A stretch of DNA of 58,068 nt from a virus. The notes below the pieces were generated by a model that worked only from the letters and a program-made list of their open reading frames with translations, made no database searches and was not told the origin of the DNA. The stretch lies in the IMG/VR virus record IMGVR_UViG_3300023176_002408, positions 1 through 58,068 of that record, one strand, 5' to 3'. Below, piece after piece: positions 1-58,068 of the stretch (positions within the stretch are counted from its first letter, which is position 1; each line of letters begins with the position of its first letter). The position numbers were made by a program, and so were the translations under genes.

Positions 1-338
1 TTGAATGTAGCACCAGTATCGTTGATATCATCTACAATAAGAATTTTCTTTTCTAGTGGACCACCTGTAACACGGTCTTCTTCTTTTTCACGATATCCAA
101 AGGCATCTTCTGCCATCCAAAAGTTGCTTTCACTTTCTCTGTTATCATCACGCAGGCTTACCTTAAGTGCTTCGCAACGAATGCCTGTCATGTTACTAAT
201 AATAGTAGCAGGTACATTACCGCCTCGTGTAATACCTACAATGTAATCAGGCTTCCAATTATCATAATACATTTGTAAAACAATGTTATTACACATACGT
301 TCTACATCTGCCCAACTGTAATATTTCTTTTTAATCAT
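1..338 (-). CDS. Purine-type phosphoribosyltransferase, N-terminal part (cut by window edge)
   Basis: Only the first 112 codons are present; the gene runs off the left edge. The type I PRTase PRPP-binding loop ILIVDDINDTGATF is at residues 99-112, and an RGG loop at 38-40 follows a beta strand (YIVGITRGG), as in xanthine/hypoxanthine-guanine phosphoribosyltransferases. Such enzymes join a free purine to PRPP to make the nucleotide. The ATG (336-338) overlaps the stop of the upstream oxygenase gene as ATGA, so translation is probably coupled. Family assignment is secure; base specificity is not. Purine salvage, or supply of an unusual base to the neighbouring transglycosylase island, are both inferences. 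Confidence 0.85.
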   Translation of the reverse strand, partial: MIKKKYYSWADVERMCNNIVLQMYYDNWKPDYIVGITRGGNVPATIISNMTGIRCEALKVSLRDDNRESESNFWMAEDAFGYREKEEDRVTGGPLEKKILIVDDINDTGATF

Positions 339-1504
339 GATGATTTCCTCTTGAAGTTACCGCTAATAGAATATCTATCCTTTCCTGATAAATTTTTTCC
401 TGTGTAGTGCGGTATGCTACTAGGAAAAATAAACATCGTCCCTGTGCTTGGGTGTACAGTCTTTTCATATGATTCTGTATTTGCAAATAGTTTAAAATGC
501 AGATCACCTTGATTGTCAAGTACACGTGGATAATATACAAAAGATATATCACTACCGTGATGATTATGAAAATTAGTACTACCGTTTGGCTCAGTTTTAT
601 GAACCCAAATACCTGTTAGTTCTAAATCATCTCCATAGTACTCTTGTACAGTTCTTTCTAGTTCTGCTTGTAAATGTGTGCAACCTGCAGAACTAGGATA
701 AACTAAATCTTCGTAATGTGTGTCATTAGGGTCATTATCAATTCTGTTATCACAAACTTCAATTTCTTCAACGATTTTATCGTGAATAACATTTGTAATA
801 GCAGTTTCTAGTACATCAATTCTAGCAACAGTATGTACGGTTTCTTTTTGAGGCATAGGAGGAACATACTCTTTTGTCCAAGGATAGGTTTCTGGATATC
901 CCATTCTAATAGCACCTTCTCCTTTACCATGCCTATCTGGTTCGTATTTTACAAATTTAAATGTAGGCGTAAATCTATGTTCATTCCTTAAAGGAGTAGC
1001 AGTATGTAGGATATTGCTTTTCCAAATAAGCATACGTCCTGGAATAGGAGGTATTGCCCAAATAGTTGGATAGTCGCCTGTTCCTTCTAAGTTACCTTTT
1101 TCTTGTTTGTTAATAATAAACTTAGTTTCGCCACCGTCATTGATATCCCAGTTATTATTTGCATAAAACATAAATGTCCAAGCATCATCGTTTTCGTCAT
1201 CTACATGATAATATGCTTGTTCTCTTGGAGCAAAAATGTTTGCGTGTGATCTTTTTAAAATACAACCATGAACCTCTGGTACATACTTTTCACAAAACTC
1301 CCATAAAGCATGGAATATTTTTGTGCCTAAGTAATCACCAGTACTCATTCCAGTTGGCGGTAAGTCAACATTATCAACTTCACCATACATATATAACATA
1401 TTCTTAACGTCTAAAACAAGTTCGTTAAGGTGTGGCGGCGACCACACGTCATCAAAAATTTTCATTCTACCATCTAGTAGAGTTTGTACTTTAGGCTCCT
1501 GCAT
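335..1504 (-). CDS. Tandem two-domain 2OG-Fe(II) oxygenase
   Basis: The protein (389 aa) carries two separate double-stranded beta-helix oxygenase domains. Domain 1 has the iron ligands H100-x-D102 and H167, with R177 a candidate 2-oxoglutarate ligand. Domain 2 has an H-rich first motif (H313, H315, H316, D319), distal H366 and R377, like the 2OG-FeII_Oxy_5 type. Family members oxidise proteins, nucleic acids or small molecules using Fe(II), O2 and 2-oxoglutarate. The substrate is unknown. It overlaps both neighbours by a few bases in a compact operon. Fused pairs of such domains are less common than single ones. Confidence 0.8.
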   Translation of the reverse strand: MQEPKVQTLLDGRMKIFDDVWSPPHLNELVLDVKNMLYMYGEVDNVDLPPTGMSTGDYLGTKIFHALWEFCEKYVPEVHGCILKRSHANIFAPREQAYYHVDDENDDAWTFMFYANNNWDINDGGETKFIINKQEKGNLEGTGDYPTIWAIPPIPGRMLIWKSNILHTATPLRNEHRFTPTFKFVKYEPDRHGKGEGAIRMGYPETYPWTKEYVPPMPQKETVHTVARIDVLETAITNVIHDKIVEEIEVCDNRIDNDPNDTHYEDLVYPSSAGCTHLQAELERTVQEYYGDDLELTGIWVHKTEPNGSTNFHNHHGSDISFVYYPRVLDNQGDLHFKLFANTESYEKTVHPSTGTMFIFPSSIPHYTGKNLSGKDRYSISGNFKRKSS

Positions 1505-1982
1505 CTTTTTCTTTCAAATACTCCTCATTATGGATCCAACGATATCCTTCGTTTCTAACCCAACGCATAAATCCCCATTCTTGAACTTTACGTCCCATAA
1601 AGAATAAACTCCAACAAGGGATTTCATTTCCGTTTTCATCCTTTTGTAATTCTAACCAATGCAAGTCGTCTGCTTTACGCATACGAAAATGCCCAGGTCC
1701 TCTCCAAACTCTTGTACTACCACATACGTGACCTTCTTGTGCAAAGATTGGAATATGTTCCCAATAACCACCTTTAAGAATAAAAGTTGCATAACTCCAT
1801 GGGTGGTCATGTAGTGTGGGCTCATCACTTACAAGAACTTTGTGTAGTGTGATATTAAAAGGAAAGTGTTTTCTATTTTTAAGAAATAGGTAATAACGGA
1901 TAAGGTAAGGCACCTTTCCGTCTCTGTCTGTAATTACTCGACGCCTGCCGAGTTTGTCCATAATTTTAGAAAGGAACATCAT
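1491..1982 (-). CDS. Cupin-like conserved phage protein
   Basis: The track start at 2006 would overlap the preceding gene by 41 bases. The ATG at 1980-1982 has AGGA six bases upstream and is preferred (163 aa). Residues about 56-62 contain LHDHPW, followed by a glycine-rich turn (ILKGGYWE) and a second histidine segment (DDLHWLEL, about 106-113). This is a cupin-like pattern with plausible metal-binding histidines. Arg/Lys-rich N-terminus. Function unknown; a sugar or amino-acid dioxygenase/isomerase-like fold is possible. It lies between an oxygenase and an uncharacterised gene in one operon. Confidence 0.6.
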   Translation of the reverse strand: MMFLSKIMDKLGRRRVITDRDGKVPYLIRYYLFLKNRKHFPFNITLHKVLVSDEPTLHDHPWSYATFILKGGYWEHIPIFAQEGHVCGSTRVWRGPGHFRMRKADDLHWLELQKDENGNEIPCWSLFFMGRKVQEWGFMRWVRNEGYRWIHNEEYLKEKDAGA

Positions 1983-2349
1983 CATCTTTCCTACTGTTAT
2001 AATCATCCTTACACAAGTTATATATTTCTAAAAACTTTTCATACTGTAGTTTTAGGGCAGGGTATAACTTAATCATATCTTCGATCTTATATTCTGCCGG
2101 CCAATTATCGCCATACTCTCCAAGTGTTATACTAGATGGAAAATCACCAGTATCAAAAGTTGTATCAAAACTTGTGTCAACATTAACAGTATAAGTGCCA
2201 TCGCTTTGTACGTAACTTGTATCTATTGGATATGTAGTTGAATCCATTGTTGAATACGATGTAATTCCGCCTACAGTTGCACCTGGGCCTGTATAATCGA
2301 TATTAGTATTATCTAGTGTAATAGTAAATTTCTTTTCATCATCGTCCAT
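1966..2349 (-). CDS. Uncharacterised phage protein
   Basis: A 127-aa acidic protein. The N-terminal two thirds are rich in T, S, D, G and Y, suggesting beta structure (many short TYTVNVD-like stretches). The C-terminus is helical and charged (about 85-127), ending in a lysine/aspartate-rich tail. No recognised domain, signal peptide or membrane segment. It overlaps the glycosyltransferase gene upstream by 11 bases and the cupin-like gene downstream, so it belongs to the same operon. I do not recognise the family. Confidence 0.6.
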   Translation of the reverse strand: MDDDEKKFTITLDNTNIDYTGPGATVGGITSYSTMDSTTYPIDTSYVQSDGTYTVNVDTSFDTTFDTGDFPSSITLGEYGDNWPAEYKIEDMIKLYPALKLQYEKFLEIYNLCKDDYNSRKDDDVPF

Positions 2350-3406
2350 TATTAATCACCTTGTAAAGTGCTTGACCTGAAAAGAAGTCTTCTTTTAATT
2401 TTGTAACTTGTTTAAGTAACACTGGAAGATAATTGTCATAGTTTTCCATGTAATCAGTAATTCTGTCAACTAAGACTCTTCTATATTTCTTGTAAGCAAA
2501 GAAGTCTTCTGTCCATTCGCTTGGATACTTAAATTCATCTAATCCCATTTCGCTATAACTTAAACGATCCGGAACCATCGGAATAGCATTAACTAGTGCG
2601 CCTTCATACCAACTAATACCAAGTGTTTCTTGTAAGTTAGCACTAAACACTAGTTTTGCTTTACCTAGTAGGTTATGATACTCATTCTTTGTTAACGATT
2701 GTTCTTGACAAATAATAAGTTCATAGTTAGGTAAATGTTCTTTTAAGTCTCTAAATATTTCTGGTTGTTTCTCTGGAGCAACTCTATGCGGAAACAGAAT
2801 AATATTTTCTTTAGGCATACCTTTGTAAGAGTCTAAACTATTTTTTAGATACTCCATAGGCCATCCTACACGATGAAATTCTGTTTTATAATCGCCATAT
2901 GCATATGGCTTCAATTGGAATGCTTTTTTAAACATTTCAATATGGAATTCTGTAGCAAAGAAGTTATCATGATAACATTCTAGCATACTTTGTTCTGCAA
3001 GACGTACCCAAGGTTTATCACCAATTAGTCTGCCCAAGAAATCTTGTGGGTCATAACTACCAGCGTGCCAGAGGCCACCAACGCGAATATTAACACCAAG
3101 TAACTCTGCCATGTAACGTAGTTGTATAACTGTAGGATTCCAGGCATCGGTATAGAGAAAATAATCACCGTCCTTAATTTTACCATTGCAGAACATCTCT
3201 CCAATTTGTTCTAGTTGTTTACTCTTGTAAACATTAGTACCGCCAAAGTTAAGAAATGCCCCAGGCGTAGTAGCCTGAGGCGTCTCTCCTCCACTGATAA
3301 CAGTGACTTCGCTATTAGTAGCACGTTGTAACTGCTTAGGAAGATGTTCCTTCCACTGCTTAGTATAACGTGTATCTACTGCTTCGATGTCAACTATATA
3401 AATCAA
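2339..3406 (-). CDS. Glycosyltransferase, GT-B fold (GT4-like)
   Basis: A 355-aa protein of normal length for a single GT-B glycosyltransferase. The C-terminal half has the typical order: ENIILFPHRVAPEKQ (start of the donor-binding domain), then YELIICQEQ, then KLVFSANLQETLGISWYEGA, where the E...EG motif contacts the nucleotide sugar in GT4 enzymes. It would transfer a sugar from a nucleotide donor to an unknown acceptor: modified DNA bases, lipopolysaccharide or a virion protein. The stop codon overlaps the next gene; the ATG overlaps the previous stop as ATGA. The adjacent oxygenases and TGT-like gene make DNA decoration a reasonable but unproven idea. Confidence 0.75.
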   Translation of the reverse strand: MIYIVDIEAVDTRYTKQWKEHLPKQLQRATNSEVTVISGGETPQATTPGAFLNFGGTNVYKSKQLEQIGEMFCNGKIKDGDYFLYTDAWNPTVIQLRYMAELLGVNIRVGGLWHAGSYDPQDFLGRLIGDKPWVRLAEQSMLECYHDNFFATEFHIEMFKKAFQLKPYAYGDYKTEFHRVGWPMEYLKNSLDSYKGMPKENIILFPHRVAPEKQPEIFRDLKEHLPNYELIICQEQSLTKNEYHNLLGKAKLVFSANLQETLGISWYEGALVNAIPMVPDRLSYSEMGLDEFKYPSEWTEDFFAYKKYRRVLVDRITDYMENYDNYLPVLLKQVTKLKEDFFSGQALYKVINNGR

Positions 3407-3609
3407 TGAAACTTCCTTTTATTAAATTTTCGCTTTGGCTTTCGCGAAATTTTTGAAGGATCTAAATAACTTTGGTAAGTGCGAGACTTTTTATTATAAA
3501 GATCTGCTTCGTTAAAAATAAACCCGTTGAAACGGCAAAAGTCACGATAACTATCTAAGTCATCGAAAATTTGAACCACGTCAGGGCGTTTATCCCAATA
3601 CTTGCTCAT
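3403..3609 (-). CDS. Small basic conserved phage protein
   Basis: The longest frame begins at 3729 inside the preceding gene, but the ATG at 3607-3609 is placed 13 bases after that gene's stop and has AGGAAG upstream. The product is 68 aa. The N-terminal half (WDKRPDVVQIFDDLDSYRDF) is acidic and aromatic; the C-terminal 20 residues are strongly basic (KPKRKFNKRK), suggesting nucleic-acid binding. No known domain recognised. The stop overlaps the glycosyltransferase start as ATGA. Confidence 0.65.
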   Translation of the reverse strand: MSKYWDKRPDVVQIFDDLDSYRDFCRFNGFIFNEADLYNKKSRTYQSYLDPSKISRKPKRKFNKRKFH

Positions 3610-3622
3610 TTTAATGCTTCCT

Positions 3623-4078
3623 TTAGTTTCTAGCATATTCAATGTGGGCACCGTTCTCTCCATCTTCGGAGACATCGATGTGGACTTCACGTCCAGGGTG
3701 TTTAGCACGGATTTGTTCATACAAATCATCTGCCATCATTTCACAACTCTTATAATCTAGTTCAAGGGTTTTCTCCTCATAAAGTTTTTCTAACCATCTT
3801 TTGAATTGAATAAATTCGATATCTCTGTCGTTGTGTGTAACTGAGATAGCGACTTTGAAATGGAATATGTGTCTGTGGGGATATCCCAAAAACGAAACAT
3901 CATATTCATCACCTGTTGCAAGACTAGGATCATCTAGTGCCGCAGGATACTTGTGGATTCCTTCCTTTCGGAATGTTACCCAAATCATTCTCTTTGCGTT
4001 TTCCATAATTGCCTTTTCGTTATCCTCTCTCATCATTCTCAACATATAATTGTGATAAGATTCTCTTACTGTTTCCAT
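3623..4078 (-). CDS. QueD / 6-pyruvoyl-tetrahydropterin synthase-like protein
   Basis: Weak but ordered similarity to the T-fold PTPS/QueD family: H42 (GIHKYP), H68-x-H70 (PHRHIFHF, matching the family HGH zinc motif), IEFIQFKRWLEKLY (equivalent to the family V-DF-LK helix), CEMMADDLY (family TAENLA), and a final SEDGENGAHIEY strand like the family ETPT-AEY end. The catalytic Cys normally between the first His and HGH is absent. QueD makes carboxy-tetrahydropterin on the 7-deazaguanine pathway. Start uncertain: a strong promoter places its transcription start inside codon 2, so translation from M25 (4006, AAGG five bases upstream) is possible. Function unproven. Confidence 0.5.
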   Translation of the reverse strand: METVRESYHNYMLRMMREDNEKAIMENAKRMIWVTFRKEGIHKYPAALDDPSLATGDEYDVSFLGYPHRHIFHFKVAISVTHNDRDIEFIQFKRWLEKLYEEKTLELDYKSCEMMADDLYEQIRAKHPGREVHIDVSEDGENGAHIEYARN

Positions 4079-4080
4079 TT

Positions 4081-4109
4081 ATTATAACTTCTTTCTTAGT
4101 CATTGTCAA
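4081..4109 (-). promoter_or_regulatory. Sigma-70-like early promoter before the QueD-like gene
   Basis: On the minus strand TTGACA (4104-4109), 17 bases, TATAAT (4081-4086): both hexamers are perfect consensus. It lies in the 3' end of the preceding gene. The -10 box ends only 2 bases before the annotated ATG, so this promoter cannot serve that ATG. Confidence 0.75.
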
Positions 4110-4635
4110 CCGGATTATCGTTTTCATATTTGGACCAATCTGTAAATTTTGAACGGTCTTGTAAATCGTGTACCTGATGAATCCAAACACCGGCATTAGT
4201 TGCTTTAAAATCTTTGTCGTCAATTTTGATACACGCATTATAATTAAGTTGATCAATGTAAGGAATTTTTACACTAATCTGACTAATAAAGTTTGTTTTT
4301 TCGTTGTAACCGCTTTCTAACACCCACTCATGATATTTTACATCATAATCAAGTGTTACATGATATCCTTCTTTAAGCAAACCGTAAATTAGTGTATCCC
4401 AAGCCTTGTTAGTTTCTTCTTCACCATTTGGTAAAACTATTTCAAAACTTTGATTAGCACCCAAGTAAATATGGTCTACGTGCTTTGCTTTTGCTTGTTC
4501 TAATACTTCATCTAACGGACGACATCCAACTACAAATAGTGTATCCATATCGTATGCTGGTGTTTTCTCTACTTCATATCCAGTAAAATAAACAACATCA
4601 TCTTTTACAATGCCGTCTGAGTAATCACGTTTCAT
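4096..4635 (-). CDS. Uncharacterised conserved phage protein
   Basis: A 179-aa acidic soluble protein. It starts with an aromatic/acidic segment (VVYFTGYEVEKTPAY, residues 14-28), followed by an alternating beta-alpha region (TLFVVGCRPLDEVLEQAKAK; HIYLGAN), which suggests a small alpha/beta fold. No catalytic motif is identified, and there is no CxxxCxxC motif, so it is not QueE. It starts in an ATGA overlap with the DUF465 gene upstream. A possible promoter at 4716-4744 could transcribe it. Its place between a QueD-like and a TGT-like gene hints at a shared pathway, but nothing in the sequence fixes the role. Confidence 0.6.
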   Translation of the reverse strand: MKRDYSDGIVKDDVVYFTGYEVEKTPAYDMDTLFVVGCRPLDEVLEQAKAKHVDHIYLGANQSFEIVLPNGEEETNKAWDTLIYGLLKEGYHVTLDYDVKYHEWVLESGYNEKTNFISQISVKIPYIDQLNYNACIKIDDKDFKATNAGVWIHQVHDLQDRSKFTDWSKYENDNPVDND

Positions 4636-4793
4636 GATTGTAATCTCTCAATTTCCTGTTTAACTATTAATTTCTCTTGTTTCATTTTCTTAAGTGCCGC
4701 ATCATCTATATAATTACTATAACCTCTTTGGATCTCTTTGTCAAGTGTTTTATGCTTGATTATTAGTGCTTCCAATCTGTTTTCTTTAGTCAT
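4632..4793 (-). CDS. DUF465/YdcH-like small coiled-coil protein
   Basis: A 53-aa frame. The pattern is that of DUF465 (YdcH): a first helix ending in IIKHKTLDKEI, a short loop with DD, and a second helix rich in K and E (LKKMKQEKLIVKQEIERL). The ATG (4791-4793) has a GGAGAG purine run upstream; the stop overlaps the next start (ATGA). DUF465 proteins form helical hairpins of unknown function. A second member lies at 5418-5606. Confidence 0.7.
   Translation of the reverse strand: MTKENRLEALIIKHKTLDKEIQRGYSNYIDDAALKKMKQEKLIVKQEIERLQS
4716..4744 (-). promoter_or_regulatory. Possible early promoter inside the DUF465 gene
   Basis: TTGACA (4739-4744), 17 bases, TATAGT (4716-4721) on the minus strand. 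It lies in coding sequence, so it may be chance, but the spacing matches the other early promoters of this window. Confidence 0.35.
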
Positions 4794-4804
4794 ATGCTCT
4801 CCTT

Positions 4805-4833
4805 AATATAACATTATAGTGTGTCGTTGTCAA
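4805..4833 (-). promoter_or_regulatory. Sigma-70-like early promoter before the DUF465 gene
   Basis: TTGACA (4828-4833), 17 bases, TATATT (4805-4810). It overlaps the last codons of the oxygenase gene at 4814 and precedes the ribosome-binding site and ATG at 4793. Confidence 0.6.
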
Positions 4834-5404
4834 GTCCAAATCCTTCAATATCGCCATTAAATGCAATACTAATCCTATCTTTCTTGCTCCAATTTTCTTT
4901 AACTTGATGATTAATCCAACCTGGGAAAGAAACTAATTTACCAGTTTGTGGAATAACTGTAAATCTACAACCGTTATAAGAATTGGCCGCTTGAATTAGT
5001 TTAGGTGGTAGAGCATAGTCTACGATATTAGATGGGGGGAATAAAACTAAATCTCCGCAGTTTTGTTCGGCTTGTGGATAGTATACACAGGCTACGAAGT
5101 GTTTAGGGTGTAGATGTGTTTCTACAATGTTTGATGTTTGTTCTAAAGGCTTTTGTACATTTAGCCAAGCCTGTGTGGGTTTAATTTCATACCCATCAAC
5201 CAAGTTCCACAGTTGTGTGAGCATTTTAAAATGTTCTCTTACCGCTTCTACTAGCGGTTGAAGAACAGGCTCGGCTAAATTTAAATGATTACTTTGACCT
5301 CTGTGCTTAACATTCTTGTATGCAAACTTAATAAGTTCGTCATTGTTAATGTCGCTAAGGTGCTCGTCTGAGAACGGAGTAGTAAACAAGTCAACTATTG
5401 CCAT
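4814..5404 (-). CDS. 2OG-Fe(II) oxygenase (2OG-FeII_Oxy_5 type)
   Basis: A 196-aa single-domain oxygenase. The first motif THLHPKHF (about 96-103) followed by VACVYYP gives the histidine and strand pattern of the family; the distal motif is GKLVSFPGWINHQV (about 155-168), with the later R of DRISIAFN as 2-oxoglutarate ligand. The substrate is unknown. The same motif architecture recurs in the genes at 335, 13951 and 34605, which suggests a phage-expanded family. The ATG follows GGAGAT at a good distance. Confidence 0.8.
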   Translation of the reverse strand: MAIVDLFTTPFSDEHLSDINNDELIKFAYKNVKHRGQSNHLNLAEPVLQPLVEAVREHFKMLTQLWNLVDGYEIKPTQAWLNVQKPLEQTSNIVETHLHPKHFVACVYYPQAEQNCGDLVLFPPSNIVDYALPPKLIQAANSYNGCRFTVIPQTGKLVSFPGWINHQVKENWSKKDRISIAFNGDIEGFGLDNDTL

Positions 5405-5417
5405 TCTCTGATCTCCT

Positions 5418-5606
5418 TTAAATTTTATTTTTAAATTTTAAAATAGCATCTTTTAGTGCTAGTTTGATTTTCTTATGCCTTTGCAAAAGTTCTTTTGAAG
5501 TCCATGAACGATCTCCGTCACGTTCCTGTTCCATCTCTGTAACTTTTTTATCGTAATATTGATGCTCTTCTTCTAAACGTTTTAGTTGCTTATTAGATTT
5601 GCTCAT
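5418..5606 (-). CDS. DUF465/YdcH-like small coiled-coil protein (second copy)
   Basis: 62 aa, two charged helices with the DUF465 pattern: EEEHQYYDKKV, a loop containing DGD, and LLQRHKKIKLALKDAIL ending in basic residues. It is divergent from the copy at 4632-4793 but has the same hairpin layout. It starts inside the end of the TGT-like gene (overlap of 14 bases). Confidence 0.65.
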   Translation of the reverse strand: MSKSNKQLKRLEEEHQYYDKKVTEMEQERDGDRSWTSKELLQRHKKIKLALKDAILKFKNKI

Positions 5607-7137
5607 CTTCTAACTCCTCGAGTTTATGTTCTTGTTCTTCAGTAAATTCACTGTCACTTGAGTCATCTGAAGTTGTTGTGTCTGCTTCTTCAAATAAATT
5701 AGCAAACTGTGTACTAGCATTAACTGTCTTTTTACCAGTAGCACCTCTAGTGCCAATAACTGACATCCAGAATCTTGAAAATTCTTCTATGACCGCATTC
5801 GCTTCGTCTCTGTTGTCAGTTGCAAATATCGCTTCCACAACATCTCTAAAAAATAACCTGTCAAAACGTTCTTCGACAAGCATCGCTGGAATTCTGCCTG
5901 CGTCATATTCTCTGTTTGCTTCTTGTACTGCATTAATGTGACTCCATACATTATGACCCATTTGGATCGCATATGAAAAACTATCCCAAGATGTTTTTCC
6001 TTCTTTACCTACTTTATTTAGATCGCCTGGTGCATAGATACAAACATCTTTGGCTGTTAGTCCTGTTGTAATAGGCGAGTCTTTAAAACTTCCGTGTTTG
6101 TTTTCACGTACAAATGCTTGACCAAACGGTGTAAGGTCTTGTGCTAAACCTTTGTCGTCAATGCTAGGTACCATTCTGTATACCCATTTACTTCTATCTT
6201 TTGTTTCAAGTTCACAATAGATTTGACCATTTGCTGTTGCTAAGAATGGACTAGCACAGTCAAATGTAATTGTAAAGTTTTCGTTATGATGTTTACGAAC
6301 TGCTCTTTGTACATCAGTTAGTAGTGTTGCCCACTCTAGTTTACTTGTACCCAAGAAGTGCATAAAGTCATGTTTGCCTTTTTCAAGTAATCCATCAAAA
6401 CGTAGTGCAACAATACGTTTTAATGCTAGGTGAATATCACACATATTCTGACCACCCATTGACCACCCATTAAAGTGATCAGTATACTTTTTAGGATCGC
6501 AATAGTCTTTCATTTGCTGATACCAATCTTCTGCATCAGCATGATTCTCACCTTGTAGTACATTTAAGAATTTACAATTACCATTACGATTTTTCATAAA
6601 GTAATCGTTATTAATACGTGTGGCATTTACTGCTTCTTGGTATGTACTAATACCAGTTGCTTTAACACCTTGTGGACTACGAGCAACCCAAGCCGGAATA
6701 TCAAGGATCATACCGTAATCCATATATTCGTCCATCCAACGTAAAACTTGTTCACGTTTCTTTTTCGCCTTAGGACAGTTAGGATCTTTCCAATCACCTT
6801 CCCATACACCTTTACCAATCTGGAATCCTCCAGAGTCGCCAAGCAACCAACTAGTATTGCGATCTCTGTTTCGGATCATATCTTCTTTAGGTGAGTCTTT
6901 GTTAATATCTAATTCAGCGTGACCTGCGGAATACAATGACCAATTATATTGAAACATACCGTCATTGCGATTTAACCAGTTCAGACTTTCAACGTCATTA
7001 GGAAAGTTACTAGGAATTCTAGTTCTTTCAACATATTCTTCACGACGCTGTTTACCAATGAATGTAGCATAGAAGCCACTAATCGCTGGTAGGAAGATTG
7101 CGTAATCCTTTTGCTGTGCTGTTAAGTCCGTATTCAA
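5593..7137 (-). CDS. DpdA/TGT-like transglycosylase (queuine tRNA-ribosyltransferase superfamily)
   Basis: 514 aa. TGT-superfamily signatures occur in order (numbering from the chosen start): LLGDSGGFQIGKG (about 98-110, base-binding Asp), MILDIPAW (about 143-150), NGWSMGGQ (about 223-230, like TGT GGLSVGE), HFLGTSKLEW (about 261-270) and TFDCASPF (about 291-298, matching the nucleophile FDC-LP). The CxCxxC...H zinc site of bacterial TGT is not seen. It resembles DpdA, which inserts 7-deazaguanine into DNA, more than tRNA TGT. The C-terminus is acidic. No ATG exists near the start: TTG at 7135-7137, six bases after GGAG, is the likely initiator. Confidence 0.8.
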   Translation of the reverse strand: MNTDLTAQQKDYAIFLPAISGFYATFIGKQRREEYVERTRIPSNFPNDVESLNWLNRNDGMFQYNWSLYSAGHAELDINKDSPKEDMIRNRDRNTSWLLGDSGGFQIGKGVWEGDWKDPNCPKAKKKREQVLRWMDEYMDYGMILDIPAWVARSPQGVKATGISTYQEAVNATRINNDYFMKNRNGNCKFLNVLQGENHADAEDWYQQMKDYCDPKKYTDHFNGWSMGGQNMCDIHLALKRIVALRFDGLLEKGKHDFMHFLGTSKLEWATLLTDVQRAVRKHHNENFTITFDCASPFLATANGQIYCELETKDRSKWVYRMVPSIDDKGLAQDLTPFGQAFVRENKHGSFKDSPITTGLTAKDVCIYAPGDLNKVGKEGKTSWDSFSYAIQMGHNVWSHINAVQEANREYDAGRIPAMLVEERFDRLFFRDVVEAIFATDNRDEANAVIEEFSRFWMSVIGTRGATGKKTVNASTQFANLFEEADTTTSDDSSDSEFTEEQEHKLEELEDEQI

Positions 7138-7138
7138 A

Positions 7139-7330
7139 TTATTCTCCAAATGCCTTAAATGCTAAGAGAGGAACAAGCCAAGGATAAACCAAATGCTCAA
7201 CCAACTCATATACAACCAAAATAGTGAGCAACACGGCCCATAGTTTTGATGTTTTTGCTTTGTTGCTAACATATTCAAATATCCTCGAATGCCACTTTCC
7301 TAAACGTTCTATTATACCTGGTTTCGGCAT
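7139..7330 (-). CDS. Small single-span membrane protein
   Basis: 63 aa. The ATG at 7328-7330 has AAGGAG upstream and is preferred over the longer frame that intrudes into the sliding clamp gene. An amphipathic basic N-terminus (about 1-28) precedes a hydrophobic segment LWAVLLTILVVYELVEHLVY (about 29-48) and a hydrophobic tail. Function unknown. Its stop lies 2 bases from the TTG start of the transglycosylase, so the two are probably co-translated. Confidence 0.6.
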   Translation of the reverse strand: MPKPGIIERLGKWHSRIFEYVSNKAKTSKLWAVLLTILVVYELVEHLVYPWLVPLLAFKAFGE

Positions 7331-7337
7331 AAACTCC

Positions 7338-8069
7338 TTACTTAGATTGTGCTGGAAGAATATAATCGTACTCAACCATTCCACTATCTACTGTGATTTG
7401 CATAGCACCTTGATCTGAAATCTTCATGTTTAATTTACCATCAAGATTTAGAATTGCTTGTACTTGTGCTACAGGCCATGCCCAAGTGTGTTGTAATGCA
7501 CCAGTTACACCTGTTTGGAAATTAAACTTACCAGCGTGTGTACTGTGATCACCAAAACTAAACACTAGGTTATCACCGTTAGTTGAAACATTAAAAGTTG
7601 GCTCTTCTGAATGCGCCGCACTTTGTAGTTTCATTCTATTAATACTTGCAACAGTTGGCTCAAACTCTACTTCCCAACTTGCACCTTTAAACTTAACACT
7701 CTTTAGTTTTTCTTCAATGATTTGTTTGTTCATAAAACGATAATCATTTTGGAAGTCACCTGCTTCGTTTTCAAAGTGAATGTGTGTTGGAACAGTTTCG
7801 CCATTACGTTCTGCTTTCTCTACAGAAAGTTTTGCGTTCTTTTGATACTCAGGATTCTTTAAGTGTAGTGCTAACTTGTCTAAGTTAGGCATACCAAAAG
7901 TACCATTGAACTCGCCTACGGAATTCTTTGCTTTTGCAGTTAAGATAACACTTCTATCTTCTGCCATACTTTCGATTGTTGTTGATTGATCATCGCCACT
8001 TACTTTAACTAGATTAAGAAAACCTAGTGAATGTGTGTGTGCGACAACGTCTTGTAAAATGTCTTTCAT
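7338..8069 (-). CDS. 45: DNA polymerase sliding clamp (gp45 type)
   Basis: 243 aa, close to the length of T4 gp45. The protein is a run of beta strands with the gp45 pattern: LGFLNLVKV near the N-terminus, TAKAKNSVGEF, a central region with NKQIIEEKL and SWEVEFEPT, and the C-terminal GMVEYDYILPAQ. It forms the trimeric ring that tethers gp43 to DNA and activates late transcription in T4. It has its own strong early promoter. The clamp loader gp44 is at 32902 and gp43 at 10087, and the polymerase carries a C-terminal LFDF clamp-binding peptide. Confidence 0.85.
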   Translation of the reverse strand: MKDILQDVVAHTHSLGFLNLVKVSGDDQSTTIESMAEDRSVILTAKAKNSVGEFNGTFGMPNLDKLALHLKNPEYQKNAKLSVEKAERNGETVPTHIHFENEAGDFQNDYRFMNKQIIEEKLKSVKFKGASWEVEFEPTVASINRMKLQSAAHSEEPTFNVSTNGDNLVFSFGDHSTHAGKFNFQTGVTGALQHTWAWPVAQVQAILNLDGKLNMKISDQGAMQITVDSGMVEYDYILPAQSK

Positions 8070-8083
8070 TGGTTGCTTCTCCT

Positions 8084-8839
8084 TTATATTACATTATATT
8101 TAGGTTTTTGCGAAAAGTCAAGTTCTTTATTGGTCTCAATAAAGTCAAAAATATTAACTTTCGGCTTCCACCCTAAATTCTTTAAGACAGTTATATCGGC
8201 TGTATTGTCCATACGTTCATTGTCCTTAGTTGTTTGTTCAGGATCAATGTTTGCCAATTTAGTTAAATCTGTAAGTGCTACAGACGTTCCTGTACCAATA
8301 TCAATTATTCCTTTGGTATCTGTTTTGATTAATAGTAGAATTGCGTTTACAATATCACTGACGTGAATAAAATCTCTTTTATGGTTGGTAACGTAGGGGA
8401 CATCGTTTCTTAGTAATCGAGGTATAAACATATTGGGCCTTGTCTGCTTGTTATTATATATAGTTGTAAATCGCATACCTAAACTGTTATCTGGCGCAAT
8501 TTCTTCCATAACCTTTTTAGTCATCGCATAAGGATTTAAAAAAGGTTCTTTGGCTGTGCTAGAACTAGCATACAAAATTCTTGTGTTTGGAAAACTTTGA
8601 AAAATCTTTTTAGATGCTATAACATTATTTTCCCAAAACAGTTTTGGATTATCAATGCTTCTTCGTAGTCCTGATTCTCCGGCAAGATGAATTACTAAAT
8701 CAACATCAAAGTTTATTTCTAGATCAAGTATATCATTACCTTCTAGTCTATCAATACCAATTACAAAATGTTCTTTTACTAACTCTGCATATAGTTCTTG
8801 ACCTACTAAACCTTTATGTCCTGTTAGTAAAATTTTCAT
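8084..8839 (-). CDS. NAD-dependent epimerase/dehydratase (extended SDR)
   Basis: 251 aa. Rossmann motif TGHKGLVGQ (G7, G10, G13), LVIHLAGESG (about 59-68), and an active-site set SSSTAKEP...YAMTK giving S and YxxxK. This is the extended short-chain dehydrogenase family that epimerises or dehydrates nucleotide sugars. It would supply or modify a sugar for the glycosyltransferase at 2339, or remodel host surface sugars (inference). Slightly shorter than host homologues (about 300 aa). Its 3' end contains the early promoter of the clamp gene. Confidence 0.8.
   Translation of the reverse strand: MKILLTGHKGLVGQELYAELVKEHFVIGIDRLEGNDILDLEINFDVDLVIHLAGESGLRRSIDNPKLFWENNVIASKKIFQSFPNTRILYASSSTAKEPFLNPYAMTKKVMEEIAPDNSLGMRFTTIYNNKQTRPNMFIPRLLRNDVPYVTNHKRDFIHVSDIVNAILLLIKTDTKGIIDIGTGTSVALTDLTKLANIDPEQTTKDNERMDNTADITVLKNLGWKPKVNIFDFIETNKELDFSQKPKYNVI
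8093..8121 (-). promoter_or_regulatory. Sigma-70-like early promoter of the sliding clamp operon
   Basis: TTGACT (8116-8121), 17 bases, TATAAT (8093-8098), followed by an AAGGAGAAG ribosome-binding site and the gp45 ATG at 8069. It overlaps the end of the epimerase gene. Confidence 0.75.
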
Positions 8840-9225
8840 ACTAATTCCTCAGCAATGTATCTTTTTAATTCTTTGTCTTGCACATCTGTAGGTATTTCAT
8901 TTTTATAAAAAAGTCTATAACTGTCAGAACCGTACTTACCAATACCGTATAATTGTGTAGCATCTTCTCCATCCCAATCTTCAAATTGTTCGCTCATTCG
9001 ATACAGTCTTTCTGCTCGAACACGTTGCATACCTAACGGCTTTAGCACATCTTCAATTTCTTTTTTAGTAGCATATAGCAAACTACTATGTGTAGGCCAA
9101 CGTCTAAAGAACTCTGTAAGTACAGGTTTAGTTTGACGCCTGTTTACCTGATTAAGACATATAACGCCAACCATATGTTGCCATACATTGTCGACTTGCT
9201 GTTGAACCATTAGATCATCACGCAT
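8836..9225 (-). CDS. HhH-GPD DNA glycosylase, MBD4-like
   Basis: 129 aa from the ATG at 9223-9225 (a longer frame to 9285 overlaps the cupin more). The helix-hairpin-helix is LYGIGKYGSDSY (about 92-103), very like MBD4 and endonuclease III. The catalytic aspartate region VQDKELKRY (D117 likely) matches the MBD4 pattern with D-K-L-K-Y. The endonuclease III Lys nucleophile in the HhH and the C-terminal 4Fe-4S Cys cluster are absent, so a monofunctional mismatch (G:T or G:U) glycosylase is predicted. It overlaps the epimerase start by 4 bases and the cupin stop by 8. Confidence 0.7.
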   Translation of the reverse strand: MRDDLMVQQQVDNVWQHMVGVICLNQVNRRQTKPVLTEFFRRWPTHSSLLYATKKEIEDVLKPLGMQRVRAERLYRMSEQFEDWDGEDATQLYGIGKYGSDSYRLFYKNEIPTDVQDKELKRYIAEELV

Positions 9226-9547
9226 CGTATCTCTTTCCATCAAACACACAAACAAAGTATAATTCTTCATCACCTGCGTGTACACGATGAAATACTCCGT
9301 CTTGAATTAGTACTGTATCGCCTGGATAAACACTAAACGTTTCATCATCAAGTTGCATATTACCTGTACCTTCGATAAACAAGTAAACTTCTTCTTGACC
9401 TTCGTGTTTATGTCCTGTTGTACTTTTATTAGGTCTTAATCTAGTACTACTTACAATAAGATTTTTTAATCCTTTATTATCTTTTACAGTATAGCGGTCA
9501 TCTTGTTTAACAACTTCACCGCCTATATCCCAGTTACCGAATTTCAT
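9218..9547 (-). CDS. Cupin-domain protein (sugar isomerase-like)
   Basis: 109 aa, a single cupin. Motif 1 is GHKHEGQEEVYLFIEGTG (about 45-62) with two His and Glu ligands; motif 2 is PGDTVLIQDGVFHRVHAG (about 74-91) with the third His. Such small cupins include mannose-6-phosphate isomerase-like proteins and sugar-binding regulators. Neighbouring epimerase and glycosyltransferase genes suggest a role in sugar metabolism; this is inference. It overlaps the exonuclease stop by 4 bases. Confidence 0.75.
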   Translation of the reverse strand: MKFGNWDIGGEVVKQDDRYTVKDNKGLKNLIVSSTRLRPNKSTTGHKHEGQEEVYLFIEGTGNMQLDDETFSVYPGDTVLIQDGVFHRVHAGDEELYFVCVFDGKRYDA

Positions 9548-10086
9548 TTTTTCACTCCAAAATGTTTAAAGGTTGATTGGACACACTTTGCTTGATAATA
9601 ACAATCTGCTAGTGCGTTGTGAGCCTCTTCTTGTATTGCCTTACGTGGATCACTTGGCATCATACTAAATAGAGTTCTGCTGTCTCTAATTTGCCAATAG
9701 TTCCATGGGCAAGGTTTTCCTACTTGTTTGTATAAATTTTGTAGAATAGCGTAGTCAAACAACGGACCTTGACACCAAAGTTGGTCAAGTCCAACACACC
9801 ATTTATTAATTGCTTTTGTAAGTGTATCCATGTTTACTCTATTCTCATGATCACCAAATGCTTCGTCTTGAATATTTTGTTCTTGTCTACCCCACCAAGC
9901 AAGAGTATTATCATCAATTGAACGATTATACTTTTCTGATTGCTCTTCGATATCACAACGTAGATATAATCCATCATGTGGCTCTGTATCAGAGTATGGA
10001 TCAAACTTAATAGCACCAAGTGTAATAACTACACTATCTGGTTCTACACCAAGTGTTTCTAAGTCTATCATTCCGTGAGTAGCCAT
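9544..10086 (-). CDS. DEDDh 3'-5' exonuclease (DexA / Rv2179c-like)
   Basis: 180 aa. Exo I: GMIDLETLG with D8 and E10; Exo II: LWCQGPLFDYAIL (about 103-115) supplying Asp; Exo III: HNALADCYYQA (about 151-161) with His and Asp. This is the DEDDh set. Phage relatives (T4 DexA) degrade DNA or RNA from the 3' end. It starts immediately after the polymerase stop (0 bases between) and ends overlapping the cupin, so it is part of the gp43 operon. Confidence 0.8.
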   Translation of the reverse strand: MATHGMIDLETLGVEPDSVVITLGAIKFDPYSDTEPHDGLYLRCDIEEQSEKYNRSIDDNTLAWWGRQEQNIQDEAFGDHENRVNMDTLTKAINKWCVGLDQLWCQGPLFDYAILQNLYKQVGKPCPWNYWQIRDSRTLFSMMPSDPRKAIQEEAHNALADCYYQAKCVQSTFKHFGVKK

Positions 10087-12756
10087 TTATTCTCCAAAGT
10101 CAAATAAATTGTTAAACGTATTTTTCTGTTGTGTACTACTTAGATCATAATCCAACACACCGATAAGGTTATCTAGTTTATTATCAATAATAGTACCTTC
10201 CATAGCATCGTCATCAAATGGAAGTTCTTTAAACCAGTCCGGCAAACGTAGTTCATCTGTAGGATATGCAACACTTGTATACCCTAATGGATTCTGTTTT
10301 AGTTTACAAACAATAACTTTCATACCATCTACAATTTCTTGCGAGTATTTGTCACCGTTCATTTTCTTCAGTGTATTCCAATTGATACTTGCTCGAACGT
10401 GACCAGGCATATTTGTTTTGCCATCACGTTGTTCTTTTCGTAAGTATTCACCAATCTTGTTTGCACGTTTAGGCGAACCTTTTTCAAAGCCAGGACGTAT
10501 TTTAAATTCAGTTCTAAATTCTGTAATACGATCTAATACTTCTTTTTCAGATGCTTCTTTTAAAACCATAAGTAATAGTTCACTTAAAAATTCCTGCATA
10601 AACACAGGAGTATCTGAACGTTTAAGATCAAGACCCATTGCTTTTACTTTACCTGGCTTGCCATCAACATCTTTACGTTCACCTTCTTCATCATATACAA
10701 GTGCCGCATAACGTTTCTTTGTAATGTATAATCCTGTTTCAGCAACAATTTCTCTACCTGCCGCAATAACATCTGAACGACTCTTTGGACAGTGAAATGC
10801 CTTTGCCATAAAGGCTTCAAAAGAACTGTTTGCTTCATCGCATACTTGGTCATAAAGTTTAATTACACTTTCTTTAGTCCACGGTATTTGACCTTCTTCA
10901 ATTTCTTTCTTAAGAACTGGATATGCACTAAAGTACACAGAGTCAGTATCACCATAGATAACACTTTCGCCTACGTGATCATATGTACCTGTAATAACTT
11001 TGTTTACTTCAGCGGCCATATGTTTTGCAATTTGTCTACCTGTTAGTGTAGTTGATTGTCCTATCCTCGGGTCAAAAAATCTGCAACCAGGATTAAGAAT
11101 GGCCCCGTAAAGAGAGTTAAGATTAATCTTTTTAACAAGTTGCCTTTTGTCCCAAAATGCAATTTCAATTTTGTTTCCTGCATCAATTGCCTTCTTCTTC
11201 ATTGCTTGGAGTTCTTTACGTTCAGCATACCAACGTTTTAGTAGTCCTGGAATAACACCATCAAACTCGGTTGTAAGTATTGTTCCGTTTGCTGTAAGCA
11301 TCCAAGGGTTATTGCTATCAAAGATAATTTTATGAACTTCTGCCGCACTATATACTTCAGGTTCTTTACCTTCCCAGTCTACAGTAATGTCAAAGTCTTT
11401 TCTCTTTTCCATAACTGCATCATATTCTAATGTTCCAAACTTACCTTCCCAAGCACCTGCAAATGATTTCTTTTGCAATGTCATTGCTTCTTCTAAGTAT
11501 GCTTGTGTGTGATCAGGACGTAGTTGTCCAACGATAGTTGCTGGATCCATATTCAATGCACGAATCACAGATGGATATAGTGAATTCAAGTCCATCGAAC
11601 CAATCCACTTGTGTACACCTTTTTTAGGAAATGCAACATAAGCACCTGCCGCAGGATCACTACCTGGTTCACGTTTTGTCCTGTTAGGAACTTGTAGTCC
11701 TCTGTGATGTGCTTCGTTAATAATTGCTTGTTCTGTAACTGCTACCGCACCCATTGTGGTCTGTAGCAAAACCGTATTTGCGTGTGCTAGTTCATTTGAT
11801 AGGTCAATGAACTTTAGTTTTTGGTCCAACTTGTCCAGTAGTGCAACGTCTTGTCGGTTGTATTCGATGAACTTTCTGAAATCATTGTTATAAAGTTGAT
11901 CGAGCGTACCTTCGTAAACAGTTTTGTTTTCGCCGACTTCCATTTCACCAATGGCATCAAGTCTGTAAGTATGTCTTTCTTCATATGTGTATTTACGATA
12001 TAATTCCAAACTATCTAAATGCACTCTGCCTACTAGGTCATAGGTTTGTGCTGTTTTACCAAACTTTTCATACTCACGTTTTTTAGGAAGTTGTTTCCAT
12101 AAACAAAAACGTCTTGTATCATCTTTGCTTAGTACACGAGCAACACGATTAACTGTGTAAGGAATATCATAACCTTCACTGTTCCAACCACTTAGTATAT
12201 CTGCATCTTGAATAATATCTAAGAATGCTTCAAGCATATCGCCTTCGTTATCATACAAGTATGTGTTTGGAAATTCTTTTACTTCTTCTTTTGCTTGTTC
12301 CATTGTCAAACCTTTAGGCGGCATTGCAAATGTAACAAGACTATCTAGCCATTGTAAGTGTACTGTAATTGCAGTAATTGGCATAAATGGATCGCTTGGA
12401 TCTGCGAATCCACGTTCTGGATCAAAGTCAGTCTCAATGTCAAAGAAGCAAACATTTAGTTTTGGAGCATCAACGTTTAAATAATTTTCACTTAAACATT
12501 GGAATATAGGATTAATATCACTTTCAAACAGTTCTTTGTTTTGATTAATAGCAAGTTCTTTTCTAAATTGCTTTGTATTTTTTGCTACAATACGTGATAA
12601 CGGATCGCCAAAGATACTTTTATACTTTCCTCTTTGGTCTTTATAATAGAATGTATATTTAATTGGATATTCTGTAAGGTGTCGCTTACCGTCTTTTCGT
12701 TCTACTACACGAATAATATCTTGGTCGCGATCAAAGATTGCATCTACATAACTCAT
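10087..12756 (-). CDS. 43: DNA polymerase, family B (gp43 type)
   Basis: 889 aa, full length compared with T4 gp43 (about 900). Proofreading domain: FFDIETDFD (D106, E108), GWNSEGYDIPY (about 190-200), YNRQDVALL (D303). Polymerase motif A MDLNSLYPSVI (D389), motif B QLVKKINLNSLYG (about 539-551), motif C YGDTDSVYF (D603, D605). The last residues NNLFDFGE form a clamp-binding peptide. All catalytic residues are present and there is no intein or split. A hairpin directly before the ribosome-binding site may be an autogenous translational operator. Confidence 0.95.
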   Translation of the reverse strand: MSYVDAIFDRDQDIIRVVERKDGKRHLTEYPIKYTFYYKDQRGKYKSIFGDPLSRIVAKNTKQFRKELAINQNKELFESDINPIFQCLSENYLNVDAPKLNVCFFDIETDFDPERGFADPSDPFMPITAITVHLQWLDSLVTFAMPPKGLTMEQAKEEVKEFPNTYLYDNEGDMLEAFLDIIQDADILSGWNSEGYDIPYTVNRVARVLSKDDTRRFCLWKQLPKKREYEKFGKTAQTYDLVGRVHLDSLELYRKYTYEERHTYRLDAIGEMEVGENKTVYEGTLDQLYNNDFRKFIEYNRQDVALLDKLDQKLKFIDLSNELAHANTVLLQTTMGAVAVTEQAIINEAHHRGLQVPNRTKREPGSDPAAGAYVAFPKKGVHKWIGSMDLNSLYPSVIRALNMDPATIVGQLRPDHTQAYLEEAMTLQKKSFAGAWEGKFGTLEYDAVMEKRKDFDITVDWEGKEPEVYSAAEVHKIIFDSNNPWMLTANGTILTTEFDGVIPGLLKRWYAERKELQAMKKKAIDAGNKIEIAFWDKRQLVKKINLNSLYGAILNPGCRFFDPRIGQSTTLTGRQIAKHMAAEVNKVITGTYDHVGESVIYGDTDSVYFSAYPVLKKEIEEGQIPWTKESVIKLYDQVCDEANSSFEAFMAKAFHCPKSRSDVIAAGREIVAETGLYITKKRYAALVYDEEGERKDVDGKPGKVKAMGLDLKRSDTPVFMQEFLSELLLMVLKEASEKEVLDRITEFRTEFKIRPGFEKGSPKRANKIGEYLRKEQRDGKTNMPGHVRASINWNTLKKMNGDKYSQEIVDGMKVIVCKLKQNPLGYTSVAYPTDELRLPDWFKELPFDDDAMEGTIIDNKLDNLIGVLDYDLSSTQQKNTFNNLFDFGE

Positions 12757-12767
12757 TTTTTCTCCTG

Positions 12768-12789
12768 TTTGTCACTTCAGGCTGACAAA
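12768..12789 (-). promoter_or_regulatory. Hairpin before gp43 ribosome-binding site: candidate translational operator
   Basis: On the minus strand a perfect 7-bp stem (TTTGTCA / TGACAAA) encloses an 8-base loop (GCCTGAAG). Its 3' side ends 1-2 bases before AGGAG and 11 bases before the gp43 ATG. In T4 and RB69, gp43 represses its own mRNA by binding a hairpin with an 8-base loop at this position. Stem and loop are read directly; the function is inferred. Confidence 0.6.
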
Positions 12790-12803
12790 TACCAACTAAT
12801 CGT

Positions 12804-13079
12804 TTACTGGCCGATAACACCATACAAATGTTTAAAAATGCCTACTAAGTATATAATTGTTAGTACGCCGTTTAAAACTATTAATGACTTCTCTTTCCAA
12901 AGTATTCCAACTACTGTCCAAATAGTAGATGCAATACCAAATCCGTATGTAGCATAAACTTGATTATCTAAAGCAGATAACGTAGTTGCCGCTAATAGCA
13001 AGACAGCAGTTGCCACCCATGCTAACGGTTGGTAGGGTTTAGTCTGTACTTCCTTGTTGTTTAAAGTATTCTTTATCAT
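12804..13079 (-). CDS. Small three-span membrane protein
   Basis: 91 aa. After a polar N-terminus (1-17) come three hydrophobic stretches: about 19-36 (LAWVATAVLLLAATTLSAL), 43-60 (ATYGFGIASTIWTVVGIL) and 68-85 (VLNGVLTIIYLVGIF). No family recognised. It overlaps the HAD gene by 41 bases. Likely an inner-membrane protein of unknown role. Confidence 0.6.
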   Translation of the reverse strand: MIKNTLNNKEVQTKPYQPLAWVATAVLLLAATTLSALDNQVYATYGFGIASTIWTVVGILWKEKSLIVLNGVLTIIYLVGIFKHLYGVIGQ

Positions 13080-13350
13080 TTATTGCCTTATCATCTATCC
13101 AAATATCATAATGTGGTTTGCCAAATCTTACACTAGTAAATTTAACTCCCCAGCCTTTAAGTTGTTTCATTGTAAAGTCTTGCCAATCTTTGCCTGATAC
13201 TGCACCTCGTGCAGTCCAATAATGAATGTCATGGCCTTCATCAAACAACTTATTAAAGTGAGCGATTCTATCTAAATCGGGTTCACTTTTTTCATAATTA
13301 CTATCGTTAGTATAGCAGATTGTGTTGTCAATGTCAACCATATATTTCAT
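13039..13350 (-). CDS. HAD-like phosphatase
   Basis: 103 aa. Motif I MVDIDNTICYT (D6 and D8, with T at the usual +4 place), motif II/III region HYWTARGAVSGKDW (about 43-56, T/R), then GKPHYDIWIDDKA (about 77-89), where IDD is the metal-binding motif. This compact cap-less HAD type occurs in phage and capsule gene clusters. It would hydrolyse a small phosphate ester. All catalytic motifs are present. The substrate is unknown. Confidence 0.75.
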   Translation of the reverse strand: MKYMVDIDNTICYTNDSNYEKSEPDLDRIAHFNKLFDEGHDIHYWTARGAVSGKDWQDFTMKQLKGWGVKFTSVRFGKPHYDIWIDDKAINDKEYFKQQGSTD

Positions 13351-13355
13351 CTATT

Positions 13356-13637
13356 TTACCACCATCCCATTGCTACGCCAAATCCAAAAATGTTTACACT
13401 AAGAAAGTAGTAAACCATTACTAATGGCCATGCAAGTTTTCGTCTTGTATATGTAAAAATTGCTAGTGCTGAACCTAGCATAAATCCTGGATAAACAATA
13501 CGCATATCCGGGTCAGCGGCATTAATGGCTAGAGTCATACTTGCACCTATAGTAACTAAGGTACCTATCATTTCTAACCAAAATGCTAAAGGGTCTTGTT
13601 TTTTTGCTTCTTTCCAGAAGTTGATAATTTTATTCAT
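13356..13637 (-). CDS. Small multi-span membrane protein
   Basis: 93 aa with three predicted spans, about 18-39 (AFWLEMIGTLVTIGASMTLAI), 48-63 and 69-92 (LAWPLVMVYYFLSVNIFGFGV). A basic, cytoplasm-type N-terminus. No recognised family. It is coupled to the DsbA-like gene upstream (start and stop share one base) and lies in the early operon. Confidence 0.6.
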   Translation of the reverse strand: MNKIINFWKEAKKQDPLAFWLEMIGTLVTIGASMTLAINAADPDMRIVYPGFMLGSALAIFTYTRRKLAWPLVMVYYFLSVNIFGFGVAMGWW

Positions 13638-13900
13638 TATAGTTTATCACGTCCTACAGTAACAATCAATGTTTCTAGGTCGTCAAAATCATCAGCAACT
13701 TTACCCCATTCACCTTTTTGTGCAATCTTAATTGCTTTGTTAATTAGTGATGGTTTAATGTTTAGTTCTTCTGCAACTGCTTTAACAGTATCTTTCAAAC
13801 CTTCTTGTAAGTCTGAAATTTCTTGAAGTACTGTTACGCCTTCGTTAACCAATCTTTCTAGTTTGGCTTTTTCGTCTGCGCCGTAAGTTCGGTCACTCAT
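13637..13900 (-). CDS. dsbA: DsbA-like double-stranded DNA-binding protein
   Basis: 87 aa, mainly helical and charged. The core ISDLQEGLKDTVKAVAEELNI, followed by SLINKAIKIAQKGE, resembles T4 DsbA, a small protein that binds double-stranded DNA near late promoters and aids late transcription. Length matches (T4 DsbA 89 aa). The gene has a perfect consensus early promoter and an AGGAGA ribosome-binding site. The family call rests on pattern similarity. Confidence 0.65.
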   Translation of the reverse strand: MSDRTYGADEKAKLERLVNEGVTVLQEISDLQEGLKDTVKAVAEELNIKPSLINKAIKIAQKGEWGKVADDFDDLETLIVTVGRDKL

Positions 13901-13925
13901 TTGTTTCTCCTATGTTATAATGTGT

Positions 13926-13954
13926 ATTATATATTCGTTTGTTCTTAATGTCAA
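13926..13954 (-). promoter_or_regulatory. Sigma-70-like early promoter of the DsbA operon
   Basis: TTGACA (13949-13954), 17 bases, TATAAT (13926-13931): perfect hexamers and spacing. It is followed by a 25-base leader with AGGAGA and the ATG at 13900. Confidence 0.8.
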
Positions 13955-14487
13955 GTCGCTTGTGGTCTTTCCATAGTCAAATTGCCACTAACAATAACTC
14001 GTTCAAAATCTGTTTCTTGAATTGGTACCATGTGTGTTACCCAACCAGGAAAAATAACAATAAGACCTGGTTCGGGTTGAATGGCTCTTTCAGCAGTTGG
14101 AAATACTAAAGGAGCACATTCTTCCGAAGCATCAACATAATAACAAAAACTCCAAAGTGCTGGATGATGGGCGTGTGGTAGGGTTTCACCTCCTCTTTTA
14201 TAAATTGCACCCCAGCAATCTGTTGCATAAAAATTTCCTTGTGGTACTGGATCTAATCCTTCTTCCAAAAGTTCTATAGCAAAGTCAATAATTTTTTTGA
14301 AATGCGGATTGTCATACATAGTCCAACGTGTCATATCCGCTTTGACATTTGTTTTATGGTATTGTTGATCACCTTGTTCCTTAATACAAGAAATAAGGTC
14401 TGCTTTGATAGATTCCTTTTCGTGGAACATACCAGTAAAAATATTCGCTCGTTCTTTAAACTCAAAAGTTTGAATATGTGGTACCAT
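13951..14487 (-). CDS. 2OG-Fe(II) oxygenase
   Basis: 178 aa. First motif LPHAHHPALWSFCYYVDA (about 103-120) with the histidine cluster; distal motif GLIVIFPGWVTHMVP (about 140-154) with His, and later R of ERVIVSGN. Same architecture as the gene at 4814. The substrate is unknown. A late-type octamer lies only 5 bases before the ATG and no ribosome-binding site is visible, so the mRNA may be leaderless and the protein made late. Confidence 0.8.
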   Translation of the reverse strand: MVPHIQTFEFKERANIFTGMFHEKESIKADLISCIKEQGDQQYHKTNVKADMTRWTMYDNPHFKKIIDFAIELLEEGLDPVPQGNFYATDCWGAIYKRGGETLPHAHHPALWSFCYYVDASEECAPLVFPTAERAIQPEPGLIVIFPGWVTHMVPIQETDFERVIVSGNLTMERPQAT

Positions 14488-14492
14488 GCAAA

Positions 14493-14500
14493 TATTTATG
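14493..14500 (-). promoter_or_regulatory. Late promoter octamer CATAAATA
   Basis: NATAAATA match on the minus strand, 5 bases upstream of the oxygenase ATG at 14487. Confidence 0.5.
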
Positions 14501-14505
14501 ATATG

Positions 14506-15156
14506 CTAGGTGTCTAAGGTTTCGTTGCGGTCCTTGTAGTGCCACTCGTCTGTGTGTCCTACACTCCACTTAGGAGTATTTTCAACTGTGTAGTTTTGGG
14601 TGCATACTTTGAAGTCTGGTGTTTTACGATCAGTTGGAACAAGACTTTGATCTGTAAACACTACTCTGTTATTTGGTTGTGCGGCAAATTGTCCGTTGTC
14701 TAATTTAATTACATTAAATGATTTGTGTTCTGGATCGTGTTCTGCAAAGTTTTGATTAAGAGCAGTTTTATCTCTATGACAATTATCAATAGTAAAAAGA
14801 TATTCACCTTTATGCATTTTACGATCTTTGCCAAAAAATTCACAATCACTTAGCATAGGCTTTTTAATTACTGTAATATCGTAATCAAAGCAATCCCAAA
14901 TCTGTAGTGTATCTAAAGGAAGTTGTTCGCTATGTAAGTAATCTTCTTTCCAAACAAACGCACTAAGAGGTAATTTATCGTATAATGCACCGTACTCTGT
15001 TAGTAGTGTTTCAAAATATAATGCTCTACCTTCTATACTTTTAACACTAATCCATAACCCAGGAGTAACTTCTCCGTGACCTTTTTGATGGTCATATAAG
15101 AATTCCTTCTTTACAAAAACTTCGATAGGTGGTAGGTTATGAACTAAAAAGGCCAT
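14506..15156 (-). CDS. Conserved phage protein, unknown function
   Basis: 216 aa, soluble, rich in aromatic residues and histidine. The N-terminal part (FLVHNLPPIEVFVKKEFLYD) and the segment LTEYGALYDKLPLSAF (about 53-68) are of a type conserved among marine T4-like phages, to my recollection. No catalytic motif recognised. AGGAG precedes the ATG. It stands just upstream of an oxygenase and just downstream of virion genes. Role unknown; virion association is possible. Confidence 0.6.
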   Translation of the reverse strand: MAFLVHNLPPIEVFVKKEFLYDHQKGHGEVTPGLWISVKSIEGRALYFETLLTEYGALYDKLPLSAFVWKEDYLHSEQLPLDTLQIWDCFDYDITVIKKPMLSDCEFFGKDRKMHKGEYLFTIDNCHRDKTALNQNFAEHDPEHKSFNVIKLDNGQFAAQPNNRVVFTDQSLVPTDRKTPDFKVCTQNYTVENTPKWSVGHTDEWHYKDRNETLDT

Positions 15157-15185
15157 ATGTTCTCCTAGGTTAATACTAGAGTTAT

Positions 15186-15494
15186 TTAGTTATTTTTGCT
15201 TTGAACTTTTGCTAGATAGTCACGAAACAGTGAGCCATGTTCACCGCGAATATCTTCTGGTTCTTTTGGAGAGTGCATACCGCCACCAGCGTCAGTAGTA
15301 ACTGCTTCAATGTCAGCATACTGTTCTTTTGGTGCATTTGCAACAGATCCACATCCGCAATCATCGTCGGGAATTAAATCCTTTACTTGATCAAAACGTC
15401 GGTCATCATCTGTTTTGTTAATAGTAATATCTATTTTAGGTTGTTCAGCATCGATAATATCTAAAAAGCCTCTAATAAGATCTGCTATTCTCAT
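15186..15494 (-). CDS. Small phage protein with leader-like N-terminus
   Basis: 102 aa. It begins MRIADLIRGFLDII, one of several similar N-termini in this cluster (see 15491, 16859, 17094, 19447). The middle has an acidic segment with DDDCGCG; the rest is polar and likely disordered. No known domain. Its ATG overlaps the preceding stop. Possibly a packaged internal protein. Confidence 0.55.
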   Translation of the reverse strand: MRIADLIRGFLDIIDAEQPKIDITINKTDDDRRFDQVKDLIPDDDCGCGSVANAPKEQYADIEAVTTDAGGGMHSPKEPEDIRGEHGSLFRDYLAKVQSKNN

Positions 15495-16441
15495 TGTTGC
15501 CCACCCTTATTTGCTTGTTTCATTAATTGTTTAAACTTGCCCATAAGTTGTGGATCTTGCATTATAGTCATAATGCTTTGAGCATACGGTGAAATTGCTT
15601 TAAGCACATTTGGTGGAACAGTTTGGCCTTGTGCAACTTTATCTAGTCCTTTAGCAACTTGAGCACCACTTGCTGTTGATCCTGTAACACCTTTAAGTGC
15701 TGTTGCTTTTTGTGCAACCTTTTGCGTATCTGCACCACCGGCCATTCCAGCAACTTTACCTGCAAGTCCGCCTTGTTGTTGTGCCGCCGCTTTAACTTCA
15801 TCAGGTGTCGCACCAGCCGCTTTTGCTACTGCACCTACAGCCATATTAGCACCTTTTTGTGCTACTTTACCAGCCGCTTTTTTTAACATTCCTACACCCG
15901 GAGGTGCTTCGCTAATAGAAGGATTAAAGTAAGGATTAGTTTCCTTTTCTTTAACCATTGCTTGACCTTTTGCCAGTGCTTTATTAAATTGTTTTAAACC
16001 TGTTTGTGGATCTTGTGTATTCTTACCGTCACTCCATTGTGTTCCGTCCCATTGCCAAGTAGTATTGCCATCGTTAAATGCACTACCGGGTTTTAGTTTA
16101 CCGACATCTTTAATTGGTTGTGGTTTTGTTGGAGCAGGAGCAGGAGCAGGTTCTGCTTTTGGTGCAGGTTTCTCTTTAGCAGGTTTGTCAAAGTCTTTGC
16201 CTTTAACATAAGCATCTATATCTTTACCGTGATCAATACCACCATCTGGAACATTAGGATCGATTTGATAATTTGATGCGTATTTCTTATTAACTGCTTT
16301 ATTTAATTTACTAAGCCAGTTACCTACTGCACCTGTACGTAGTTTGTTATCTGCTCTGTCTAATGATGCTTTAGGATTGAATCCGCCTGGAGGTGCTTCA
16401 TTTAAGCCTTCGAACTCTTCTGTGATGTCCGAAAGTTTCAT
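15491..16441 (-). CDS. Ala/Gly/Lys-rich candidate internal (capsid) protein
   Basis: 316 aa. It starts MKLSDITEEFEGLNE|APPGG; LNE|A fits the gp21 prohead protease consensus (L/I)xE|, and a second copy ISE|APPG occurs at 176-180. Residues about 85-110 are Pro/Ala/Lys repeats (KPAPKAEPAPAPAPT), then a small aromatic patch (TTWQWDGTQW, about 127-136), and the C-terminal 130 residues are Ala/Gly/Lys-rich helices (AAGKVAQKGANMAVGAVAKAAG). This composition suits a DNA-associated head protein or scaffold-core protein. No enzyme motif. It is co-translated with neighbours on both sides. Confidence 0.6.
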   Translation of the reverse strand: MKLSDITEEFEGLNEAPPGGFNPKASLDRADNKLRTGAVGNWLSKLNKAVNKKYASNYQIDPNVPDGGIDHGKDIDAYVKGKDFDKPAKEKPAPKAEPAPAPAPTKPQPIKDVGKLKPGSAFNDGNTTWQWDGTQWSDGKNTQDPQTGLKQFNKALAKGQAMVKEKETNPYFNPSISEAPPGVGMLKKAAGKVAQKGANMAVGAVAKAAGATPDEVKAAAQQQGGLAGKVAGMAGGADTQKVAQKATALKGVTGSTASGAQVAKGLDKVAQGQTVPPNVLKAISPYAQSIMTIMQDPQLMGKFKQLMKQANKGGQQ

Positions 16442-16442
16442 A

Positions 16443-16850
16443 TTACTCTCCTAGTGATTCTGATAGTCTTTGTTCTAGTTTTGAAATGTAAGAATCTTTG
16501 TTTTCGTTCTTTTCTGCTTTAGCGGCGTGTACTGCTTTGCGTTGTGCATCGTTTTTGTACTTGCCTTCAGTAGCAACTTCGTCGAATTTTGTTTGATAAT
16601 CCATATGATGATAAACAGAACCTAAATAGTCAGCGGCTTTGGTAATCTTAGCCTGTACCCACCCTTCTAAGCCTTCTTGCTCAGATACGCTTTTAAGCAT
16701 TTCGTGTAACTTGATTGAATACTTTGCTAACTTGTATAAATCTGCACGTGCCATTTGTACTTCATGATCACGTTCGGCCATATCAGCCATGTCGGCTAAG
16801 CCTTCGTTAAGTAATTTTTCTGCTTCAATCATTAGTTTGTCCTGTTTCAT
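16443..16850 (-). CDS. Helical phage protein with leader-like N-terminus
   Basis: 135 aa, almost entirely helical. The N-terminus MKQDKLMIEAEKLLNE|GLAD contains another (L/I)xE site. The middle and C-terminal segments (KLAKYSIKLHEMLKSV; AVHAAKAEKNENK) are charged. No known domain. A GATAAATA octamer overlaps the preceding stop codon and lies 5 bases before the ATG with no ribosome-binding site. Probable head-internal or virion protein. Confidence 0.6.
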   Translation of the reverse strand: MKQDKLMIEAEKLLNEGLADMADMAERDHEVQMARADLYKLAKYSIKLHEMLKSVSEQEGLEGWVQAKITKAADYLGSVYHHMDYQTKFDEVATEGKYKNDAQRKAVHAAKAEKNENKDSYISKLEQRLSESLGE

Positions 16851-16855
16851 ACTAG

Positions 16856-16863
16856 TATTTATC
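16856..16863 (-). promoter_or_regulatory. Late promoter octamer GATAAATA overlapping a stop codon
   Basis: GATAAATA; its TAA is the stop of the gene at 16859. ATG follows after 5 bases. Confidence 0.65.
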
Positions 16864-17089
16864 TTTTAACTGTTTTGCCACCCATCAAATTGTTATCAAT
16901 GTCGAGGGCGTTTTTAGCAGTTCCATCTGGATTTTTCTTTTGCGGAGCCTTAGGCAGTCCTTTTGAATCCTTAGGACGCTGTCCATATGCTTGTGCTGGA
17001 TTAACTACTGTAGCAATAGCACCGGCACTTGTAGCACCCGCTGTTGCTGTTTCGTCTACTTTTCTATTAAATATTTCTCTTATTAGCAT
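16859..17089 (-). CDS. Small Ala/Lys-rich phage protein with leader-like N-terminus
   Basis: 76 aa, beginning MLIREIFNRKVDETATAG. The N-terminal helix resembles the other leaders in this cluster; VDE|T is a possible but weaker gp21-type site. The remainder is low-complexity Ala/Gly/Pro/Lys and likely disordered, ending basic (GGKTVKR). Start 5 bases after a late octamer, without a ribosome-binding site. Confidence 0.55.
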   Translation of the reverse strand: MLIREIFNRKVDETATAGATSAGAIATVVNPAQAYGQRPKDSKGLPKAPQKKNPDGTAKNALDIDNNLMGGKTVKR

Positions 17090-17093
17090 AGTA

Positions 17094-19232
17094 TTATTTA
17101 TCTTGCATTAAACTAATTATTTCACGCAATGACCCTTTCATTATTCTAACTTTAGCGTCTGTTTCGCCCATAAATCTAAGTGCATCATATCTGTGATGAC
17201 CATTAACAATATATCCTGTATTATCAATTACTATAGGAGCATAGTTGCCTTCTTTTACACGAGTCATTTGCTTGTGTAGTTTATCCCAGGATCTATTACG
17301 TTGTACAGGTTTTATTAATGAAATATCCATATATACTTCTTCATTAGTAAACTCTTGTAAATCTTCTTCACGTACTTGCGGTGGAGCCATGCCGTTTGTT
17401 ATATAAAAGTATGAAGGATCTTCATATCCAGTTTCAGTTAGATCATAACCTTCTTTAGCCAACTTAGTTGCAGTTGCATACATAACTGCTTTCCAGTTAT
17501 CTCCATAACGCTTTTTAAAGTCTGCTGAACCTTTTTTCATTCCTTTAACAATACGCTCTTTGTCTTTTTCTTCGCCTTTAGTAAGTTCACGCTCGTCATA
17601 CTGTGCATCATCACCTGGCTTATCAGCATCTTGTATATCATATCCAAGACGCTTTAATTGTTTCATCATGTATTTCTTTTCTTTTTCGCCACCCCAAAAT
17701 TGAAGCATAATATCAGGATCGTTAGGATTTACATCTTCAGGATCAACATCTTTGACATTGGCTATATTAGTACCAAGTTTCATAAAGTCATAGTCTGAAT
17801 CTGATTTAACTAAAGAAGTATTTTTAGGATTAGGAATTAATTCACCTTCGTCTTTTTTGTGTGGATCAAAGTCAGGATCTTGTATTACAATACGATCCTT
17901 TTTAACATAAACTTCTTTACCTAGTTTACGTGCAATATCCATTAAGTCTTTTGTTCTATTAGGATCAAGATTTTTAACCATATCTGAAACAAATGATGGT
18001 AGTTTAGATGCTGGAATACTTAACGCACCTTCTTCTATATCTTCAGTTGCAAATTTATCTTCAAGTCCTTGCATTTTATAAACAGCCTTAATACCAAACT
18101 GTCTAATTTTTGCAAACAATTTATCTAGTAATGGTTTCTTACCTTGGTTATGTTTTATCAAAAGCATTAACATACCAAAGTCGTTTGGATCTTTGATTAA
18201 ATCTCTTAATTCTTCTGCATATGGTTTCAATATTTTTTCAACTTCAGCCCAAGCCATCTCGTGTGCATTGACTTGTTTGTTCCACCATTTTTCCATTTTG
18301 CCTAATATTTTATCAGCAAATCCAGATAGTTTATCAGTAATACCTTCGTCCATTACTTCTTCTGCAGGTTTTTTAAAGTAGTCTTTCAAATTACCAGCCG
18401 TCCTTTCAAACTTATGATCTTTGTGTTTAAATCCAACACCACCTTTTGATTCCCAATTTCTAATGTTACTACCAAAGTCATCAATTAATATGTTTGGTGT
18501 TCCATCTGCTTGTTTAGCAAACTTCCATTTGTCTGCTGTAATAATAACTTCTTTAGGCGGAAAGAAACTTAAATTATCTTTAACCCATTCTCTTTTGTGT
18601 GGCTCTGCTTTAGGATCATTTGCTAGAGGAGCACTTAGTATTTTATATTCGCCTTTAAGATCCTTAATAATATTTAGTAATCCTTTGGCGTTAGGTGTTA
18701 AAGGCAAAGACAACCAAAAGTCTTCTTTGTCTCTAATTTTTTGTAGTGCATCTTCAATATCTTTAATTTCTCTCCAATCAGCACCAACAAGTTTTTTCCA
18801 AGCAGGAAAGAAATCTGCAAGGACACCGTCCATGTCTACAAAAATTTCTGTAGCACTAGACAGTTCTTTACCCATACGTTCGTCTACGTTTTTATACTTT
18901 TGTTTGCGGGGAATAATTTTTGACTTGTCTTTATGCGATCCAGCGGCACCACTTTTGCGTAATGCTTCCATATCTTTCCAATTTGGATCTCTTGCTTTAA
19001 TTGGTTTCTTTATATCTTTTTTACTCTCTGCCATTCCTAAATTAAACAATGTGTTTGGATCGCTATTCTTATGTGCTTTCTTGTGCATAGTATATAACGG
19101 TTTGCCTTGTTTGTCAACCGAATTTCCAAATTTCTTTGCTTGTTTAGGGATTTCATTAGGGCCTACATCAACAGTAGTATTAACTCCTGGTACAATTAAT
19201 CCGCCGTTTTCTTTTAATTCTCTAAATCTCAT
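17094..19232 (-). CDS. HAD 5'-nucleotidase - ParB-like fusion protein
   Basis: 712 aa, at least three parts. Leader MRFRELKENGG and a basic region (1-125). HAD domain about 127-300: FVDMDGVLADF (D133, D135), LSAP, and ILIDDFGSNIRNWESKGG, the motif set of 5'(3')-deoxyribonucleotidases. A helical middle (about 310-420). Another basic region containing DFKKRYGDNWKAVMYATATK, a segment I associate with marine T4-like phage virion proteins. The C-terminus (about 635-712) is a ParB/sulfiredoxin-like domain: ISLIKP, then PIVIDNTGYIVNGHHRYDAL. Several LxE or IxE sites lie between the domains. Possible packaged polyprotein; activity not proven. Confidence 0.7.
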   Translation of the reverse strand: MRFRELKENGGLIVPGVNTTVDVGPNEIPKQAKKFGNSVDKQGKPLYTMHKKAHKNSDPNTLFNLGMAESKKDIKKPIKARDPNWKDMEALRKSGAAGSHKDKSKIIPRKQKYKNVDERMGKELSSATEIFVDMDGVLADFFPAWKKLVGADWREIKDIEDALQKIRDKEDFWLSLPLTPNAKGLLNIIKDLKGEYKILSAPLANDPKAEPHKREWVKDNLSFFPPKEVIITADKWKFAKQADGTPNILIDDFGSNIRNWESKGGVGFKHKDHKFERTAGNLKDYFKKPAEEVMDEGITDKLSGFADKILGKMEKWWNKQVNAHEMAWAEVEKILKPYAEELRDLIKDPNDFGMLMLLIKHNQGKKPLLDKLFAKIRQFGIKAVYKMQGLEDKFATEDIEEGALSIPASKLPSFVSDMVKNLDPNRTKDLMDIARKLGKEVYVKKDRIVIQDPDFDPHKKDEGELIPNPKNTSLVKSDSDYDFMKLGTNIANVKDVDPEDVNPNDPDIMLQFWGGEKEKKYMMKQLKRLGYDIQDADKPGDDAQYDERELTKGEEKDKERIVKGMKKGSADFKKRYGDNWKAVMYATATKLAKEGYDLTETGYEDPSYFYITNGMAPPQVREEDLQEFTNEEVYMDISLIKPVQRNRSWDKLHKQMTRVKEGNYAPIVIDNTGYIVNGHHRYDALRFMGETDAKVRIMKGSLREIISLMQDK
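17095..17102 (-). promoter_or_regulatory. Late promoter octamer GATAAATA overlapping a stop codon
   Basis: The octamer covers the last codons of the HAD-ParB gene (GAT AAA TAA). ATG of the 76-aa gene follows 5 bases later. Confidence 0.65.
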
Positions 19233-19447
19233 TTCTTACGGCCTCTGAATTGTGGCATACCTGTCATAAATGGTTTTGAAAACCAAAGTTTAAACCATTC
19301 TGGATCACCAGGCTTAACACCCATGTCACGTTCTTTTTGTTTAATAGCAGTAGCAGTTAAACTAGGATTCTCATCTATTTTGTATTCTGTGTATCCTTTA
19401 AATTCACCAATACCTGCTAGTTTTTGTAATTGCTTTATATCGTCCAT
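19229..19447 (-). CDS. Small phage protein, unknown
   Basis: 72 aa. Begins MDDIKQLQKLAGI; the middle has TATAIKQKERDMG; the C-terminus is aromatic and basic (WFKLWFSKPF...GRKK). ATG overlaps the preceding stop by one base and its stop overlaps the HAD-ParB start, so it is translationally coupled. No known domain. Likely a virion or internal protein. Confidence 0.55.
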   Translation of the reverse strand: MDDIKQLQKLAGIGEFKGYTEYKIDENPSLTATAIKQKERDMGVKPGDPEWFKLWFSKPFMTGMPQFRGRKK

Positions 19448-19650
19448 TACTTCTTACCGCCCTTCATATTAGCACACCAGTGATACATTTTACCTTTCTC
19501 ACCACTGTACTTTTTAGCCTTAGCACGTAATGAACTAACACTTCCTTTACAACTTGCGCCAGCCTTCTTTACACGACCAGGACGACTTTTGCCTTTCTTT
19601 TTACCATCAGCAAAGTTTTCGTATACGGATTCTATCTCAGCAAATCTCAT
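19447..19650 (-). CDS. Small Lys/Gly-rich conserved phage protein
   Basis: 67 aa. Leader MRFAEIESVYENF, then a very basic segment (DGKKKGKSRPGRVKKAG) and a C-terminal motif with two Cys (GASCKGSV ... MYHWCANMKGGKK). I associate this cysteine-containing basic tail with marine T4-like phages. DNA-binding internal protein is a reasonable guess. Start and stop overlap both neighbours. Confidence 0.6.
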   Translation of the reverse strand: MRFAEIESVYENFADGKKKGKSRPGRVKKAGASCKGSVSSLRAKAKKYSGEKGKMYHWCANMKGGKK

Positions 19651-20420
19651 TTGCCACTCCGTGCCATACTAATAAACCATTCTGCTAGGTCTTCGTCTTT
19701 TTTATTAAACTTGTGTGTGAATGCGTCTTTGTCGCCTTTAGCCGCCGCGGCTCTTCTTGCTTTTAATTTATCCTGTACACTTGGCTCTTCCGGAGCACGT
19801 TTCTTTTTAATAGTTGTACGCGGAACATTGCGAGTAGTAAACCCTAGTATTTCGTTTTTAATGCCCATGCCTTGTTTAACTGCATCAAACATTTCTTTTG
19901 CTAGATTTTCGTCTCCAGCAACACCTTGTTTAAATGTATCAAAGTCATCTTGTGCGGCCGCCGCCTTTAATTTACTAGCACTCATTCCTTCTGCACCTTC
20001 TGCATCAGGATCACGTTCACCAGCATTCACAACTTCGATTACATCAAATGTATAATCATCACCGCCATTATATTTTTTAAGTAATTGATCAAAACTATCA
20101 ACTCTGTCACTACCAGCAACATAAATTACTTTTGTATAACCTAGTGTGTATAGTTTTTTCATAGCATCGATAATAGTTCTAACATCGGGCGAACCAATAG
20201 TTATATCTGTACCGAAACTTTTTTGTGCAAAGTAAACTTTTTCTTTGTGTGATAAAGGATCTGTTTTAGGTTTTACAGTATGTGATAAAAAAAGAAAGTG
20301 GTCACCTGGAATAGAAGTTATTTTATCAACTAATTTCTTATGCCCAATGGTAGGCGGATTCATTCTGCCAAAAGCAAAAACAGCAATCTTTTGGTTTTCC
20401 GTAAGGTGACGAAGTAACAT
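19647..20420 (-). CDS. Nucleotidyltransferase (HxGH-type) with leader-like N-terminus
   Basis: 257 aa. FAFGRMNPPTIGHKKL (about 15-30) carries the nucleotidyltransferase (T/H)xGH motif (T24-I-G-H27); MSASKLK (about 145-151) stands in place of the second, ISSTxxR-type motif; TKVIYVAGSDRVDSF (about 97-111) is the central strand. This superfamily includes NMN and pantetheine-phosphate adenylyltransferases. The C-terminal 70 residues are basic (TTIKKKRAPEEP) and form an extra tail. It begins MLLRHLTENQ like its neighbours, so it too could be packaged. The substrate is unknown. Confidence 0.75.
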   Translation of the reverse strand: MLLRHLTENQKIAVFAFGRMNPPTIGHKKLVDKITSIPGDHFLFLSHTVKPKTDPLSHKEKVYFAQKSFGTDITIGSPDVRTIIDAMKKLYTLGYTKVIYVAGSDRVDSFDQLLKKYNGGDDYTFDVIEVVNAGERDPDAEGAEGMSASKLKAAAAQDDFDTFKQGVAGDENLAKEMFDAVKQGMGIKNEILGFTTRNVPRTTIKKKRAPEEPSVQDKLKARRAAAAKGDKDAFTHKFNKKDEDLAEWFISMARSGK

Positions 20421-20755
20421 TAATACTCCCCGTTTCTCAATAACTCCTCTTCTTCTCCGAAGATTAATTCTGCAAGAGACATTTTTTCTTCTTTGGATAA
20501 AAGTTCTTCAGGACGTTTAGGAATATCATATTTTGAACAGTAATGTTTTACACCTGTTTCGATCATTTTTTCTAAATCAATTGGACCAATTGAATTACCA
20601 TTCTTAATTTTATTTTGACAATCACACATTGTTGGATAGTAAGACTTCCTATAAAAGATAGGATCGTTCTTCATATGTGTTTGAAGGTCTTGAACTACAC
20701 TATAAGGTAATTCTGTTTTTTCAGGTTTGCTATCAAAATCTACTGCTTTTACCAT
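20420..20755 (-). CDS. Conserved phage protein, unknown
   Basis: 111 aa, charged. Contains MCDCQNKIK (about 43-51) and YCSKY (about 72-76), giving three cysteines that might bind metal, and an acidic C-terminus (IFGEEEELL). Its position between nucleotidyltransferase and internal protein genes is typical of a virion gene block. No domain recognised. Confidence 0.55.
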   Translation of the reverse strand: MVKAVDFDSKPEKTELPYSVVQDLQTHMKNDPIFYRKSYYPTMCDCQNKIKNGNSIGPIDLEKMIETGVKHYCSKYDIPKRPEELLSKEEKMSLAELIFGEEEELLRNGEY

Positions 20756-21510
20756 TTTCTACAACTCCAGTATCTTGCTTTTGTTCTTGGCCCTGGATTA
20801 TCACAATTATGTCTAGCACGGAATGAACGTCTACGTGCTGGATTAGATTTTTTAATCTTCATATTAGGATCGCCAAAGTTAACTTTCTTTACGTTACCTG
20901 TTTTAGGATCCTTTACGTATACTTTAAACTTTTTAACATCGCCACGCATAGGCTTGCCTAGTTTAACTTTACGTCCTTGGTATTCTGCTTCGTCAACAAT
21001 GTCATCTTCGTTAAACCACAAATCACCGTATGCTTCATAGAAGTCATCACCATCATATGTTTCTTCAAAAACGTTAGATAGTGTTTTTAATCTTGCTAAT
21101 TCGTCTGACTCATTTTCATCTTCAGGTACAGCCTCTGCCATTTCTTGACAATCAGTACATCTTCCTACACCGTCATAAACATCTGCAATAGCCGCTCCGC
21201 AACAGTTGCTTACCATGTCTGGTTCGTTCTCATCGCCTGGAGAATAAGATTCTTTTTTAGCCCAGTCGCCTGAAGAAAATGCAAGTCCTAAATCGGCTAT
21301 AAACTTATCAATAGCGTCTTTATCAAGTGGGTTACTATCTGGAAGGATTGTTGTAAATTCTTGTCCAAAAGCACTAGGTTCTGTTTTCCAACCTAGTTGT
21401 TGAGCCGCTGTTGGTATTTTAGTATTATTGCCTTTAACAACTACCTTGGAATAGTTTCCTTCGCCTAAGGCTACTTCAGCAAGATAATCTTTAAATGTTT
21501 TATTAGTCAT
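20749..21510 (-). CDS. Candidate capsid-targeted internal protein with zinc motif
   Basis: 253 aa. The N-terminus contains KTFKDYLAE|V (residues 4-13), strikingly like the T4 capsid-targeting sequence KTYQEFIAE|A, and LGE|G at 15-18 gives a second (L/I)xE site. The middle holds a CC...CxxC cluster (SNCCGAA ... RCTDCQ) that could bind zinc. An acidic linker precedes a basic C-terminal domain (about 175-253) with GRKVKLGKPMRGDVKKFKVY, RRRSFRARHNCDNPGP and YWSC, which I associate with marine T4-like phage virion proteins. Late octamer upstream, with AAGG ahead of the ATG. Likely head-internal; enzyme activity not evident. Confidence 0.65.
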   Translation of the reverse strand: MTNKTFKDYLAEVALGEGNYSKVVVKGNNTKIPTAAQQLGWKTEPSAFGQEFTTILPDSNPLDKDAIDKFIADLGLAFSSGDWAKKESYSPGDENEPDMVSNCCGAAIADVYDGVGRCTDCQEMAEAVPEDENESDELARLKTLSNVFEETYDGDDFYEAYGDLWFNEDDIVDEAEYQGRKVKLGKPMRGDVKKFKVYVKDPKTGNVKKVNFGDPNMKIKKSNPARRRSFRARHNCDNPGPRTKARYWSCRKW

Positions 21511-21542
21511 ATGATAGCACCTTCATAATACGTATTATAAAG

Positions 21543-21550
21543 TATTTATC
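21543..21550 (-). promoter_or_regulatory. Late promoter octamer GATAAATA
   Basis: Followed by a 32-base leader containing a perfect 14-base palindrome (21525-21538) and AAGG before the ATG at 21510. Confidence 0.65.
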
Positions 21551-21558
21551 AATAATTG

Positions 21559-21831
21559 TTAGATGCTGATTTCGATATCGAAGTTGCTGTAGCCTAGATC
21601 AAACAGTTTGTTTGCTACTCTTTCTGCTACAACATTAGATTCTGACTCTGATAGTGCTTTATGTAGTCCTACAGTAAGCACAATACCGTCATTTACAGTA
21701 TTATATGACTCATACATAGTTTCGTCTTCTAGTAATCCTTCGTCAGCACATTCAAGAATAGCATCAACGAGATACTCGTCTACTTCTGCTACTTGCTTTT
21801 TATTCCATACAATGCTAATAAAATTTTCCAT
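21559..21831 (-). CDS. Small acidic phage protein
   Basis: 90 aa from the ATG at 21829-21831, which has AGGAAG five bases upstream; the longer frame to 21882 would overlap the preceding gene. The protein is acidic (EVDEYLVDAILECADEGLLEDE) with alternating helix and strand. No recognised motif. Last gene before the late promoter at 21543. Confidence 0.55.
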   Translation of the reverse strand: MENFISIVWNKKQVAEVDEYLVDAILECADEGLLEDETMYESYNTVNDGIVLTVGLHKALSESESNVVAERVANKLFDLGYSNFDIEISI

Positions 21832-21839
21832 GTTACTTC

Positions 21840-22190
21840 CTAATGATTTAGTAAGACGCTGTTTATTGTACCGTCTGTCCAATTTTCAATTACTGCTCTA
21901 ACCCACACAAAATTACCAGTAAAATTCTTAAAATCTACACCATCTTGTGAGTATGTTGTAGTAATATCAGTACCAGTAATGTCAAACCAATCACCTGCAA
22001 CTGGATTGGTAGCAAGTGTGCCTTGCAATTTAACAGTTCCTAAGAACCCTGTGTAGTTAAATTGTGCTGTGTGAAAGCCGTCTGATCTACCGTAGTAGCC
22101 ATCACCCTGATATTTGTCACCCGTATGAGTCTGTACAGAACTGTCTCCTACGTGTGTTTGTGCTGATAATATTGTAGTACTTGTGGACAT
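21840..22190 (-). CDS. Beta-rich virion-like protein
   Basis: 116 aa, rich in T, G, D and aromatic residues, no Lys-rich parts. Segments such as FHTAQFNYTGFLGTVKLQG and GDWFDITGTDITTTY suggest a small beta-sandwich, typical of phage tail or head decoration proteins. Start ATG lies 5 bases from a late octamer without a ribosome-binding site. Function inferred from composition and late promoter only. Confidence 0.55.
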   Translation of the reverse strand: MSTSTTILSAQTHVGDSSVQTHTGDKYQGDGYYGRSDGFHTAQFNYTGFLGTVKLQGTLATNPVAGDWFDITGTDITTTYSQDGVDFKNFTGNFVWVRAVIENWTDGTINSVLLNH

Positions 22191-22194
22191 AGTA

Positions 22195-22851
22195 TTATTT
22201 ATCTGTTTTTTCTATTGTTAGGACTTTGTCTGTACGTAGCACATTCTTGTTTAAAAATAGGCTAATCATAGTAAATGTTTGCTCATCTTTAACAAAAATA
22301 TAACGTCCTTTTAGATTATATCCCTTTTCAATATCTTCTAATACTGCATGACCAACACGTACTTTATCTGGATTCTTTTTACAATAATTTGCTAGGTTAG
22401 GGTCAGCAGTACCGTTAAGTGTAATCTTTAGTTGGTAAGTATCGTCCTCGCTAATAATAGTGTTAGCATCAAGATCTATACCTTCGGGCGGTTCAAATAG
22501 TGTGCTATTTGGATTCTTTAATTTGCTATCTAAAAGTAACAACCAATCTTTGTTATTAGAATAAACTCCTAAATACGAACCTTCGCAACGTAATGAGTAT
22601 TCTTGATCAGCAAACGTAAAGTGATTAAGAAGTACTTTTAGATCTTCAACTTGTGAATCAGTTAAAGGCCTTTCGTGCATTCGTGTTTTTAAAAAATACG
22701 AGTTACCTTGTTTACTATTAATAATATTATCAATAGCAGACCTAGCATATTCTAATTTTTTATTACGAAAGATATGAGCAATAGGACAGATTACACCTAA
22801 TTTGAACTTATACTTATCGTAGAATAGTTTATTTGTTGTTTTATACTTCAT
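22195..22851 (-). CDS. Uncharacterised protein coupled to ClpA
   Basis: 218 aa, soluble, alpha/beta with several charged segments (HERPLTDSQVEDLKVLL, about 59-75; GRYIFVKDEQTFTMISLFL). No recognised domain. The start overlaps the end of the clpA gene by 11 bases, so it is translated from the DnaJ-PDF-ClpA message. A Clp adaptor or regulator is one idea, based only on position. Confidence 0.6.
   Translation of the reverse strand: MKYKTTNKLFYDKYKFKLGVICPIAHIFRNKKLEYARSAIDNIINSKQGNSYFLKTRMHERPLTDSQVEDLKVLLNHFTFADQEYSLRCEGSYLGVYSNNKDWLLLLDSKLKNPNSTLFEPPEGIDLDANTIISEDDTYQLKITLNGTADPNLANYCKKNPDKVRVGHAVLEDIEKGYNLKGRYIFVKDEQTFTMISLFLNKNVLRTDKVLTIEKTDK
22196..22203 (-). promoter_or_regulatory. Late promoter octamer GATAAATA overlapping a stop codon
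   Basis: GAT AAA TAA end of the gene at 22195; ATG of the 116-aa gene follows after 5 bases. Confidence 0.65.
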
Positions 22852-25087
22852 TGGTTACGACTTCTTTGCTTTTGATATTTAACAAGAATTCTCCATCTTT
22901 AATATCAATATTTAAGTCGCCACCGTTTTTAAGTTCACCAAACAACAATTTTTTAGATAGTGGTGTTTTAATCTGATCGTCAATAACACGTTGTAACGGT
23001 CTTGCACCCATCTTAGCATCGAACCCTTTGTCTACCAATAAGTCTATTGCTTCGTCTGTAATAGTTGTATTAACATTTTTCTCTTTTAACATATTTTTAA
23101 GATCAAGCAAGAACTTGCCAACAATCTTAAGCATAGTATTTTTATCTAGTTTACCAAACAACATAATTCCGTCAAGTCTGTTACGGAACTCTGGAGGGAA
23201 AAACTTCTTAAGTTCTTTGTCTTCATATTCTTTTTCAAGAGTATCACCAAACCCAATTGAATTTTGTTCTGCTTCTTGTGAACCTAAGTTAGTTGTTAAA
23301 ATAAGAACAACATTTCTACAGTCTGCTTGTTTACCATTAGATCCTGTAACAAATCCGTTGTCCATAATTTGTAATAGCAACGAACTTACATCAGGATGTG
23401 CCTTTTCAATCTCATCTAATAGTAATACAGCATTAGGATTTTCTTGTAACTTAGTAATTAATAGTCCTGCGTTTTCTTCAAATCCCACATAACCTGGAGG
23501 TGAACCAATTAGTTTAGCAACTGAATGCTTTTCTTGATATTCTGACATATCAAAACGTATAAGTTTAACACCCAAGTTGTCTGCTAGTTGTTTTGCAGTT
23601 TCTGTTTTACCTACACCAGTTGGTCCCATAAACACAAACGAACCAATAGGTTTATTTTCTGTCTTAAGTCCTGCTTGGGCAACATGAATTTTATCAACAA
23701 TGCTTTCTAACGATGCATCTTGACCAAATACAACTGCTTTGAGGTTCTTTTCTAAGTTTGCAAGATTGCTTGTTTCTGTTTCAGCAATTTGCTCTTTAGG
23801 TAGGTCGACTGCTTTTGCAAGTTCAAATTGAATTTCTGCAACGTCAACAATTTTTTCTTCTGCTTTTTTCAATTTAAATCTTGAACAAGCACAATCAAGT
23901 AAGTCAATTGCTTTATCTGGAAGTTTCTTATCACTTTGATATTTTACACTTAATTTAATAGCAGAGTCAACTGCTTCTTCTGTAATAACAACACCGTGAA
24001 ATTCTTCGTAGTATTTCTTAATACCTAGCAAAATACTCTTAGCAATTTCTTTACTTGGTTCGTCTACGGTTACTCTTGCAAATCTACGCATTAATGCACG
24101 ATCTTTTTCAAAGTACTTGCGATATTCTTCCCAAGTAGTTGATGCTACAACTTTAATATTTCCTTTTGTAAGAACAGGCTTTAACATATTAGCAAGATCG
24201 TTTGAACTTTGGCTTCCGCCAGCACCAGCACCACTAATCATATGTGCTTCATCGATAAACACAATAGTTTTGCCACGCTTCTTTAACCCAGCAATAACTA
24301 ATTTAAAACGTTCTTCAAAGTCGCCTCGATATTTACTACCAGCCAACATACTACCAATGTCTAAATTATATACCGAATACTCTTTTAAGAATTCTGGTAC
24401 AGCACCGTTTACAATATTCCATGCAAGTCCTTCTGCAATAGCAGTTTTACCTACACCTGGATCACCTACAAGTAACACATTGTTTTTACTACGGCGACCT
24501 AGTGCAAGTGCAATACTTTCTAGTTCTTCGTGTCTGCCAATTACAGGATCAATTTTACCTGTTTCGGCATCTTTGTTTAAGTTAGTTGTGTATGAACGCA
24601 ATGCTCTTGCCGCCATACCTGCCATTTCCTCATCTTCAAATGACTGTTCAATTTCGTTATTCAAGTAATCTGCAAACTTCTCTTTTTCAATATCTGATTG
24701 TGCAATATAATAATGTGCCCAAGATTTCTTTTCACTAAACATACTTAAAAATACATCTTGTATTTCAATAGTACTTCTTCCGCTAAACAATACTTGTGTA
24801 AATGCTCTGTTAAGAACACGCTCTACTGCTTGTGTCTTTTTAGGCTTGTATTTTTTATCAACGGCTTCTCTAATAATATCTTCACATTTAGTTTTTAAAT
24901 GATGTTCAACATTCTTTTTGAGATACTCAGGATCTGTTCCAAACCCGTTTACAATATTAACAAAACCGTCATCGCATAACATAGCAAACAACAAGTGCTC
25001 CAATGTTACATAGTCATGATTAAGTTTCTTAGCATCGTTAACTGCTTTGTCAAAAACTCCTTGTAAACTTTCGCTAGGTTCTACCAC
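22841..25087 (-). CDS. clpA: Clp protease ATP-binding subunit (ClpA type), complete
   Basis: 748 aa, as long as bacterial ClpA. Clp N domain about 1-140. AAA1: Walker A GDPGVGKT (208-215), Walker B IVFIDEAHM (about 277-285). AAA2: Walker A GPTGVGKT (490-497), Walker B LLLDEIEKAHPDV; sensor/arginine finger region FFPPEFRNRLD. No ClpB/ClpC middle domain. An IGF tripeptide in the AAA2 loop (NSIGFGD) is the ClpP-docking motif. It would unfold proteins and feed them to host ClpP, since no ClpP is in the window. Co-transcribed with dnaJ and def. A whole ClpA in a phage is unusual. Confidence 0.92.
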   Translation of the reverse strand: MVEPSESLQGVFDKAVNDAKKLNHDYVTLEHLLFAMLCDDGFVNIVNGFGTDPEYLKKNVEHHLKTKCEDIIREAVDKKYKPKKTQAVERVLNRAFTQVLFSGRSTIEIQDVFLSMFSEKKSWAHYYIAQSDIEKEKFADYLNNEIEQSFEDEEMAGMAARALRSYTTNLNKDAETGKIDPVIGRHEELESIALALGRRSKNNVLLVGDPGVGKTAIAEGLAWNIVNGAVPEFLKEYSVYNLDIGSMLAGSKYRGDFEERFKLVIAGLKKRGKTIVFIDEAHMISGAGAGGSQSSNDLANMLKPVLTKGNIKVVASTTWEEYRKYFEKDRALMRRFARVTVDEPSKEIAKSILLGIKKYYEEFHGVVITEEAVDSAIKLSVKYQSDKKLPDKAIDLLDCACSRFKLKKAEEKIVDVAEIQFELAKAVDLPKEQIAETETSNLANLEKNLKAVVFGQDASLESIVDKIHVAQAGLKTENKPIGSFVFMGPTGVGKTETAKQLADNLGVKLIRFDMSEYQEKHSVAKLIGSPPGYVGFEENAGLLITKLQENPNAVLLLDEIEKAHPDVSSLLLQIMDNGFVTGSNGKQADCRNVVLILTTNLGSQEAEQNSIGFGDTLEKEYEDKELKKFFPPEFRNRLDGIMLFGKLDKNTMLKIVGKFLLDLKNMLKEKNVNTTITDEAIDLLVDKGFDAKMGARPLQRVIDDQIKTPLSKKLLFGELKNGGDLNIDIKDGEFLLNIKSKEVVTNEV

Positions 25088-25608
25088 TATACATTACTCC
25101 TACTAAATTTCTTTATTAATTTTTGTTGTTTCTTCTTAGCCAAATCAAGTTTTAGTTTGCTTACTCTGTCAATATAATTAATTCCATATAGATGATCATA
25201 TTCATGACCAAAGATTCTTGCATTCCAACCTGTTAATTCTATTGTACACTCTTTGCCGCTAGAGTCAAGACACTCTGTTACCAAACCAAATGGTCGTTTT
25301 ACTTTTAGATATAGTAAAGGAAAACTTAAACAGCCTTCTTCACCTTCAATCATCTCTTCGGACACGGCTGTAATTTTAGGATTAATAATTGCAAAAGGTT
25401 TTTCATCTTCGTAACCTTTTAATCCTGTTGGTTTAATAATAAAGATTTGTCCGTTAAACTCGACCTGATTAGCCGCCAAACCTACACCCTGATGCTTTTC
25501 CATAATTTCAATCATATCTTTTTCAATTTGTTTAGCATCTTGTGTTTCGAAGTCAAAAGGATCAACCCTTTTCTCTAAGAAATCATTAGGATAAGTTATC
25601 AGTTTCAT
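25087..25608 (-). CDS. def: Peptide deformylase
   Basis: 173 aa. Motif 1 GVGLAANQV (41-49), motif 2 EGCLSFP (C93), motif 3 HEYDHLYG (H135, E136, H139): all catalytic and metal-binding residues are present. It removes the formyl group from nascent proteins. Phage-encoded deformylases are known from marine phages. The gene overlaps dnaJ by 23 bases and clpA by 1, so all three are translated together. Length is normal for a full bacterial enzyme rather than a truncated phage type. Confidence 0.92.
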   Translation of the reverse strand: MKLITYPNDFLEKRVDPFDFETQDAKQIEKDMIEIMEKHQGVGLAANQVEFNGQIFIIKPTGLKGYEDEKPFAIINPKITAVSEEMIEGEEGCLSFPLLYLKVKRPFGLVTECLDSSGKECTIELTGWNARIFGHEYDHLYGINYIDRVSKLKLDLAKKKQQKLIKKFSRSNV

Positions 25609-26437
25609 TCTTAATCTTTCTCAATTGTTCAATAATGTCAGTATCTTGTATCTTAGGAGTATCACCATAAATCTTAACAAATAGGTTACCAGTTTGCCCA
25701 GTACGTCTATCCGGAAGACCCTGTCCGTGCATACTAAAAGTTGTTCCACTATTAGTTCCAGGAGGTATTTTTAAACTTACTTCTTTGCCTTGGATAGTAC
25801 GTATGTGTATACTAGAACCAATCATAAGATCAAAAACATTTACTCTCTCGTCTACATATAAATTTATGCCATCTACAGTATAACGTGGGTGCCTTCTGAC
25901 TCTTACAATTACAAATAAATCACCTCTAGGAGCATTAGGAATTTGGTCGCCGCCCATTCCGGAATATCGTATTTTATCTCCTGGTCTTACGCCTGACGGT
26001 AATGTAACATTTACACTTTGTTCTTTACCACTAGGTAGTCTATACGTAATTAAAAAGTCTTTACCAAACACAATATCTTCAATATCAATATCTGCGGCCA
26101 ATGTAATATCTTGGTTACGCATTTGTCTTTGTCCAAATGGTGAACGATGTCCAAAAAATGAACCAAAAATATCTTCCATATCACTAGCATTGAAATGAAA
26201 ACTCGAACCACCATGCCCTCTTGCGTGTGCCTGTTGAGGATCAGCAGTTCCGTATTGATCATACATACGTTTCTTTTCAGGATTACTTAGTGTTTGGTAT
26301 GCTTCGTTTAACTGTGTAAACAATTTATGATCACCACCCTTATCGGGGTGCTGAGTCGCCGCCTTTTTTCTAAAGGCAGTTTTAATTTCTTTTTCGGATG
26401 CGTTTCGTGAGACGCCTAATAATTCATAATAATCCAT
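25586..26437 (-). CDS. dnaJ: DnaJ-family co-chaperone (class II, CbpA-like)
   Basis: 283 aa. J domain at 1-62 with HPD at 30-32, a G/H/F-rich linker (about 68-100; HARGHGGSSFHF), and a C-terminal substrate-binding region (LPSGVRPGDKIRYSGMGGD; IPPGTNSGTTF; MHGQGLPDR). The zinc-finger domain of DnaJ is absent, as in CbpA. It would stimulate the ATPase of host DnaK. A consensus promoter lies only 6 bases before the ATG, implying a leaderless message. Confidence 0.92.
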   Translation of the reverse strand: MDYYELLGVSRNASEKEIKTAFRKKAATQHPDKGGDHKLFTQLNEAYQTLSNPEKKRMYDQYGTADPQQAHARGHGGSSFHFNASDMEDIFGSFFGHRSPFGQRQMRNQDITLAADIDIEDIVFGKDFLITYRLPSGKEQSVNVTLPSGVRPGDKIRYSGMGGDQIPNAPRGDLFVIVRVRRHPRYTVDGINLYVDERVNVFDLMIGSSIHIRTIQGKEVSLKIPPGTNSGTTFSMHGQGLPDRRTGQTGNLFVKIYGDTPKIQDTDIIEQLRKIKNETDNLS

Positions 26438-26443
26438 AGTACT

Positions 26444-26472
26444 ATTATATACTTAGTTTAGGCGAAAGTCAA
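26444..26472 (-). promoter_or_regulatory. Sigma-70-like early promoter of the dnaJ-def-clpA operon
   Basis: TTGACT (26467-26472), 17 bases, TATAAT (26444-26449), then six bases and the ATG of dnaJ. Confidence 0.75.
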
Positions 26473-26475
26473 CGG

Positions 26476-26799
26476 CTACTTGTCTGACTTTTTACTCGAA
26501 CCTGTATAAAGACCGAACCAAGCCGCACCAGCACCAACTACAATACTAACCAACCCTGATTGTTCCATAGTAGGATTTGGAAGTGCCATATACCAAACTA
26601 CAACTTTGTATAATAAAATAATATATGTTGAAATAAAGAATCTTGGGAAAATTCTCCAACTATCAACGGCACGTGCCATATGAATCCATTTTGCGTATGG
26701 ATTAACTCCTAAGTCTTTTGCTGAAGCATCAACTTCTAACTCAAGATTAACTTTCTTTTTATGTTCTGTACTTTGAACTTTTACTTCTGTATCAGCCAT
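26476..26799 (-). CDS. Membrane protein, candidate holin
   Basis: 107 aa. Polar, basic N-terminus (1-35), then two hydrophobic segments, about 56-74 (FISTYIILLYKVVVWYMAL) and 83-101 (SGLVSIVVGAGAAWFGLY), and a Lys/Ser-rich tail. Two spans with a charged tail fit a class II holin, and it lies in the lysis region together with endolysin and spanins. No family is recognised with certainty; it could also be another inner-membrane protein. Confidence 0.5.
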   Translation of the reverse strand: MADTEVKVQSTEHKKKVNLELEVDASAKDLGVNPYAKWIHMARAVDSWRIFPRFFISTYIILLYKVVVWYMALPNPTMEQSGLVSIVVGAGAAWFGLYTGSSKKSDK

Positions 26800-27080
26800 T
26801 ATTTTTTACCCTCTAATTTTCTGATTCGAGATTCTAACTCGTCAATCTTCTTAGTAACATGGGGATATTTTGTACGCCAAGCATTAGGATCGTTTTGTAA
26901 CCAAGTCCAGCCCCAACGATTAACTAGATATTCAAGAGTGGCATCAAATTTACCTACCGCCCATATTGCCATTTTTGTGTCTTTAAACCAGAACAAAAAT
27001 GCGGCACCAAATAAAGATCCTGCTAAGGCTGTGTAAATCCACAGTCTATCGGATGCCATTCTTTCTATCATTTCCCACAT
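26799..27080 (-). CDS. Single-span membrane protein with C-terminal coiled coil
   Basis: 93 aa. A hydrophobic segment WIYTALAGSLFGAAFLFWF (about 14-32), an aromatic middle region (YLVNRWGWTWLQNDPNAW) and a charged helical end (KIDELESRIRKLEGK). Coupled to the candidate holin (shared base). Could be a lysis regulator or antiholin. Late octamer upstream and ribosome-binding site GAGGGA before the ATG. Confidence 0.55.
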   Translation of the reverse strand: MWEMIERMASDRLWIYTALAGSLFGAAFLFWFKDTKMAIWAVGKFDATLEYLVNRWGWTWLQNDPNAWRTKYPHVTKKIDELESRIRKLEGKK

Positions 27081-27107
27081 ATAAATCCCTCGTTTTGTTT
27101 ATATGTG

Positions 27108-27115
27108 TATTTATT
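27108..27115 (-). promoter_or_regulatory. Late promoter octamer AATAAATA
   Basis: Between the nested lipoprotein gene and the gene at 26799; 27-base leader to the ATG at 27080. Confidence 0.55.
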
Positions 27116-27278
27116 AGAAATTACAGCGAATTTCGCCTTTGGGTATTACTTTTTCTTGGATGGTTTCGCCCTTGCTAATGTTTATATCAGCGCCAGGGTG
27201 TGCGGTACAATTAGATCTAGCAGAACAACTACTGACTATCAGTGCCGTCAGTAGCAGTATCGCCTTCGTAATAGTCAC
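27114..27278 (-). CDS. Nested small lipoprotein (GTG start), candidate second outer-membrane spanin
   Basis: 54 aa, absent from the usual ATG-based reading. GTG at 27276-27278 with GAGAA six bases upstream opens a frame with a hydrophobic signal (KAILLLTALIVSSC) ending in a lipobox-like VSSC at residue 18. The mature part has two more Cys (SNC ... IRCNF). It overlaps the end of the 27229 gene in another frame by 50 bases. A stop codon lies three codons upstream of the GTG. Possible small periplasmic lipoprotein acting with the spanins. Confidence 0.55.
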   Translation of the reverse strand: MTITKAILLLTALIVSSCSARSNCTAHPGADINISKGETIQEKVIPKGEIRCNF

Positions 27279-27621
27279 GATATTTCTCTATAATCAATTG
27301 TTGCTGTATCATGTACGCACGAATTTGTGCAAAGTTTTTAGCAAGTGTTTCGTAGTCGTCATCGCTTAAACCAAACAGCACAGGATCTTTACCTTGCTCT
27401 TTCATTTTAGCAAACACTTCTTCTGCATTGTTGCTGTGTATGATAATGAACTTTAGTTCTTCCATTTTTGGAGTCGCAGGATTCTCTAGATTCAGAGGTG
27501 CTCTTTTAACCTCAGTCTTGAAAATATCTAACTTGGATACCGTACTACAACTAGTAAGGAACGTAGTTAGGATTAGCAAGGCTAGGACATTCTGAATTGA
27601 TTTCAGACTTCTTAGTTGCAT
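27229..27621 (-). CDS. Lipoprotein, candidate outer-membrane spanin (Rz1-like)
   Basis: 130 aa. N-terminal signal ALLILTTFLTSC with lipobox LTSC (Cys 25), then a periplasmic part ending in a helix (QIRAYMIQQQLIIEKYRDYYEG). It starts inside the 3' part of the i-spanin gene in another frame (overlap 71 bases), the nested or overlapping Rz/Rz1 arrangement. Longer than lambda Rz1. It would link the outer membrane to the inner-membrane spanin for the last step of lysis. Confidence 0.65.
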   Translation of the reverse strand: MQLRSLKSIQNVLALLILTTFLTSCSTVSKLDIFKTEVKRAPLNLENPATPKMEELKFIIIHSNNAEEVFAKMKEQGKDPVLFGLSDDDYETLAKNFAQIRAYMIQQQLIIEKYRDYYEGDTATDGTDSQ

Positions 27622-28036
27622 TTCGCTCTTTCTCCGTTAATGGACTGCCCATGGCAATCTCTACACATCTCATTGCTTTCTTAGATGCATTGTTTATAAT
27701 ACGTTCTACTGCACGATCTTTATCAATGGCAAGTTTGCCGATATCTCTAACTTCACCTTTGCCATTAATTTTGTTAAAACGTTCATCAAGCGATTTAAAT
27801 TCTGCTTGTAGAACTCTATTTTTCTCTTCAAGTTCTTTATTTGCGGCTAGTATAGCAGTAAAATCTTTTTGCTGTTGTTCTATAACTGCTTTTTGGTCTG
27901 CTACACTTTCTTGTAATTTAGCATTGTTGGCTTCACTAATAGCAAGATCACTTTTAAGTGTTTTTACATACATAAAACCACCGCCGGCACCTGCCAACAT
28001 AAACAATACTAACGCAATTTTAATTGAACTAAACAT
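27551..28036 (-). CDS. Inner-membrane spanin (Rz-like)
   Basis: 161 aa from the ATG at 28034-28036, which follows GGAAGAAA; a longer frame starts at 28072. An N-terminal membrane anchor (IKIALVLFMLAGAGGGFMYV), then a long coiled coil (about 25-90; SEANNAKLQESVADQK, KELEEKNRVLQAEF), and a short C-terminal periplasmic region. This is the layout of an i-spanin. Two lipoprotein genes overlap its end and follow it. It overlaps the 44-aa gene by 8 bases. Confidence 0.7.
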   Translation of the reverse strand: MFSSIKIALVLFMLAGAGGGFMYVKTLKSDLAISEANNAKLQESVADQKAVIEQQQKDFTAILAANKELEEKNRVLQAEFKSLDERFNKINGKGEVRDIGKLAIDKDRAVERIINNASKKAMRCVEIAMGSPLTEKERNATKKSEINSECPSLANPNYVPY

Positions 28037-28163
28037 TTTCTTCCTCTGTATAACGCGGTTGTTCGCAAACAACTATGTCGATAGGCTTATTGTCACCATC
28101 TGTGAAAGTTTCAATTAGCCTACCTTCGTGTTCTCTACCGCAGTTTAAACAGGTTTGACTCAT
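28029..28163 (-). CDS. Tiny CxxC protein between endolysin and spanin
   Basis: 44 aa: starts MSQTCLNCGREHEGR (CxxC), with a third Cys at VVCEQ. It opens in an ATGA overlap with the endolysin stop and closes just inside the spanin start, so the three genes are translationally coupled. A single zinc-knuckle-like half site; function unknown. Confidence 0.5.
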   Translation of the reverse strand: MSQTCLNCGREHEGRLIETFTDGDNKPIDIVVCEQPRYTEEENV

Positions 28164-28672
28164 ACCATTTTAAGTGCGAGTTCAGTAGTTTCTGTTACTC
28201 TGCGAGTCCATCCTCTACCGAAAGTTTCAAAAGTACTTAATTGTTCATAGTATGATTGACGTGCTTCTTGGAAATTTTTAATAGCAGTCTCAACACCTTC
28301 TGAATCAACATAAGTTGCTAATGCTTTTAATGTATTTGGACCAATACCGCCGTCAGCAACAGTACCAATCATACGTTGTAAGTACTTTGCAGAACGACCA
28401 GTGCCTGCATTGACACCAAAGTCAAATACACATAAGTCAAGACCTGCTGGAATGTCATCGCACTTCATACGGTCCCAATAATTTTTTCTGTAAATGGGAG
28501 CAACATCTTCAACTAAAAGATCTTTCATGTCTTTAGTTCCGCCCCATTCTTCGTAAACCCTTTTTGTAACACCTAAGTTAGTTTCCCCACCTGGATCTTT
28601 CGGATGGTTTACATATCCGCCTTCGTGATGAAGGATGGTTTCTAAACACTTATCGTAGTTTTCACTTGCCAT
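28160..28672 (-). CDS. Endolysin, GH108-type N-acetylmuramidase
   Basis: 170 aa. The N-terminal signature HHEGGYVNHPKDPGGETNLG (E17 catalytic) is that of GH108 muramidases (TtsA/ZliS). The second region is WDRMKCDDIPAGLDL and NAGTGRSAKYLQRM, and the C-terminal part IGPNTLKAL fits the small peptidoglycan-binding region of this family. No signal peptide or membrane anchor, so a holin is needed. It cleaves the glycan backbone of peptidoglycan. Confidence 0.85.
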   Translation of the reverse strand: MASENYDKCLETILHHEGGYVNHPKDPGGETNLGVTKRVYEEWGGTKDMKDLLVEDVAPIYRKNYWDRMKCDDIPAGLDLCVFDFGVNAGTGRSAKYLQRMIGTVADGGIGPNTLKALATYVDSEGVETAIKNFQEARQSYYEQLSTFETFGRGWTRRVTETTELALKMV

Positions 28673-28684
28673 ATTTTAATAATC

Positions 28685-29401
28685 CTATCTTTTTGTTAAC
28701 ACTAATGAATAATCATTGTGTTCGATTAGAAACTTATCACCGTATTTTTCGATATCAAAGTCTCCAATATATTTAGTTAGGAAAACTATTTCAGGAAAAG
28801 AATTGATATTGTATGACTCGGTAACTGTTTTATTAACATCTGATGATTTACCAAAATCTACAATATTAAATTTTAATGTATCAGCATATTGCTTCTTCAT
28901 TATAAGGATAGTTTCGTTGATAATATCAATGCTATCAACATAACTTTTGCTAAAGAAGTTTTTAACATTATCCATATTACTTTCGTTAACTTTAACTTCA
29001 TAAGCATCTTTGTCTAACGGAATAGTTTCACCTAATTGCTCTTCTGATGAAGGCAAACTTTTAAAACTCTTATAATATCTAAACTTCATATCTTCAATGC
29101 CTGATACTTTTTTCACACCGTCAATAATTTCTAAAATTTGTGCAGGAACATCTTTCATTCTTTCTAGTTCAACAAACACTTTATAAGTACCATCGCTTTG
29201 TTCACCTGATGTAACATCAGCATCTAGTACAAATGGATATCCTTTTTCAATAAAGTTCATTAAATCTCTGCCTGAAGTTTCAGTCATAGTGGAAAAACTT
29301 AGGACAACAATATCTTTATCTTCTCCCATCTTAGATTTAAATGAATCAATTTCGTAAATTCTGTAAACTAGATCTTTAAGATCGTCTGCTCTTAGTCCCA
29401 T
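28685..29401 (-). CDS. Conserved marine T4-like phage protein
   Basis: 238 aa, acidic, alpha/beta. Starts MGLRADDLKDLVYRIYEID and has a strand-rich segment KGYPFVLDADVTSGEQ (about 53-68) next to KVFVELERM. I recall related proteins in marine T4-like phages without known function. No catalytic signature. Its ATG overlaps the stop of the upstream gene by one base. Probably a virion component, given the late promoter at 29947. Confidence 0.6.
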   Translation of the reverse strand: MGLRADDLKDLVYRIYEIDSFKSKMGEDKDIVVLSFSTMTETSGRDLMNFIEKGYPFVLDADVTSGEQSDGTYKVFVELERMKDVPAQILEIIDGVKKVSGIEDMKFRYYKSFKSLPSSEEQLGETIPLDKDAYEVKVNESNMDNVKNFFSKSYVDSIDIINETILIMKKQYADTLKFNIVDFGKSSDVNKTVTESYNINSFPEIVFLTKYIGDFDIEKYGDKFLIEHNDYSLVLTKR

Positions 29402-29919
29402 TATAAGCCACCTTCTGCCGCAACGTCTGCTTCTTGTGGAGCCGCCGCATCGCCACCTGGATTAGTTTCAGCAACTGCTGGTTCTTTTAAGTAATCTAGT
29501 TGTTCTGCGTAACCACTGTAGATGTTAAGAATTAATTCTTTAGGCATTTTAATTTTAACAACCCAAATAGGATGTCTATCTAGTTTTCCTTTTTTAGTAC
29601 CAGGACGAACATCGTCTGGTTCTTTAATTTTTCTTGGTTTAATAATCTGTGTTTTTTCGTATGATACTTGACAATCATAATCTAGTAAACGTTTACCACC
29701 TTGTGGATCAGGCATTCTATCTCTAGGCCACATAAACGAGCAACTAACCCAATGTCTTTCAATATCAGGACCTGAAACTAATTCACCGTCCTCCCAATTA
29801 TCATATACATATAGGTCTAGTTCATCTAAAACTCTTTCAAAGTCTTTTAAAACTGAAAGAGCAGAATCACTATCGTAAATGTTTTCAATATTTTTAACTA
29901 GATCTAAAACGTCATACAT
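29401..29919 (-). CDS. Conserved marine T4-like phage protein
   Basis: 172 aa. An acidic helix at the start, then DLYVYDNWEDGELVSGP (about 35-51) and CSFMWPRDRMPDPQGGKRLL (about 60-79), a basic segment (KPRKIKEPDDVRPGTKKGK), and an acidic, Ala-rich, likely disordered tail (ADVAAEGGL). No domain recognised. First gene of a late transcript from the octamer at 29947. Confidence 0.6.
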   Translation of the reverse strand: MYDVLDLVKNIENIYDSDSALSVLKDFERVLDELDLYVYDNWEDGELVSGPDIERHWVSCSFMWPRDRMPDPQGGKRLLDYDCQVSYEKTQIIKPRKIKEPDDVRPGTKKGKLDRHPIWVVKIKMPKELILNIYSGYAEQLDYLKEPAVAETNPGGDAAAPQEADVAAEGGL

Positions 29920-29946
29920 ATTATTATCACCTATGCTTTATATACT

Positions 29947-29954
29947 TATTTATC
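29947..29954 (-). promoter_or_regulatory. Late promoter octamer GATAAATA
   Basis: 27 bases before the ATG at 29919; a short leader with AGGTGA. It lies in the divergent region with phoH. Confidence 0.6.
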
Positions 29955-30010
29955 CGGTTTGCGTTTATAAGTATGCAGTTTTGTCTCTGCAAAATCGACT
30001 AAATATTTTT

Positions 30011-30057
30011 AGTAAGCACTAAAACAAGTGTGTTTACGGACATACTAAGTGCCTACT
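30011..30057 (+). promoter_or_regulatory. Structured leader before phoH
   Basis: In the plus strand, AGTAAGCACT (30011-30020) pairs with AGTGCCTACT (30048-30057) over 10 positions with one mismatch. Within it, GTGTGT (30028-30033) pairs with ACATAC (30040-30045) with one G-U, leaving loop TTACGG. The element ends 22 bases before AGGAGGA. A regulatory RNA structure or an operator is possible. The whole region 29955-30089 has no gene; a weak TTGTCT-N17-TATTTT can be seen upstream of it. Confidence 0.45.
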
Positions 30058-30089
30058 ATGACTACTTATAACTCATGAAGGAGGACTTA

Positions 30090-30806
30090 ATGGGTGCAAA
30101 AAGAGCCAAACGGCAAAACTACTCTAATAACGGTTCAAATGTTATTAGTTTTAATCAATCTAAAAAACAAGTTAACATACTTCCAAGAAATAAATCACAA
30201 GAAACATATATGCTAAAACTGTTGGATAACAAGAAGGACATAGTCTTCGGTGTAGGTCCAGCGGGAACCGGTAAAACGCTTCTAGCAGTACAGGTGGCTA
30301 TTAAAGCATTTAAAGAAGGAGTTGTTGACAAGATTGTAATCACGAGGCCAGCAGTTTCTGTTGATGAAGATTTAGGGTTTTTACCAGGATCAATGGAAGA
30401 AAAAATGGCACCGTGGACCCGACCGATCTTTGATGTATTAAAGGAGTACTATAATAAGAAAGAAATAGAAAATATGATTTACGATGGTGTTGTAGAAATT
30501 GCACCACTAAGTTATATGCGTGGTCGGACGTTTAAAAAAGCATTTATTGTTGCAGATGAGATGCAAAATGCCACACCTAACCAAATGAAAATGCTACTTA
30601 CAAGAATAGGAGAAGGTAGCCAAATGGCAGTAACGGGTGATTTAGCACAGGCAGATAGAATTAAGAGTAACGGACTTCTTGATTTTATTAAATCATTAGA
30701 GCATCACCATGCAACTAAGCACATTGACATAGTCAGATTTCATCAAAATGATATTGAGAGACATGAAGCAGTTAAGGAGGTGCTTGAAGTCTACGGAGAC
30801 GAGTAA
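30090..30806 (+). CDS. phoH: PhoH-like P-loop ATPase
   Basis: 238 aa from the ATG at 30090, six bases after AGGAGGA (an earlier in-frame ATG at 30075 overlaps this site). Walker A GPAGTGKT (56-63); FIVADEMQNATPNQMKMLL contains Walker B and the NATP motif; later motifs are TRIGEGSQM and TGDLAQ. PhoH is widespread in marine phages; it is an ATPase linked to RNA metabolism, with no settled role. It is the only plus-strand gene in 56 kb, with its stop directly abutting the stop of the next gene. Confidence 0.92.
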   Translation: MGAKRAKRQNYSNNGSNVISFNQSKKQVNILPRNKSQETYMLKLLDNKKDIVFGVGPAGTGKTLLAVQVAIKAFKEGVVDKIVITRPAVSVDEDLGFLPGSMEEKMAPWTRPIFDVLKEYYNKKEIENMIYDGVVEIAPLSYMRGRTFKKAFIVADEMQNATPNQMKMLLTRIGEGSQMAVTGDLAQADRIKSNGLLDFIKSLEHHHATKHIDIVRFHQNDIERHEAVKEVLEVYGDE

Positions 30807-31553
30807 TTAATTATCGCCAGGAAGGTCTGTATCGTTTCTATCTAAGATATAGGTCTTCTTGGCGTGTTGCCATTTAGACCAGCCATTAAAAATCATTTTT
30901 AATTGTTTGATAATGGCATTGTGCCTGTTAACGGCAGTTTCAGATAAGTCGCCTGAACGGGCAACTACGGGTTCTCTTCTAATTGGAATAACCTGTACTA
31001 AAGGTTCACCCATTTTAATTTTAGTTAACTTAGGTTCTTTTAACATAATATTAATAGGACTAATAAGAGCACCTACATCATGATCAATAACCCCAGGAAT
31101 TGCGTCCCAATTCTTTTCTTCATGAAACCACATTGGTTGATATAGTAGACTCCAACCTGGTTTACTATATATTTTCCAAGGACAGTCCAGTTTTACTGCT
31201 GTTCTTACACCGTATTGTTTAATAAAACTATTACCTACTTGATCGGCAGGATGATAAGCACCGTTGTAATCGGGGTCTGAATATCGAGTTTCAACATATT
31301 GTCCGTCTGGTCTTGGATTTATTTCTATATCGCACCAAGCAGGAATAACATATCCCATTTGCATATAGTCTCCGATACCTGGACAAGCACGAACGGTTTG
31401 ATCGCTATCAATTTTGTGTGTTTCTTTTTTAGTAAACACAGGAATATCTTTCCAAGCCTGTGGTAAAAATTCTTTTGCAGGTAAAATTGGAGCGTGTTTT
31501 CTTACAGCCCAATTTTCTGTTTCAAAGAATATTACAGGTTCTTGTTTACTCAT
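30807..31553 (-). CDS. Conserved phage protein, unknown function
   Basis: 248 aa. Features: ACPGIGDYMQMGYVIPAWCD (about 56-75), a tryptophan- and proline-rich middle (LDCPWKIYSKPGWSLLYQP, about 122-140), and VGALISPINIML. It has the look of a folded beta/alpha protein with many aromatic residues, and related proteins occur in marine phages, to my recollection. No catalytic motif assigned. It follows thyX in the operon and its stop abuts the stop of phoH. Confidence 0.6.
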   Translation of the reverse strand: MSKQEPVIFFETENWAVRKHAPILPAKEFLPQAWKDIPVFTKKETHKIDSDQTVRACPGIGDYMQMGYVIPAWCDIEINPRPDGQYVETRYSDPDYNGAYHPADQVGNSFIKQYGVRTAVKLDCPWKIYSKPGWSLLYQPMWFHEEKNWDAIPGVIDHDVGALISPINIMLKEPKLTKIKMGEPLVQVIPIRREPVVARSGDLSETAVNRHNAIIKQLKMIFNGWSKWQHAKKTYILDRNDTDLPGDN

Positions 31554-32230
31554 ACTAATTCTTCTGCTAATGGAAAGATTTTTGCAATAACTTTAGCACA
31601 AGCATGAGCAATATCCATGTGTTCTTGCTGTGTACCGTTAGCACCACGTAATTCAATGTAATGAATCCAAGAACGTAATGTACCGTTCATGTACAATCGT
31701 GTCTTAGTACATCCTTCTGGTAGTACAGCACGAGCCTGTTCTTTAGCAATGCCGTTATCAATTGCCCATTCGTATGCTTCTTTTGCGGCATCAATAACTT
31801 TTTGTTGTTGTGATTCCCAATCGTTAATTAGATTCATCTCTTGTTGTGTAGTACCTAAGCCAATTGAGTTTTGTCTATTCTTTTCATCTTGTAATCGTGC
31901 TTCACGTAGCACAAATTGATTACCAAACTCAGCAGGATCAGCATAACGCTGACTAAACTCTTGGAAACTAAATGAACGATGACGCACAATTTGATGTGCA
32001 ATATCACGTGTAGTATTAATTTCTAAACAAGCACTAACCATTTCTAGTGGAGACCAATGTGCGTGTTTGATCAAATACTTTATAAGTTTTTCCGAAGTCT
32101 CCTTGTTCATTTGATTGCTAGGATTTGAAACTCTTGCACAATAGGCAATGAGATCCTGCATATTAGTTAAATGCTGTGCAGTTAAATCTTCAACTGGTGT
32201 TGAGTATGATACTAATTTTACATCTGACAT
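31550..32230 (-). CDS. thyX: Flavin-dependent thymidylate synthase (ThyX)
   Basis: 226 aa. The ThyX signature RHR-x7-S is at R83-H84-R85 ... S93 (RHRSFSFQEFSQRY). Further support: HAHWSPLEMV (about 56-65) and the C-terminal RAVLPEGCTKTRLYMNGTLR (FAD/dUMP binding). It makes dTMP from dUMP with methylene-tetrahydrofolate and FAD for phage DNA synthesis. Its ATG overlaps nothing; the stop overlaps the downstream start by 4 bases. Confidence 0.93.
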   Translation of the reverse strand: MSDVKLVSYSTPVEDLTAQHLTNMQDLIAYCARVSNPSNQMNKETSEKLIKYLIKHAHWSPLEMVSACLEINTTRDIAHQIVRHRSFSFQEFSQRYADPAEFGNQFVLREARLQDEKNRQNSIGLGTTQQEMNLINDWESQQQKVIDAAKEAYEWAIDNGIAKEQARAVLPEGCTKTRLYMNGTLRSWIHYIELRGANGTQQEHMDIAHACAKVIAKIFPLAEELV

Positions 32231-32234
32231 TAAT

Positions 32235-32570
32235 TTATCCTGTTCTCCATATTACGTGTACACCAAAAGGTGATACTACTGGGTGTGGTCCTAGTTCTCC
32301 AACTGGAATATTTAAACAAGCACTTGAAAATTCAATAGCCATTTCAGTTGGATCAAACCAACCAAGATCACCACCGTTTGTTTTGCTTGGACAAGCACTA
32401 TTTTCTCTTGCCATTTGATCAAAACTTACGCCGCCGCGTTTTAATTCAGCGGTAATTCTTTCGCCTTCTTGCATAGCGAAAGCAATACTTCTACTATGTG
32501 TAGAGTTTCTTGCACCTTTAAATGACAACAAGATATGACTTGCTCTCATTTTACTTGGAAACTTAGACAT
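32235..32570 (-). CDS. Parvulin-type peptidyl-prolyl isomerase (stand-alone)
   Basis: 111 aa, a complete minimal rotamase domain: MRASHILLSFKGA (about 8-20), ERITAELKRGGVSFDQMARENS (in two parts, about 37-58), NGGDLGWFDPTEM (about 65-77), and the closing FGVHVIWRTG. Parvulins isomerise Xaa-Pro bonds and help folding. No signal peptide, so cytoplasmic. With DnaJ, PDF, ClpA and the GroES-like protein it forms a protein-maturation set. Coupled to the ferredoxin gene. Confidence 0.85.
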   Translation of the reverse strand: MSKFPSKMRASHILLSFKGARNSTHSRSIAFAMQEGERITAELKRGGVSFDQMARENSACPSKTNGGDLGWFDPTEMAIEFSSACLNIPVGELGPHPVVSPFGVHVIWRTG

Positions 32571-32902
32571 TATTGTCCTCCTGGCTTATCACTAAAATAT
32601 TTTTCAAATTTACCTTCAACGCCTTGCCATTCTTCTGCATCTTCAGGTTCAGTACCTTTAACAGTAATGTTAGGCCATTCTTGACTGTATTTAAGATTTA
32701 ATTGCATCCATTTACCGTCATCCTGGCTTTCAGTGATAATTGCTTCTGCTGGACATTCTGGTTCACATACACCGCAATCAATACATTCGTCAGGGTTAAT
32801 TACAAGCATATTTTCACCTTCATAAAAGCAGTCTACCGGACATACTTCTACGCAATCCATGTGTTTACATTTAATACACTTGTCGTTAACTAAGTAACTC
32901 AT
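32570..32902 (-). CDS. fdxA: 7Fe ferredoxin (FdxA type)
   Basis: 110 aa. Cysteines at 9, 12, 17, 21, 25, 40, 43, 46 and 50 match, shifted by one, the nine of Azotobacter 7Fe ferredoxin (one 3Fe-4S and one 4Fe-4S cluster): [17 protein letters not shown] and [11 protein letters not shown]. The C-terminal half also fits the family (WPNIT). It would pass electrons in the host cytoplasm, perhaps to ThyX-linked or other redox steps or to phage oxygenases (inference). Acidic, full-length, with shared bases with both neighbours. Confidence 0.9.
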
Positions 32903-33816
32903 TATAACCTCGCAAGTTTAATTAGTGTTGCTGACAAGTTAATTTCTGGATCAACAACTAGTGTATGATCTACAAGTCCTTGTTTGATAATTAAAATTGC
33001 TTTATCTTGTGTTTCTTCATCGCCAAACAATTCAATATTGTCATACAACCAACGATAAATTTCTTCCATCTCTTCTGTACGAACTGTACCACAAAGAAGT
33101 TTACGTGCTTCTTTAATTTTGCCTGCTTTAAACAGTTCAACCATATCAAGTTTCCAGTCTGCTTCTGACTTATCACTTTCATTTGGTGCAAGTAACTTTC
33201 CATCTTGAGAATTCATTTGTACCATATTGATACATTTACGCAAGTCCGGATATGTTGCTTTTACATAAGTGTCTAATGTATCTAAATCAGGTTGTACACC
33301 TTCTGTAATTAGAATTTCTGCTACACGAGCAGTAAACTCTGTTTGATCTACTTTAGCAATATGGAATCCTTGACACCTACTGTGAATAGCAGGAATAATT
33401 CTGTTTGGGTAGTTACAAGTTAAGATAAAACGTGCAGTAGTATGATATTCTTCCATTACACCACGTAGTGCCGCCTGTGCGTTTGGACTCAAGTAATCAG
33501 CCTCGTCTAGCAGTACAACCTTAAACTCACCAAATGGAATCATTTGTACAAAGTTTACAATCTTATCACGAACGTCATCTACTGAGTTTGTTCGCGATGC
33601 GTTAATTTCTAGTATGTCTAAGTCGTTAATTTCTAGTTCATTGAAAAGAATCTTAGCAAGTGTTGTTTTACCAATACCTGCATTACCACTAAACAACAAA
33701 TGCGGAATTGTACCTTCTTTAATCCAGTTCTTTACTTGTGATTTTTGATGTTCATCTCTGAACACATAACCATCTACTGTTTTAGGACGATATTTTTCTA
33801 CCCATAGTTCTTTCAT
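32902..33816 (-). CDS. 44: Clamp loader ATPase (gp44 type)
   Basis: 304 aa. Walker [14 protein letters not shown] (about 40-52), Walker [14 protein letters not shown] (about 97-109), sensor 1 [11 protein letters not shown], and the SRC arginine finger in [11 protein letters not shown]+ clamp loader small-subunit family. With gp62 (not visible here) it loads the gp45 clamp. Length normal (T4 gp44 319 aa). The ATG overlaps the stop of the small gene upstream; its stop overlaps the ferredoxin start. Confidence 0.9.
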
Positions 33817-33986
33817 TTATTTGCCTCTTCTTTTTTCTTTCGACGTTTTGTGTAAAATCCGCCTTTGTAATCTATATTATCAGAACGTTCGCCCGTTTCG
33901 CAATATGTAATCTTACCACCTTTAGCCAAATATTCATCAATCATTCTTTGTGTTTCGTCATCTGTTTTACGAGGTACTGGGTTCAT
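33813..33986 (-). CDS. Small basic phage protein coupled to the clamp loader
   Basis: 57 aa, linked at both ends by ATGA overlaps (with the cytidylyltransferase upstream and gp44 downstream). The sequence has AKGGKITYCETGERS and DYKGGFY in the middle and a very basic tail ([12 protein letters not shown]). No domain known to me. The gapless placement and ATGA coupling argue that it is real. Confidence 0.65.
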   Translation of the reverse strand: MNPVPRKTDDETQRMIDEYLAKGGKITYCETGERSDNIDYKGGFYTKRRKKKEEANK

Positions 33987-34390
33987 GCCTGTTCTATCCT
34001 TTTTCTTAGTCCACTTGTACTAAATGAATGTTGACGTTTATTATAGTATATTTCTATGCCTTTGTCAACACAAATCTGTTTACCAGTAAAGTCATTATCT
34101 CTGTATTCTTCACCAATAAATCGTACATCAATTTGGTATGTTAATAATATATCAATTAAATCTTTTTCTGTTTCATAGGGAATAATTTGATCAATGTATT
34201 TGCACCCTTCAAGTTGAACGTAGCGTTCAAAAACACTTTGGATTGGTTTATTCTTTTCAGGCCGATCAATAGTTGGATCTGTTTGTAGTCCTACCATCAT
34301 GTAATCACAGTTGTTACGTGCTTCTTTTAACATAGCAACGTGTCCGCTGTGAAATAAGTCAAATGATGAAAAAGTAATTCCTATCTTCAT
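33983..34390 (-). CDS. Cytidylyltransferase-like protein (TagD/GCT type)
   Basis: 135 aa. Signature HSGH (H14-H17) in GITFSSFDLFHSGH, RYVQLEGCKYIDQIIPY (about 56-72), and a C-terminal SFSTSGLRKRI that matches the second nucleotide-binding motif (STSxLR). This is the glycerol-3-phosphate or phosphocholine cytidylyltransferase family. It would activate a phospho-compound with CTP, perhaps for surface polymer or sugar synthesis; the substrate is unknown. Coupled to the 57-aa and 55-aa genes. Confidence 0.85.
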   Translation of the reverse strand: MKIGITFSSFDLFHSGHVAMLKEARNNCDYMMVGLQTDPTIDRPEKNKPIQSVFERYVQLEGCKYIDQIIPYETEKDLIDILLTYQIDVRFIGEEYRDNDFTGKQICVDKGIEIYYNKRQHSFSTSGLRKRIEQA

Positions 34391-34554
34391 TTTCTTTTAG
34401 GTGCCTGTTCTTCGCCTATACCCATAATAATCAATAATACATACAGCAAAGGCCATGCCCATCCTGTTAAATATCCTAAAATGTGTAAGACCATTAATGC
34501 TATACCGGTTGCACCAGCAGTACCAATACCAGTATTTTTATTTTGAAAATACAT
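34387..34554 (-). CDS. Small two-span membrane protein
   Basis: 55 aa. A polar, Asn-rich start (YFQNKNTGIGTAG), a hydrophobic stretch about 15-29 (TGIALMVLHILGYL), an aromatic turn (GWAWP), and a second hydrophobic stretch (LLYVLLIIMGIG) with a charged tail. First gene after the early promoter at 34574, with AGGAGAAG before the ATG. Its stop overlaps the cytidylyltransferase start. Confidence 0.6.
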   Translation of the reverse strand: MYFQNKNTGIGTAGATGIALMVLHILGYLTGWAWPLLYVLLIIMGIGEEQAPKRK

Positions 34555-34573
34555 ATCTTCTCCTATTGTATAA

Positions 34574-34602
34574 ATTATATAATAAAACTAAGGAAAAGTC
34601 AA
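34574..34602 (-). promoter_or_regulatory. Sigma-70-like early promoter of the clamp loader operon
   Basis: TTGACT (34597-34602), 17 bases, TATAAT (34574-34579); downstream lie the 55-aa protein, cytidylyltransferase, gp44, ferredoxin, parvulin and thyX genes. Confidence 0.75.
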
Positions 34603-34604
34603 GT

Positions 34605-35228
34605 CTAATTGTGATTAGGAAATATCTTTTCTTGTTGATCTTTGAATATTGGCATTACAATATTTCTAGATTGTGCAAATGGTGTTGAACGACCACTAAA
34701 GACAAACCCAACACTAGTTCTTGGTTCTATTTCTTTTGGTGGAATCCCTCTATGAATAAATTTACTTGGAAAAACAATGCAACGGCCTTCTTTATATAAT
34801 ACAGACTTGATCATTTTACCACCGTTATCTGGGTTATCATCCCAAAAATCCATTCCACTGTCTCCGCTGACTAGATATACCATAGTATAAGCAGGTACAT
34901 CTTCGCCGCTGTCGACGTGCAATCCACCGACTAGATTCTTAGTTGTAATGTTTACTTGTACTTGATTTAATTGTAAGTCACCAATGTTATCACCTAGTTT
35001 ATCTTTCTGTCCATTGAATGCACTCCATACTGCTTTTAATTGCCATGGAGCATTTTCAAGTTCTTGGTGTGTCCATTGATTACTAAAAAATTGATGCCCT
35101 TGATACGGACCTAATCCTCTATGTCCAAATGACACCTTAGTATGTGGAATTTCTGCAACTACTTCGTTATGCAACCAACTAGGTACAATATCATCTAATA
35201 CTATAATGTCATCTGGATTATATTTCAT
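34605..35228 (-). CDS. 2OG-Fe(II) oxygenase
   Basis: 207 aa. HxD motif GGLHVDSGEDVP (about 101-112), followed by AYTMVYLVSGD; distal motif RCIVFPSKFIHRGIPP (about 149-164), with R of PRTSVGFVF as 2-oxoglutarate ligand. The classical HxD...H triad differs from the HPxS-type genes at 4814 and 13951, so it is a different subfamily. The substrate is unknown. Confidence 0.8.
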   Translation of the reverse strand: MKYNPDDIIVLDDIVPSWLHNEVVAEIPHTKVSFGHRGLGPYQGHQFFSNQWTHQELENAPWQLKAVWSAFNGQKDKLGDNIGDLQLNQVQVNITTKNLVGGLHVDSGEDVPAYTMVYLVSGDSGMDFWDDNPDNGGKMIKSVLYKEGRCIVFPSKFIHRGIPPKEIEPRTSVGFVFSGRSTPFAQSRNIVMPIFKDQQEKIFPNHN

Positions 35229-35231
35229 TAA

Positions 35232-35645
35232 TTACAAATCGCCATCTTTACGATTTTCACTGTAATAAACATCAAACTCTCCGCCTGGATATCTTGCTTT
35301 GAGTTTGTTTACGTTTTCTGCTACGACTTCATTAGGATCGAGACCCAATGCCCGGCAACTATTAATCCAATACCACATGATATCGCCAAGTTCTCGTTTG
35401 CAATGAAAGACAGTTTCATCATCCATTGGTTTGCCTTGGAAGATACATTTTTTAACAATTTCACTAAACTCTCCTCCTTCTGATGCAATACCAATTGCAC
35501 CTGTTAGTAGCAATGCAATATTAACATTTGAATTGTTTGCTTCAATGTCTTTTGCTCTGTAAAACATTTCTGAAAGTTGATTGCTTTCTTTTGATGTGAC
35601 TTGTTCTACAAATTCTTTGTATTTGTTAAGATCTACGTTACTCAA
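35232..35645 (-). CDS. mazG: MazG-like nucleotide pyrophosphohydrolase
   Basis: 137 aa, single MazG domain. SEGGEFSEIVKK (E56, E59) and KRELGDIMWY (E85, D88) give the ExxE...ExxD metal-binding pattern; LGLDPNEV and NVNKLKARYPGG close the fold. It hydrolyses (d)NTPs, and phage MazG proteins have been linked to ppGpp or to removal of non-canonical nucleotides. Starts 4 bases before the oxygenase gene downstream. Confidence 0.88.
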   Translation of the reverse strand: MSNVDLNKYKEFVEQVTSKESNQLSEMFYRAKDIEANNSNVNIALLLTGAIGIASEGGEFSEIVKKCIFQGKPMDDETVFHCKRELGDIMWYWINSCRALGLDPNEVVAENVNKLKARYPGGEFDVYYSENRKDGDL

Positions 35646-35656
35646 TTTAACCTCTT

Positions 35657-36094
35657 TTATCTTGGTCTGTCTGCAAAGTCCTCAGGACGAGGACCACCGC
35701 TATTAAAGTCAGTATTAGTTCCGATTTGCAAATCTTCTGGCTCTTCTTCTTGCCAGGCTAATATTGCATTTACATCAATTAGTCTAACTTCAATTTCTCC
35801 CATATCGGGATCATCTAAAATGATACCACGTGACCAACGTCCGTGTTCAACATAGATCCAGTTACCCACAGCATAGGGGTCTTTATTTTCATGTCCGATA
35901 GCATAAATTTTACACCATCTTGGACGGATGCCTGCTTCTTGGCCGTCATCACTTGCGATAATAATACCACCTTTAGTAGTACGTTCTCCAAAGTTCATGT
36001 CATAAGCAAGTACGCCATCATGTATCGGTCTAAGTTTGCCAGTTGCCCTAGTTTTTAACTTAGGACCGGCTCCTAACATCTGCGTATCCATCAT
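35657..36094 (-). CDS. GroES-like co-chaperonin (gp31 type)
   Basis: 145 aa. The GroES pattern is visible: LRPIHDGVLAYDM (GroES I-RPLHDRV), TTKGGIIIASDDG (mobile-loop GGI-L), KIYAIGHENKDPYAVGNWIYVEHG (GroES G-V-AVG ... VK-GD-V) and ILDD ... VNAILAW. T4 gp31 replaces GroES in folding the major head protein. An acidic tail (about 115-145) is extra. I infer gp31 function from fold-level similarity; the call has moderate certainty. Confidence 0.65.
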   Translation of the reverse strand: MMDTQMLGAGPKLKTRATGKLRPIHDGVLAYDMNFGERTTKGGIIIASDDGQEAGIRPRWCKIYAIGHENKDPYAVGNWIYVEHGRWSRGIILDDPDMGEIEVRLIDVNAILAWQEEEPEDLQIGTNTDFNSGGPRPEDFADRPR

Positions 36095-36098
36095 TTAA

Positions 36099-36515
36099 CT
36101 ATTCACCTTTCTTTACAAAGTTACCAGCATCGTCTTCAACCCACTCTGTACCAGTTTCTTCAGCCTCGGCATCAATATCTGCCATTTCTGCTTCTACTGA
36201 ATTTGCAGGCGCTTCTTTCTTAACTGCTTCTACTTTAGGAGTAGGAGCCGCCGCTGGTGTTGATGTTGGAGTTGCTGTTTCTTTGCGAGGTGACTCATCT
36301 GGAACTGCTTGTGGATGATCTCTATAATATTCGTCTAGAATATCATCACGACGCCTAATAATTTTACCACCTGGGCCTAATTCATCGCCACGTGCATTTA
36401 CACGAGCATTTCCAACCGCAGGAGTAAGTTCATTTTTTTGACGTAGTAAGTCCATGTCAACTTGCTTACCTTGCATTGACTTATAAACTTTACGTCCAGT
36501 TTGTTTCATCGCCAT
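36099..36515 (-). CDS. Conserved phage protein with disordered tail
   Basis: 138 aa. The N-terminal 65 residues are conserved-looking and basic (TGRKVYKSMQGKQVDMDLLR; NELTPAVGNARVNARGDELG), then a Pro/Ala/Thr-rich and Lys/Glu-rich linker (TPTSTPAAAPTPK), and an acidic end (EETGTEWVEDDAG). I recall related virion-linked proteins of marine T4-like phages. Late octamer at 36541 and AAGGAG before the ATG. No enzyme motif. Confidence 0.6.
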   Translation of the reverse strand: MAMKQTGRKVYKSMQGKQVDMDLLRQKNELTPAVGNARVNARGDELGPGGKIIRRRDDILDEYYRDHPQAVPDESPRKETATPTSTPAAAPTPKVEAVKKEAPANSVEAEMADIDAEAEETGTEWVEDDAGNFVKKGE

Positions 36516-36540
36516 ATTATCTTCTCCTTAATTATGTACG

Positions 36541-36548
36541 TATTTATC
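36541..36548 (-). promoter_or_regulatory. Late promoter octamer GATAAATA
   Basis: 25-base leader with AAGGAG before the ATG at 36515; the octamer also contains the stop of the gene at 36544. Confidence 0.65.
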
Positions 36549-37101
36549 TTAGGAACTCACGCCAATCGAGGTCAAAGTGGATTGAGTCTACCCTATGAAT
36601 TCCAATAATATATAGCACATAACTTGCTACACTTGATCCTCTTCCGACACCCCATACAATATTGTTTTCACGCATATAATCAACCAAATATACCAAATAT
36701 TGTAATAATGGATACATTCCTCTTTCAAAAAACTCAGTTAATTCTTCGGTAATACGTATCCATTCCTTTGTATCACGTAATGCTACTGGATCATCAATTT
36801 GTAATTTTTCCATTAATTTTGCTTCAAGCCATTTGTTTGGATTTAATTGTTTATACTCTTCTGGCATAAACCATTCGCTTTGACAAACATTATCAAATTC
36901 TTTTTGTTCTACATCTAATGGAATATATTTTTGTAATGGATTCATACCTTGTTCTTCCATTACTTTATTAAACTTATCAATATCGTCACTAGGGTCGCAG
37001 AGAACTACATGACACTTGTCAATGTTTCCTGTATAGATCATTTCTATCAGGTCACGATTAGAAAATCGTGGTATTCCTAGAGAATCAGTTTTCATAAGCA
37101 T
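36544..37101 (-). CDS. DnaE/PolC-like fragment (bacterial DNA polymerase III alpha)
   Basis: 185 aa. The C-terminal part WGVGRGSSVASYVLYIIG (about 150-167), followed by VDSIHFDL (about 171-178) and FL, matches the GRGS nucleotide-binding motif and the VDP--ydLlFERFLN segment of DNA polymerase III alpha. The catalytic Asp residues that follow in DnaE are missing, as the protein ends here. The N-terminal 140 residues contain no PHP metal motif that I can see. A palm-fragment protein of unknown role, possibly a decoy or clamp partner. I recall T4-like cyanophages having a similar small protein. Confidence 0.65.
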   Translation of the reverse strand: MLMKTDSLGIPRFSNRDLIEMIYTGNIDKCHVVLCDPSDDIDKFNKVMEEQGMNPLQKYIPLDVEQKEFDNVCQSEWFMPEEYKQLNPNKWLEAKLMEKLQIDDPVALRDTKEWIRITEELTEFFERGMYPLLQYLVYLVDYMRENNIVWGVGRGSSVASYVLYIIGIHRVDSIHFDLDWREFLR

Positions 37102-37108
37102 ATAGTAT

Positions 37109-37137
37109 ATTTTAATCGATATTGATCAAATTGTCAA
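37109..37137 (-). promoter_or_regulatory. Sigma-70-like early promoter of the DnaE-like gene
   Basis: TTGACA (37132-37137), 17 bases, TAAAAT (37109-37114), 7 bases before the ATG: a leaderless message is predicted. Part of it is in the end of the gene at 37112. Confidence 0.6.
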
Positions 37138-37336
37138 GATCTTTATCAGGATTATTGATAGTTTGTTTTACCAATCTGTCTCGTTGTTCTAATTTTAAAT
37201 GGTCAAGAATGATAGTGATTTGACGTTTTGCGTCAGGATTTCTAGTTTGGAAATATTTTTTAGTTAGTGTGCTGATGTTAGCATCTAGATCTGCATCCGA
37301 TAGATTTTCGGCGTTATTAAATAGCGGATGATCCAT
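37112..37336 (-). CDS. Small helical phage protein
   Basis: 74 aa: MDHPLFNNAENLSDADLDAN at the start, then two charged helices (ISTLTKKYFQTRNPDAKR; ITIILDHLKLEQRDRLVKQT) and an Asn/Asp-rich end. Probably a small virion or scaffold-linked protein. Follows the structural gene at 37347 in a late transcript. Confidence 0.6.
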   Translation of the reverse strand: MDHPLFNNAENLSDADLDANISTLTKKYFQTRNPDAKRQITIILDHLKLEQRDRLVKQTINNPDKDLDNLINID

Positions 37337-37346
37337 AAATTACCTC

Positions 37347-37910
37347 TTATGCAAACACGCCGACATATTGAGCATATACAGTTGTACCACCGTCATATGT
37401 CCAAAAGTCGACAACTACTGGATTTTCGTTGCTGTTTACAACAAATGGTGCTGGGAAATCCGGTCCGTATTTAATTGAACCGTTATCAGTTGCCCAAGTT
37501 ACTGTACGTGCAGTACTATCACCTAGTGTATCTAGTAGTTGAATTCTAATTTTGCTTAGCCTATCTTCTGCAGGCCAATCTTGGAAAGTTAGTGTAACGT
37601 TATTACCAATAGTAAATGTTTGAAAATTACCATTATTGAAACTAATATTTTGAGGAGCAACAATAGTACCACCTGCGTAATGCTTTTCAGTATTACCAAT
37701 TAAGTTAGCACCTGTTACGTCATTGCCAAGAAAGTTGTTTGTGGTGTTTAACTTTGCAGTATTTGTTTGTAGTTCTTCAATTTCGTTTTTTGCCGCAGTA
37801 AAGTTATTCTTAATTGTGTTAAAATTATTTCTAAACCCCTGCGAATCATTATCCTGTCCTGCAACAGGAAATTGTGCATCAATACTTGTATTATCAATAT
37901 TACTTGGCAT
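37347..37910 (-). CDS. Tail-associated structural protein (short fibre-like)
   Basis: 187 aa. The N-terminus FRNNFNTIKNNFTAAKNEIEELQTN (helical, in two parts) is a distant relative of the KVN-NF module of the fibres at 42365, 48788 and 49636. The rest is beta-rich (NNVTLTFQDWP; ARTVTWATDNG; VVVDFWTYDGG), like the C-terminal tips of phage fibres. No chaperone or catalytic motif. Late octamer at 37934. Confidence 0.65.
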   Translation of the reverse strand: MPSNIDNTSIDAQFPVAGQDNDSQGFRNNFNTIKNNFTAAKNEIEELQTNTAKLNTTNNFLGNDVTGANLIGNTEKHYAGGTIVAPQNISFNNGNFQTFTIGNNVTLTFQDWPAEDRLSKIRIQLLDTLGDSTARTVTWATDNGSIKYGPDFPAPFVVNSNENPVVVDFWTYDGGTTVYAQYVGVFA

Positions 37911-37933
37911 ATTAGTTCCTCTCTAACTTAATA

Positions 37934-37941
37934 TATTTATC
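37934..37941 (-). promoter_or_regulatory. Late promoter octamer GATAAATA
   Basis: 23-base leader with AGAGAGGAA before the ATG at 37910. Confidence 0.65.
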
Positions 37942-37944
37942 AGA

Positions 37945-40900
37945 TTACACATTATATCTGTAATTTCCGAAAGCGATATACTGCTCATTACTGTTGTTTT
38001 CAGTAGCATCGATAATATATCTGTCAATTTCGAAGTCTATTTGTTTAAAATCAAACCCGCTATTCTGAATATTTAACAGTATTTGCTGGCTTGTCCCTGG
38101 CTTACAATAACACAATGGAACAGCAGTAACATACCCTAGTTCTTGTACACCGTCACCCTGTGCAGTTGCCATCCATAACGGTAAGAAACTTGCTTCTGTA
38201 ATACCCACCTGACTAATATTTTCACGCATATTGTCAACACTACTTAAAAAGCGTGTGTTGTCATTTGGATCACTAATTATTACAGCATCGCTGTCTACTT
38301 TAAGTGTATTATAGTCAGGTCTAAATCTAAATGGATCACTGCTTGTAGTAGCAATTTGACCTACATTTAATTCTTGCCCATTTCTTAGTGTTACTTGAAT
38401 GCTTCCATTAGCATCATATACAACAGTACCGGCTCTTGTAATAATTTCCAAGTCATTACCTAATGCTCTAACTTGAATAAGTTGACCAATACTATTTCTA
38501 ATTTCAAATACTGCTAGACCAGCACCTTCTTTAGTTACATCGTCTCTTGTTTCTAATTCAATGCTATCAACAGTAATTTTATCTTTGTTGGCTATGCTAA
38601 TTTTTGATCTTAATTTGTTTTCATTTTCTATGTTCTTTAACGGATCAATTACATCAACATAAATTACTTCATATAATGTGTCGGTACTACCGATGTTTTT
38701 AGCAACAGCAGTTCTTAAAGCACCAAACTTAAATCTTTTTCTCTTATGATTCTTTCTACTTGCAGAAATATATTCTCTAATGTTTCTTGTTTCAATACCT
38801 GCATATACTAACATTTTAATATCTTTTTGTAAACCAAATTGTGAGTCGTTTGGTCTGTAGATCGACCCTGGTAAAAAGATATTACTGTCACCGATAAAGT
38901 TTTTGTAAATTTGTCTTTGTGTTTCTTTTAAGAATGGTTTTACATATAAATTTGAATATGTAATATTATCTGGATCTGTTACAACAATATTAAATGTTTT
39001 CTTTGTAGCACTAAAGCCAAATCTGTCTCTTGCTTCGATAGTAAATGTAAACTTACGATCAATAGTCGAAGTACCGCCATCAAGTGTAAACAAGTTTTTA
39101 TCAATTGTTGTCAAACCTAAGTTACCGTCATTAGCAAACTGTCTTACTTTACCAACAATTTCGCCGTTAAGATTAATTGATAATCCCGGCGGAAGTCTAC
39201 CTTCTGTCAAGTTGTATAATAGTGTTGCATTAGGTACGTTAGTTACAGCATTAACAGAGAATGTACTTGTAAAGTTTGCTTGAATAGTTCCTAAGTCTTC
39301 GACTGTAGTCCATTGGATAGTACTTTCAACTTCACCTAGTATTTTTACTGTAAATGTTTTTTTCTTTTCTGCTAAAATATCACTACCGATATCTGTATAT
39401 CTAATAGCGTTTACTGTAAACTTATATTCTTTTGTAATTGCTGGTTGATAAGGAATTCTACCTGCAACTTCTCCACTAATAGCATCGATGCTCATTCCTG
39501 GAGGAAGTATACTAGGACTTCCGTCATCATTAAGTGCTTCTAAATTGTATTGTAATTCGCCTAAAATTGTTTGTGGGTCAAATACTTCTAAGTAAATTGT
39601 AATATAATTGTTTGCTCTTTTGTATCCAAGATCTGCTGGTGTTAACCATACAGGTGCTCTAAGATACGTGTTATCAGCAGTGAATATTCCTGTACCTACT
39701 TGCATTACTGTGTTGTCTGATCTTAAGAAATCATCACCTACAACATAAATTTGGAAGGTACGTTTTTCAATAGTGTCACCGTCGCTTACACTTACTTTAA
39801 ATTCATAATAACGATTTAGTTTTTTACGACTTTGTGTTGCAATAGCATAATCATAACCTTGTGTGTCATAGTAGTAACTTTCAAAACCATTAGCACTTCT
39901 TAAACCAAAGTCAAATGCATAAGCGTCAAACTGTGTTGTATCATAAAAGCCTTGTCCTGCATTTTTATCTAATGCTAAAATAGGATCGATAATACCTACA
40001 AGTCTACCGTCAACTGTTAACTGTGTTCCTGGAGGTAATTCGCCGTCGCCGTCTGCTACATAATATTCTAAAGTGTCGCCTGCTGGTAAATCAGGATCAA
40101 TTGCCGCAAGTTGAAAATCAATAATACTAGAATCTAAAACATAGAAACTGTTATTAGTACCAATAGGAAGTAGTCCTTCGTTCGTTGACCATACCGGTTC
40201 ATCTGGACCTTGTACTTCAATAATGAATGTTCTATCTCTAATACCGTCCTCATTAGTTGCTCGTAGAACAAACTCAAACTCAGTATTTCTAGCAACTTCA
40301 AATGGAGTACCAATAATTTGACTGCTTGACAATCTCATTCCATCTGGTAATTTACCACTAATAAGTGTAATAACATCTGTGTTAAGTGTAATTGATGTTG
40401 CTGATCCAACATCTAAGTATACATCTTGTAAGTTATCTTGTGTATAAAGTAAAAAGTTAGAAACAATAGTTTTTTCAAAATCTTCAATAGTGTGTGTAGT
40501 ACCTGTTTTATAATGTAGTACTTGCCCTGACAAATATGAGTAATAATATGTTTGGAAAGCACCATAAAAGATACCGCCAACATCAGGAATTACATTTCCG
40601 TTATATCCTTGTGATTTTGCCCAATAAAAGGTATTGTCTTGTGCTGGATAATAGTTATATCCGTCGGATGAAATTCCACCATTATAATCTATTGTTGTAT
40701 CATTAATACCGTTAATAGTTAAAATTCTTCTTCCTAAGATAGGTGAAGTTACAGTATCATAATTGGCATCGTTTAAACCAGTTGATAGATATGAACTTGG
40801 TTTATAAAACGTGTTAGTTCTAAACTGTGGATCAAAGAGTGCAGTTTTTACAAATACAAAAGTATCTACTGAACTATCGTCAATTTCAATTAATGCTCGT

Positions 40901-41433
40901 TGTGCTAAAGCACCACCGTTGCCTACACCTAAGATTCTAATTTTAGTAGAGTCAACGTTTGAATAATTTTTTAGGTTAACAATTAATTCTTCAAGAAACT
41001 GTATATCAGGATGTTTGCTTTCAACAGCAATATTCCAATCTTGGTTAATACCTGTTGGAGCAATAAGAATATGATCACCTAAATAGTTTTGCCAGTCAGC
41101 AATCATGTTACTACCACTACCGCCATTATCGTGTAGCAGTATACAAACCGGAACAAGTTTATTGTTTAGTGCCGGAATTGACGGAATTCTAATACTAATA
41201 TTATCATACACGTGATCAGTTACAGGATCATTTGGTGTATTAATTGTAATAGTTAAATCTGTTGTGTTAGTTACTTTAGGTACAGGATCTAAACTTAATG
41301 CACCTGTGCTAGGGTTAAAACCGCCACCTGCTTGTGTGGAAGGATCGAGCGGTAAGTCAATTGTAGTTGTTACCCTTTCTTGTAGGGTCGCTAACTTATA
41401 TCCTGATTTTTGTGTCCAATTTGGTGCTGGCAT
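37945..41433 (-). CDS. Large tail protein: esterase-like domain plus Ig-like repeats
   Basis: 1162 aa. Residues about 60-325 resemble an alpha/beta-hydrolase of the PHB-depolymerase/LpqC type: LVPVCILLHDNGGSGSNM (94-111, oxyanion loop HDNGG), DIQFLEELI, then KIRILGVGNGGALAQR. Where GxSxG is expected there is G169-V-G171-N-G173: the nucleophile Ser is Gly. After that come about four putative Ig (He_PIG) repeats, each with LP(P/D)G(M/T/L)-L-...-G-(I/V/P)-G, for instance LPDGMRLSSSQIIGTP, LPPGTQLTVDGRLVG and LPPGLSINLNGEIVG. The C-terminal about 330 residues are virion-specific. Receptor-binding or baseplate role inferred. Confidence 0.75.
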   Translation of the reverse strand: MPAPNWTQKSGYKLATLQERVTTTIDLPLDPSTQAGGGFNPSTGALSLDPVPKVTNTTDLTITINTPNDPVTDHVYDNISIRIPSIPALNNKLVPVCILLHDNGGSGSNMIADWQNYLGDHILIAPTGINQDWNIAVESKHPDIQFLEELIVNLKNYSNVDSTKIRILGVGNGGALAQRALIEIDDSSVDTFVFVKTALFDPQFRTNTFYKPSSYLSTGLNDANYDTVTSPILGRRILTINGINDTTIDYNGGISSDGYNYYPAQDNTFYWAKSQGYNGNVIPDVGGIFYGAFQTYYYSYLSGQVLHYKTGTTHTIEDFEKTIVSNFLLYTQDNLQDVYLDVGSATSITLNTDVITLISGKLPDGMRLSSSQIIGTPFEVARNTEFEFVLRATNEDGIRDRTFIIEVQGPDEPVWSTNEGLLPIGTNNSFYVLDSSIIDFQLAAIDPDLPAGDTLEYYVADGDGELPPGTQLTVDGRLVGIIDPILALDKNAGQGFYDTTQFDAYAFDFGLRSANGFESYYYDTQGYDYAIATQSRKKLNRYYEFKVSVSDGDTIEKRTFQIYVVGDDFLRSDNTVMQVGTGIFTADNTYLRAPVWLTPADLGYKRANNYITIYLEVFDPQTILGELQYNLEALNDDGSPSILPPGMSIDAISGEVAGRIPYQPAITKEYKFTVNAIRYTDIGSDILAEKKKTFTVKILGEVESTIQWTTVEDLGTIQANFTSTFSVNAVTNVPNATLLYNLTEGRLPPGLSINLNGEIVGKVRQFANDGNLGLTTIDKNLFTLDGGTSTIDRKFTFTIEARDRFGFSATKKTFNIVVTDPDNITYSNLYVKPFLKETQRQIYKNFIGDSNIFLPGSIYRPNDSQFGLQKDIKMLVYAGIETRNIREYISASRKNHKRKRFKFGALRTAVAKNIGSTDTLYEVIYVDVIDPLKNIENENKLRSKISIANKDKITVDSIELETRDDVTKEGAGLAVFEIRNSIGQLIQVRALGNDLEIITRAGTVVYDANGSIQVTLRNGQELNVGQIATTSSDPFRFRPDYNTLKVDSDAVIISDPNDNTRFLSSVDNMRENISQVGITEASFLPLWMATAQGDGVQELGYVTAVPLCYCKPGTSQQILLNIQNSGFDFKQIDFEIDRYIIDATENNSNEQYIAFGNYRYNV

Positions 41434-41455
41434 TATCTATCCTCTAACTTAGTAG

Positions 41456-41463
41456 TATTTATC
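41456..41463 (-). promoter_or_regulatory. Late promoter octamer GATAAATA
   Basis: 22-base leader with AGAGGATAG before the ATG at 41433. Confidence 0.65.
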
Positions 41464-41477
41464 GGATATTAATGTTA

Positions 41478-42356
41478 TTAAATTGAGCGTTGTTGTTTAG
41501 TTGATGGTCCTACAATATAAGGATATACAGGCTGTAAACTAGCATTTACTGAAAGGTGATATGCATAAGTTCCATTTGGATATTCTGGAGTTTTTGCAAA
41601 TCTACCATTATATTCATCTAGTGTTCCTGTACCAACTTGATACTCAAAGTCGTTTACAAATGTTCCGGCAGTTTTTTCTGCATATAAATATCCTCGACCT
41701 GGGGGTTCACTTGAATAAAATTGATATGAACTAGTCATTCTAGTAACAACTGATAACGGATCATTAAAATCTGAATAACCAAATGGACCGTAAATAGGAT
41801 AACCGTCAAAACAGTAACCTAATATTTTACTGTGACCATCTGCGTGTCTAAAGTAATCACCACTAAAGTTTGTACCACTATAATATGTCGGAGTAGGTGT
41901 AGCAATAGTTGTAATCATATTGTCATCCCATGCCGCACTTGCTTCTGAACTTCCTGTTGGTAGATTTAAAAACATACCAGACATATAATGATACTGTCCA
42001 TTTGATTCAGGCCAGCCACCTGCATCATCACCACCGTAGTTTGATCTAAAGTTTACTGAGTTATATTCAAAACCTGTTCCAGGAGCATCGTCTTCAGCAT
42101 CAAGACCCGGCGGAACTTGACCAATACCTGCATTAGGAGCATAAAATACTACACCGTTATTAAAAACACCAATTGGAGATAGTGATGCAATTAACTGCGG
42201 ATTGCTTGTATTTTCTCCACCTCTGTAAGTAAATGAAAAACTATAGTTTTGTGCTGTTGCTGTATTAGAACTTGGTGCAAATTGGTTTTGCCCAAATGGT
42301 TTTCCAAACTTTGCTGGATTAGGTAAACCGTTTGATGTAATTGTTAATGTTGCCAT
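41478..42356 (-). CDS. YHYH-domain virion protein
   Basis: 292 aa. The YHYH domain is recognised from NGQYHYMSGMF (about 117-127), HADGHSKILGYCFDGYPIYG (about 171-190) and LDEYNGRFAKTPEYPNGTYA (about 248-267) followed by YHLS. Histidines in these motifs are conserved and may bind metal. The domain is common in secreted marine proteins and of unknown function. The N-terminal 50 residues are polar beta-type. Its place among tail genes and the absence of a signal peptide suggest a virion protein. Confidence 0.75.
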   Translation of the reverse strand: MATLTITSNGLPNPAKFGKPFGQNQFAPSSNTATAQNYSFSFTYRGGENTSNPQLIASLSPIGVFNNGVVFYAPNAGIGQVPPGLDAEDDAPGTGFEYNSVNFRSNYGGDDAGGWPESNGQYHYMSGMFLNLPTGSSEASAAWDDNMITTIATPTPTYYSGTNFSGDYFRHADGHSKILGYCFDGYPIYGPFGYSDFNDPLSVVTRMTSSYQFYSSEPPGRGYLYAEKTAGTFVNDFEYQVGTGTLDEYNGRFAKTPEYPNGTYAYHLSVNASLQPVYPYIVGPSTKQQRSI

Positions 42357-42364
42357 ATCTTATC

Positions 42365-43069
42365 CTATGCTAGTAACCCCGAATCAAATGTTCTATCATC
42401 TGGTAGTAACATTTGACCAAAATCAATATCTGTTTCGTATATTAACCAGTCACTTAGTCCTCTTACGTTGTTATCTAGTGTACCAAAATCAAAACCTGCT
42501 GTGTTTGGTTCAATACTACGAATGTCAATTCCATATACCAAACCGTTAACATTACCAGTTAGTACACCTTGTAAATTACTTGCTGTTAATGTATTTACAT
42601 TAAAAATATCGTTACCCGCGGCATCAAGGTTTGCACTTAATTCCGGAGATGAATCTGTTGAAAGTACAGTTGCTACATCAAAAATAACATCACTGCCAGC
42701 AACTCTAGTAGTTACTCCAGTACCACCTGCAAGTCTAACGCTATCACCGTCAGCAAGTATAACACTTCCAGCATCTGATACAACAACTAATTGCTGTAAT
42801 CCACCTGTAGCATTTACAGTAATACCTTGTGGTGAACTTGTTAACGAAACGTTTGAACCTGCAACTAATTTTTTAAGTTGAATTTCAGCACCAACTTTTT
42901 GTGAGAAAAGACCTTCCCCAATGTTTCCTACGTTGGTTACTGTAGTTGATTCCGGCGCTCTAAGATCTAGGTCATCAAAGTTTTGATTTACTTTAATAAA
43001 CGCTTCACGGAGATCGTCGCCAGTTCCGTCGTTTGCAAGTGTTCCAATGTTAATTGTTTGTAAAGCCAT
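42365..43069 (-). CDS. Fibre-like protein with INIG/NF N-terminal module
   Basis: 234 aa. The N-terminus TINIGTLANDGTGDDLREAF and KVNQNFDDLD is the shared tail-fibre module of this phage. It continues with beta-strand repeats (GSVILADGDSVRLAGGTGV) and a DSSPELSANLDAAGNDI segment typical of fibre shafts. The end is acidic. Likely a short fibre or fibre connector. Late octamer at 43090. Confidence 0.75.
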   Translation of the reverse strand: MALQTINIGTLANDGTGDDLREAFIKVNQNFDDLDLRAPESTTVTNVGNIGEGLFSQKVGAEIQLKKLVAGSNVSLTSSPQGITVNATGGLQQLVVVSDAGSVILADGDSVRLAGGTGVTTRVAGSDVIFDVATVLSTDSSPELSANLDAAGNDIFNVNTLTASNLQGVLTGNVNGLVYGIDIRSIEPNTAGFDFGTLDNNVRGLSDWLIYETDIDFGQMLLPDDRTFDSGLLA

Positions 43070-43089
43070 TATATCTACCTTCTATAGTG

Positions 43090-43097
43090 TATTTATC
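43090..43097 (-). promoter_or_regulatory. Late promoter octamer GATAAATA
   Basis: 20-base leader with AAGGTAGA before the ATG at 43069. Confidence 0.6.
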
Positions 43098-43098
43098 C

Positions 43099-44733
43099 TT
43101 ATCCTTTAGTGAAGCCACTTGAACTTGTATACTTAATTTTATCAGGTGAATTTAAAGGAAAATATACTACCTTATTTGTACCACCATATAACCGTGGTGT
43201 AGTATTTGCGTACACATAATCATCTGGACCACCTGTGTCATATAATTCTTCTTGGGCTATATTTTGTAACCAGTCTTTAAATTGTTGAGCAGTTGCACCT
43301 GGATTTGCCTGCATATACAAACAACAAATTCCTGCAATTTGAGGAGCCGCCATGCTAGTTCCACTAATTCTTGCAATATAGTGTGCATTGCTTTCCGGGT
43401 GTGGTTGTTTTGTGCTATAAGTTGATTGTGTACCTGTGGCACTTGTAATTTGTGTACCAGCGGCATTAATATCTAATCTTTCGCCACGTTCACTTGATTC
43501 TGCTAACATTTCTTCACCGCCAAAATCTGTATTATCAATGTTGCCAACCCATACAGTATCTAATGAATGTGGTGAACTAGGTCTATTATAATATATAGGG
43601 TTACCTGCTACAATGTAGCCGGCCCATGATTCATTAAGTGTGTAATAACTGTTATAACGTGTACTACCATATTGTCCTGAAGCCTGGCCAGCACAAGGAT
43701 GATATCCATTACCTGCGGCTTTAATGCAAATAACACCAGCATCAGTTAATTGTTCTTGTTCAACATCTGCTGGAAGATATTCCATAGGGTGCCTTGAACC
43801 TGTACACCCATATTGTGCAAATGTTGCCGAACTAAATGTTTGTGGTGCTATGTTTTGGTTAACTCCTCTAAACCAAATAGTTTGAATATTTGGAGGAGTA
43901 AAAAAATCTCCGTTATTGTAGTACCAACTGTAGCCCCAACTTTGATTTACTACTGTAGGACGTTTATAACCTGTTTTAGGATCTACTGGTTTTTGTTCGT
44001 GGAATAATCTTATTAGATCGTATCTATCAGTATCTATTCTATAACCAGTTCCGCCAAAAATTCTCATGCTGTATATAGTTGCGTTCTTTGCCCAGCCATA
44101 CGTTTTACCTGCGGCAATACCACAACAATGGCTACCATGTGCGCCACCTGGGTTTGAGTCGTTGGAACCTGGCGAATAAAAGTTCGCAGGCATTGATCCT
44201 GCTAATCCGGTTAGTTCATACCAATCAACTTGTTGGAATCGTGTATTACCGTCTGCATCTTCCCATTCAGGATGTCCTGTTGGGTCAACACCGTCGTCTT
44301 GAATAATTAAATCAACGCCAGTTCCGTCCAGTGTATATGTATAGTCTGCATTATTTGTTGTTGAAGTATCGTCAACAGCGCCTAGGGATTTTTGAATATG
44401 TCTCCATAATCCCCAGTTAACACTATTTTGTGCATTGTTAGTTGATCTTTGAAAATTTCCTGTTTGTGTTGCATAAAGTTCTTGTGTTTCGTCTAGTGGT
44501 CTAGTTGATACAGATAAAATTCTTGGGTCTGTTGAAAGTGTTTGTGCTTCTTCGTCAGTCAAATTGTAGTGTGTCATTCTGTTGTTAAATTGACGAGCAT
44601 TTACTACATCAACTGATCTATCAGGTATTGCATCTGAAACAGAATCGTCCATTGAAGTATCACGTTGTAGGTCTGCATCTAACTCTGCAACGTCAACACC
44701 TTTTACAGTTACTACAATATATTCTTTTTCCAT
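43099..44733 (-). CDS. Subtilisin-like serine protease (S8), triad intact
   Basis: 544 aa. Catalytic Asp in LIIQDDGVD (D146), His in GAHGSHCCGIA (H199), oxyanion Asn in AAGNGYH (N342), Ser in SGTSMAAPQIAG (S460). An N-terminal region of about 90 residues resembles an I9-like propeptide (EKEYIVVTVKGVDVAELDADL). There is no signal peptide. Located among tail genes next to a paralogue, it is probably a virion-borne protease acting on host surface proteins or on the virion itself (inference). Confidence 0.88.
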   Translation of the reverse strand: MEKEYIVVTVKGVDVAELDADLQRDTSMDDSVSDAIPDRSVDVVNARQFNNRMTHYNLTDEEAQTLSTDPRILSVSTRPLDETQELYATQTGNFQRSTNNAQNSVNWGLWRHIQKSLGAVDDTSTTNNADYTYTLDGTGVDLIIQDDGVDPTGHPEWEDADGNTRFQQVDWYELTGLAGSMPANFYSPGSNDSNPGGAHGSHCCGIAAGKTYGWAKNATIYSMRIFGGTGYRIDTDRYDLIRLFHEQKPVDPKTGYKRPTVVNQSWGYSWYYNNGDFFTPPNIQTIWFRGVNQNIAPQTFSSATFAQYGCTGSRHPMEYLPADVEQEQLTDAGVICIKAAGNGYHPCAGQASGQYGSTRYNSYYTLNESWAGYIVAGNPIYYNRPSSPHSLDTVWVGNIDNTDFGGEEMLAESSERGERLDINAAGTQITSATGTQSTYSTKQPHPESNAHYIARISGTSMAAPQIAGICCLYMQANPGATAQQFKDWLQNIAQEELYDTGGPDDYVYANTTPRLYGGTNKVVYFPLNSPDKIKYTSSSGFTKG

Positions 44734-44741
44734 AATTTAAA

Positions 44742-46238
44742 TTAATCCTGTCTTAATGCTCTATGTCCTGCAAAAGGAAAATAAGCAATTCTATTCACAC
44801 CGTTATATAAACTTCTTGTATTTGAGAAAAACGTAGACGCATTATTTTCGTCGGTATCACCTTGGAACATTAGGCCTTTAATACTACCTTGATTATGCCA
44901 CCACTGTCTTGCTTGTGCTGGCGTCCACCCTGGGTTAAGTTGCATCAACAAACAAGTCATTCCACTAATTTGTGGTGTACTCATACTTGTTCCTGTATAG
45001 TTTGCTACGGCAGTCGGACTTGAATTATATGCACTAACAATATCAGTACCAGCAACCCACACATCAACCCTTGGACCTTTGTCGCTTGATGTTGCAGTTG
45101 CTTCTTCACCGTTATATAATCCACTATCTAGATTACCACAAACAATAGTGTTTGGACCAATGTTGCCTGCACCTCTGTTATAGTAAATAGGACTTCCTGC
45201 TGTAATGCCGCCTGTTGTAATACTTCTAGTAATATAGTTGTTGTAATCGATGTCTCCAACGGAGCATAATTTTTGTCCTTGGTTACCTGCACTTTTTACA
45301 TATATTACTCCAACCTCTTCCATTTCTTCAACTTCAACATTTAGGTTATAAAGGTTAGCGTTAAATCTATTTGAAATATCTCCAATCATTCCATATTGTG
45401 ATGATTTGACTGTGCCTACACTACTGCCTCTAAACACAATATCAGTTATGCTTGTAAAGTATGCTTTGTATCCCCAACTAGCACCAACTATGGTCGGACG
45501 CTTAACACCAGTAATTGGGTCTGGTGTTTTTGCTTTGTGAAATTCTTTAATAGCATCAAACCAAGCACTTGAACTAATAGTGTTCATATCTAAGCAATAG
45601 ATATTTGCATTCTTTGCCCAACCGTAATCTTTACCTACAGCCGTACCACAACAGTGGGTAGCATGATAACTTGATCCTGATATGTTGTCATAGTCCTGTG
45701 TTAACTCAGCACCCATGTTTGGAAGTGTGTTCCATTGGAATCTTTGTAAACGACTATTACCGTCTTTATCTTCCCATTGTTCATGATCGTATCTAAATTT
45801 AGTTTCTTGGTGTACATAATCAACACCAGTACCATCTAAATGGTAATCATAAGTTCCGCCAATATCACTAGTTACATTTGAGCCCCATGGATTGCTTTCA
45901 TTTACGTGTCTAGTAAATGCCCAATTATCTCTAGTAGTGCTTGTACCATCTCTTTGGTTGTTTAATTCTTGTTGATAGTCTGCCCATTCATCGTCCCAAG
46001 TTAATGGTTCGTTTACACCACCTACCCTTGGATCATTCATTAATGCTTCTGCTTCAGCATCAGATAATTCTACTTCAAAAATACGTTGACTTGACGGACG
46101 AGTATTTACATTATCAACTTGTCTATCAGGAATAATATTACTATCAACCCAACTGTCGCTAGTTGTGTCTCTGTTTAGTTCGTCCATTATTTCTGATTTA
46201 TCGTATCCTTTAACTAAAGACACTACATAATGTTTCAT
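44742..46238 (-). CDS. Subtilisin-like paralogue with altered Asp
   Basis: 498 aa, same layout as the gene at 43099 and clearly its paralogue (GVDYVHQETKF aligns with GVDLIIQDDGV). The catalytic Asp position is Glu145 and the following Gly is Lys147. His192 (SSYHATHCCG), Asn319 (SAGNQGQ) and Ser418 (YTGTSMSTP) are kept. Activity may be lost or reduced; a structural or regulatory partner of the active copy is possible. Start and stop sit 9 bases from each neighbour. Confidence 0.82.
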   Translation of the reverse strand: MKHYVVSLVKGYDKSEIMDELNRDTTSDSWVDSNIIPDRQVDNVNTRPSSQRIFEVELSDAEAEALMNDPRVGGVNEPLTWDDEWADYQQELNNQRDGTSTTRDNWAFTRHVNESNPWGSNVTSDIGGTYDYHLDGTGVDYVHQETKFRYDHEQWEDKDGNSRLQRFQWNTLPNMGAELTQDYDNISGSSYHATHCCGTAVGKDYGWAKNANIYCLDMNTISSSAWFDAIKEFHKAKTPDPITGVKRPTIVGASWGYKAYFTSITDIVFRGSSVGTVKSSQYGMIGDISNRFNANLYNLNVEVEEMEEVGVIYVKSAGNQGQKLCSVGDIDYNNYITRSITTGGITAGSPIYYNRGAGNIGPNTIVCGNLDSGLYNGEEATATSSDKGPRVDVWVAGTDIVSAYNSSPTAVANYTGTSMSTPQISGMTCLLMQLNPGWTPAQARQWWHNQGSIKGLMFQGDTDENNASTFFSNTRSLYNGVNRIAYFPFAGHRALRQD

Positions 46239-46247
46239 AGTTACTCC

Positions 46248-48761
46248 TTAAACAATAGTTAAATTACCAAGCATGGCTGAGTGAAGTGTACATTGATATA
46301 CTAGTGCTGTATCACTTGGTTCATGTGGTACTTCAAATATTTGTGTTCCTGTTTGCGATCCGCTTACTCCTTCACTAAATGTACTACCACCATCTTCTGT
46401 TCTAATTGCAAATGGATGTGAAGAACCTGTTGTATTTTTAAAGATATATGTTGCACCTCTGTAAAGTGTTAGATTCGGATTATCAGTTGTGTTGCTTACA
46501 CCCGGACCTTCAAGTCTATAAGCAGTTGTACCACTGTTTGTAACTGTATAATGATAAACTGGTCCGCCAACAGCAACCCAGTTAGTGCCATTGTAATATG
46601 TCATGTCACCTTCACTAGGACCAGTAACAACAACACCGCCTGCAATCGCGGCATTAACTGTAATATTACCTTCAGCGTCACTAGTTGTTGAAACGTTGTT
46701 ACCACCAATAATTTTAATGCTTTCTTTATTTTCAACAGTACGCATTGTTGAATCATCTGCGCCAATAAAGAATGAATATGGTTGAGTTACTCCTTCAAAT
46801 TGGGAACCGTTCCACCATTGAATTTCACCAACTGATGAGTTATAAATTATATCACCTTTTTGTCCTACAAGAAGGTTAACACCGTCAGTATCAAAAATAC
46901 CTAATCTTAATGGTGCTCTTTGAATTACAACAGCATTCGCGGCATCTAGTATCAAGTTACTTGCACTTGTTAATGTTGGAATACCTGTGCTTGATGAAAC
47001 AATCTCATCTGCTGAAATTTGTGTAGCATTAATATTTGTAACTGCAAGTGTGTTAGTGTTTGCATCAAATGTGAAGTCTGCATCACCTGCTAACGATCCG
47101 CCATCATTATATTGTACTGTTCCACTAATACCACCCGGAGTGCTTCCACCTCCTCCAGTTGATGTAATTGTAATGCTATCTGCAACATTATCAGTTGTTA
47201 GTGTAATTCCAGAACCTGCAACAAGTGTTAGTGTATCACTAATAGAATCTGCGGAAACTGTGTTTTGTCCTGCAACAGCAAAATTAACAAACGTATTTGT
47301 GCTTGAACTTACTGAAGTCCAAGATAATGTTCCGCTACCGTCTGTTACTAAAACTTGTCCGTTAAGTCCATCACCATTTGGTAAAATAAATGTTGTATTA
47401 CCACTTAGTGTTGCCGGTGCTCTAAACGCTGAGTAGTTTTGATTATCACCAGCATAATATCTTACTTCACCTGCACTTGAAAGTTTAACATTATCATTAA
47501 ATGTTACTTCGTTACTAGTACCACTTACATTTCCGTTTACAGTAATATTTGTGGTAGTAAATGTTGTTGATGTTAGTACCTGTGTTGCAAGTGTGTTTGT
47601 ACTAGGATTATATGTAATACCTGCGTCAGTATGTAATGTTTGCCCACCTGCACTACCTTGTGAAACAAAAGTTATAAACTGTGAAGTTGCAGTAGCATCA
47701 AACTGTGTGCTTACAGTTGCCGCATCTAAGTTGTTTAGTGGTCTTGGTCTCCACTCACTATTACCGCCATTCCAACTTAATACATAATTGTCTTGTGGAG
47801 CAACAGTAATAACGTTTACATCATCTAAGTCACCAAGTTCTGCAATAGAACTAGAAACTGTACCCGGTTGCCATCTTTGATTTAAGTTACTCCAGATAAG
47901 TGCTTGTCCGTTGTTTGGACTTGCCGCATCTACATCTGTTAAATCATCTAATGCACCAACAGTAATTGTAACATTACCTTGTCCATCAGTTGTAGTAGTA
48001 ATACCAGTACCACCTAAGAAACTAATTGTTTCATTGCTCGAAACTGTTTTTGCTTGTCCGTCATCACCAGCAGTTGACCAACCAGCAAACGCTGAGGATT
48101 CATTTTGTAAAGGAACCCAAGAACCGCTGTGTGCAAAATATCCTTTGCCTGTTGCGTGTACATGAGCAAACATACCGTGGTATGTACTTGCATCTGGTAA
48201 ATCTGCTTCTTCTGCAAATACGTTTGAGAAATAAACTTTACCAGTTGAATTAATATCTAGTTCAGTTGTATTACCTCTGCTTAAAATACTGTTTAGTGTA
48301 TCTGCTTCTGTAACAACGTTAGTTAATTTAAAGTTTCCTGAAGCATGATCGTAGTATAAAACTTTTCCATCATCTGTTGCACTAACATTATCAACATTAG
48401 ATAAACTTGATAACGTAGTACCTTGGATCCGAGCATCAACTCTAGCAGTTGAAAAATATAAGTTTGACAAGCCTTCATTAACTTGATCAGTAGTTGTACC
48501 AGCCGCTAAAAATCCTGTGTCGTTTGCAAACGCACTTAACGCTGTTGGTACAGTAGGAATAATTGGTTTGTTAGTAAGATCGTTATAGTCACCACTAAAT
48601 GGATTGTTAAACGAAACTCCGTTAATTGTTACGTCAGTTGCATTAATTGATCCAACGTTAGTAACACCAGCACCACCTAGATCTAAATTATCACCTACCG
48701 GTAGTTCTTTAATTTTATTGTCATCGAGCGTGTCGACTATAAGTGGTATTCTATTTGCCAT
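46248..48761 (-). CDS. Tail fibre with C-terminal cupredoxin-like domain
   Basis: 837 aa. Starts with PLIVDTLDDNKIKELPVGDN and Asn/Thr/Gly-rich beta repeats (SGDYNDLTNKP; GLSNLYFSTARVDARI; LDDLTDVDAASPNNGQALIW) that form a fibre shaft. The last about 105 residues are a cupredoxin-like unit: NLTLYRGATYIFKNTTGSSH (H782), then a gap, and LVYQCTLHSAMLGNLTIV with C824, H827, M830. These are the four type-1 copper ligands in the right order. Copper binding is inferred. Late octamer at 48780. Confidence 0.75.
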   Translation of the reverse strand: MANRIPLIVDTLDDNKIKELPVGDNLDLGGAGVTNVGSINATDVTINGVSFNNPFSGDYNDLTNKPIIPTVPTALSAFANDTGFLAAGTTTDQVNEGLSNLYFSTARVDARIQGTTLSSLSNVDNVSATDDGKVLYYDHASGNFKLTNVVTEADTLNSILSRGNTTELDINSTGKVYFSNVFAEEADLPDASTYHGMFAHVHATGKGYFAHSGSWVPLQNESSAFAGWSTAGDDGQAKTVSSNETISFLGGTGITTTTDGQGNVTITVGALDDLTDVDAASPNNGQALIWSNLNQRWQPGTVSSSIAELGDLDDVNVITVAPQDNYVLSWNGGNSEWRPRPLNNLDAATVSTQFDATATSQFITFVSQGSAGGQTLHTDAGITYNPSTNTLATQVLTSTTFTTTNITVNGNVSGTSNEVTFNDNVKLSSAGEVRYYAGDNQNYSAFRAPATLSGNTTFILPNGDGLNGQVLVTDGSGTLSWTSVSSSTNTFVNFAVAGQNTVSADSISDTLTLVAGSGITLTTDNVADSITITSTGGGGSTPGGISGTVQYNDGGSLAGDADFTFDANTNTLAVTNINATQISADEIVSSSTGIPTLTSASNLILDAANAVVIQRAPLRLGIFDTDGVNLLVGQKGDIIYNSSVGEIQWWNGSQFEGVTQPYSFFIGADDSTMRTVENKESIKIIGGNNVSTTSDAEGNITVNAAIAGGVVVTGPSEGDMTYYNGTNWVAVGGPVYHYTVTNSGTTAYRLEGPGVSNTTDNPNLTLYRGATYIFKNTTGSSHPFAIRTEDGGSTFSEGVSGSQTGTQIFEVPHEPSDTALVYQCTLHSAMLGNLTIV

Positions 48762-48779
48762 TATGTTTTCCTATACTCA

Positions 48780-48787
48780 TATTTATT
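48780..48787 (-). promoter_or_regulatory. Late promoter octamer AATAAATA
   Basis: 18 bases before the ATG at 48761, with AGGAAAA in the leader; overlaps the end of the gene at 48788. Confidence 0.55.
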
Positions 48788-49636
48788 TTATACTGCATTT
48801 GCAATTTCTCTCCAAGCACCATTTAAGTAAACTACCATAGTTTGAACACCATTAGTCATTGGATCCCAACCACTGCCGTCTGCTATTGCTACCATACCGT
48901 CTGCTGGTGATGTCGGAGCCGATGTTAGTACAGATAGTTTTGCTAATCCAGTTATGGAAACACCATATGATACAGTATCTAATTTAACATTATTTTGATA
49001 ACGTAATTCTACACCTTGACCAACAAGAAATCTTGCAAGTGTTCCACCACTTGTTCCATCAATAACAAAAGAATCTGGTGTTCTAACATATATAAATCCT
49101 CGTGAGTTCTGTAATCTTGCATTTGCTCCGTCATGATAAAAATCTAAGTCACTATCCGTTCCTAAAAACAAATGATCGCTATCTTGAAATATAATGTCAT
49201 TTCCATTGGTATCTAAGTTTCCACCAAGTTGTGGGGTTGTGTCTGAACTTAATTCTACAGTTGTTAAATAATCAGTCCCTGCAACCGCCTGTGAAATATT
49301 ACCAGCACCGTCTGCTTTTACTAATCCGTTAATAGCACCTACAACTGGATCTGTTTCTACAACACTAATACCTGTTAGTGCTGAACCATCTATTGCAGGT
49401 AAAGCACCTGATAAGTTTGCCGCTGGAATCTTAGCATTGATAGCATCTACAAGTAGTGTACTATCTTCTGCAAAAACATTTCCGCTAACATCTGTTGCAA
49501 CGTGTCCATCTTCAAGTGCTGTAAGTTTTGTATAAACTTCTGTAAAGTTAGTGTTTACTTTATTAAAGGCAACTCTAATTGGATCGCCATCACCCTTATT
49601 TGCACTTGACCCAATGTTTATAGTTAGTTGTGCCAT
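48788..49636 (-). CDS. Fibre-like protein with INIG/NF N-terminal module
   Basis: 282 aa. LTINIGSSANKGDGDPIRVA, then FNKVNTNFTEVYTKL, is the shared module. A middle beta-shaft (LSSDTTPQLGGNLDTNGNDI and FQDSDHLFLGTDSDLDFYHD, two consecutive typical fibre repeats) and a C-terminal tip (DGMVAIADGSGW; VVYLNGAWREIANA). Starts one base before the stop of the 2290-aa fibre gene. Likely part of the same fibre assembly. Confidence 0.78.
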   Translation of the reverse strand: MAQLTINIGSSANKGDGDPIRVAFNKVNTNFTEVYTKLTALEDGHVATDVSGNVFAEDSTLLVDAINAKIPAANLSGALPAIDGSALTGISVVETDPVVGAINGLVKADGAGNISQAVAGTDYLTTVELSSDTTPQLGGNLDTNGNDIIFQDSDHLFLGTDSDLDFYHDGANARLQNSRGFIYVRTPDSFVIDGTSGGTLARFLVGQGVELRYQNNVKLDTVSYGVSITGLAKLSVLTSAPTSPADGMVAIADGSGWDPMTNGVQTMVVYLNGAWREIANAV

Positions 49637-52600
49637 TATACTCTCCCTACCACTGCTTCAATTACGCCATGTCCGGGATCGTCTTTGGCTTCTAGTGCTT
49701 TACCAATTACAGTACCTACCTTAGCATTATTGTTTGCTATTGCAAATCCTGGAATACTTGCTGAAACTAACAAGTCTCCTTTCTTAACAATACCAACAAC
49801 CTTAACTGGAGTACGTCCTTGTAAAGCAACCGCTGTAACATGATTACCTTCTAACTGGCTGTTCATTAAGTGTGCAGGATTTTCTGAAACAACGCCTGCC
49901 ACCCTTGTGTCGTCTTTCATCTTAGTAGTTGTAATTTCTTCTTCACCACCAAATATTAATACAGTACCTACTTCGTAATCTGCATCTGCTAGATAGTTCT
50001 CAGCCAAGTCAGCGTATCTTGCTTGTGTTGATGTTCCATCATAAACACCTGCGTAAAGTGTATTGTATCTTAATGAAGCAGTACCAATATTGTATGTGTT
50101 ATTCTGACTTGGTTCAAATCCTGATGTTGTAGTTCTAAGAACCATTTCACCATCGGAAATTAATCCAATTTGTCCTGCGGCAGTATAACCTGTATTAGCA
50201 CCAACTGATATACCTGTACTTGTTGCATCAAGTTCTCCTGGTGCTTCAATAAATGAACTGTGTATCCAATCTACAGCAAGTCTACTTTCACCTGCTAGTG
50301 CAGAGTTAGTTTGGAAGAATCCTTGTGTAACACCTGTGTTACCAATATTAACGCTTCCTGGAATTTCAACTGTTGGTGTAACTGTACCTGCTGATGAAAG
50401 GAATAATGCACCACCAGGTGTAGTAAATTGAATTTCAGTACCACTAGTATCTGCAATCAAGTAACCATCAATCTTAAGTCCTTGCATATCAGCATTACCT
50501 AAGTTGTCAGTTTTAATTAATGAATTAATTGCACCAGTTGTTGTAACATTCTCTTGTACACCGCCACCTTCGTTAACGATTGTAGTAAATGGAATTTCTG
50601 TAACATCACCTGAACTTGAATCACCACTTGCTCTACCTAGTGCAGTACCATCAGCAATATTAATAATTTTTCTGTAGTCTAATGCACCATTGTCAATAGT
50701 AATCCAGCCATTATCTGCTGTAAAGATATCACTATCGAAACTAGCAACACCTAGGTCATTTTGTGTAATGCCTGTTGCGTTTGCTCTTGTACTTGCATTG
50801 TTAAGAGCAAGTTTAGTTTGTTGAATACCTGCGGCAGAATTAACGTCTGCATCAATAATACTGTCTGGTGCAATTCTGTATTCTACAGTTGCTCCATTAG
50901 CATCTCTCGATACTACAATGTTAATATCACTTGCGGCATCTTCAACTAAGTTTGCCCATTCAAAGTGTGGACCGTCTTCCATCTGTGCCGAAACACCGCC
51001 GGTTGTTGTAATAATATCTTGAGTATTAAATGTTCCACTTGCAGGAGTGTAAACTAACAAGTTGTAATTAACACCACCTACTGTAACATTTTCTACTGTA
51101 AGAATTGTACCAGTAGCATTTGTAAAGTTACCTGTAATAACATCGCCTGCTTGGAAGTTACCACCAATTGCTGGTTGTGTGTAAATTCTATATTTGCCTG
51201 TTGAACCAATTAACTGATCAACATCTAAGTTGTTAAATTCAGTATCAACTAGTTCGCCAATTGTATCACCTTCTTTAATTAATCCATCAACATAAGATTT
51301 AGTTGCGGCATCCTGAGCACCTTGTGGATCACTTAGTGATTCAATTCTGTATCCACCAGCATTCAAGTTACCTGTCATTGATGTAGTACCATCACGTGCT
51401 AGTACACCTGGACCAATAATATTTGGATTTATATTTCCACCGTGGTCAAATCCTAAACGTCTAGTAACATAACCACGCACCGCTGATTCAACTGGAACTG
51501 TATCAGTTGAGTTGTCAGTCATGCCGTCATCGGCACTAAATTCTGCTACAACAACACCACGTTTAAATCCAATACCGTCCAAGTTACTCAATGCAATTGA
51601 AGCACTAAATGTAACTGTACCAGTACCTTGGTCAACTGTAAAGAATCTACCTACGCGGAAGAAACCATCTTGGTCAGTTGATACGTAGAAACATCTACCT
51701 TTATCTCTTTCATCAACTTCTCTGTCTTGGTCTTTAGGTTGTGTTGCTTCACCTAGTACAACGTTCGGGAAGTTAGAAGTATTATAACCACCAGTACCAA
51801 TATTTAGGAAGTCGTGTCCTGTTGCTCTACATAGTGAAATGTTAACAGTAATGTTACCACCTTCACCTGCGGCTAAACCTGCTCTTAGTGTTACGTTATT
51901 AGTTGCATTAACAACAGTACTGTTTAGACCTGTACCAGCATAACTAGCATTAACGTTTGTACCAGCAACATCAGTAATTTGAATAGTACCATAACCAACA
52001 CGTTGAGTATAATTTGTAATTTGATGTAGTTTACCATCCCAGGCAAAAATCATATCACCTGCGTTCAATCTATCAAGCACAGGTTGTGATAAGATACTAA
52101 CAACAGCAATAACAACGTCACCCTGTGTAGCACCCATTGTTGTTCCTACGCCTGCATAGGTATTAGTTGCGGCATTAGTATTATCAACAACTAGTTTAAT
52201 GTATTCATATGGCGAATCAAATCTAGTAATCTTTTCTGTTCCTGGTAATGCATTACCTAACGCATCTGTTGTTCCAAATGATAATGTTCTATAAACTTTA
52301 CCTGGGTTTTGGTCAAATATCAATGCTGAACTTGGTCTTGAACTTACTGACTCAACACCATCAATATGATGCGACAAGTTCATTCTAATCATACCAATTG
52401 AACCATCTACTGGAACTGCTTTAAGTCCTGTTGTACTTGTACTATCTGTACCAGTTGTAGCAAGGTTTAATCTATAAACTGTGCCGTCAATGTATGCACT
52501 AGATTCAATCTGTCCTGTGTTTTGTACAGTTGTAATTTCGTAACGTGTTGTTCCTAATTGTCCACCATGGTCAATTTCAACTTCTGAGTTTGCTAGTGGT

Positions 52601-55600
52601 ACAAATGGCAATTCGTACACATACATATAAAGTTGATCAAGAGCGTGTGTATAATCAGCACCGTCATCGTAAATTCTGATAGGACGTACCATGTCATGTT
52701 TAGTAGTAATAATGTCTGGTACTTCGTTTGGATCAGAGCCAGTTGCAACTAAACCGTATTCACCATATGCGTTAGAACCGTTTAGTGATCTAATTTCACC
52801 ACCTTTGTCTGCGTAGTAAGCCGCTTGACAGTAGTAAGTAAATTGTGATACAAGTTCTGATAAACCAGTGTTAGTAACAACAGTACCGTAACCTAAGTCG
52901 TTAACCTGTGTAAAGTCGTTTGCCAACATTGATCTATTACCTGGTGTTTGTAATACAATGTGTGTTGGTAGTGGTTCACTAAATCCTGCACCACTGTTTG
53001 ATGTTGGATCAAGTAATAGTGTAGCAGTACCTGCCTGCTGATCGTAATTTGTAAATGAGTTAACTTGGTAACGTTTACCTTGAATATAGAACGGACAAGG
53101 AACGTTTGGTTTCTTAATTCGTAAGCCTTCGCCTAATGCACTCTGTACGTTAATGCTGTATGCATTGTTAATGCCAGTTACAACAGTTCTCAAGTTACCA
53201 ACGAAACCGTCGATAAACATACCACCAGCAAACGTTTGTTTGTTTACTGATTTACTAAACGATGTACCAGTTTGCATATAAGGTGATTTAGTAAGCACAA
53301 TACCTTCTGGATCTAGTACTGCCATAAATCCACCGTGTCCAGTAACACTCATATTTCTTAAGATAGTTGTGTCGTTCATTAAGAACACATCCATCTCATC
53401 GTTGTTCTTAGGTGGATTATAATCACTATCAAATGCGTATAATATTGATGTAATAAAGTTACTTACGATTGTTTGTACTGCTGTCGAAGATGCAATAACA
53501 TTAGTATTGATGTAAGTTGCAATGTGTTGCATACCAGAACGACAGTCTGCGTCAATACCTGTTTGATTCCAGAACTTGCCTTGCATAGTAAGAACATTTT
53601 CTCTACCACCTTTGCGTAAGTCTGCAACAATAGCATCAACAATGTACCCTGTATCTCTTCTGCTCTTTGTTTCTTCAGTACCTGTTAGAACTCCAAGTGC
53701 ATTAATGTGTGTAACAACAGCGTCTTGGATATCTGATTTTGCTTCTGCAATAGCACTTGCTTCTGTATTATATCCGCCAGCATTAGTATATGAAGGACCA
53801 ATGTCTGTTACAGAAGTATGATCTCTTAAGTAATGATAACCATAACTAGTTGAATCGAGTGCAGGTAAAACAGATAGACCATTTTGAATAACATTACTAA
53901 TGATACCCATTAATGTATCTACTTGTGTAGACGCCGCCGCTTCGCCGTTTGTACCAGAAATTGTTTGTGTAGTTTTAGACTGTAAAGATCCGTATGCAGT
54001 ATTTGTTAAAATATAATCTGTTACTAAATCTCTTGTAAAGTCAATTGCCGCCGCAGTTTGCCCTTCTTGTCCATTAATTAAACTTGAAGTACCTTCATAA
54101 TAGCGTGAAGCATTAAAATGTGTCTTTTCATTTCCACCCCATTTTAGATCATAAATGATACCATCTAAAATAAGTCCTGTATCTCTTTCACATTTCTGTG
54201 CATCGTACGTAAACCCTGACCAAATTCCTGTGTTTAAAGATATTTGGTAATTAATCCAAGCAATAGTTTCGTCTTTAATATATTCTTTATTATCTTCTAA
54301 TAGTGAAATAGCATCTGGATTGTAAGATGCTTTTAAATCCAATCCGTCAAACTCGGGCTCTCTATAGAAGTATGTTTCTGCCCAACGTGACTGTGAAACA
54401 CCATCTTTTGGTTTAACAATAACACGTCTAAATTCGTCACCTTTTAGTGAAACACCTACTGGAACTTTAATTGGGAAGTGTTCAAAGTAAGTTCCACTTT
54501 CAATGTGGATACTAATATTCTTAATTGTTAATCTACTGCCATATTGTAATTCTTCACCAACAACAAATTCTTTTGGTTCTAATAATTCAAGTTCAATAAT
54601 ATCAGCAACACCAACATCACCGTCTCTGTCAACAGACACAATTCTACCAACTGCACCTGACTGCTTACCAATAATAAGTTTACCTGGAATTAAGTCTTGG
54701 TTTGTAACAACGTTTTGATCAACATAACCTTGTCCGCCATGTGAAATGTGTATTGTCCAAGTACTACCTTCAACAAGTTGTGGAGCCGCTGTTTTATAAT
54801 CAGGACCAACAATAATAGTTTTAATAATATCCCATTTAGCACCAACTGATGTTTGACCAACTAGATCGACAGTTTGGTTAGTGTCAACTTGTTGTGTATA
54901 TGTAGATTGGTAAAGATTTGTTTCTAGTGTATTAGTAATAATTTTTGCGTGTAACTGTTTTGCAAAGTTAAGAGAAGCAATAGTTTCTGTTAACTGAGTT
55001 CTTCTTGCAATTTGACCACTTGCTGAACTGTAGTATCTTAAACCAGCATTTCTACTGTGGTAGTTTGCAAGTGTGCTATCAAGAACATCAAGAACAATAC
55101 CATCTGCAATAAGTCCTAGGTCTCTGCGGCATAGTTCTCTATCATATAACAACGATGGATATGTTTCATCGAGATATGCAATAGTTTCTTCAATTAAGAA
55201 TTTTCTGTTTAGGTCTGTTAGAATTTTAACTTCTTCGTAACCGCTTGATGTAGTAACACCCGAATCTGTAACAAGACTTTTTCCTGCACCATTATTGTAT
55301 GTAATGTCTTGTACATATGGTCCAACGCCCAATGGTGAAGTATCAATAATTTCTTCTGCTTTAGCACAGGCCGCCGCCAGTGTTTTGTAAGCATAGTTCC
55401 ATGCTCTACCTTCTTGACCAACTGGAACATTAGCCATGCTGTCGTCACCACTTGTTGCAACATATAAATTAGCAACGGATGGAAACGCACTATTGTCTAC
55501 ATAAAGTTTTGTAGCCGCTTGTAAATCTGTTTCACCATTTGGTGTACCTGCACCTGCAAATGAACCTGGATGATCATGTAATGTTAATGCACCAACCATT

Positions 55601-56508
55601 GTGTCGCCTTGTCTACGAACAACACTTTGTCTTGGCATTGCTTCTGTACTAATAAAGAAGCCTTGTAAACTTGAATCATACTCGGCATCAGTCATTGACT
55701 GCGTACCAGTACCTGTTCCTGTAGTTAAACTAATTTTAACTCTAGTTTCGTCGTCGTTATTTTGTGCTTCATCAAGAGTTGTATGAACACTTAATTGTGT
55801 GTCACTTACAAAGCGTAAGTAATATGTATTACCACTAACTAAACCAGTTGCATCAGTTCCTGTTGAATTATACTTGTATGCAATACCATTTGATGTAGAA
55901 GTAAATCCGTGTCCACCATTAACAACAATATTACCATTTGCGTAACTGCTAATTACAAAAGTATAACTTGAAGCATCGGCAGGCTCTGTACGTACACGAA
56001 CTTGTCCTTCAGCACCTGGTGACCCAGCACTTCTTAAAAATCTACTATCTGCATACCCTTTGGTAATTACAAGATCATCAATATCAAAGTTAGTACCATG
56101 TGCAGAGTTTAACGAGTTTACAGCGGCTTGTGAAACTGCCGCGTTAGCAATAGCCTGGTTTGCCGCATTTAGAGGACCACCTAAACTTGGAACACCGTCT
56201 GTACTAACAACTGAACTTGTATTTGAAATAACAATCTGTTCTGGACTTGTTGTTTGGATTGTCATACCTTGGCCAGCAACCAAAGTCTTCATTTCAATTG
56301 CACTACCTTGTGCGTTTGCCATTGGTACTGTATATGGTGTTAATACTGACGGAACATCACTTAAACTTGTAAAGTTAATTTGTCCACCGATACCAAATAC
56401 TGCGTATAGTTCTGTAAAGTTTTCGTTTACTTTATTAAACGCTTCACGTATCGCGTCACCGGTATTATCGTTACCCTCTGTACCAATGTTAATAATCTGT
56501 TTTGCCAT
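49636..56508 (-). CDS. Giant tail fibre protein (2290 aa)
   Basis: The N-terminus IINIGTEGNDNTGDAIREAF plus KVNENFTELY is the shared module. A segment at about 343-390 (VANLYVATSGDDSM ... AYKTLAAACAKAEE) and 663-702 (IKNISIHIESGTYFEHFPIK) suggests a parallel beta-helix. Three copies of an RD(L/T)G(L/Y)I-D-I--D-- module occur (about 462, 775 and 950). A TKSYVDG spacer and ENVTVGG repeats form the distal shaft. The C-terminal 150 residues (YADLAENYLADADYEVGTVL, VAGVVSENPAHLMNS, TPVKVVGIVKKGDLLVSA) form a conserved fibre end domain. Receptor-binding adhesin. Confidence 0.85.
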   Translation of the reverse strand: MAKQIINIGTEGNDNTGDAIREAFNKVNENFTELYAVFGIGGQINFTSLSDVPSVLTPYTVPMANAQGSAIEMKTLVAGQGMTIQTTSPEQIVISNTSSVVSTDGVPSLGGPLNAANQAIANAAVSQAAVNSLNSAHGTNFDIDDLVITKGYADSRFLRSAGSPGAEGQVRVRTEPADASSYTFVISSYANGNIVVNGGHGFTSTSNGIAYKYNSTGTDATGLVSGNTYYLRFVSDTQLSVHTTLDEAQNNDDETRVKISLTTGTGTGTQSMTDAEYDSSLQGFFISTEAMPRQSVVRRQGDTMVGALTLHDHPGSFAGAGTPNGETDLQAATKLYVDNSAFPSVANLYVATSGDDSMANVPVGQEGRAWNYAYKTLAAACAKAEEIIDTSPLGVGPYVQDITYNNGAGKSLVTDSGVTTSSGYEEVKILTDLNRKFLIEETIAYLDETYPSLLYDRELCRRDLGLIADGIVLDVLDSTLANYHSRNAGLRYYSSASGQIARRTQLTETIASLNFAKQLHAKIITNTLETNLYQSTYTQQVDTNQTVDLVGQTSVGAKWDIIKTIIVGPDYKTAAPQLVEGSTWTIHISHGGQGYVDQNVVTNQDLIPGKLIIGKQSGAVGRIVSVDRDGDVGVADIIELELLEPKEFVVGEELQYGSRLTIKNISIHIESGTYFEHFPIKVPVGVSLKGDEFRRVIVKPKDGVSQSRWAETYFYREPEFDGLDLKASYNPDAISLLEDNKEYIKDETIAWINYQISLNTGIWSGFTYDAQKCERDTGLILDGIIYDLKWGGNEKTHFNASRYYEGTSSLINGQEGQTAAAIDFTRDLVTDYILTNTAYGSLQSKTTQTISGTNGEAAASTQVDTLMGIISNVIQNGLSVLPALDSTSYGYHYLRDHTSVTDIGPSYTNAGGYNTEASAIAEAKSDIQDAVVTHINALGVLTGTEETKSRRDTGYIVDAIVADLRKGGRENVLTMQGKFWNQTGIDADCRSGMQHIATYINTNVIASSTAVQTIVSNFITSILYAFDSDYNPPKNNDEMDVFLMNDTTILRNMSVTGHGGFMAVLDPEGIVLTKSPYMQTGTSFSKSVNKQTFAGGMFIDGFVGNLRTVVTGINNAYSINVQSALGEGLRIKKPNVPCPFYIQGKRYQVNSFTNYDQQAGTATLLLDPTSNSGAGFSEPLPTHIVLQTPGNRSMLANDFTQVNDLGYGTVVTNTGLSELVSQFTYYCQAAYYADKGGEIRSLNGSNAYGEYGLVATGSDPNEVPDIITTKHDMVRPIRIYDDGADYTHALDQLYMYVYELPFVPLANSEVEIDHGGQLGTTRYEITTVQNTGQIESSAYIDGTVYRLNLATTGTDSTSTTGLKAVPVDGSIGMIRMNLSHHIDGVESVSSRPSSALIFDQNPGKVYRTLSFGTTDALGNALPGTEKITRFDSPYEYIKLVVDNTNAATNTYAGVGTTMGATQGDVVIAVVSILSQPVLDRLNAGDMIFAWDGKLHQITNYTQRVGYGTIQITDVAGTNVNASYAGTGLNSTVVNATNNVTLRAGLAAGEGGNITVNISLCRATGHDFLNIGTGGYNTSNFPNVVLGEATQPKDQDREVDERDKGRCFYVSTDQDGFFRVGRFFTVDQGTGTVTFSASIALSNLDGIGFKRGVVVAEFSADDGMTDNSTDTVPVESAVRGYVTRRLGFDHGGNINPNIIGPGVLARDGTTSMTGNLNAGGYRIESLSDPQGAQDAATKSYVDGLIKEGDTIGELVDTEFNNLDVDQLIGSTGKYRIYTQPAIGGNFQAGDVITGNFTNATGTILTVENVTVGGVNYNLLVYTPASGTFNTQDIITTTGGVSAQMEDGPHFEWANLVEDAASDINIVVSRDANGATVEYRIAPDSIIDADVNSAAGIQQTKLALNNASTRANATGITQNDLGVASFDSDIFTADNGWITIDNGALDYRKIINIADGTALGRASGDSSSGDVTEIPFTTIVNEGGGVQENVTTTGAINSLIKTDNLGNADMQGLKIDGYLIADTSGTEIQFTTPGGALFLSSAGTVTPTVEIPGSVNIGNTGVTQGFFQTNSALAGESRLAVDWIHSSFIEAPGELDATSTGISVGANTGYTAAGQIGLISDGEMVLRTTTSGFEPSQNNTYNIGTASLRYNTLYAGVYDGTSTQARYADLAENYLADADYEVGTVLIFGGEEEITTTKMKDDTRVAGVVSENPAHLMNSQLEGNHVTAVALQGRTPVKVVGIVKKGDLLVSASIPGFAIANNNAKVGTVIGKALEAKDDPGHGVIEAVVGRV

Positions 56509-56517
56509 TTGCTATTC

Positions 56518-56841
56518 CTAAAGTCCTATTGATTCCCCACAACCGCAACTTGATGTTGAAGCAGGATTTGTAATGTTGAAGTAAGATCCAAATAATTCTT
56601 TTTTGTAATCAACTGTTGATCCTATCAAATACATAATACTTGTACTATCTATAGCAAACTTGCCATTTTCTAGATCAATTACTTCATCGTTATCTTCTAG
56701 CGTGTCCTCTAATGACCAATCATACATGAATCCTGCACAGCCACCACCTTTTAAGGATAGTTTTACGGCTGGTTTTTGATGCTCTTTAAGCATACTGTTT
56801 AGATGTTCTTTTGCAGAATCAGTTAATGTTACTACTGTCAT
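56518..56841 (-). CDS. A-type iron-sulfur carrier protein (IscA/ErpA/HesB-like)
   Basis: 107 aa. The three family cysteines are present: C35 in GGGCAGFMYDW and C99/C101 in SSCGCGES. Family segments LTDSAKEHLN and IDSTSIMYLIGSTVDYKKEL (in the right order) confirm the call. It carries or inserts Fe-S clusters. With the phage ferredoxin at 32570 it may support Fe-S enzyme function during infection. Its start lies in the divergent region with the zinc-ribbon gene. Confidence 0.9.
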   Translation of the reverse strand: MTVVTLTDSAKEHLNSMLKEHQKPAVKLSLKGGGCAGFMYDWSLEDTLEDNDEVIDLENGKFAIDSTSIMYLIGSTVDYKKELFGSYFNITNPASTSSCGCGESIGL

Positions 56842-56893
56842 TTTTAAAACCTCTCATTGTTATTTACCTTTATTTCTATAATCTTAATGTAAT

Positions 56894-56901
56894 TATAAAT
56901 A
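56894..56901 (+). promoter_or_regulatory. Late promoter octamer TATAAATA (plus strand)
   Basis: Perfect T4 late consensus, 8 bases upstream of the ATG at 56910; no ribosome-binding site is visible. Confidence 0.65.
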
Positions 56902-56909
56902 TATGTGTT

Positions 56910-57200
56910 ATGTTTTTAAGAACCGAGCAAAAAATTCAGTACTACCTACGTAAAGGTAAGAAGGGTCAGCACCATCCTTATAAACGTAAGAAGACGATTG
57001 TGTTCTTCGAATGTGATAATTGTCACGAAGAATTTACCCGTGACAAAGGACAAGTAGATCCTAAACGTTTAAATGATGATTATTCACACGTTTGCCCTAA
57101 GTGTGATCCTAAAAGATTTGCACAGAAAAAAGGTGTGCAACAACGAAAGAAATTAAACTTGCCTGTAGATAGTATGGACGTTGACATTAGCAGTCTATAA
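56910..57200 (+). CDS. Zinc-ribbon protein, basic
   Basis: 96 aa from the ATG at 56910 (a longer hydrophobic frame upstream is not used). The region FFECDNCHEEFTRDK ... VCPKCDPKRF has two CxxC knuckles spaced about 25 residues apart. The rest is very basic (YLRKGKKGQHHPYKRKK; QKKGVQQRKKL). It resembles HNH- or endonuclease VII-like zinc modules, but without a recognisable His-Asn active site, so DNA-binding protein is the safe call. One of two plus-strand genes. Confidence 0.65.
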   Translation: MFLRTEQKIQYYLRKGKKGQHHPYKRKKTIVFFECDNCHEEFTRDKGQVDPKRLNDDYSHVCPKCDPKRFAQKKGVQQRKKLNLPVDSMDVDISSL

Positions 57201-57228
57201 CTTTTTAATGCCAACTCCATTTAACTAA

Positions 57229-57393
57229 TTATTCGGACTTCCAAATAGTCCAAGCACCGTATGCGATTGCCCCGTATGCGAATAGAGCCGCGATAGGTTT
57301 AAAAATAAGAAAAGTTAGTCCGGCTACTACTAATACTACACCGTCTAATGTTGTACGCTCTTTTAAACGAGCATTAATCCATTTTTGTAACAT
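57229..57393 (-). CDS. Small membrane protein
   Basis: 54 aa. A basic N-terminus (LQKWINARLKERT) and two hydrophobic stretches, about 18-31 (GVVLVVAGLTFLIF) and 33-51 (PIAALFAYGAIAYGAWTIW). A good ribosome-binding site AAGGAG and a perfect TATAAATA late octamer upstream. Function unknown. Confidence 0.65.
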   Translation of the reverse strand: MLQKWINARLKERTTLDGVVLVVAGLTFLIFKPIAALFAYGAIAYGAWTIWKSE

Positions 57394-57416
57394 AAGTATC
57401 TCCTTTTGTGTAGAAA

Positions 57417-57424
57417 TATTTATA
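57417..57424 (-). promoter_or_regulatory. Late promoter octamer TATAAATA
   Basis: 23 bases before the ATG at 57393, with AAGGAG in the leader. Drives the small membrane protein and possibly the genes beyond. Overlaps the last codons region of the UvdE-like gene by position only. Confidence 0.65.
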
Positions 57425-58068
57425 TTAGATAGATTCGTACAATTTAATGCTGGCTAAGTTTTTGGCTTTAGATTCTACCATAATATCTGCACGATCACGG
57501 AATGAAAGAGCCCATTCGTTAACTGCCGAATTCCACATAAAGTCGGAGTGAGCACGTAGTTTCTGCTTCTTATAACCGTTCATAAGCAGATATTCCATAT
57601 CAGGCATTTCATCTGTAGGCCATTCTGTAAGTAGATCTTCACGTGATACTGAGTAGTGAATAACAGGACGTACACCACGCCAACTATCAATTATGCGATC
57701 AAATCTACGATCGGTGGGTTGAATGTATTCTCCACTAGCGACCCAGTGGTGGTGTATGTCAAGAACGAGTGCGACGTGGTTGGCAAGTTCCAGGCTGGCG
57801 TCGATGCCCCAGGACATTTCGTCATTTTCAATTGTAATACAGTTTCGTGCTTCTGGAGACAGTCTTGGAAGGACGTCGATGATACCGGCTGGACCTTGTC
57901 TGCCTGAGATGTGGACGTTACACTTGAAGTCTTGCCAATTGTTACCGTAACCCATCCACCTGGCGATGTCAATGTGATACTCAAATTCTTCTATGCTCCG
58001 TTCAACGATATCAGGATTATCTGACGCAAGTACAGTAAACTGACCAGGATGCATAGAAAGCCTAACAT
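57425..58068 (-). CDS. uvsE: UV-damage endonuclease (UvdE/UvsE), N-terminus cut by window edge
   Basis: The frame is open to the right edge and continues upstream of the first ATG as VRLSMHPGQF, which is the conserved core, so the true start lies outside. Motifs of the UvdE TIM barrel: MHPGQFTVLAS, CNVHISGRQGPAG, ITIENDEMSW, VALVLDIHHHW, IHYSVSRED, LRAHSDFMWN. Metal ligands (H, E, D, H) are kept. It nicks DNA 5' to UV photoproducts. Useful to a phage in sunlit surface water. About 90 N-terminal residues are missing here. Confidence 0.88.
   Translation of the reverse strand, partial: VRLSMHPGQFTVLASDNPDIVERSIEEFEYHIDIARWMGYGNNWQDFKCNVHISGRQGPAGIIDVLPRLSPEARNCITIENDEMSWGIDASLELANHVALVLDIHHHWVASGEYIQPTDRRFDRIIDSWRGVRPVIHYSVSREDLLTEWPTDEMPDMEYLLMNGYKKQKLRAHSDFMWNSAVNEWALSFRDRADIMVESKAKNLASIKLYESI

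What the first reader, a model, noticed from the sequence alone, without database searches (positions are those of the whole stretch)
3623..7137. DpdA/TGT-like transglycosylase with a QueD-like neighbour: candidate DNA-base modification island
The 514-aa protein at 5593 has the TGT superfamily motifs in order (DSGGFQ, NGWSMGGQ, FDCASP). It lacks the tRNA-TGT zinc site that I would expect, which is like DpdA, the enzyme that inserts 7-deazaguanine into phage DNA. Within 7 kb lie a QueD-like T-fold protein, a glycosyltransferase, two cupin/oxygenase genes and a phosphoribosyltransferase. Known: DpdA works with QueD/QueE/QueC products. Inference: this phage modifies guanine in its own DNA, possibly with further oxidation or glycosylation. 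QueE, QueC and FolE are not in this window, so host preQ0 may be used.
Basis: partly seen in the sequence, partly recalled or inferred. Interest (0 to 1): 0.78.

Follow-up and report, generated by a model that had tools for sequence, protein, structure and literature searches.

The report
Phage cassette for sugar-tagged deazaguanine DNA
This uncultured phage carries an enzyme that probably swaps guanine in its own DNA for a guanine look-alike, plus a partner enzyme that probably hangs a sugar on it, a combination that recurs in unrelated phages and would be a new kind of DNA disguise against bacterial defences.

Summary
The 514-aa protein at 5593-7137(-) has the TGT fold (AlphaFold pTM 0.82; VIA Z 20.0), the three catalytic aspartates and no TGT zinc motif; by profile it is closest to the DpdA2 of Acidovorax phage ACP17. 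DNA modification is well supported, but details change. The 'QueD-like' neighbour is not QueD: metal and base-binding residues stay, catalytic residues are lost. Missing genes lie just outside the window on contigs at least 99.9% identical to it: FolE and QueE about 3.5 and 4.3 kb beyond the left end, QueD about 3.2 kb beyond the right. No QueC was found, so the route should end at 7-carboxy- or 7-deazaguanine, not preQ0. New is a two-gene cassette, QueD paralogue plus GT-B glycosyltransferase. It accompanies this DpdA type in 55 of 55 well-covered loci and DpdA2 in 29 of 29; a third DpdA type has the paralogue in 25 of 25 and the glycosyltransferase in 0 of 25. Most likely product: a glycosylated 7-deazaguanine in phage DNA. 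The association is shown; activity, sugar and linkage are inferred. New variant of a known kind.

The parts
5593..7137 (-). DpdA-like guanine transglycosylase, 514 aa (TTG start)
   Evidence: TGT fold pTM 0.82, VIA Z 20.0; catalytic Asp 49 of 49; hhalign 6.5e-7 to ACP17 DpdA2
3623..4078 (-). QueD paralogue without QueD catalytic residues (DpdL-like by recall), 151 aa
   Evidence: phrog_17812 8e-36; hhalign to QueD 6e-7; three His and two Glu invariant, Leu at the catalytic Cys position, 27 of 27
2339..3406 (-). GT-B glycosyltransferase, GT4-like, 355 aa
   Evidence: homologous (1e-29) to X1 protein with PF00534 45.5 bits; E-x7-E, R208, K213 conserved; downstream of the QueD paralogue in 197 of 197 IMG/VR loci with both
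4096..4635 (-). conserved protein of unknown function, 179 aa, between DpdA and the QueD paralogue
   Evidence: in 78 of 80 and 72 of 80 window-type loci; 13 of 13 phage records with it also hold the cassette
3..338 (-). phosphoribosyltransferase, cut by the contig end; possible salvage of released guanine
   Evidence: PF00156 44.3 bits; a phosphoribosyltransferase family is in 24 of 29 DpdA2 and 52 of 55 window-type loci

Best explanation
A phage DNA-hypermodification cassette. Phage FolE, QueD and QueE turn GTP into 7-carboxy-7-deazaguanine (CDG). The QueD paralogue, still shaped to hold a metal and a guanine-like ring, converts CDG, most likely by removing the carboxyl to give 7-deazaguanine. 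The DpdA-like enzyme exchanges guanine in replicated phage DNA for that base through a covalent Asp293 intermediate. The glycosyltransferase then adds a sugar to the inserted base, as T4 glucosyltransferases do to hydroxymethylcytosine. The phosphoribosyltransferase may recycle the released guanine. Shown: genes, predicted fold, catalytic residues, no QueC found, association of the cassette across phage lineages and DpdA types. Inferred: DNA rather than tRNA as substrate, decarboxylation, and the deazaguanine as sugar acceptor. My separate estimates: DNA-directed DpdA-type exchange 0.88; CDG-derived base rather than preQ0 0.78; sugar on that base 0.55.
For: TGT fold and catalytic Asp. FolE and QueE beyond the left end and QueD beyond the right end on contigs 99.9-99.97% identical over the overlap. 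QueC over cut-off in 0 of 20 related records; QueC-profile hits in 0 of 109 well-covered loci. Isolates chosen for the paralogue: full-length QueC in 0 of 10, against 4 of 4 QueC-bearing controls, which have no paralogue. Paralogue plus glycosyltransferase in 55 of 55 window-type and 29 of 29 DpdA2 loci; glycosyltransferase in 0 of 25 DNSGFE-type loci. Clustering of 4,272 ORFs: only these two families are in all 29 and all 55. In IMG/VR the glycosyltransferase lies downstream of the paralogue in 197 of 197 loci, median start-to-start 388 to 722 bases. ACP17's relative Ps15 has QueC (passages) where ACP17 has the cassette. PF00303, which includes hydroxymethylpyrimidine synthases (recalled), is absent in 13 of 16 glycosyltransferase-bearing records, 11 of the 16 being contigs that may be incomplete.
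Against: No nucleoside measurement. 7-deazaguanine has no hydroxyl to accept a sugar, so a C-link at C7, the amino group, or an ester on unreacted CDG would be needed. Vibrio phage 2.275.O carries the same DpdA type with QueC, QueF and FolE and no cassette, so the enzyme is not tied to the cassette. Loci within each set are related and often syntenic, hence not independent. Gene order is not fixed: in PA5oct, ACP17 and X1 the glycosyltransferase precedes the paralogue. The decarboxylase role rests on recall of a paper that I could not read. The window's own glycosyltransferase has no Pfam match. PA5oct, Phosso and one contig do have a PF00303 gene.
Confidence: 0.55

Rival explanations
1. The cassette makes plain 2'-deoxy-7-deazaguanosine in DNA; the glycosyltransferase decorates something else (another base, a protein, an envelope sugar) and merely travels with it.
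For: 7-deazaguanine has no obvious sugar acceptor; DNSGFE-type loci keep the QueD paralogue without the glycosyltransferase (25 of 25), so the paralogue suffices for some product.
Against: The glycosyltransferase is in all well-covered loci of two DpdA types and in none of the third, close to the paralogue in either order; no PF00303-type hydroxymethylase candidate in 13 of 16 records.
Confidence: 0.25
2. The transglycosylase acts on tRNA: the phage tunes host queuosine or adds a deazaguanine to its own or host tRNAs.
For: Best solved-structure matches are tRNA TGTs; phages with preQ0 genes but no DpdA are suggested to boost host queuosine (Hutinet 2019, section read).
Against: QueC over cut-off in 0 of 20 records, so no preQ1 route of the phage's own was found; zinc motif in 0 of 49; no PF01702 match; no tRNA genes in the window; clamp-like and DNA polymerase genes beside it.
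Confidence: 0.08
3. The QueD paralogue passes CDG on unchanged or activated, CDG is inserted into DNA, and the sugar is joined to its carboxyl group.
For: The pathway without QueC ends at CDG (PMC13329287, passages); a carboxyl is a chemically simple acceptor.
Against: DNSGFE-type loci keep the paralogue with no glycosyltransferase, and recalled work assigns such a protein decarboxylation.
Confidence: 0.12

Closest known systems
DpdA2 phage transglycosylases (Vibrio phage nt-1 YP_008125322; Hutinet 2019)
   Same: TGT superfamily; no CxCxxC motif in nt-1 either; encoded with FolE, QueD or QueE; profile alignment to the ACP17 member 6.5e-7
   Different: tblastn with ACP17 DpdA2 found 70 records (40 listed); the tally has no Sinorhizobium and its two Pseudomonas records are pf16, so Phosso and PA5oct-like phages are not reached; the window-type profile hits 0 of 5 DpdA2 records at E<=1; nt-1 and pf16 have QueC and not the cassette
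Pseudomonas phages PA5oct/Paride and Sinorhizobium phage Phosso
   Same: Homologues of the DpdA-like protein, QueD paralogue and glycosyltransferase, with a QueE-like gene (both) and FolE (Phosso)
   Different: In Phosso the DpdA gene lies about 170 kb from the cassette; in PA5oct the 4096-type gene is about 28 kb from DpdA
Acidovorax phage ACP17, Xanthomonas phage X1, Synechococcus phage BUCT-ZZ01
   Same: QueD paralogue plus glycosyltransferase with FolE, QueE and QueD
   Different: Their transglycosylase is of the DpdA2 type
T4-type DNA glucosyltransferases
   Same: Proposed role: sugar added to a modified base in DNA
   Different: Acceptor would be a deazapurine, not hydroxymethylcytosine; relationship of the sequences not tested

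Membership tests
tRNA-guanine transglycosylase (PF01702) | Pfam match above cut-off | tested here: not met
   No match in the window record or in hmmscan
tRNA-guanine transglycosylase (PF01702) | TIM-barrel TGT fold with catalytic Asp residues | tested here: met
   27 of 28 Foldseek hits at E<=0.001 are TGTs; Asp 49 of 49
tRNA-guanine transglycosylase (PF01702) | CxCxxC zinc motif | tested here: not met
   0 of 49; present in E. coli TGT at 302
tRNA-guanine transglycosylase (PF01702) | Acts on tRNA | not testable with these tools
   -
phage DpdA | TGT superfamily member encoded with 7-deazaguanine synthesis genes | tested here: met
   FolE, QueE, QueD on same-population contigs; FolE over cut-off in 17 of 20 records
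phage DpdA | Sequence membership in DpdA1 or DpdA2 | tested here: inconclusive
   hhalign 6.5e-7 to ACP17 and 2.6e-4 to pf16, but 0.06 to nt-1 and 0.047 to 9g, no better than the best of seven negative controls (0.04 to 0.95)
phage DpdA | Inserts a deazaguanine into DNA | not testable with these tools
   -
QueD (PF01242) | Pfam match | tested here: not met
   No Pfam family at E<=1 for 3623-4078
QueD (PF01242) | Metal-binding His and substrate Glu | tested here: met
   H42, H68, H70, E113, E138 in 27 of 27; H68, H70 and the Glu by profile alignment, H42 by motif only
QueD (PF01242) | Catalytic Cys and Asp-His pair | tested here: not met
   Leu64 in 27 of 27 at the Cys position; in the alignment Asp faces a Glu and His a gap; residue roles recalled
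DpdL (named from recall, Cui et al. 2023) | Decarboxylates CDG | not testable with these tools
   Paper not held
GT-B group 1/4 glycosyltransferase | PF00534-type domain | tested here: met
   Via homologues: X1 45.5 and BUCT 26.5 bits over cut-off; PA5oct and ACP17 below it, Phosso only 12.8 bits; window protein itself none
GT-B group 1/4 glycosyltransferase | E-x7-E motif and basic donor-binding residues | tested here: met
   E260 in 21 of 23 (Asp in 2); E268, R208, K213 in 23 of 23; motif roles recalled

The most novel reading that the evidence does not exclude
Hundreds of uncultured phages, and a few unrelated isolates, carry a mobile two-gene cassette that takes the place of QueC and turns guanine in DNA into a sugar-bearing 7-deazaguanine, plausibly C-glycosylated at position 7: a purine counterpart of T4's glucosylated cytosine and a class of DNA base not seen before.
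Probability: 0.42. Interest if true: 0.88.

Novelty: new variant of a known kind. Interest (0 to 1): 0.72.

Why it matters
Phage 7-deazaguanine modifications protect DNA from restriction (Hutinet 2019; abstract and three sections read), but the modifications found in that paper's table carry only small groups. A sugar on the deazaguanine would be a bulkier shield and a new target for defences that recognise modified DNA. The system is frequent in IMG/VR and present in phages that can be grown, so nucleoside mass spectrometry could settle it. In the records seen, PA5oct-like phages and ACP17 have the transglycosylase as 'hypothetical protein', and the Paride paper has no occurrence of 'deazaguanine' or 'DNA modification'.

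Tried and rejected
Rejected: QueD inside the window. A tblastn hit at 36195-36401 (1.6e-4) lies in a low-complexity ORF. Rejected: kinship with an enzyme of Campylobacter phage CP220; the window-type profile gives only 0.0086 there, within a possible scaffold protein. Rejected: an oxygenase as a general part; the 4814-5404 protein matches in 14 of 80 near loci, and no oxygenase family is in all loci (families were single-linkage clusters of blastp hits at 1e-7 between ORFs of 90 aa or more, so a diverged family could be split). Led nowhere: PDB sequence searches (nothing better than 0.069, for the glycosyltransferase profile); IMG/VR scan with PA5oct gp168 (no match). The 4096-4635 protein folds confidently (pLDDT 88.5) but has no clear match (Foldseek best 0.019; best Z 6.3, QueE at Z 5.9 over 127 residues; too low to mean anything). 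A regex for E-x7-E on partial ORFs was too strict to use, failing for 52 of 75 ORFs of the DpdA2 set; the aligned columns of 23 sequences were used instead.

Against my reading, also seen: Vibrio phage D479 has the QueD paralogue and also a partial QueC-family match over the cut-off (32.8 bits, model positions 133-201 of 210), about 100 kb away; X1 has a sub-threshold one; two more sub-threshold ones in the 20 IMG/VR records. Four phage records hold a partial glycosyltransferase relative and are not among the 25 paralogue records; the one looked at lies in an amino-sugar gene cluster. Of the 40 listed of 70 DpdA2 records, only the ACP17 pair, X1 and BUCT-ZZ01 are also among the 25 paralogue records. 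The profiles contain sequences of eight and five of the ten paralogue phages, so their hits there are partly by construction; Bakedbeans and D479 were not in the paralogue profile.

Literature: Cui et al. 2023 (10.1093/nar/gkad657) is not held; the names DpdL, DpdA3 and DpdA4 and the decarboxylase role are recalled, not read. Searches whose listings showed me no report of a glycosylated 7-deazaguanine in DNA: 22 of 22 listed; 20 of 275; 9 of 10; 7 of 8; 20 of 236; 15 of 56; titles and abstract starts only, open-licence papers only, so weak evidence of absence. Papers seen in passages: PMC12783734, PMC13282480, PMC10761892, PMC9025141, PMC13329287.
Full report
WHAT IS THERE. The window is an IMG/VR virus record of 58,068 bases, probably a fragment of a large tailed phage (inference); its DNA polymerase is closest to that of Sinorhizobium phage Phosso (50.8%). 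On the minus strand lie, in order of transcription, a clamp-like gene (7338-8069), a small ORF (7139-7384), the transglycosylase (5593-7137), another small ORF (5418-5606), a 2OG oxygenase (4814-5404), a conserved unknown (4096-4635), the QueD paralogue (3623-4078), a small ORF (3403-3729), a glycosyltransferase (2339-3406), three further genes, and a phosphoribosyltransferase cut by the left end (3-338).

THE TRANSGLYCOSYLASE. No Pfam, NCBIfam or PDB sequence match; PHROG matches 0.0096 at best. With 48 relatives AlphaFold gives pLDDT 84.4, pTM 0.82. 27 of 28 Foldseek hits at E<=0.001 are TGTs, best 1.4e-6; VIA gives Z 20.0, rmsd 4.2, 299 residues to Thermotoga TGT, residues 12-428. D101, D146 and D293 correspond by motif to E. 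coli TGT D89, D143 and D264 (D293 also by profile alignment) and are invariant in 49 of 49; the CxCxxC motif is in none of the 49, nor in phage 9g DpdA or nt-1 DpdA2. Profile alignment to single sequences: ACP17 DpdA2 6.5e-7, phi13:1 1.9e-4, pf16 DpdA2 2.6e-4, E. coli TGT 1.7e-3, X1 0.009, BUCT 0.025, 9g 0.047, RH 0.05, nt-1 0.06, Ahp1 0.074; seven unrelated controls 0.04 to 0.95, so the last four are no better than the best control. Superfamily membership is firm, from structure; the precise subfamily is not. Direct relatives among 50,697 phage records: 13 (11 PA5oct-like, Phosso, Vibrio 2.275.O).

THE PATHWAY. Contigs overlapping the window at 99.9% and 99.97% identity supply what the window lacks: FolE (227 aa; PF01227 131 bits) and QueE (297 aa; 38.5% to BUCT-ZZ01 QueE, 5e-61; Radical_SAM only sub-threshold) about 3.5 and 4.3 kb beyond the left end, and a QueD with PF01242 at 52 bits about 3.2 kb beyond the right end. 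In 20 related records FolE is over cut-off in 17, PTPS in 5, QueC in 0; records may be fragments. FolE-QueD-QueE yields CDG, and QueC would be needed for preQ0 (PMC13329287, passages).

THE QUED PARALOGUE. Profile alignment to QueD gives 6e-7 over 85 columns. In 27 of 27 sequences two paired His, a third His and two Glu are kept; the catalytic Cys position is Leu in all 27; in the alignment the catalytic Asp faces a Glu of the window protein and the following His a gap (roles of the QueD residues recalled). ACP17, BUCT-ZZ01, RHph_I1_18 and phi13:1 encode this protein near a separate gene annotated as QueD or its equivalent. Recall, not read: Cui et al. 2023 predicted a CDG decarboxylase, DpdL, for phages with 2'-deoxy-7-deazaguanosine.

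THE GLYCOSYLTRANSFERASE. 19 of 50,697 phage records match; the 15 that cover at least 80% are all among the 25 records with the QueD paralogue (Phosso, 11 PA5oct-like, ACP17 twice, X1). BUCT-ZZ01 has a more distant one (5e-8). The other four are partial. Homologues reach PF00534, and E-x7-E is kept in 21 of 23, with Asp for the first Glu in two.

THE ASSOCIATION TEST. I scanned IMG/VR with three transglycosylase types. Whole sets of 80 best loci each, many truncated (profiles, E<=1e-6): window-type near set, 65 both genes, 2 paralogue only, 13 neither; window-type far set, 58 both, 9 paralogue only, 1 glycosyltransferase only, 12 neither; DpdA2 set, 74 both, 1 glycosyltransferase only, 5 neither; DNSGFE-type set, 76 paralogue, 4 none, glycosyltransferase 0 of 80. 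QueC, by a profile of four phage QueC, 0 of 320. Restricting to at least 6 kb on both sides (109 of 320 loci): both genes in 55 of 55 window-type and 29 of 29 DpdA2; DNSGFE type 25 of 25 paralogue with 0 of 25 glycosyltransferase. Clustering all 4,272 ORFs of these 109 loci without prior labels, only the paralogue and the glycosyltransferase occur in all 29 DpdA2 and all 55 window-type loci; others high in the list are FolE (29 of 29, 40 of 55, 24 of 25 DNSGFE), QueE (29, 32, 23) and a phosphoribosyltransferase family (24, 52, 10). The glycosyltransferase lies downstream of the paralogue in 197 of 197 loci with both on the match strand, median start-to-start 722, 639 and 388 bases; some loci have genes in between. 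In isolates the order varies: paralogue first in Phosso and BUCT-ZZ01, glycosyltransferase first in PA5oct, ACP17 and X1. With a looser criterion, at least 5 kb beyond the transglycosylase, both are in 83 of 83 window-type loci. Caveats: the sets are the best-scoring 80, members are related, several are the window's own population, and the DpdA2 set is biased to relatives of BUCT-ZZ01; no QueC-bearing DpdA2 locus such as nt-1's entered it.

ISOLATES. Whole-record searches of 14 records, ten chosen because they hold the paralogue and four because they hold QueC: paralogue 10 of 10 versus 0 of 4; full-length QueC 0 of 10 versus 4 of 4 (D479 has a partial match over the cut-off); glycosyltransferase 5 of 10 (PA5oct, Phosso, ACP17, X1, BUCT-ZZ01) versus 0 of 4; QueD family 9 of 10 versus 4 of 4. 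Of the five without the glycosyltransferase four carry DNSGFE-type enzymes and phi13:1 a relative of that type. ACP17's distant relative Ps15 has FolE, QueC, QueE, QueD and a TGT-like gene (PMC9025141, passages), and no Stenotrophomonas phage is among the paralogue or glycosyltransferase records, so QueC and the cassette look like alternatives. Vibrio phage 2.275.O is the counter-case: window-type enzyme with QueC, QueF, FolE and a YhhQ-like transporter.

MECHANISM. See best explanation. The acceptor problem is the main weakness: 7-deazaguanine offers C7-H or N2. C7 of the pyrrole ring is electron-rich, so C-glycosylation is chemically conceivable (general chemistry, not a call). That no further gene family is in all loci suggests that the acceptor is made by the shared enzymes alone. 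PF00303 is absent from 13 of 16 glycosyltransferase-bearing records and present in PA5oct, Phosso and one contig.

THE UNKNOWN 4096-4635. Found in 13 phage records, all cassette phages, even where it is not adjacent (PA5oct, about 28 kb away), and in 78 and 72 of 80 window-type loci but 1 of 80 DpdA2 loci. Fold inconclusive.

VERDICT. A real, widespread module; DpdA-like chemistry very likely; sugar-bearing 7-deazaguanine is the boldest reading that the evidence allows and is testable in existing phages.

Noticed in passing
L109:13108-14301 and L110 near 11895: Window-type loci whose glycosyltransferase is nearest the BUCT-ZZ01 type (55 and 61% identity): the gene seems to be swapped within the cassette.
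   Followed up: partly
L089:9379-10722: BUCT-ZZ01 has a second glycosyltransferase-like gene (my reading of the sequence, not searched) between FolE and DpdA2.
   Followed up: no
L104:9245-10396: Vibrio phage Bakedbeans carries the QueD paralogue as the C-terminal part of a 383-aa protein with an unknown N-terminal part.
   Followed up: no
L103:7669-10903: Xanthomonas phage PhiXhv-12 has a distant glycosyltransferase relative beside genes annotated as an aminotransferase and a deacetylase of amino sugars, with no gene annotated as que nearby.
   Followed up: no
window:22841-26437 and 35657-36094: ClpB-like AAA+ protein, DnaJ-like protein and a weak Cpn10 match: a phage chaperone set.
   Followed up: no
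window:335-1504, 4814-5404, 13951-14487, 1491-2006, 9218-9547: Several 2OG oxygenases and cupin-type proteins; 335-1504 has two oxygenase-like parts.
   Followed up: partly
window:43099-44733: Subtilase-family protease.
   Followed up: no
L102:8265-11274: Pseudomonas phage pf16 has two genes annotated GTP cyclohydrolase flanking DpdA2.
   Followed up: no
L268-L347: All 25 well-covered DNSGFE-type loci share one further family not seen in the other sets; it looks like a dCTP deaminase by recall.
   Followed up: no
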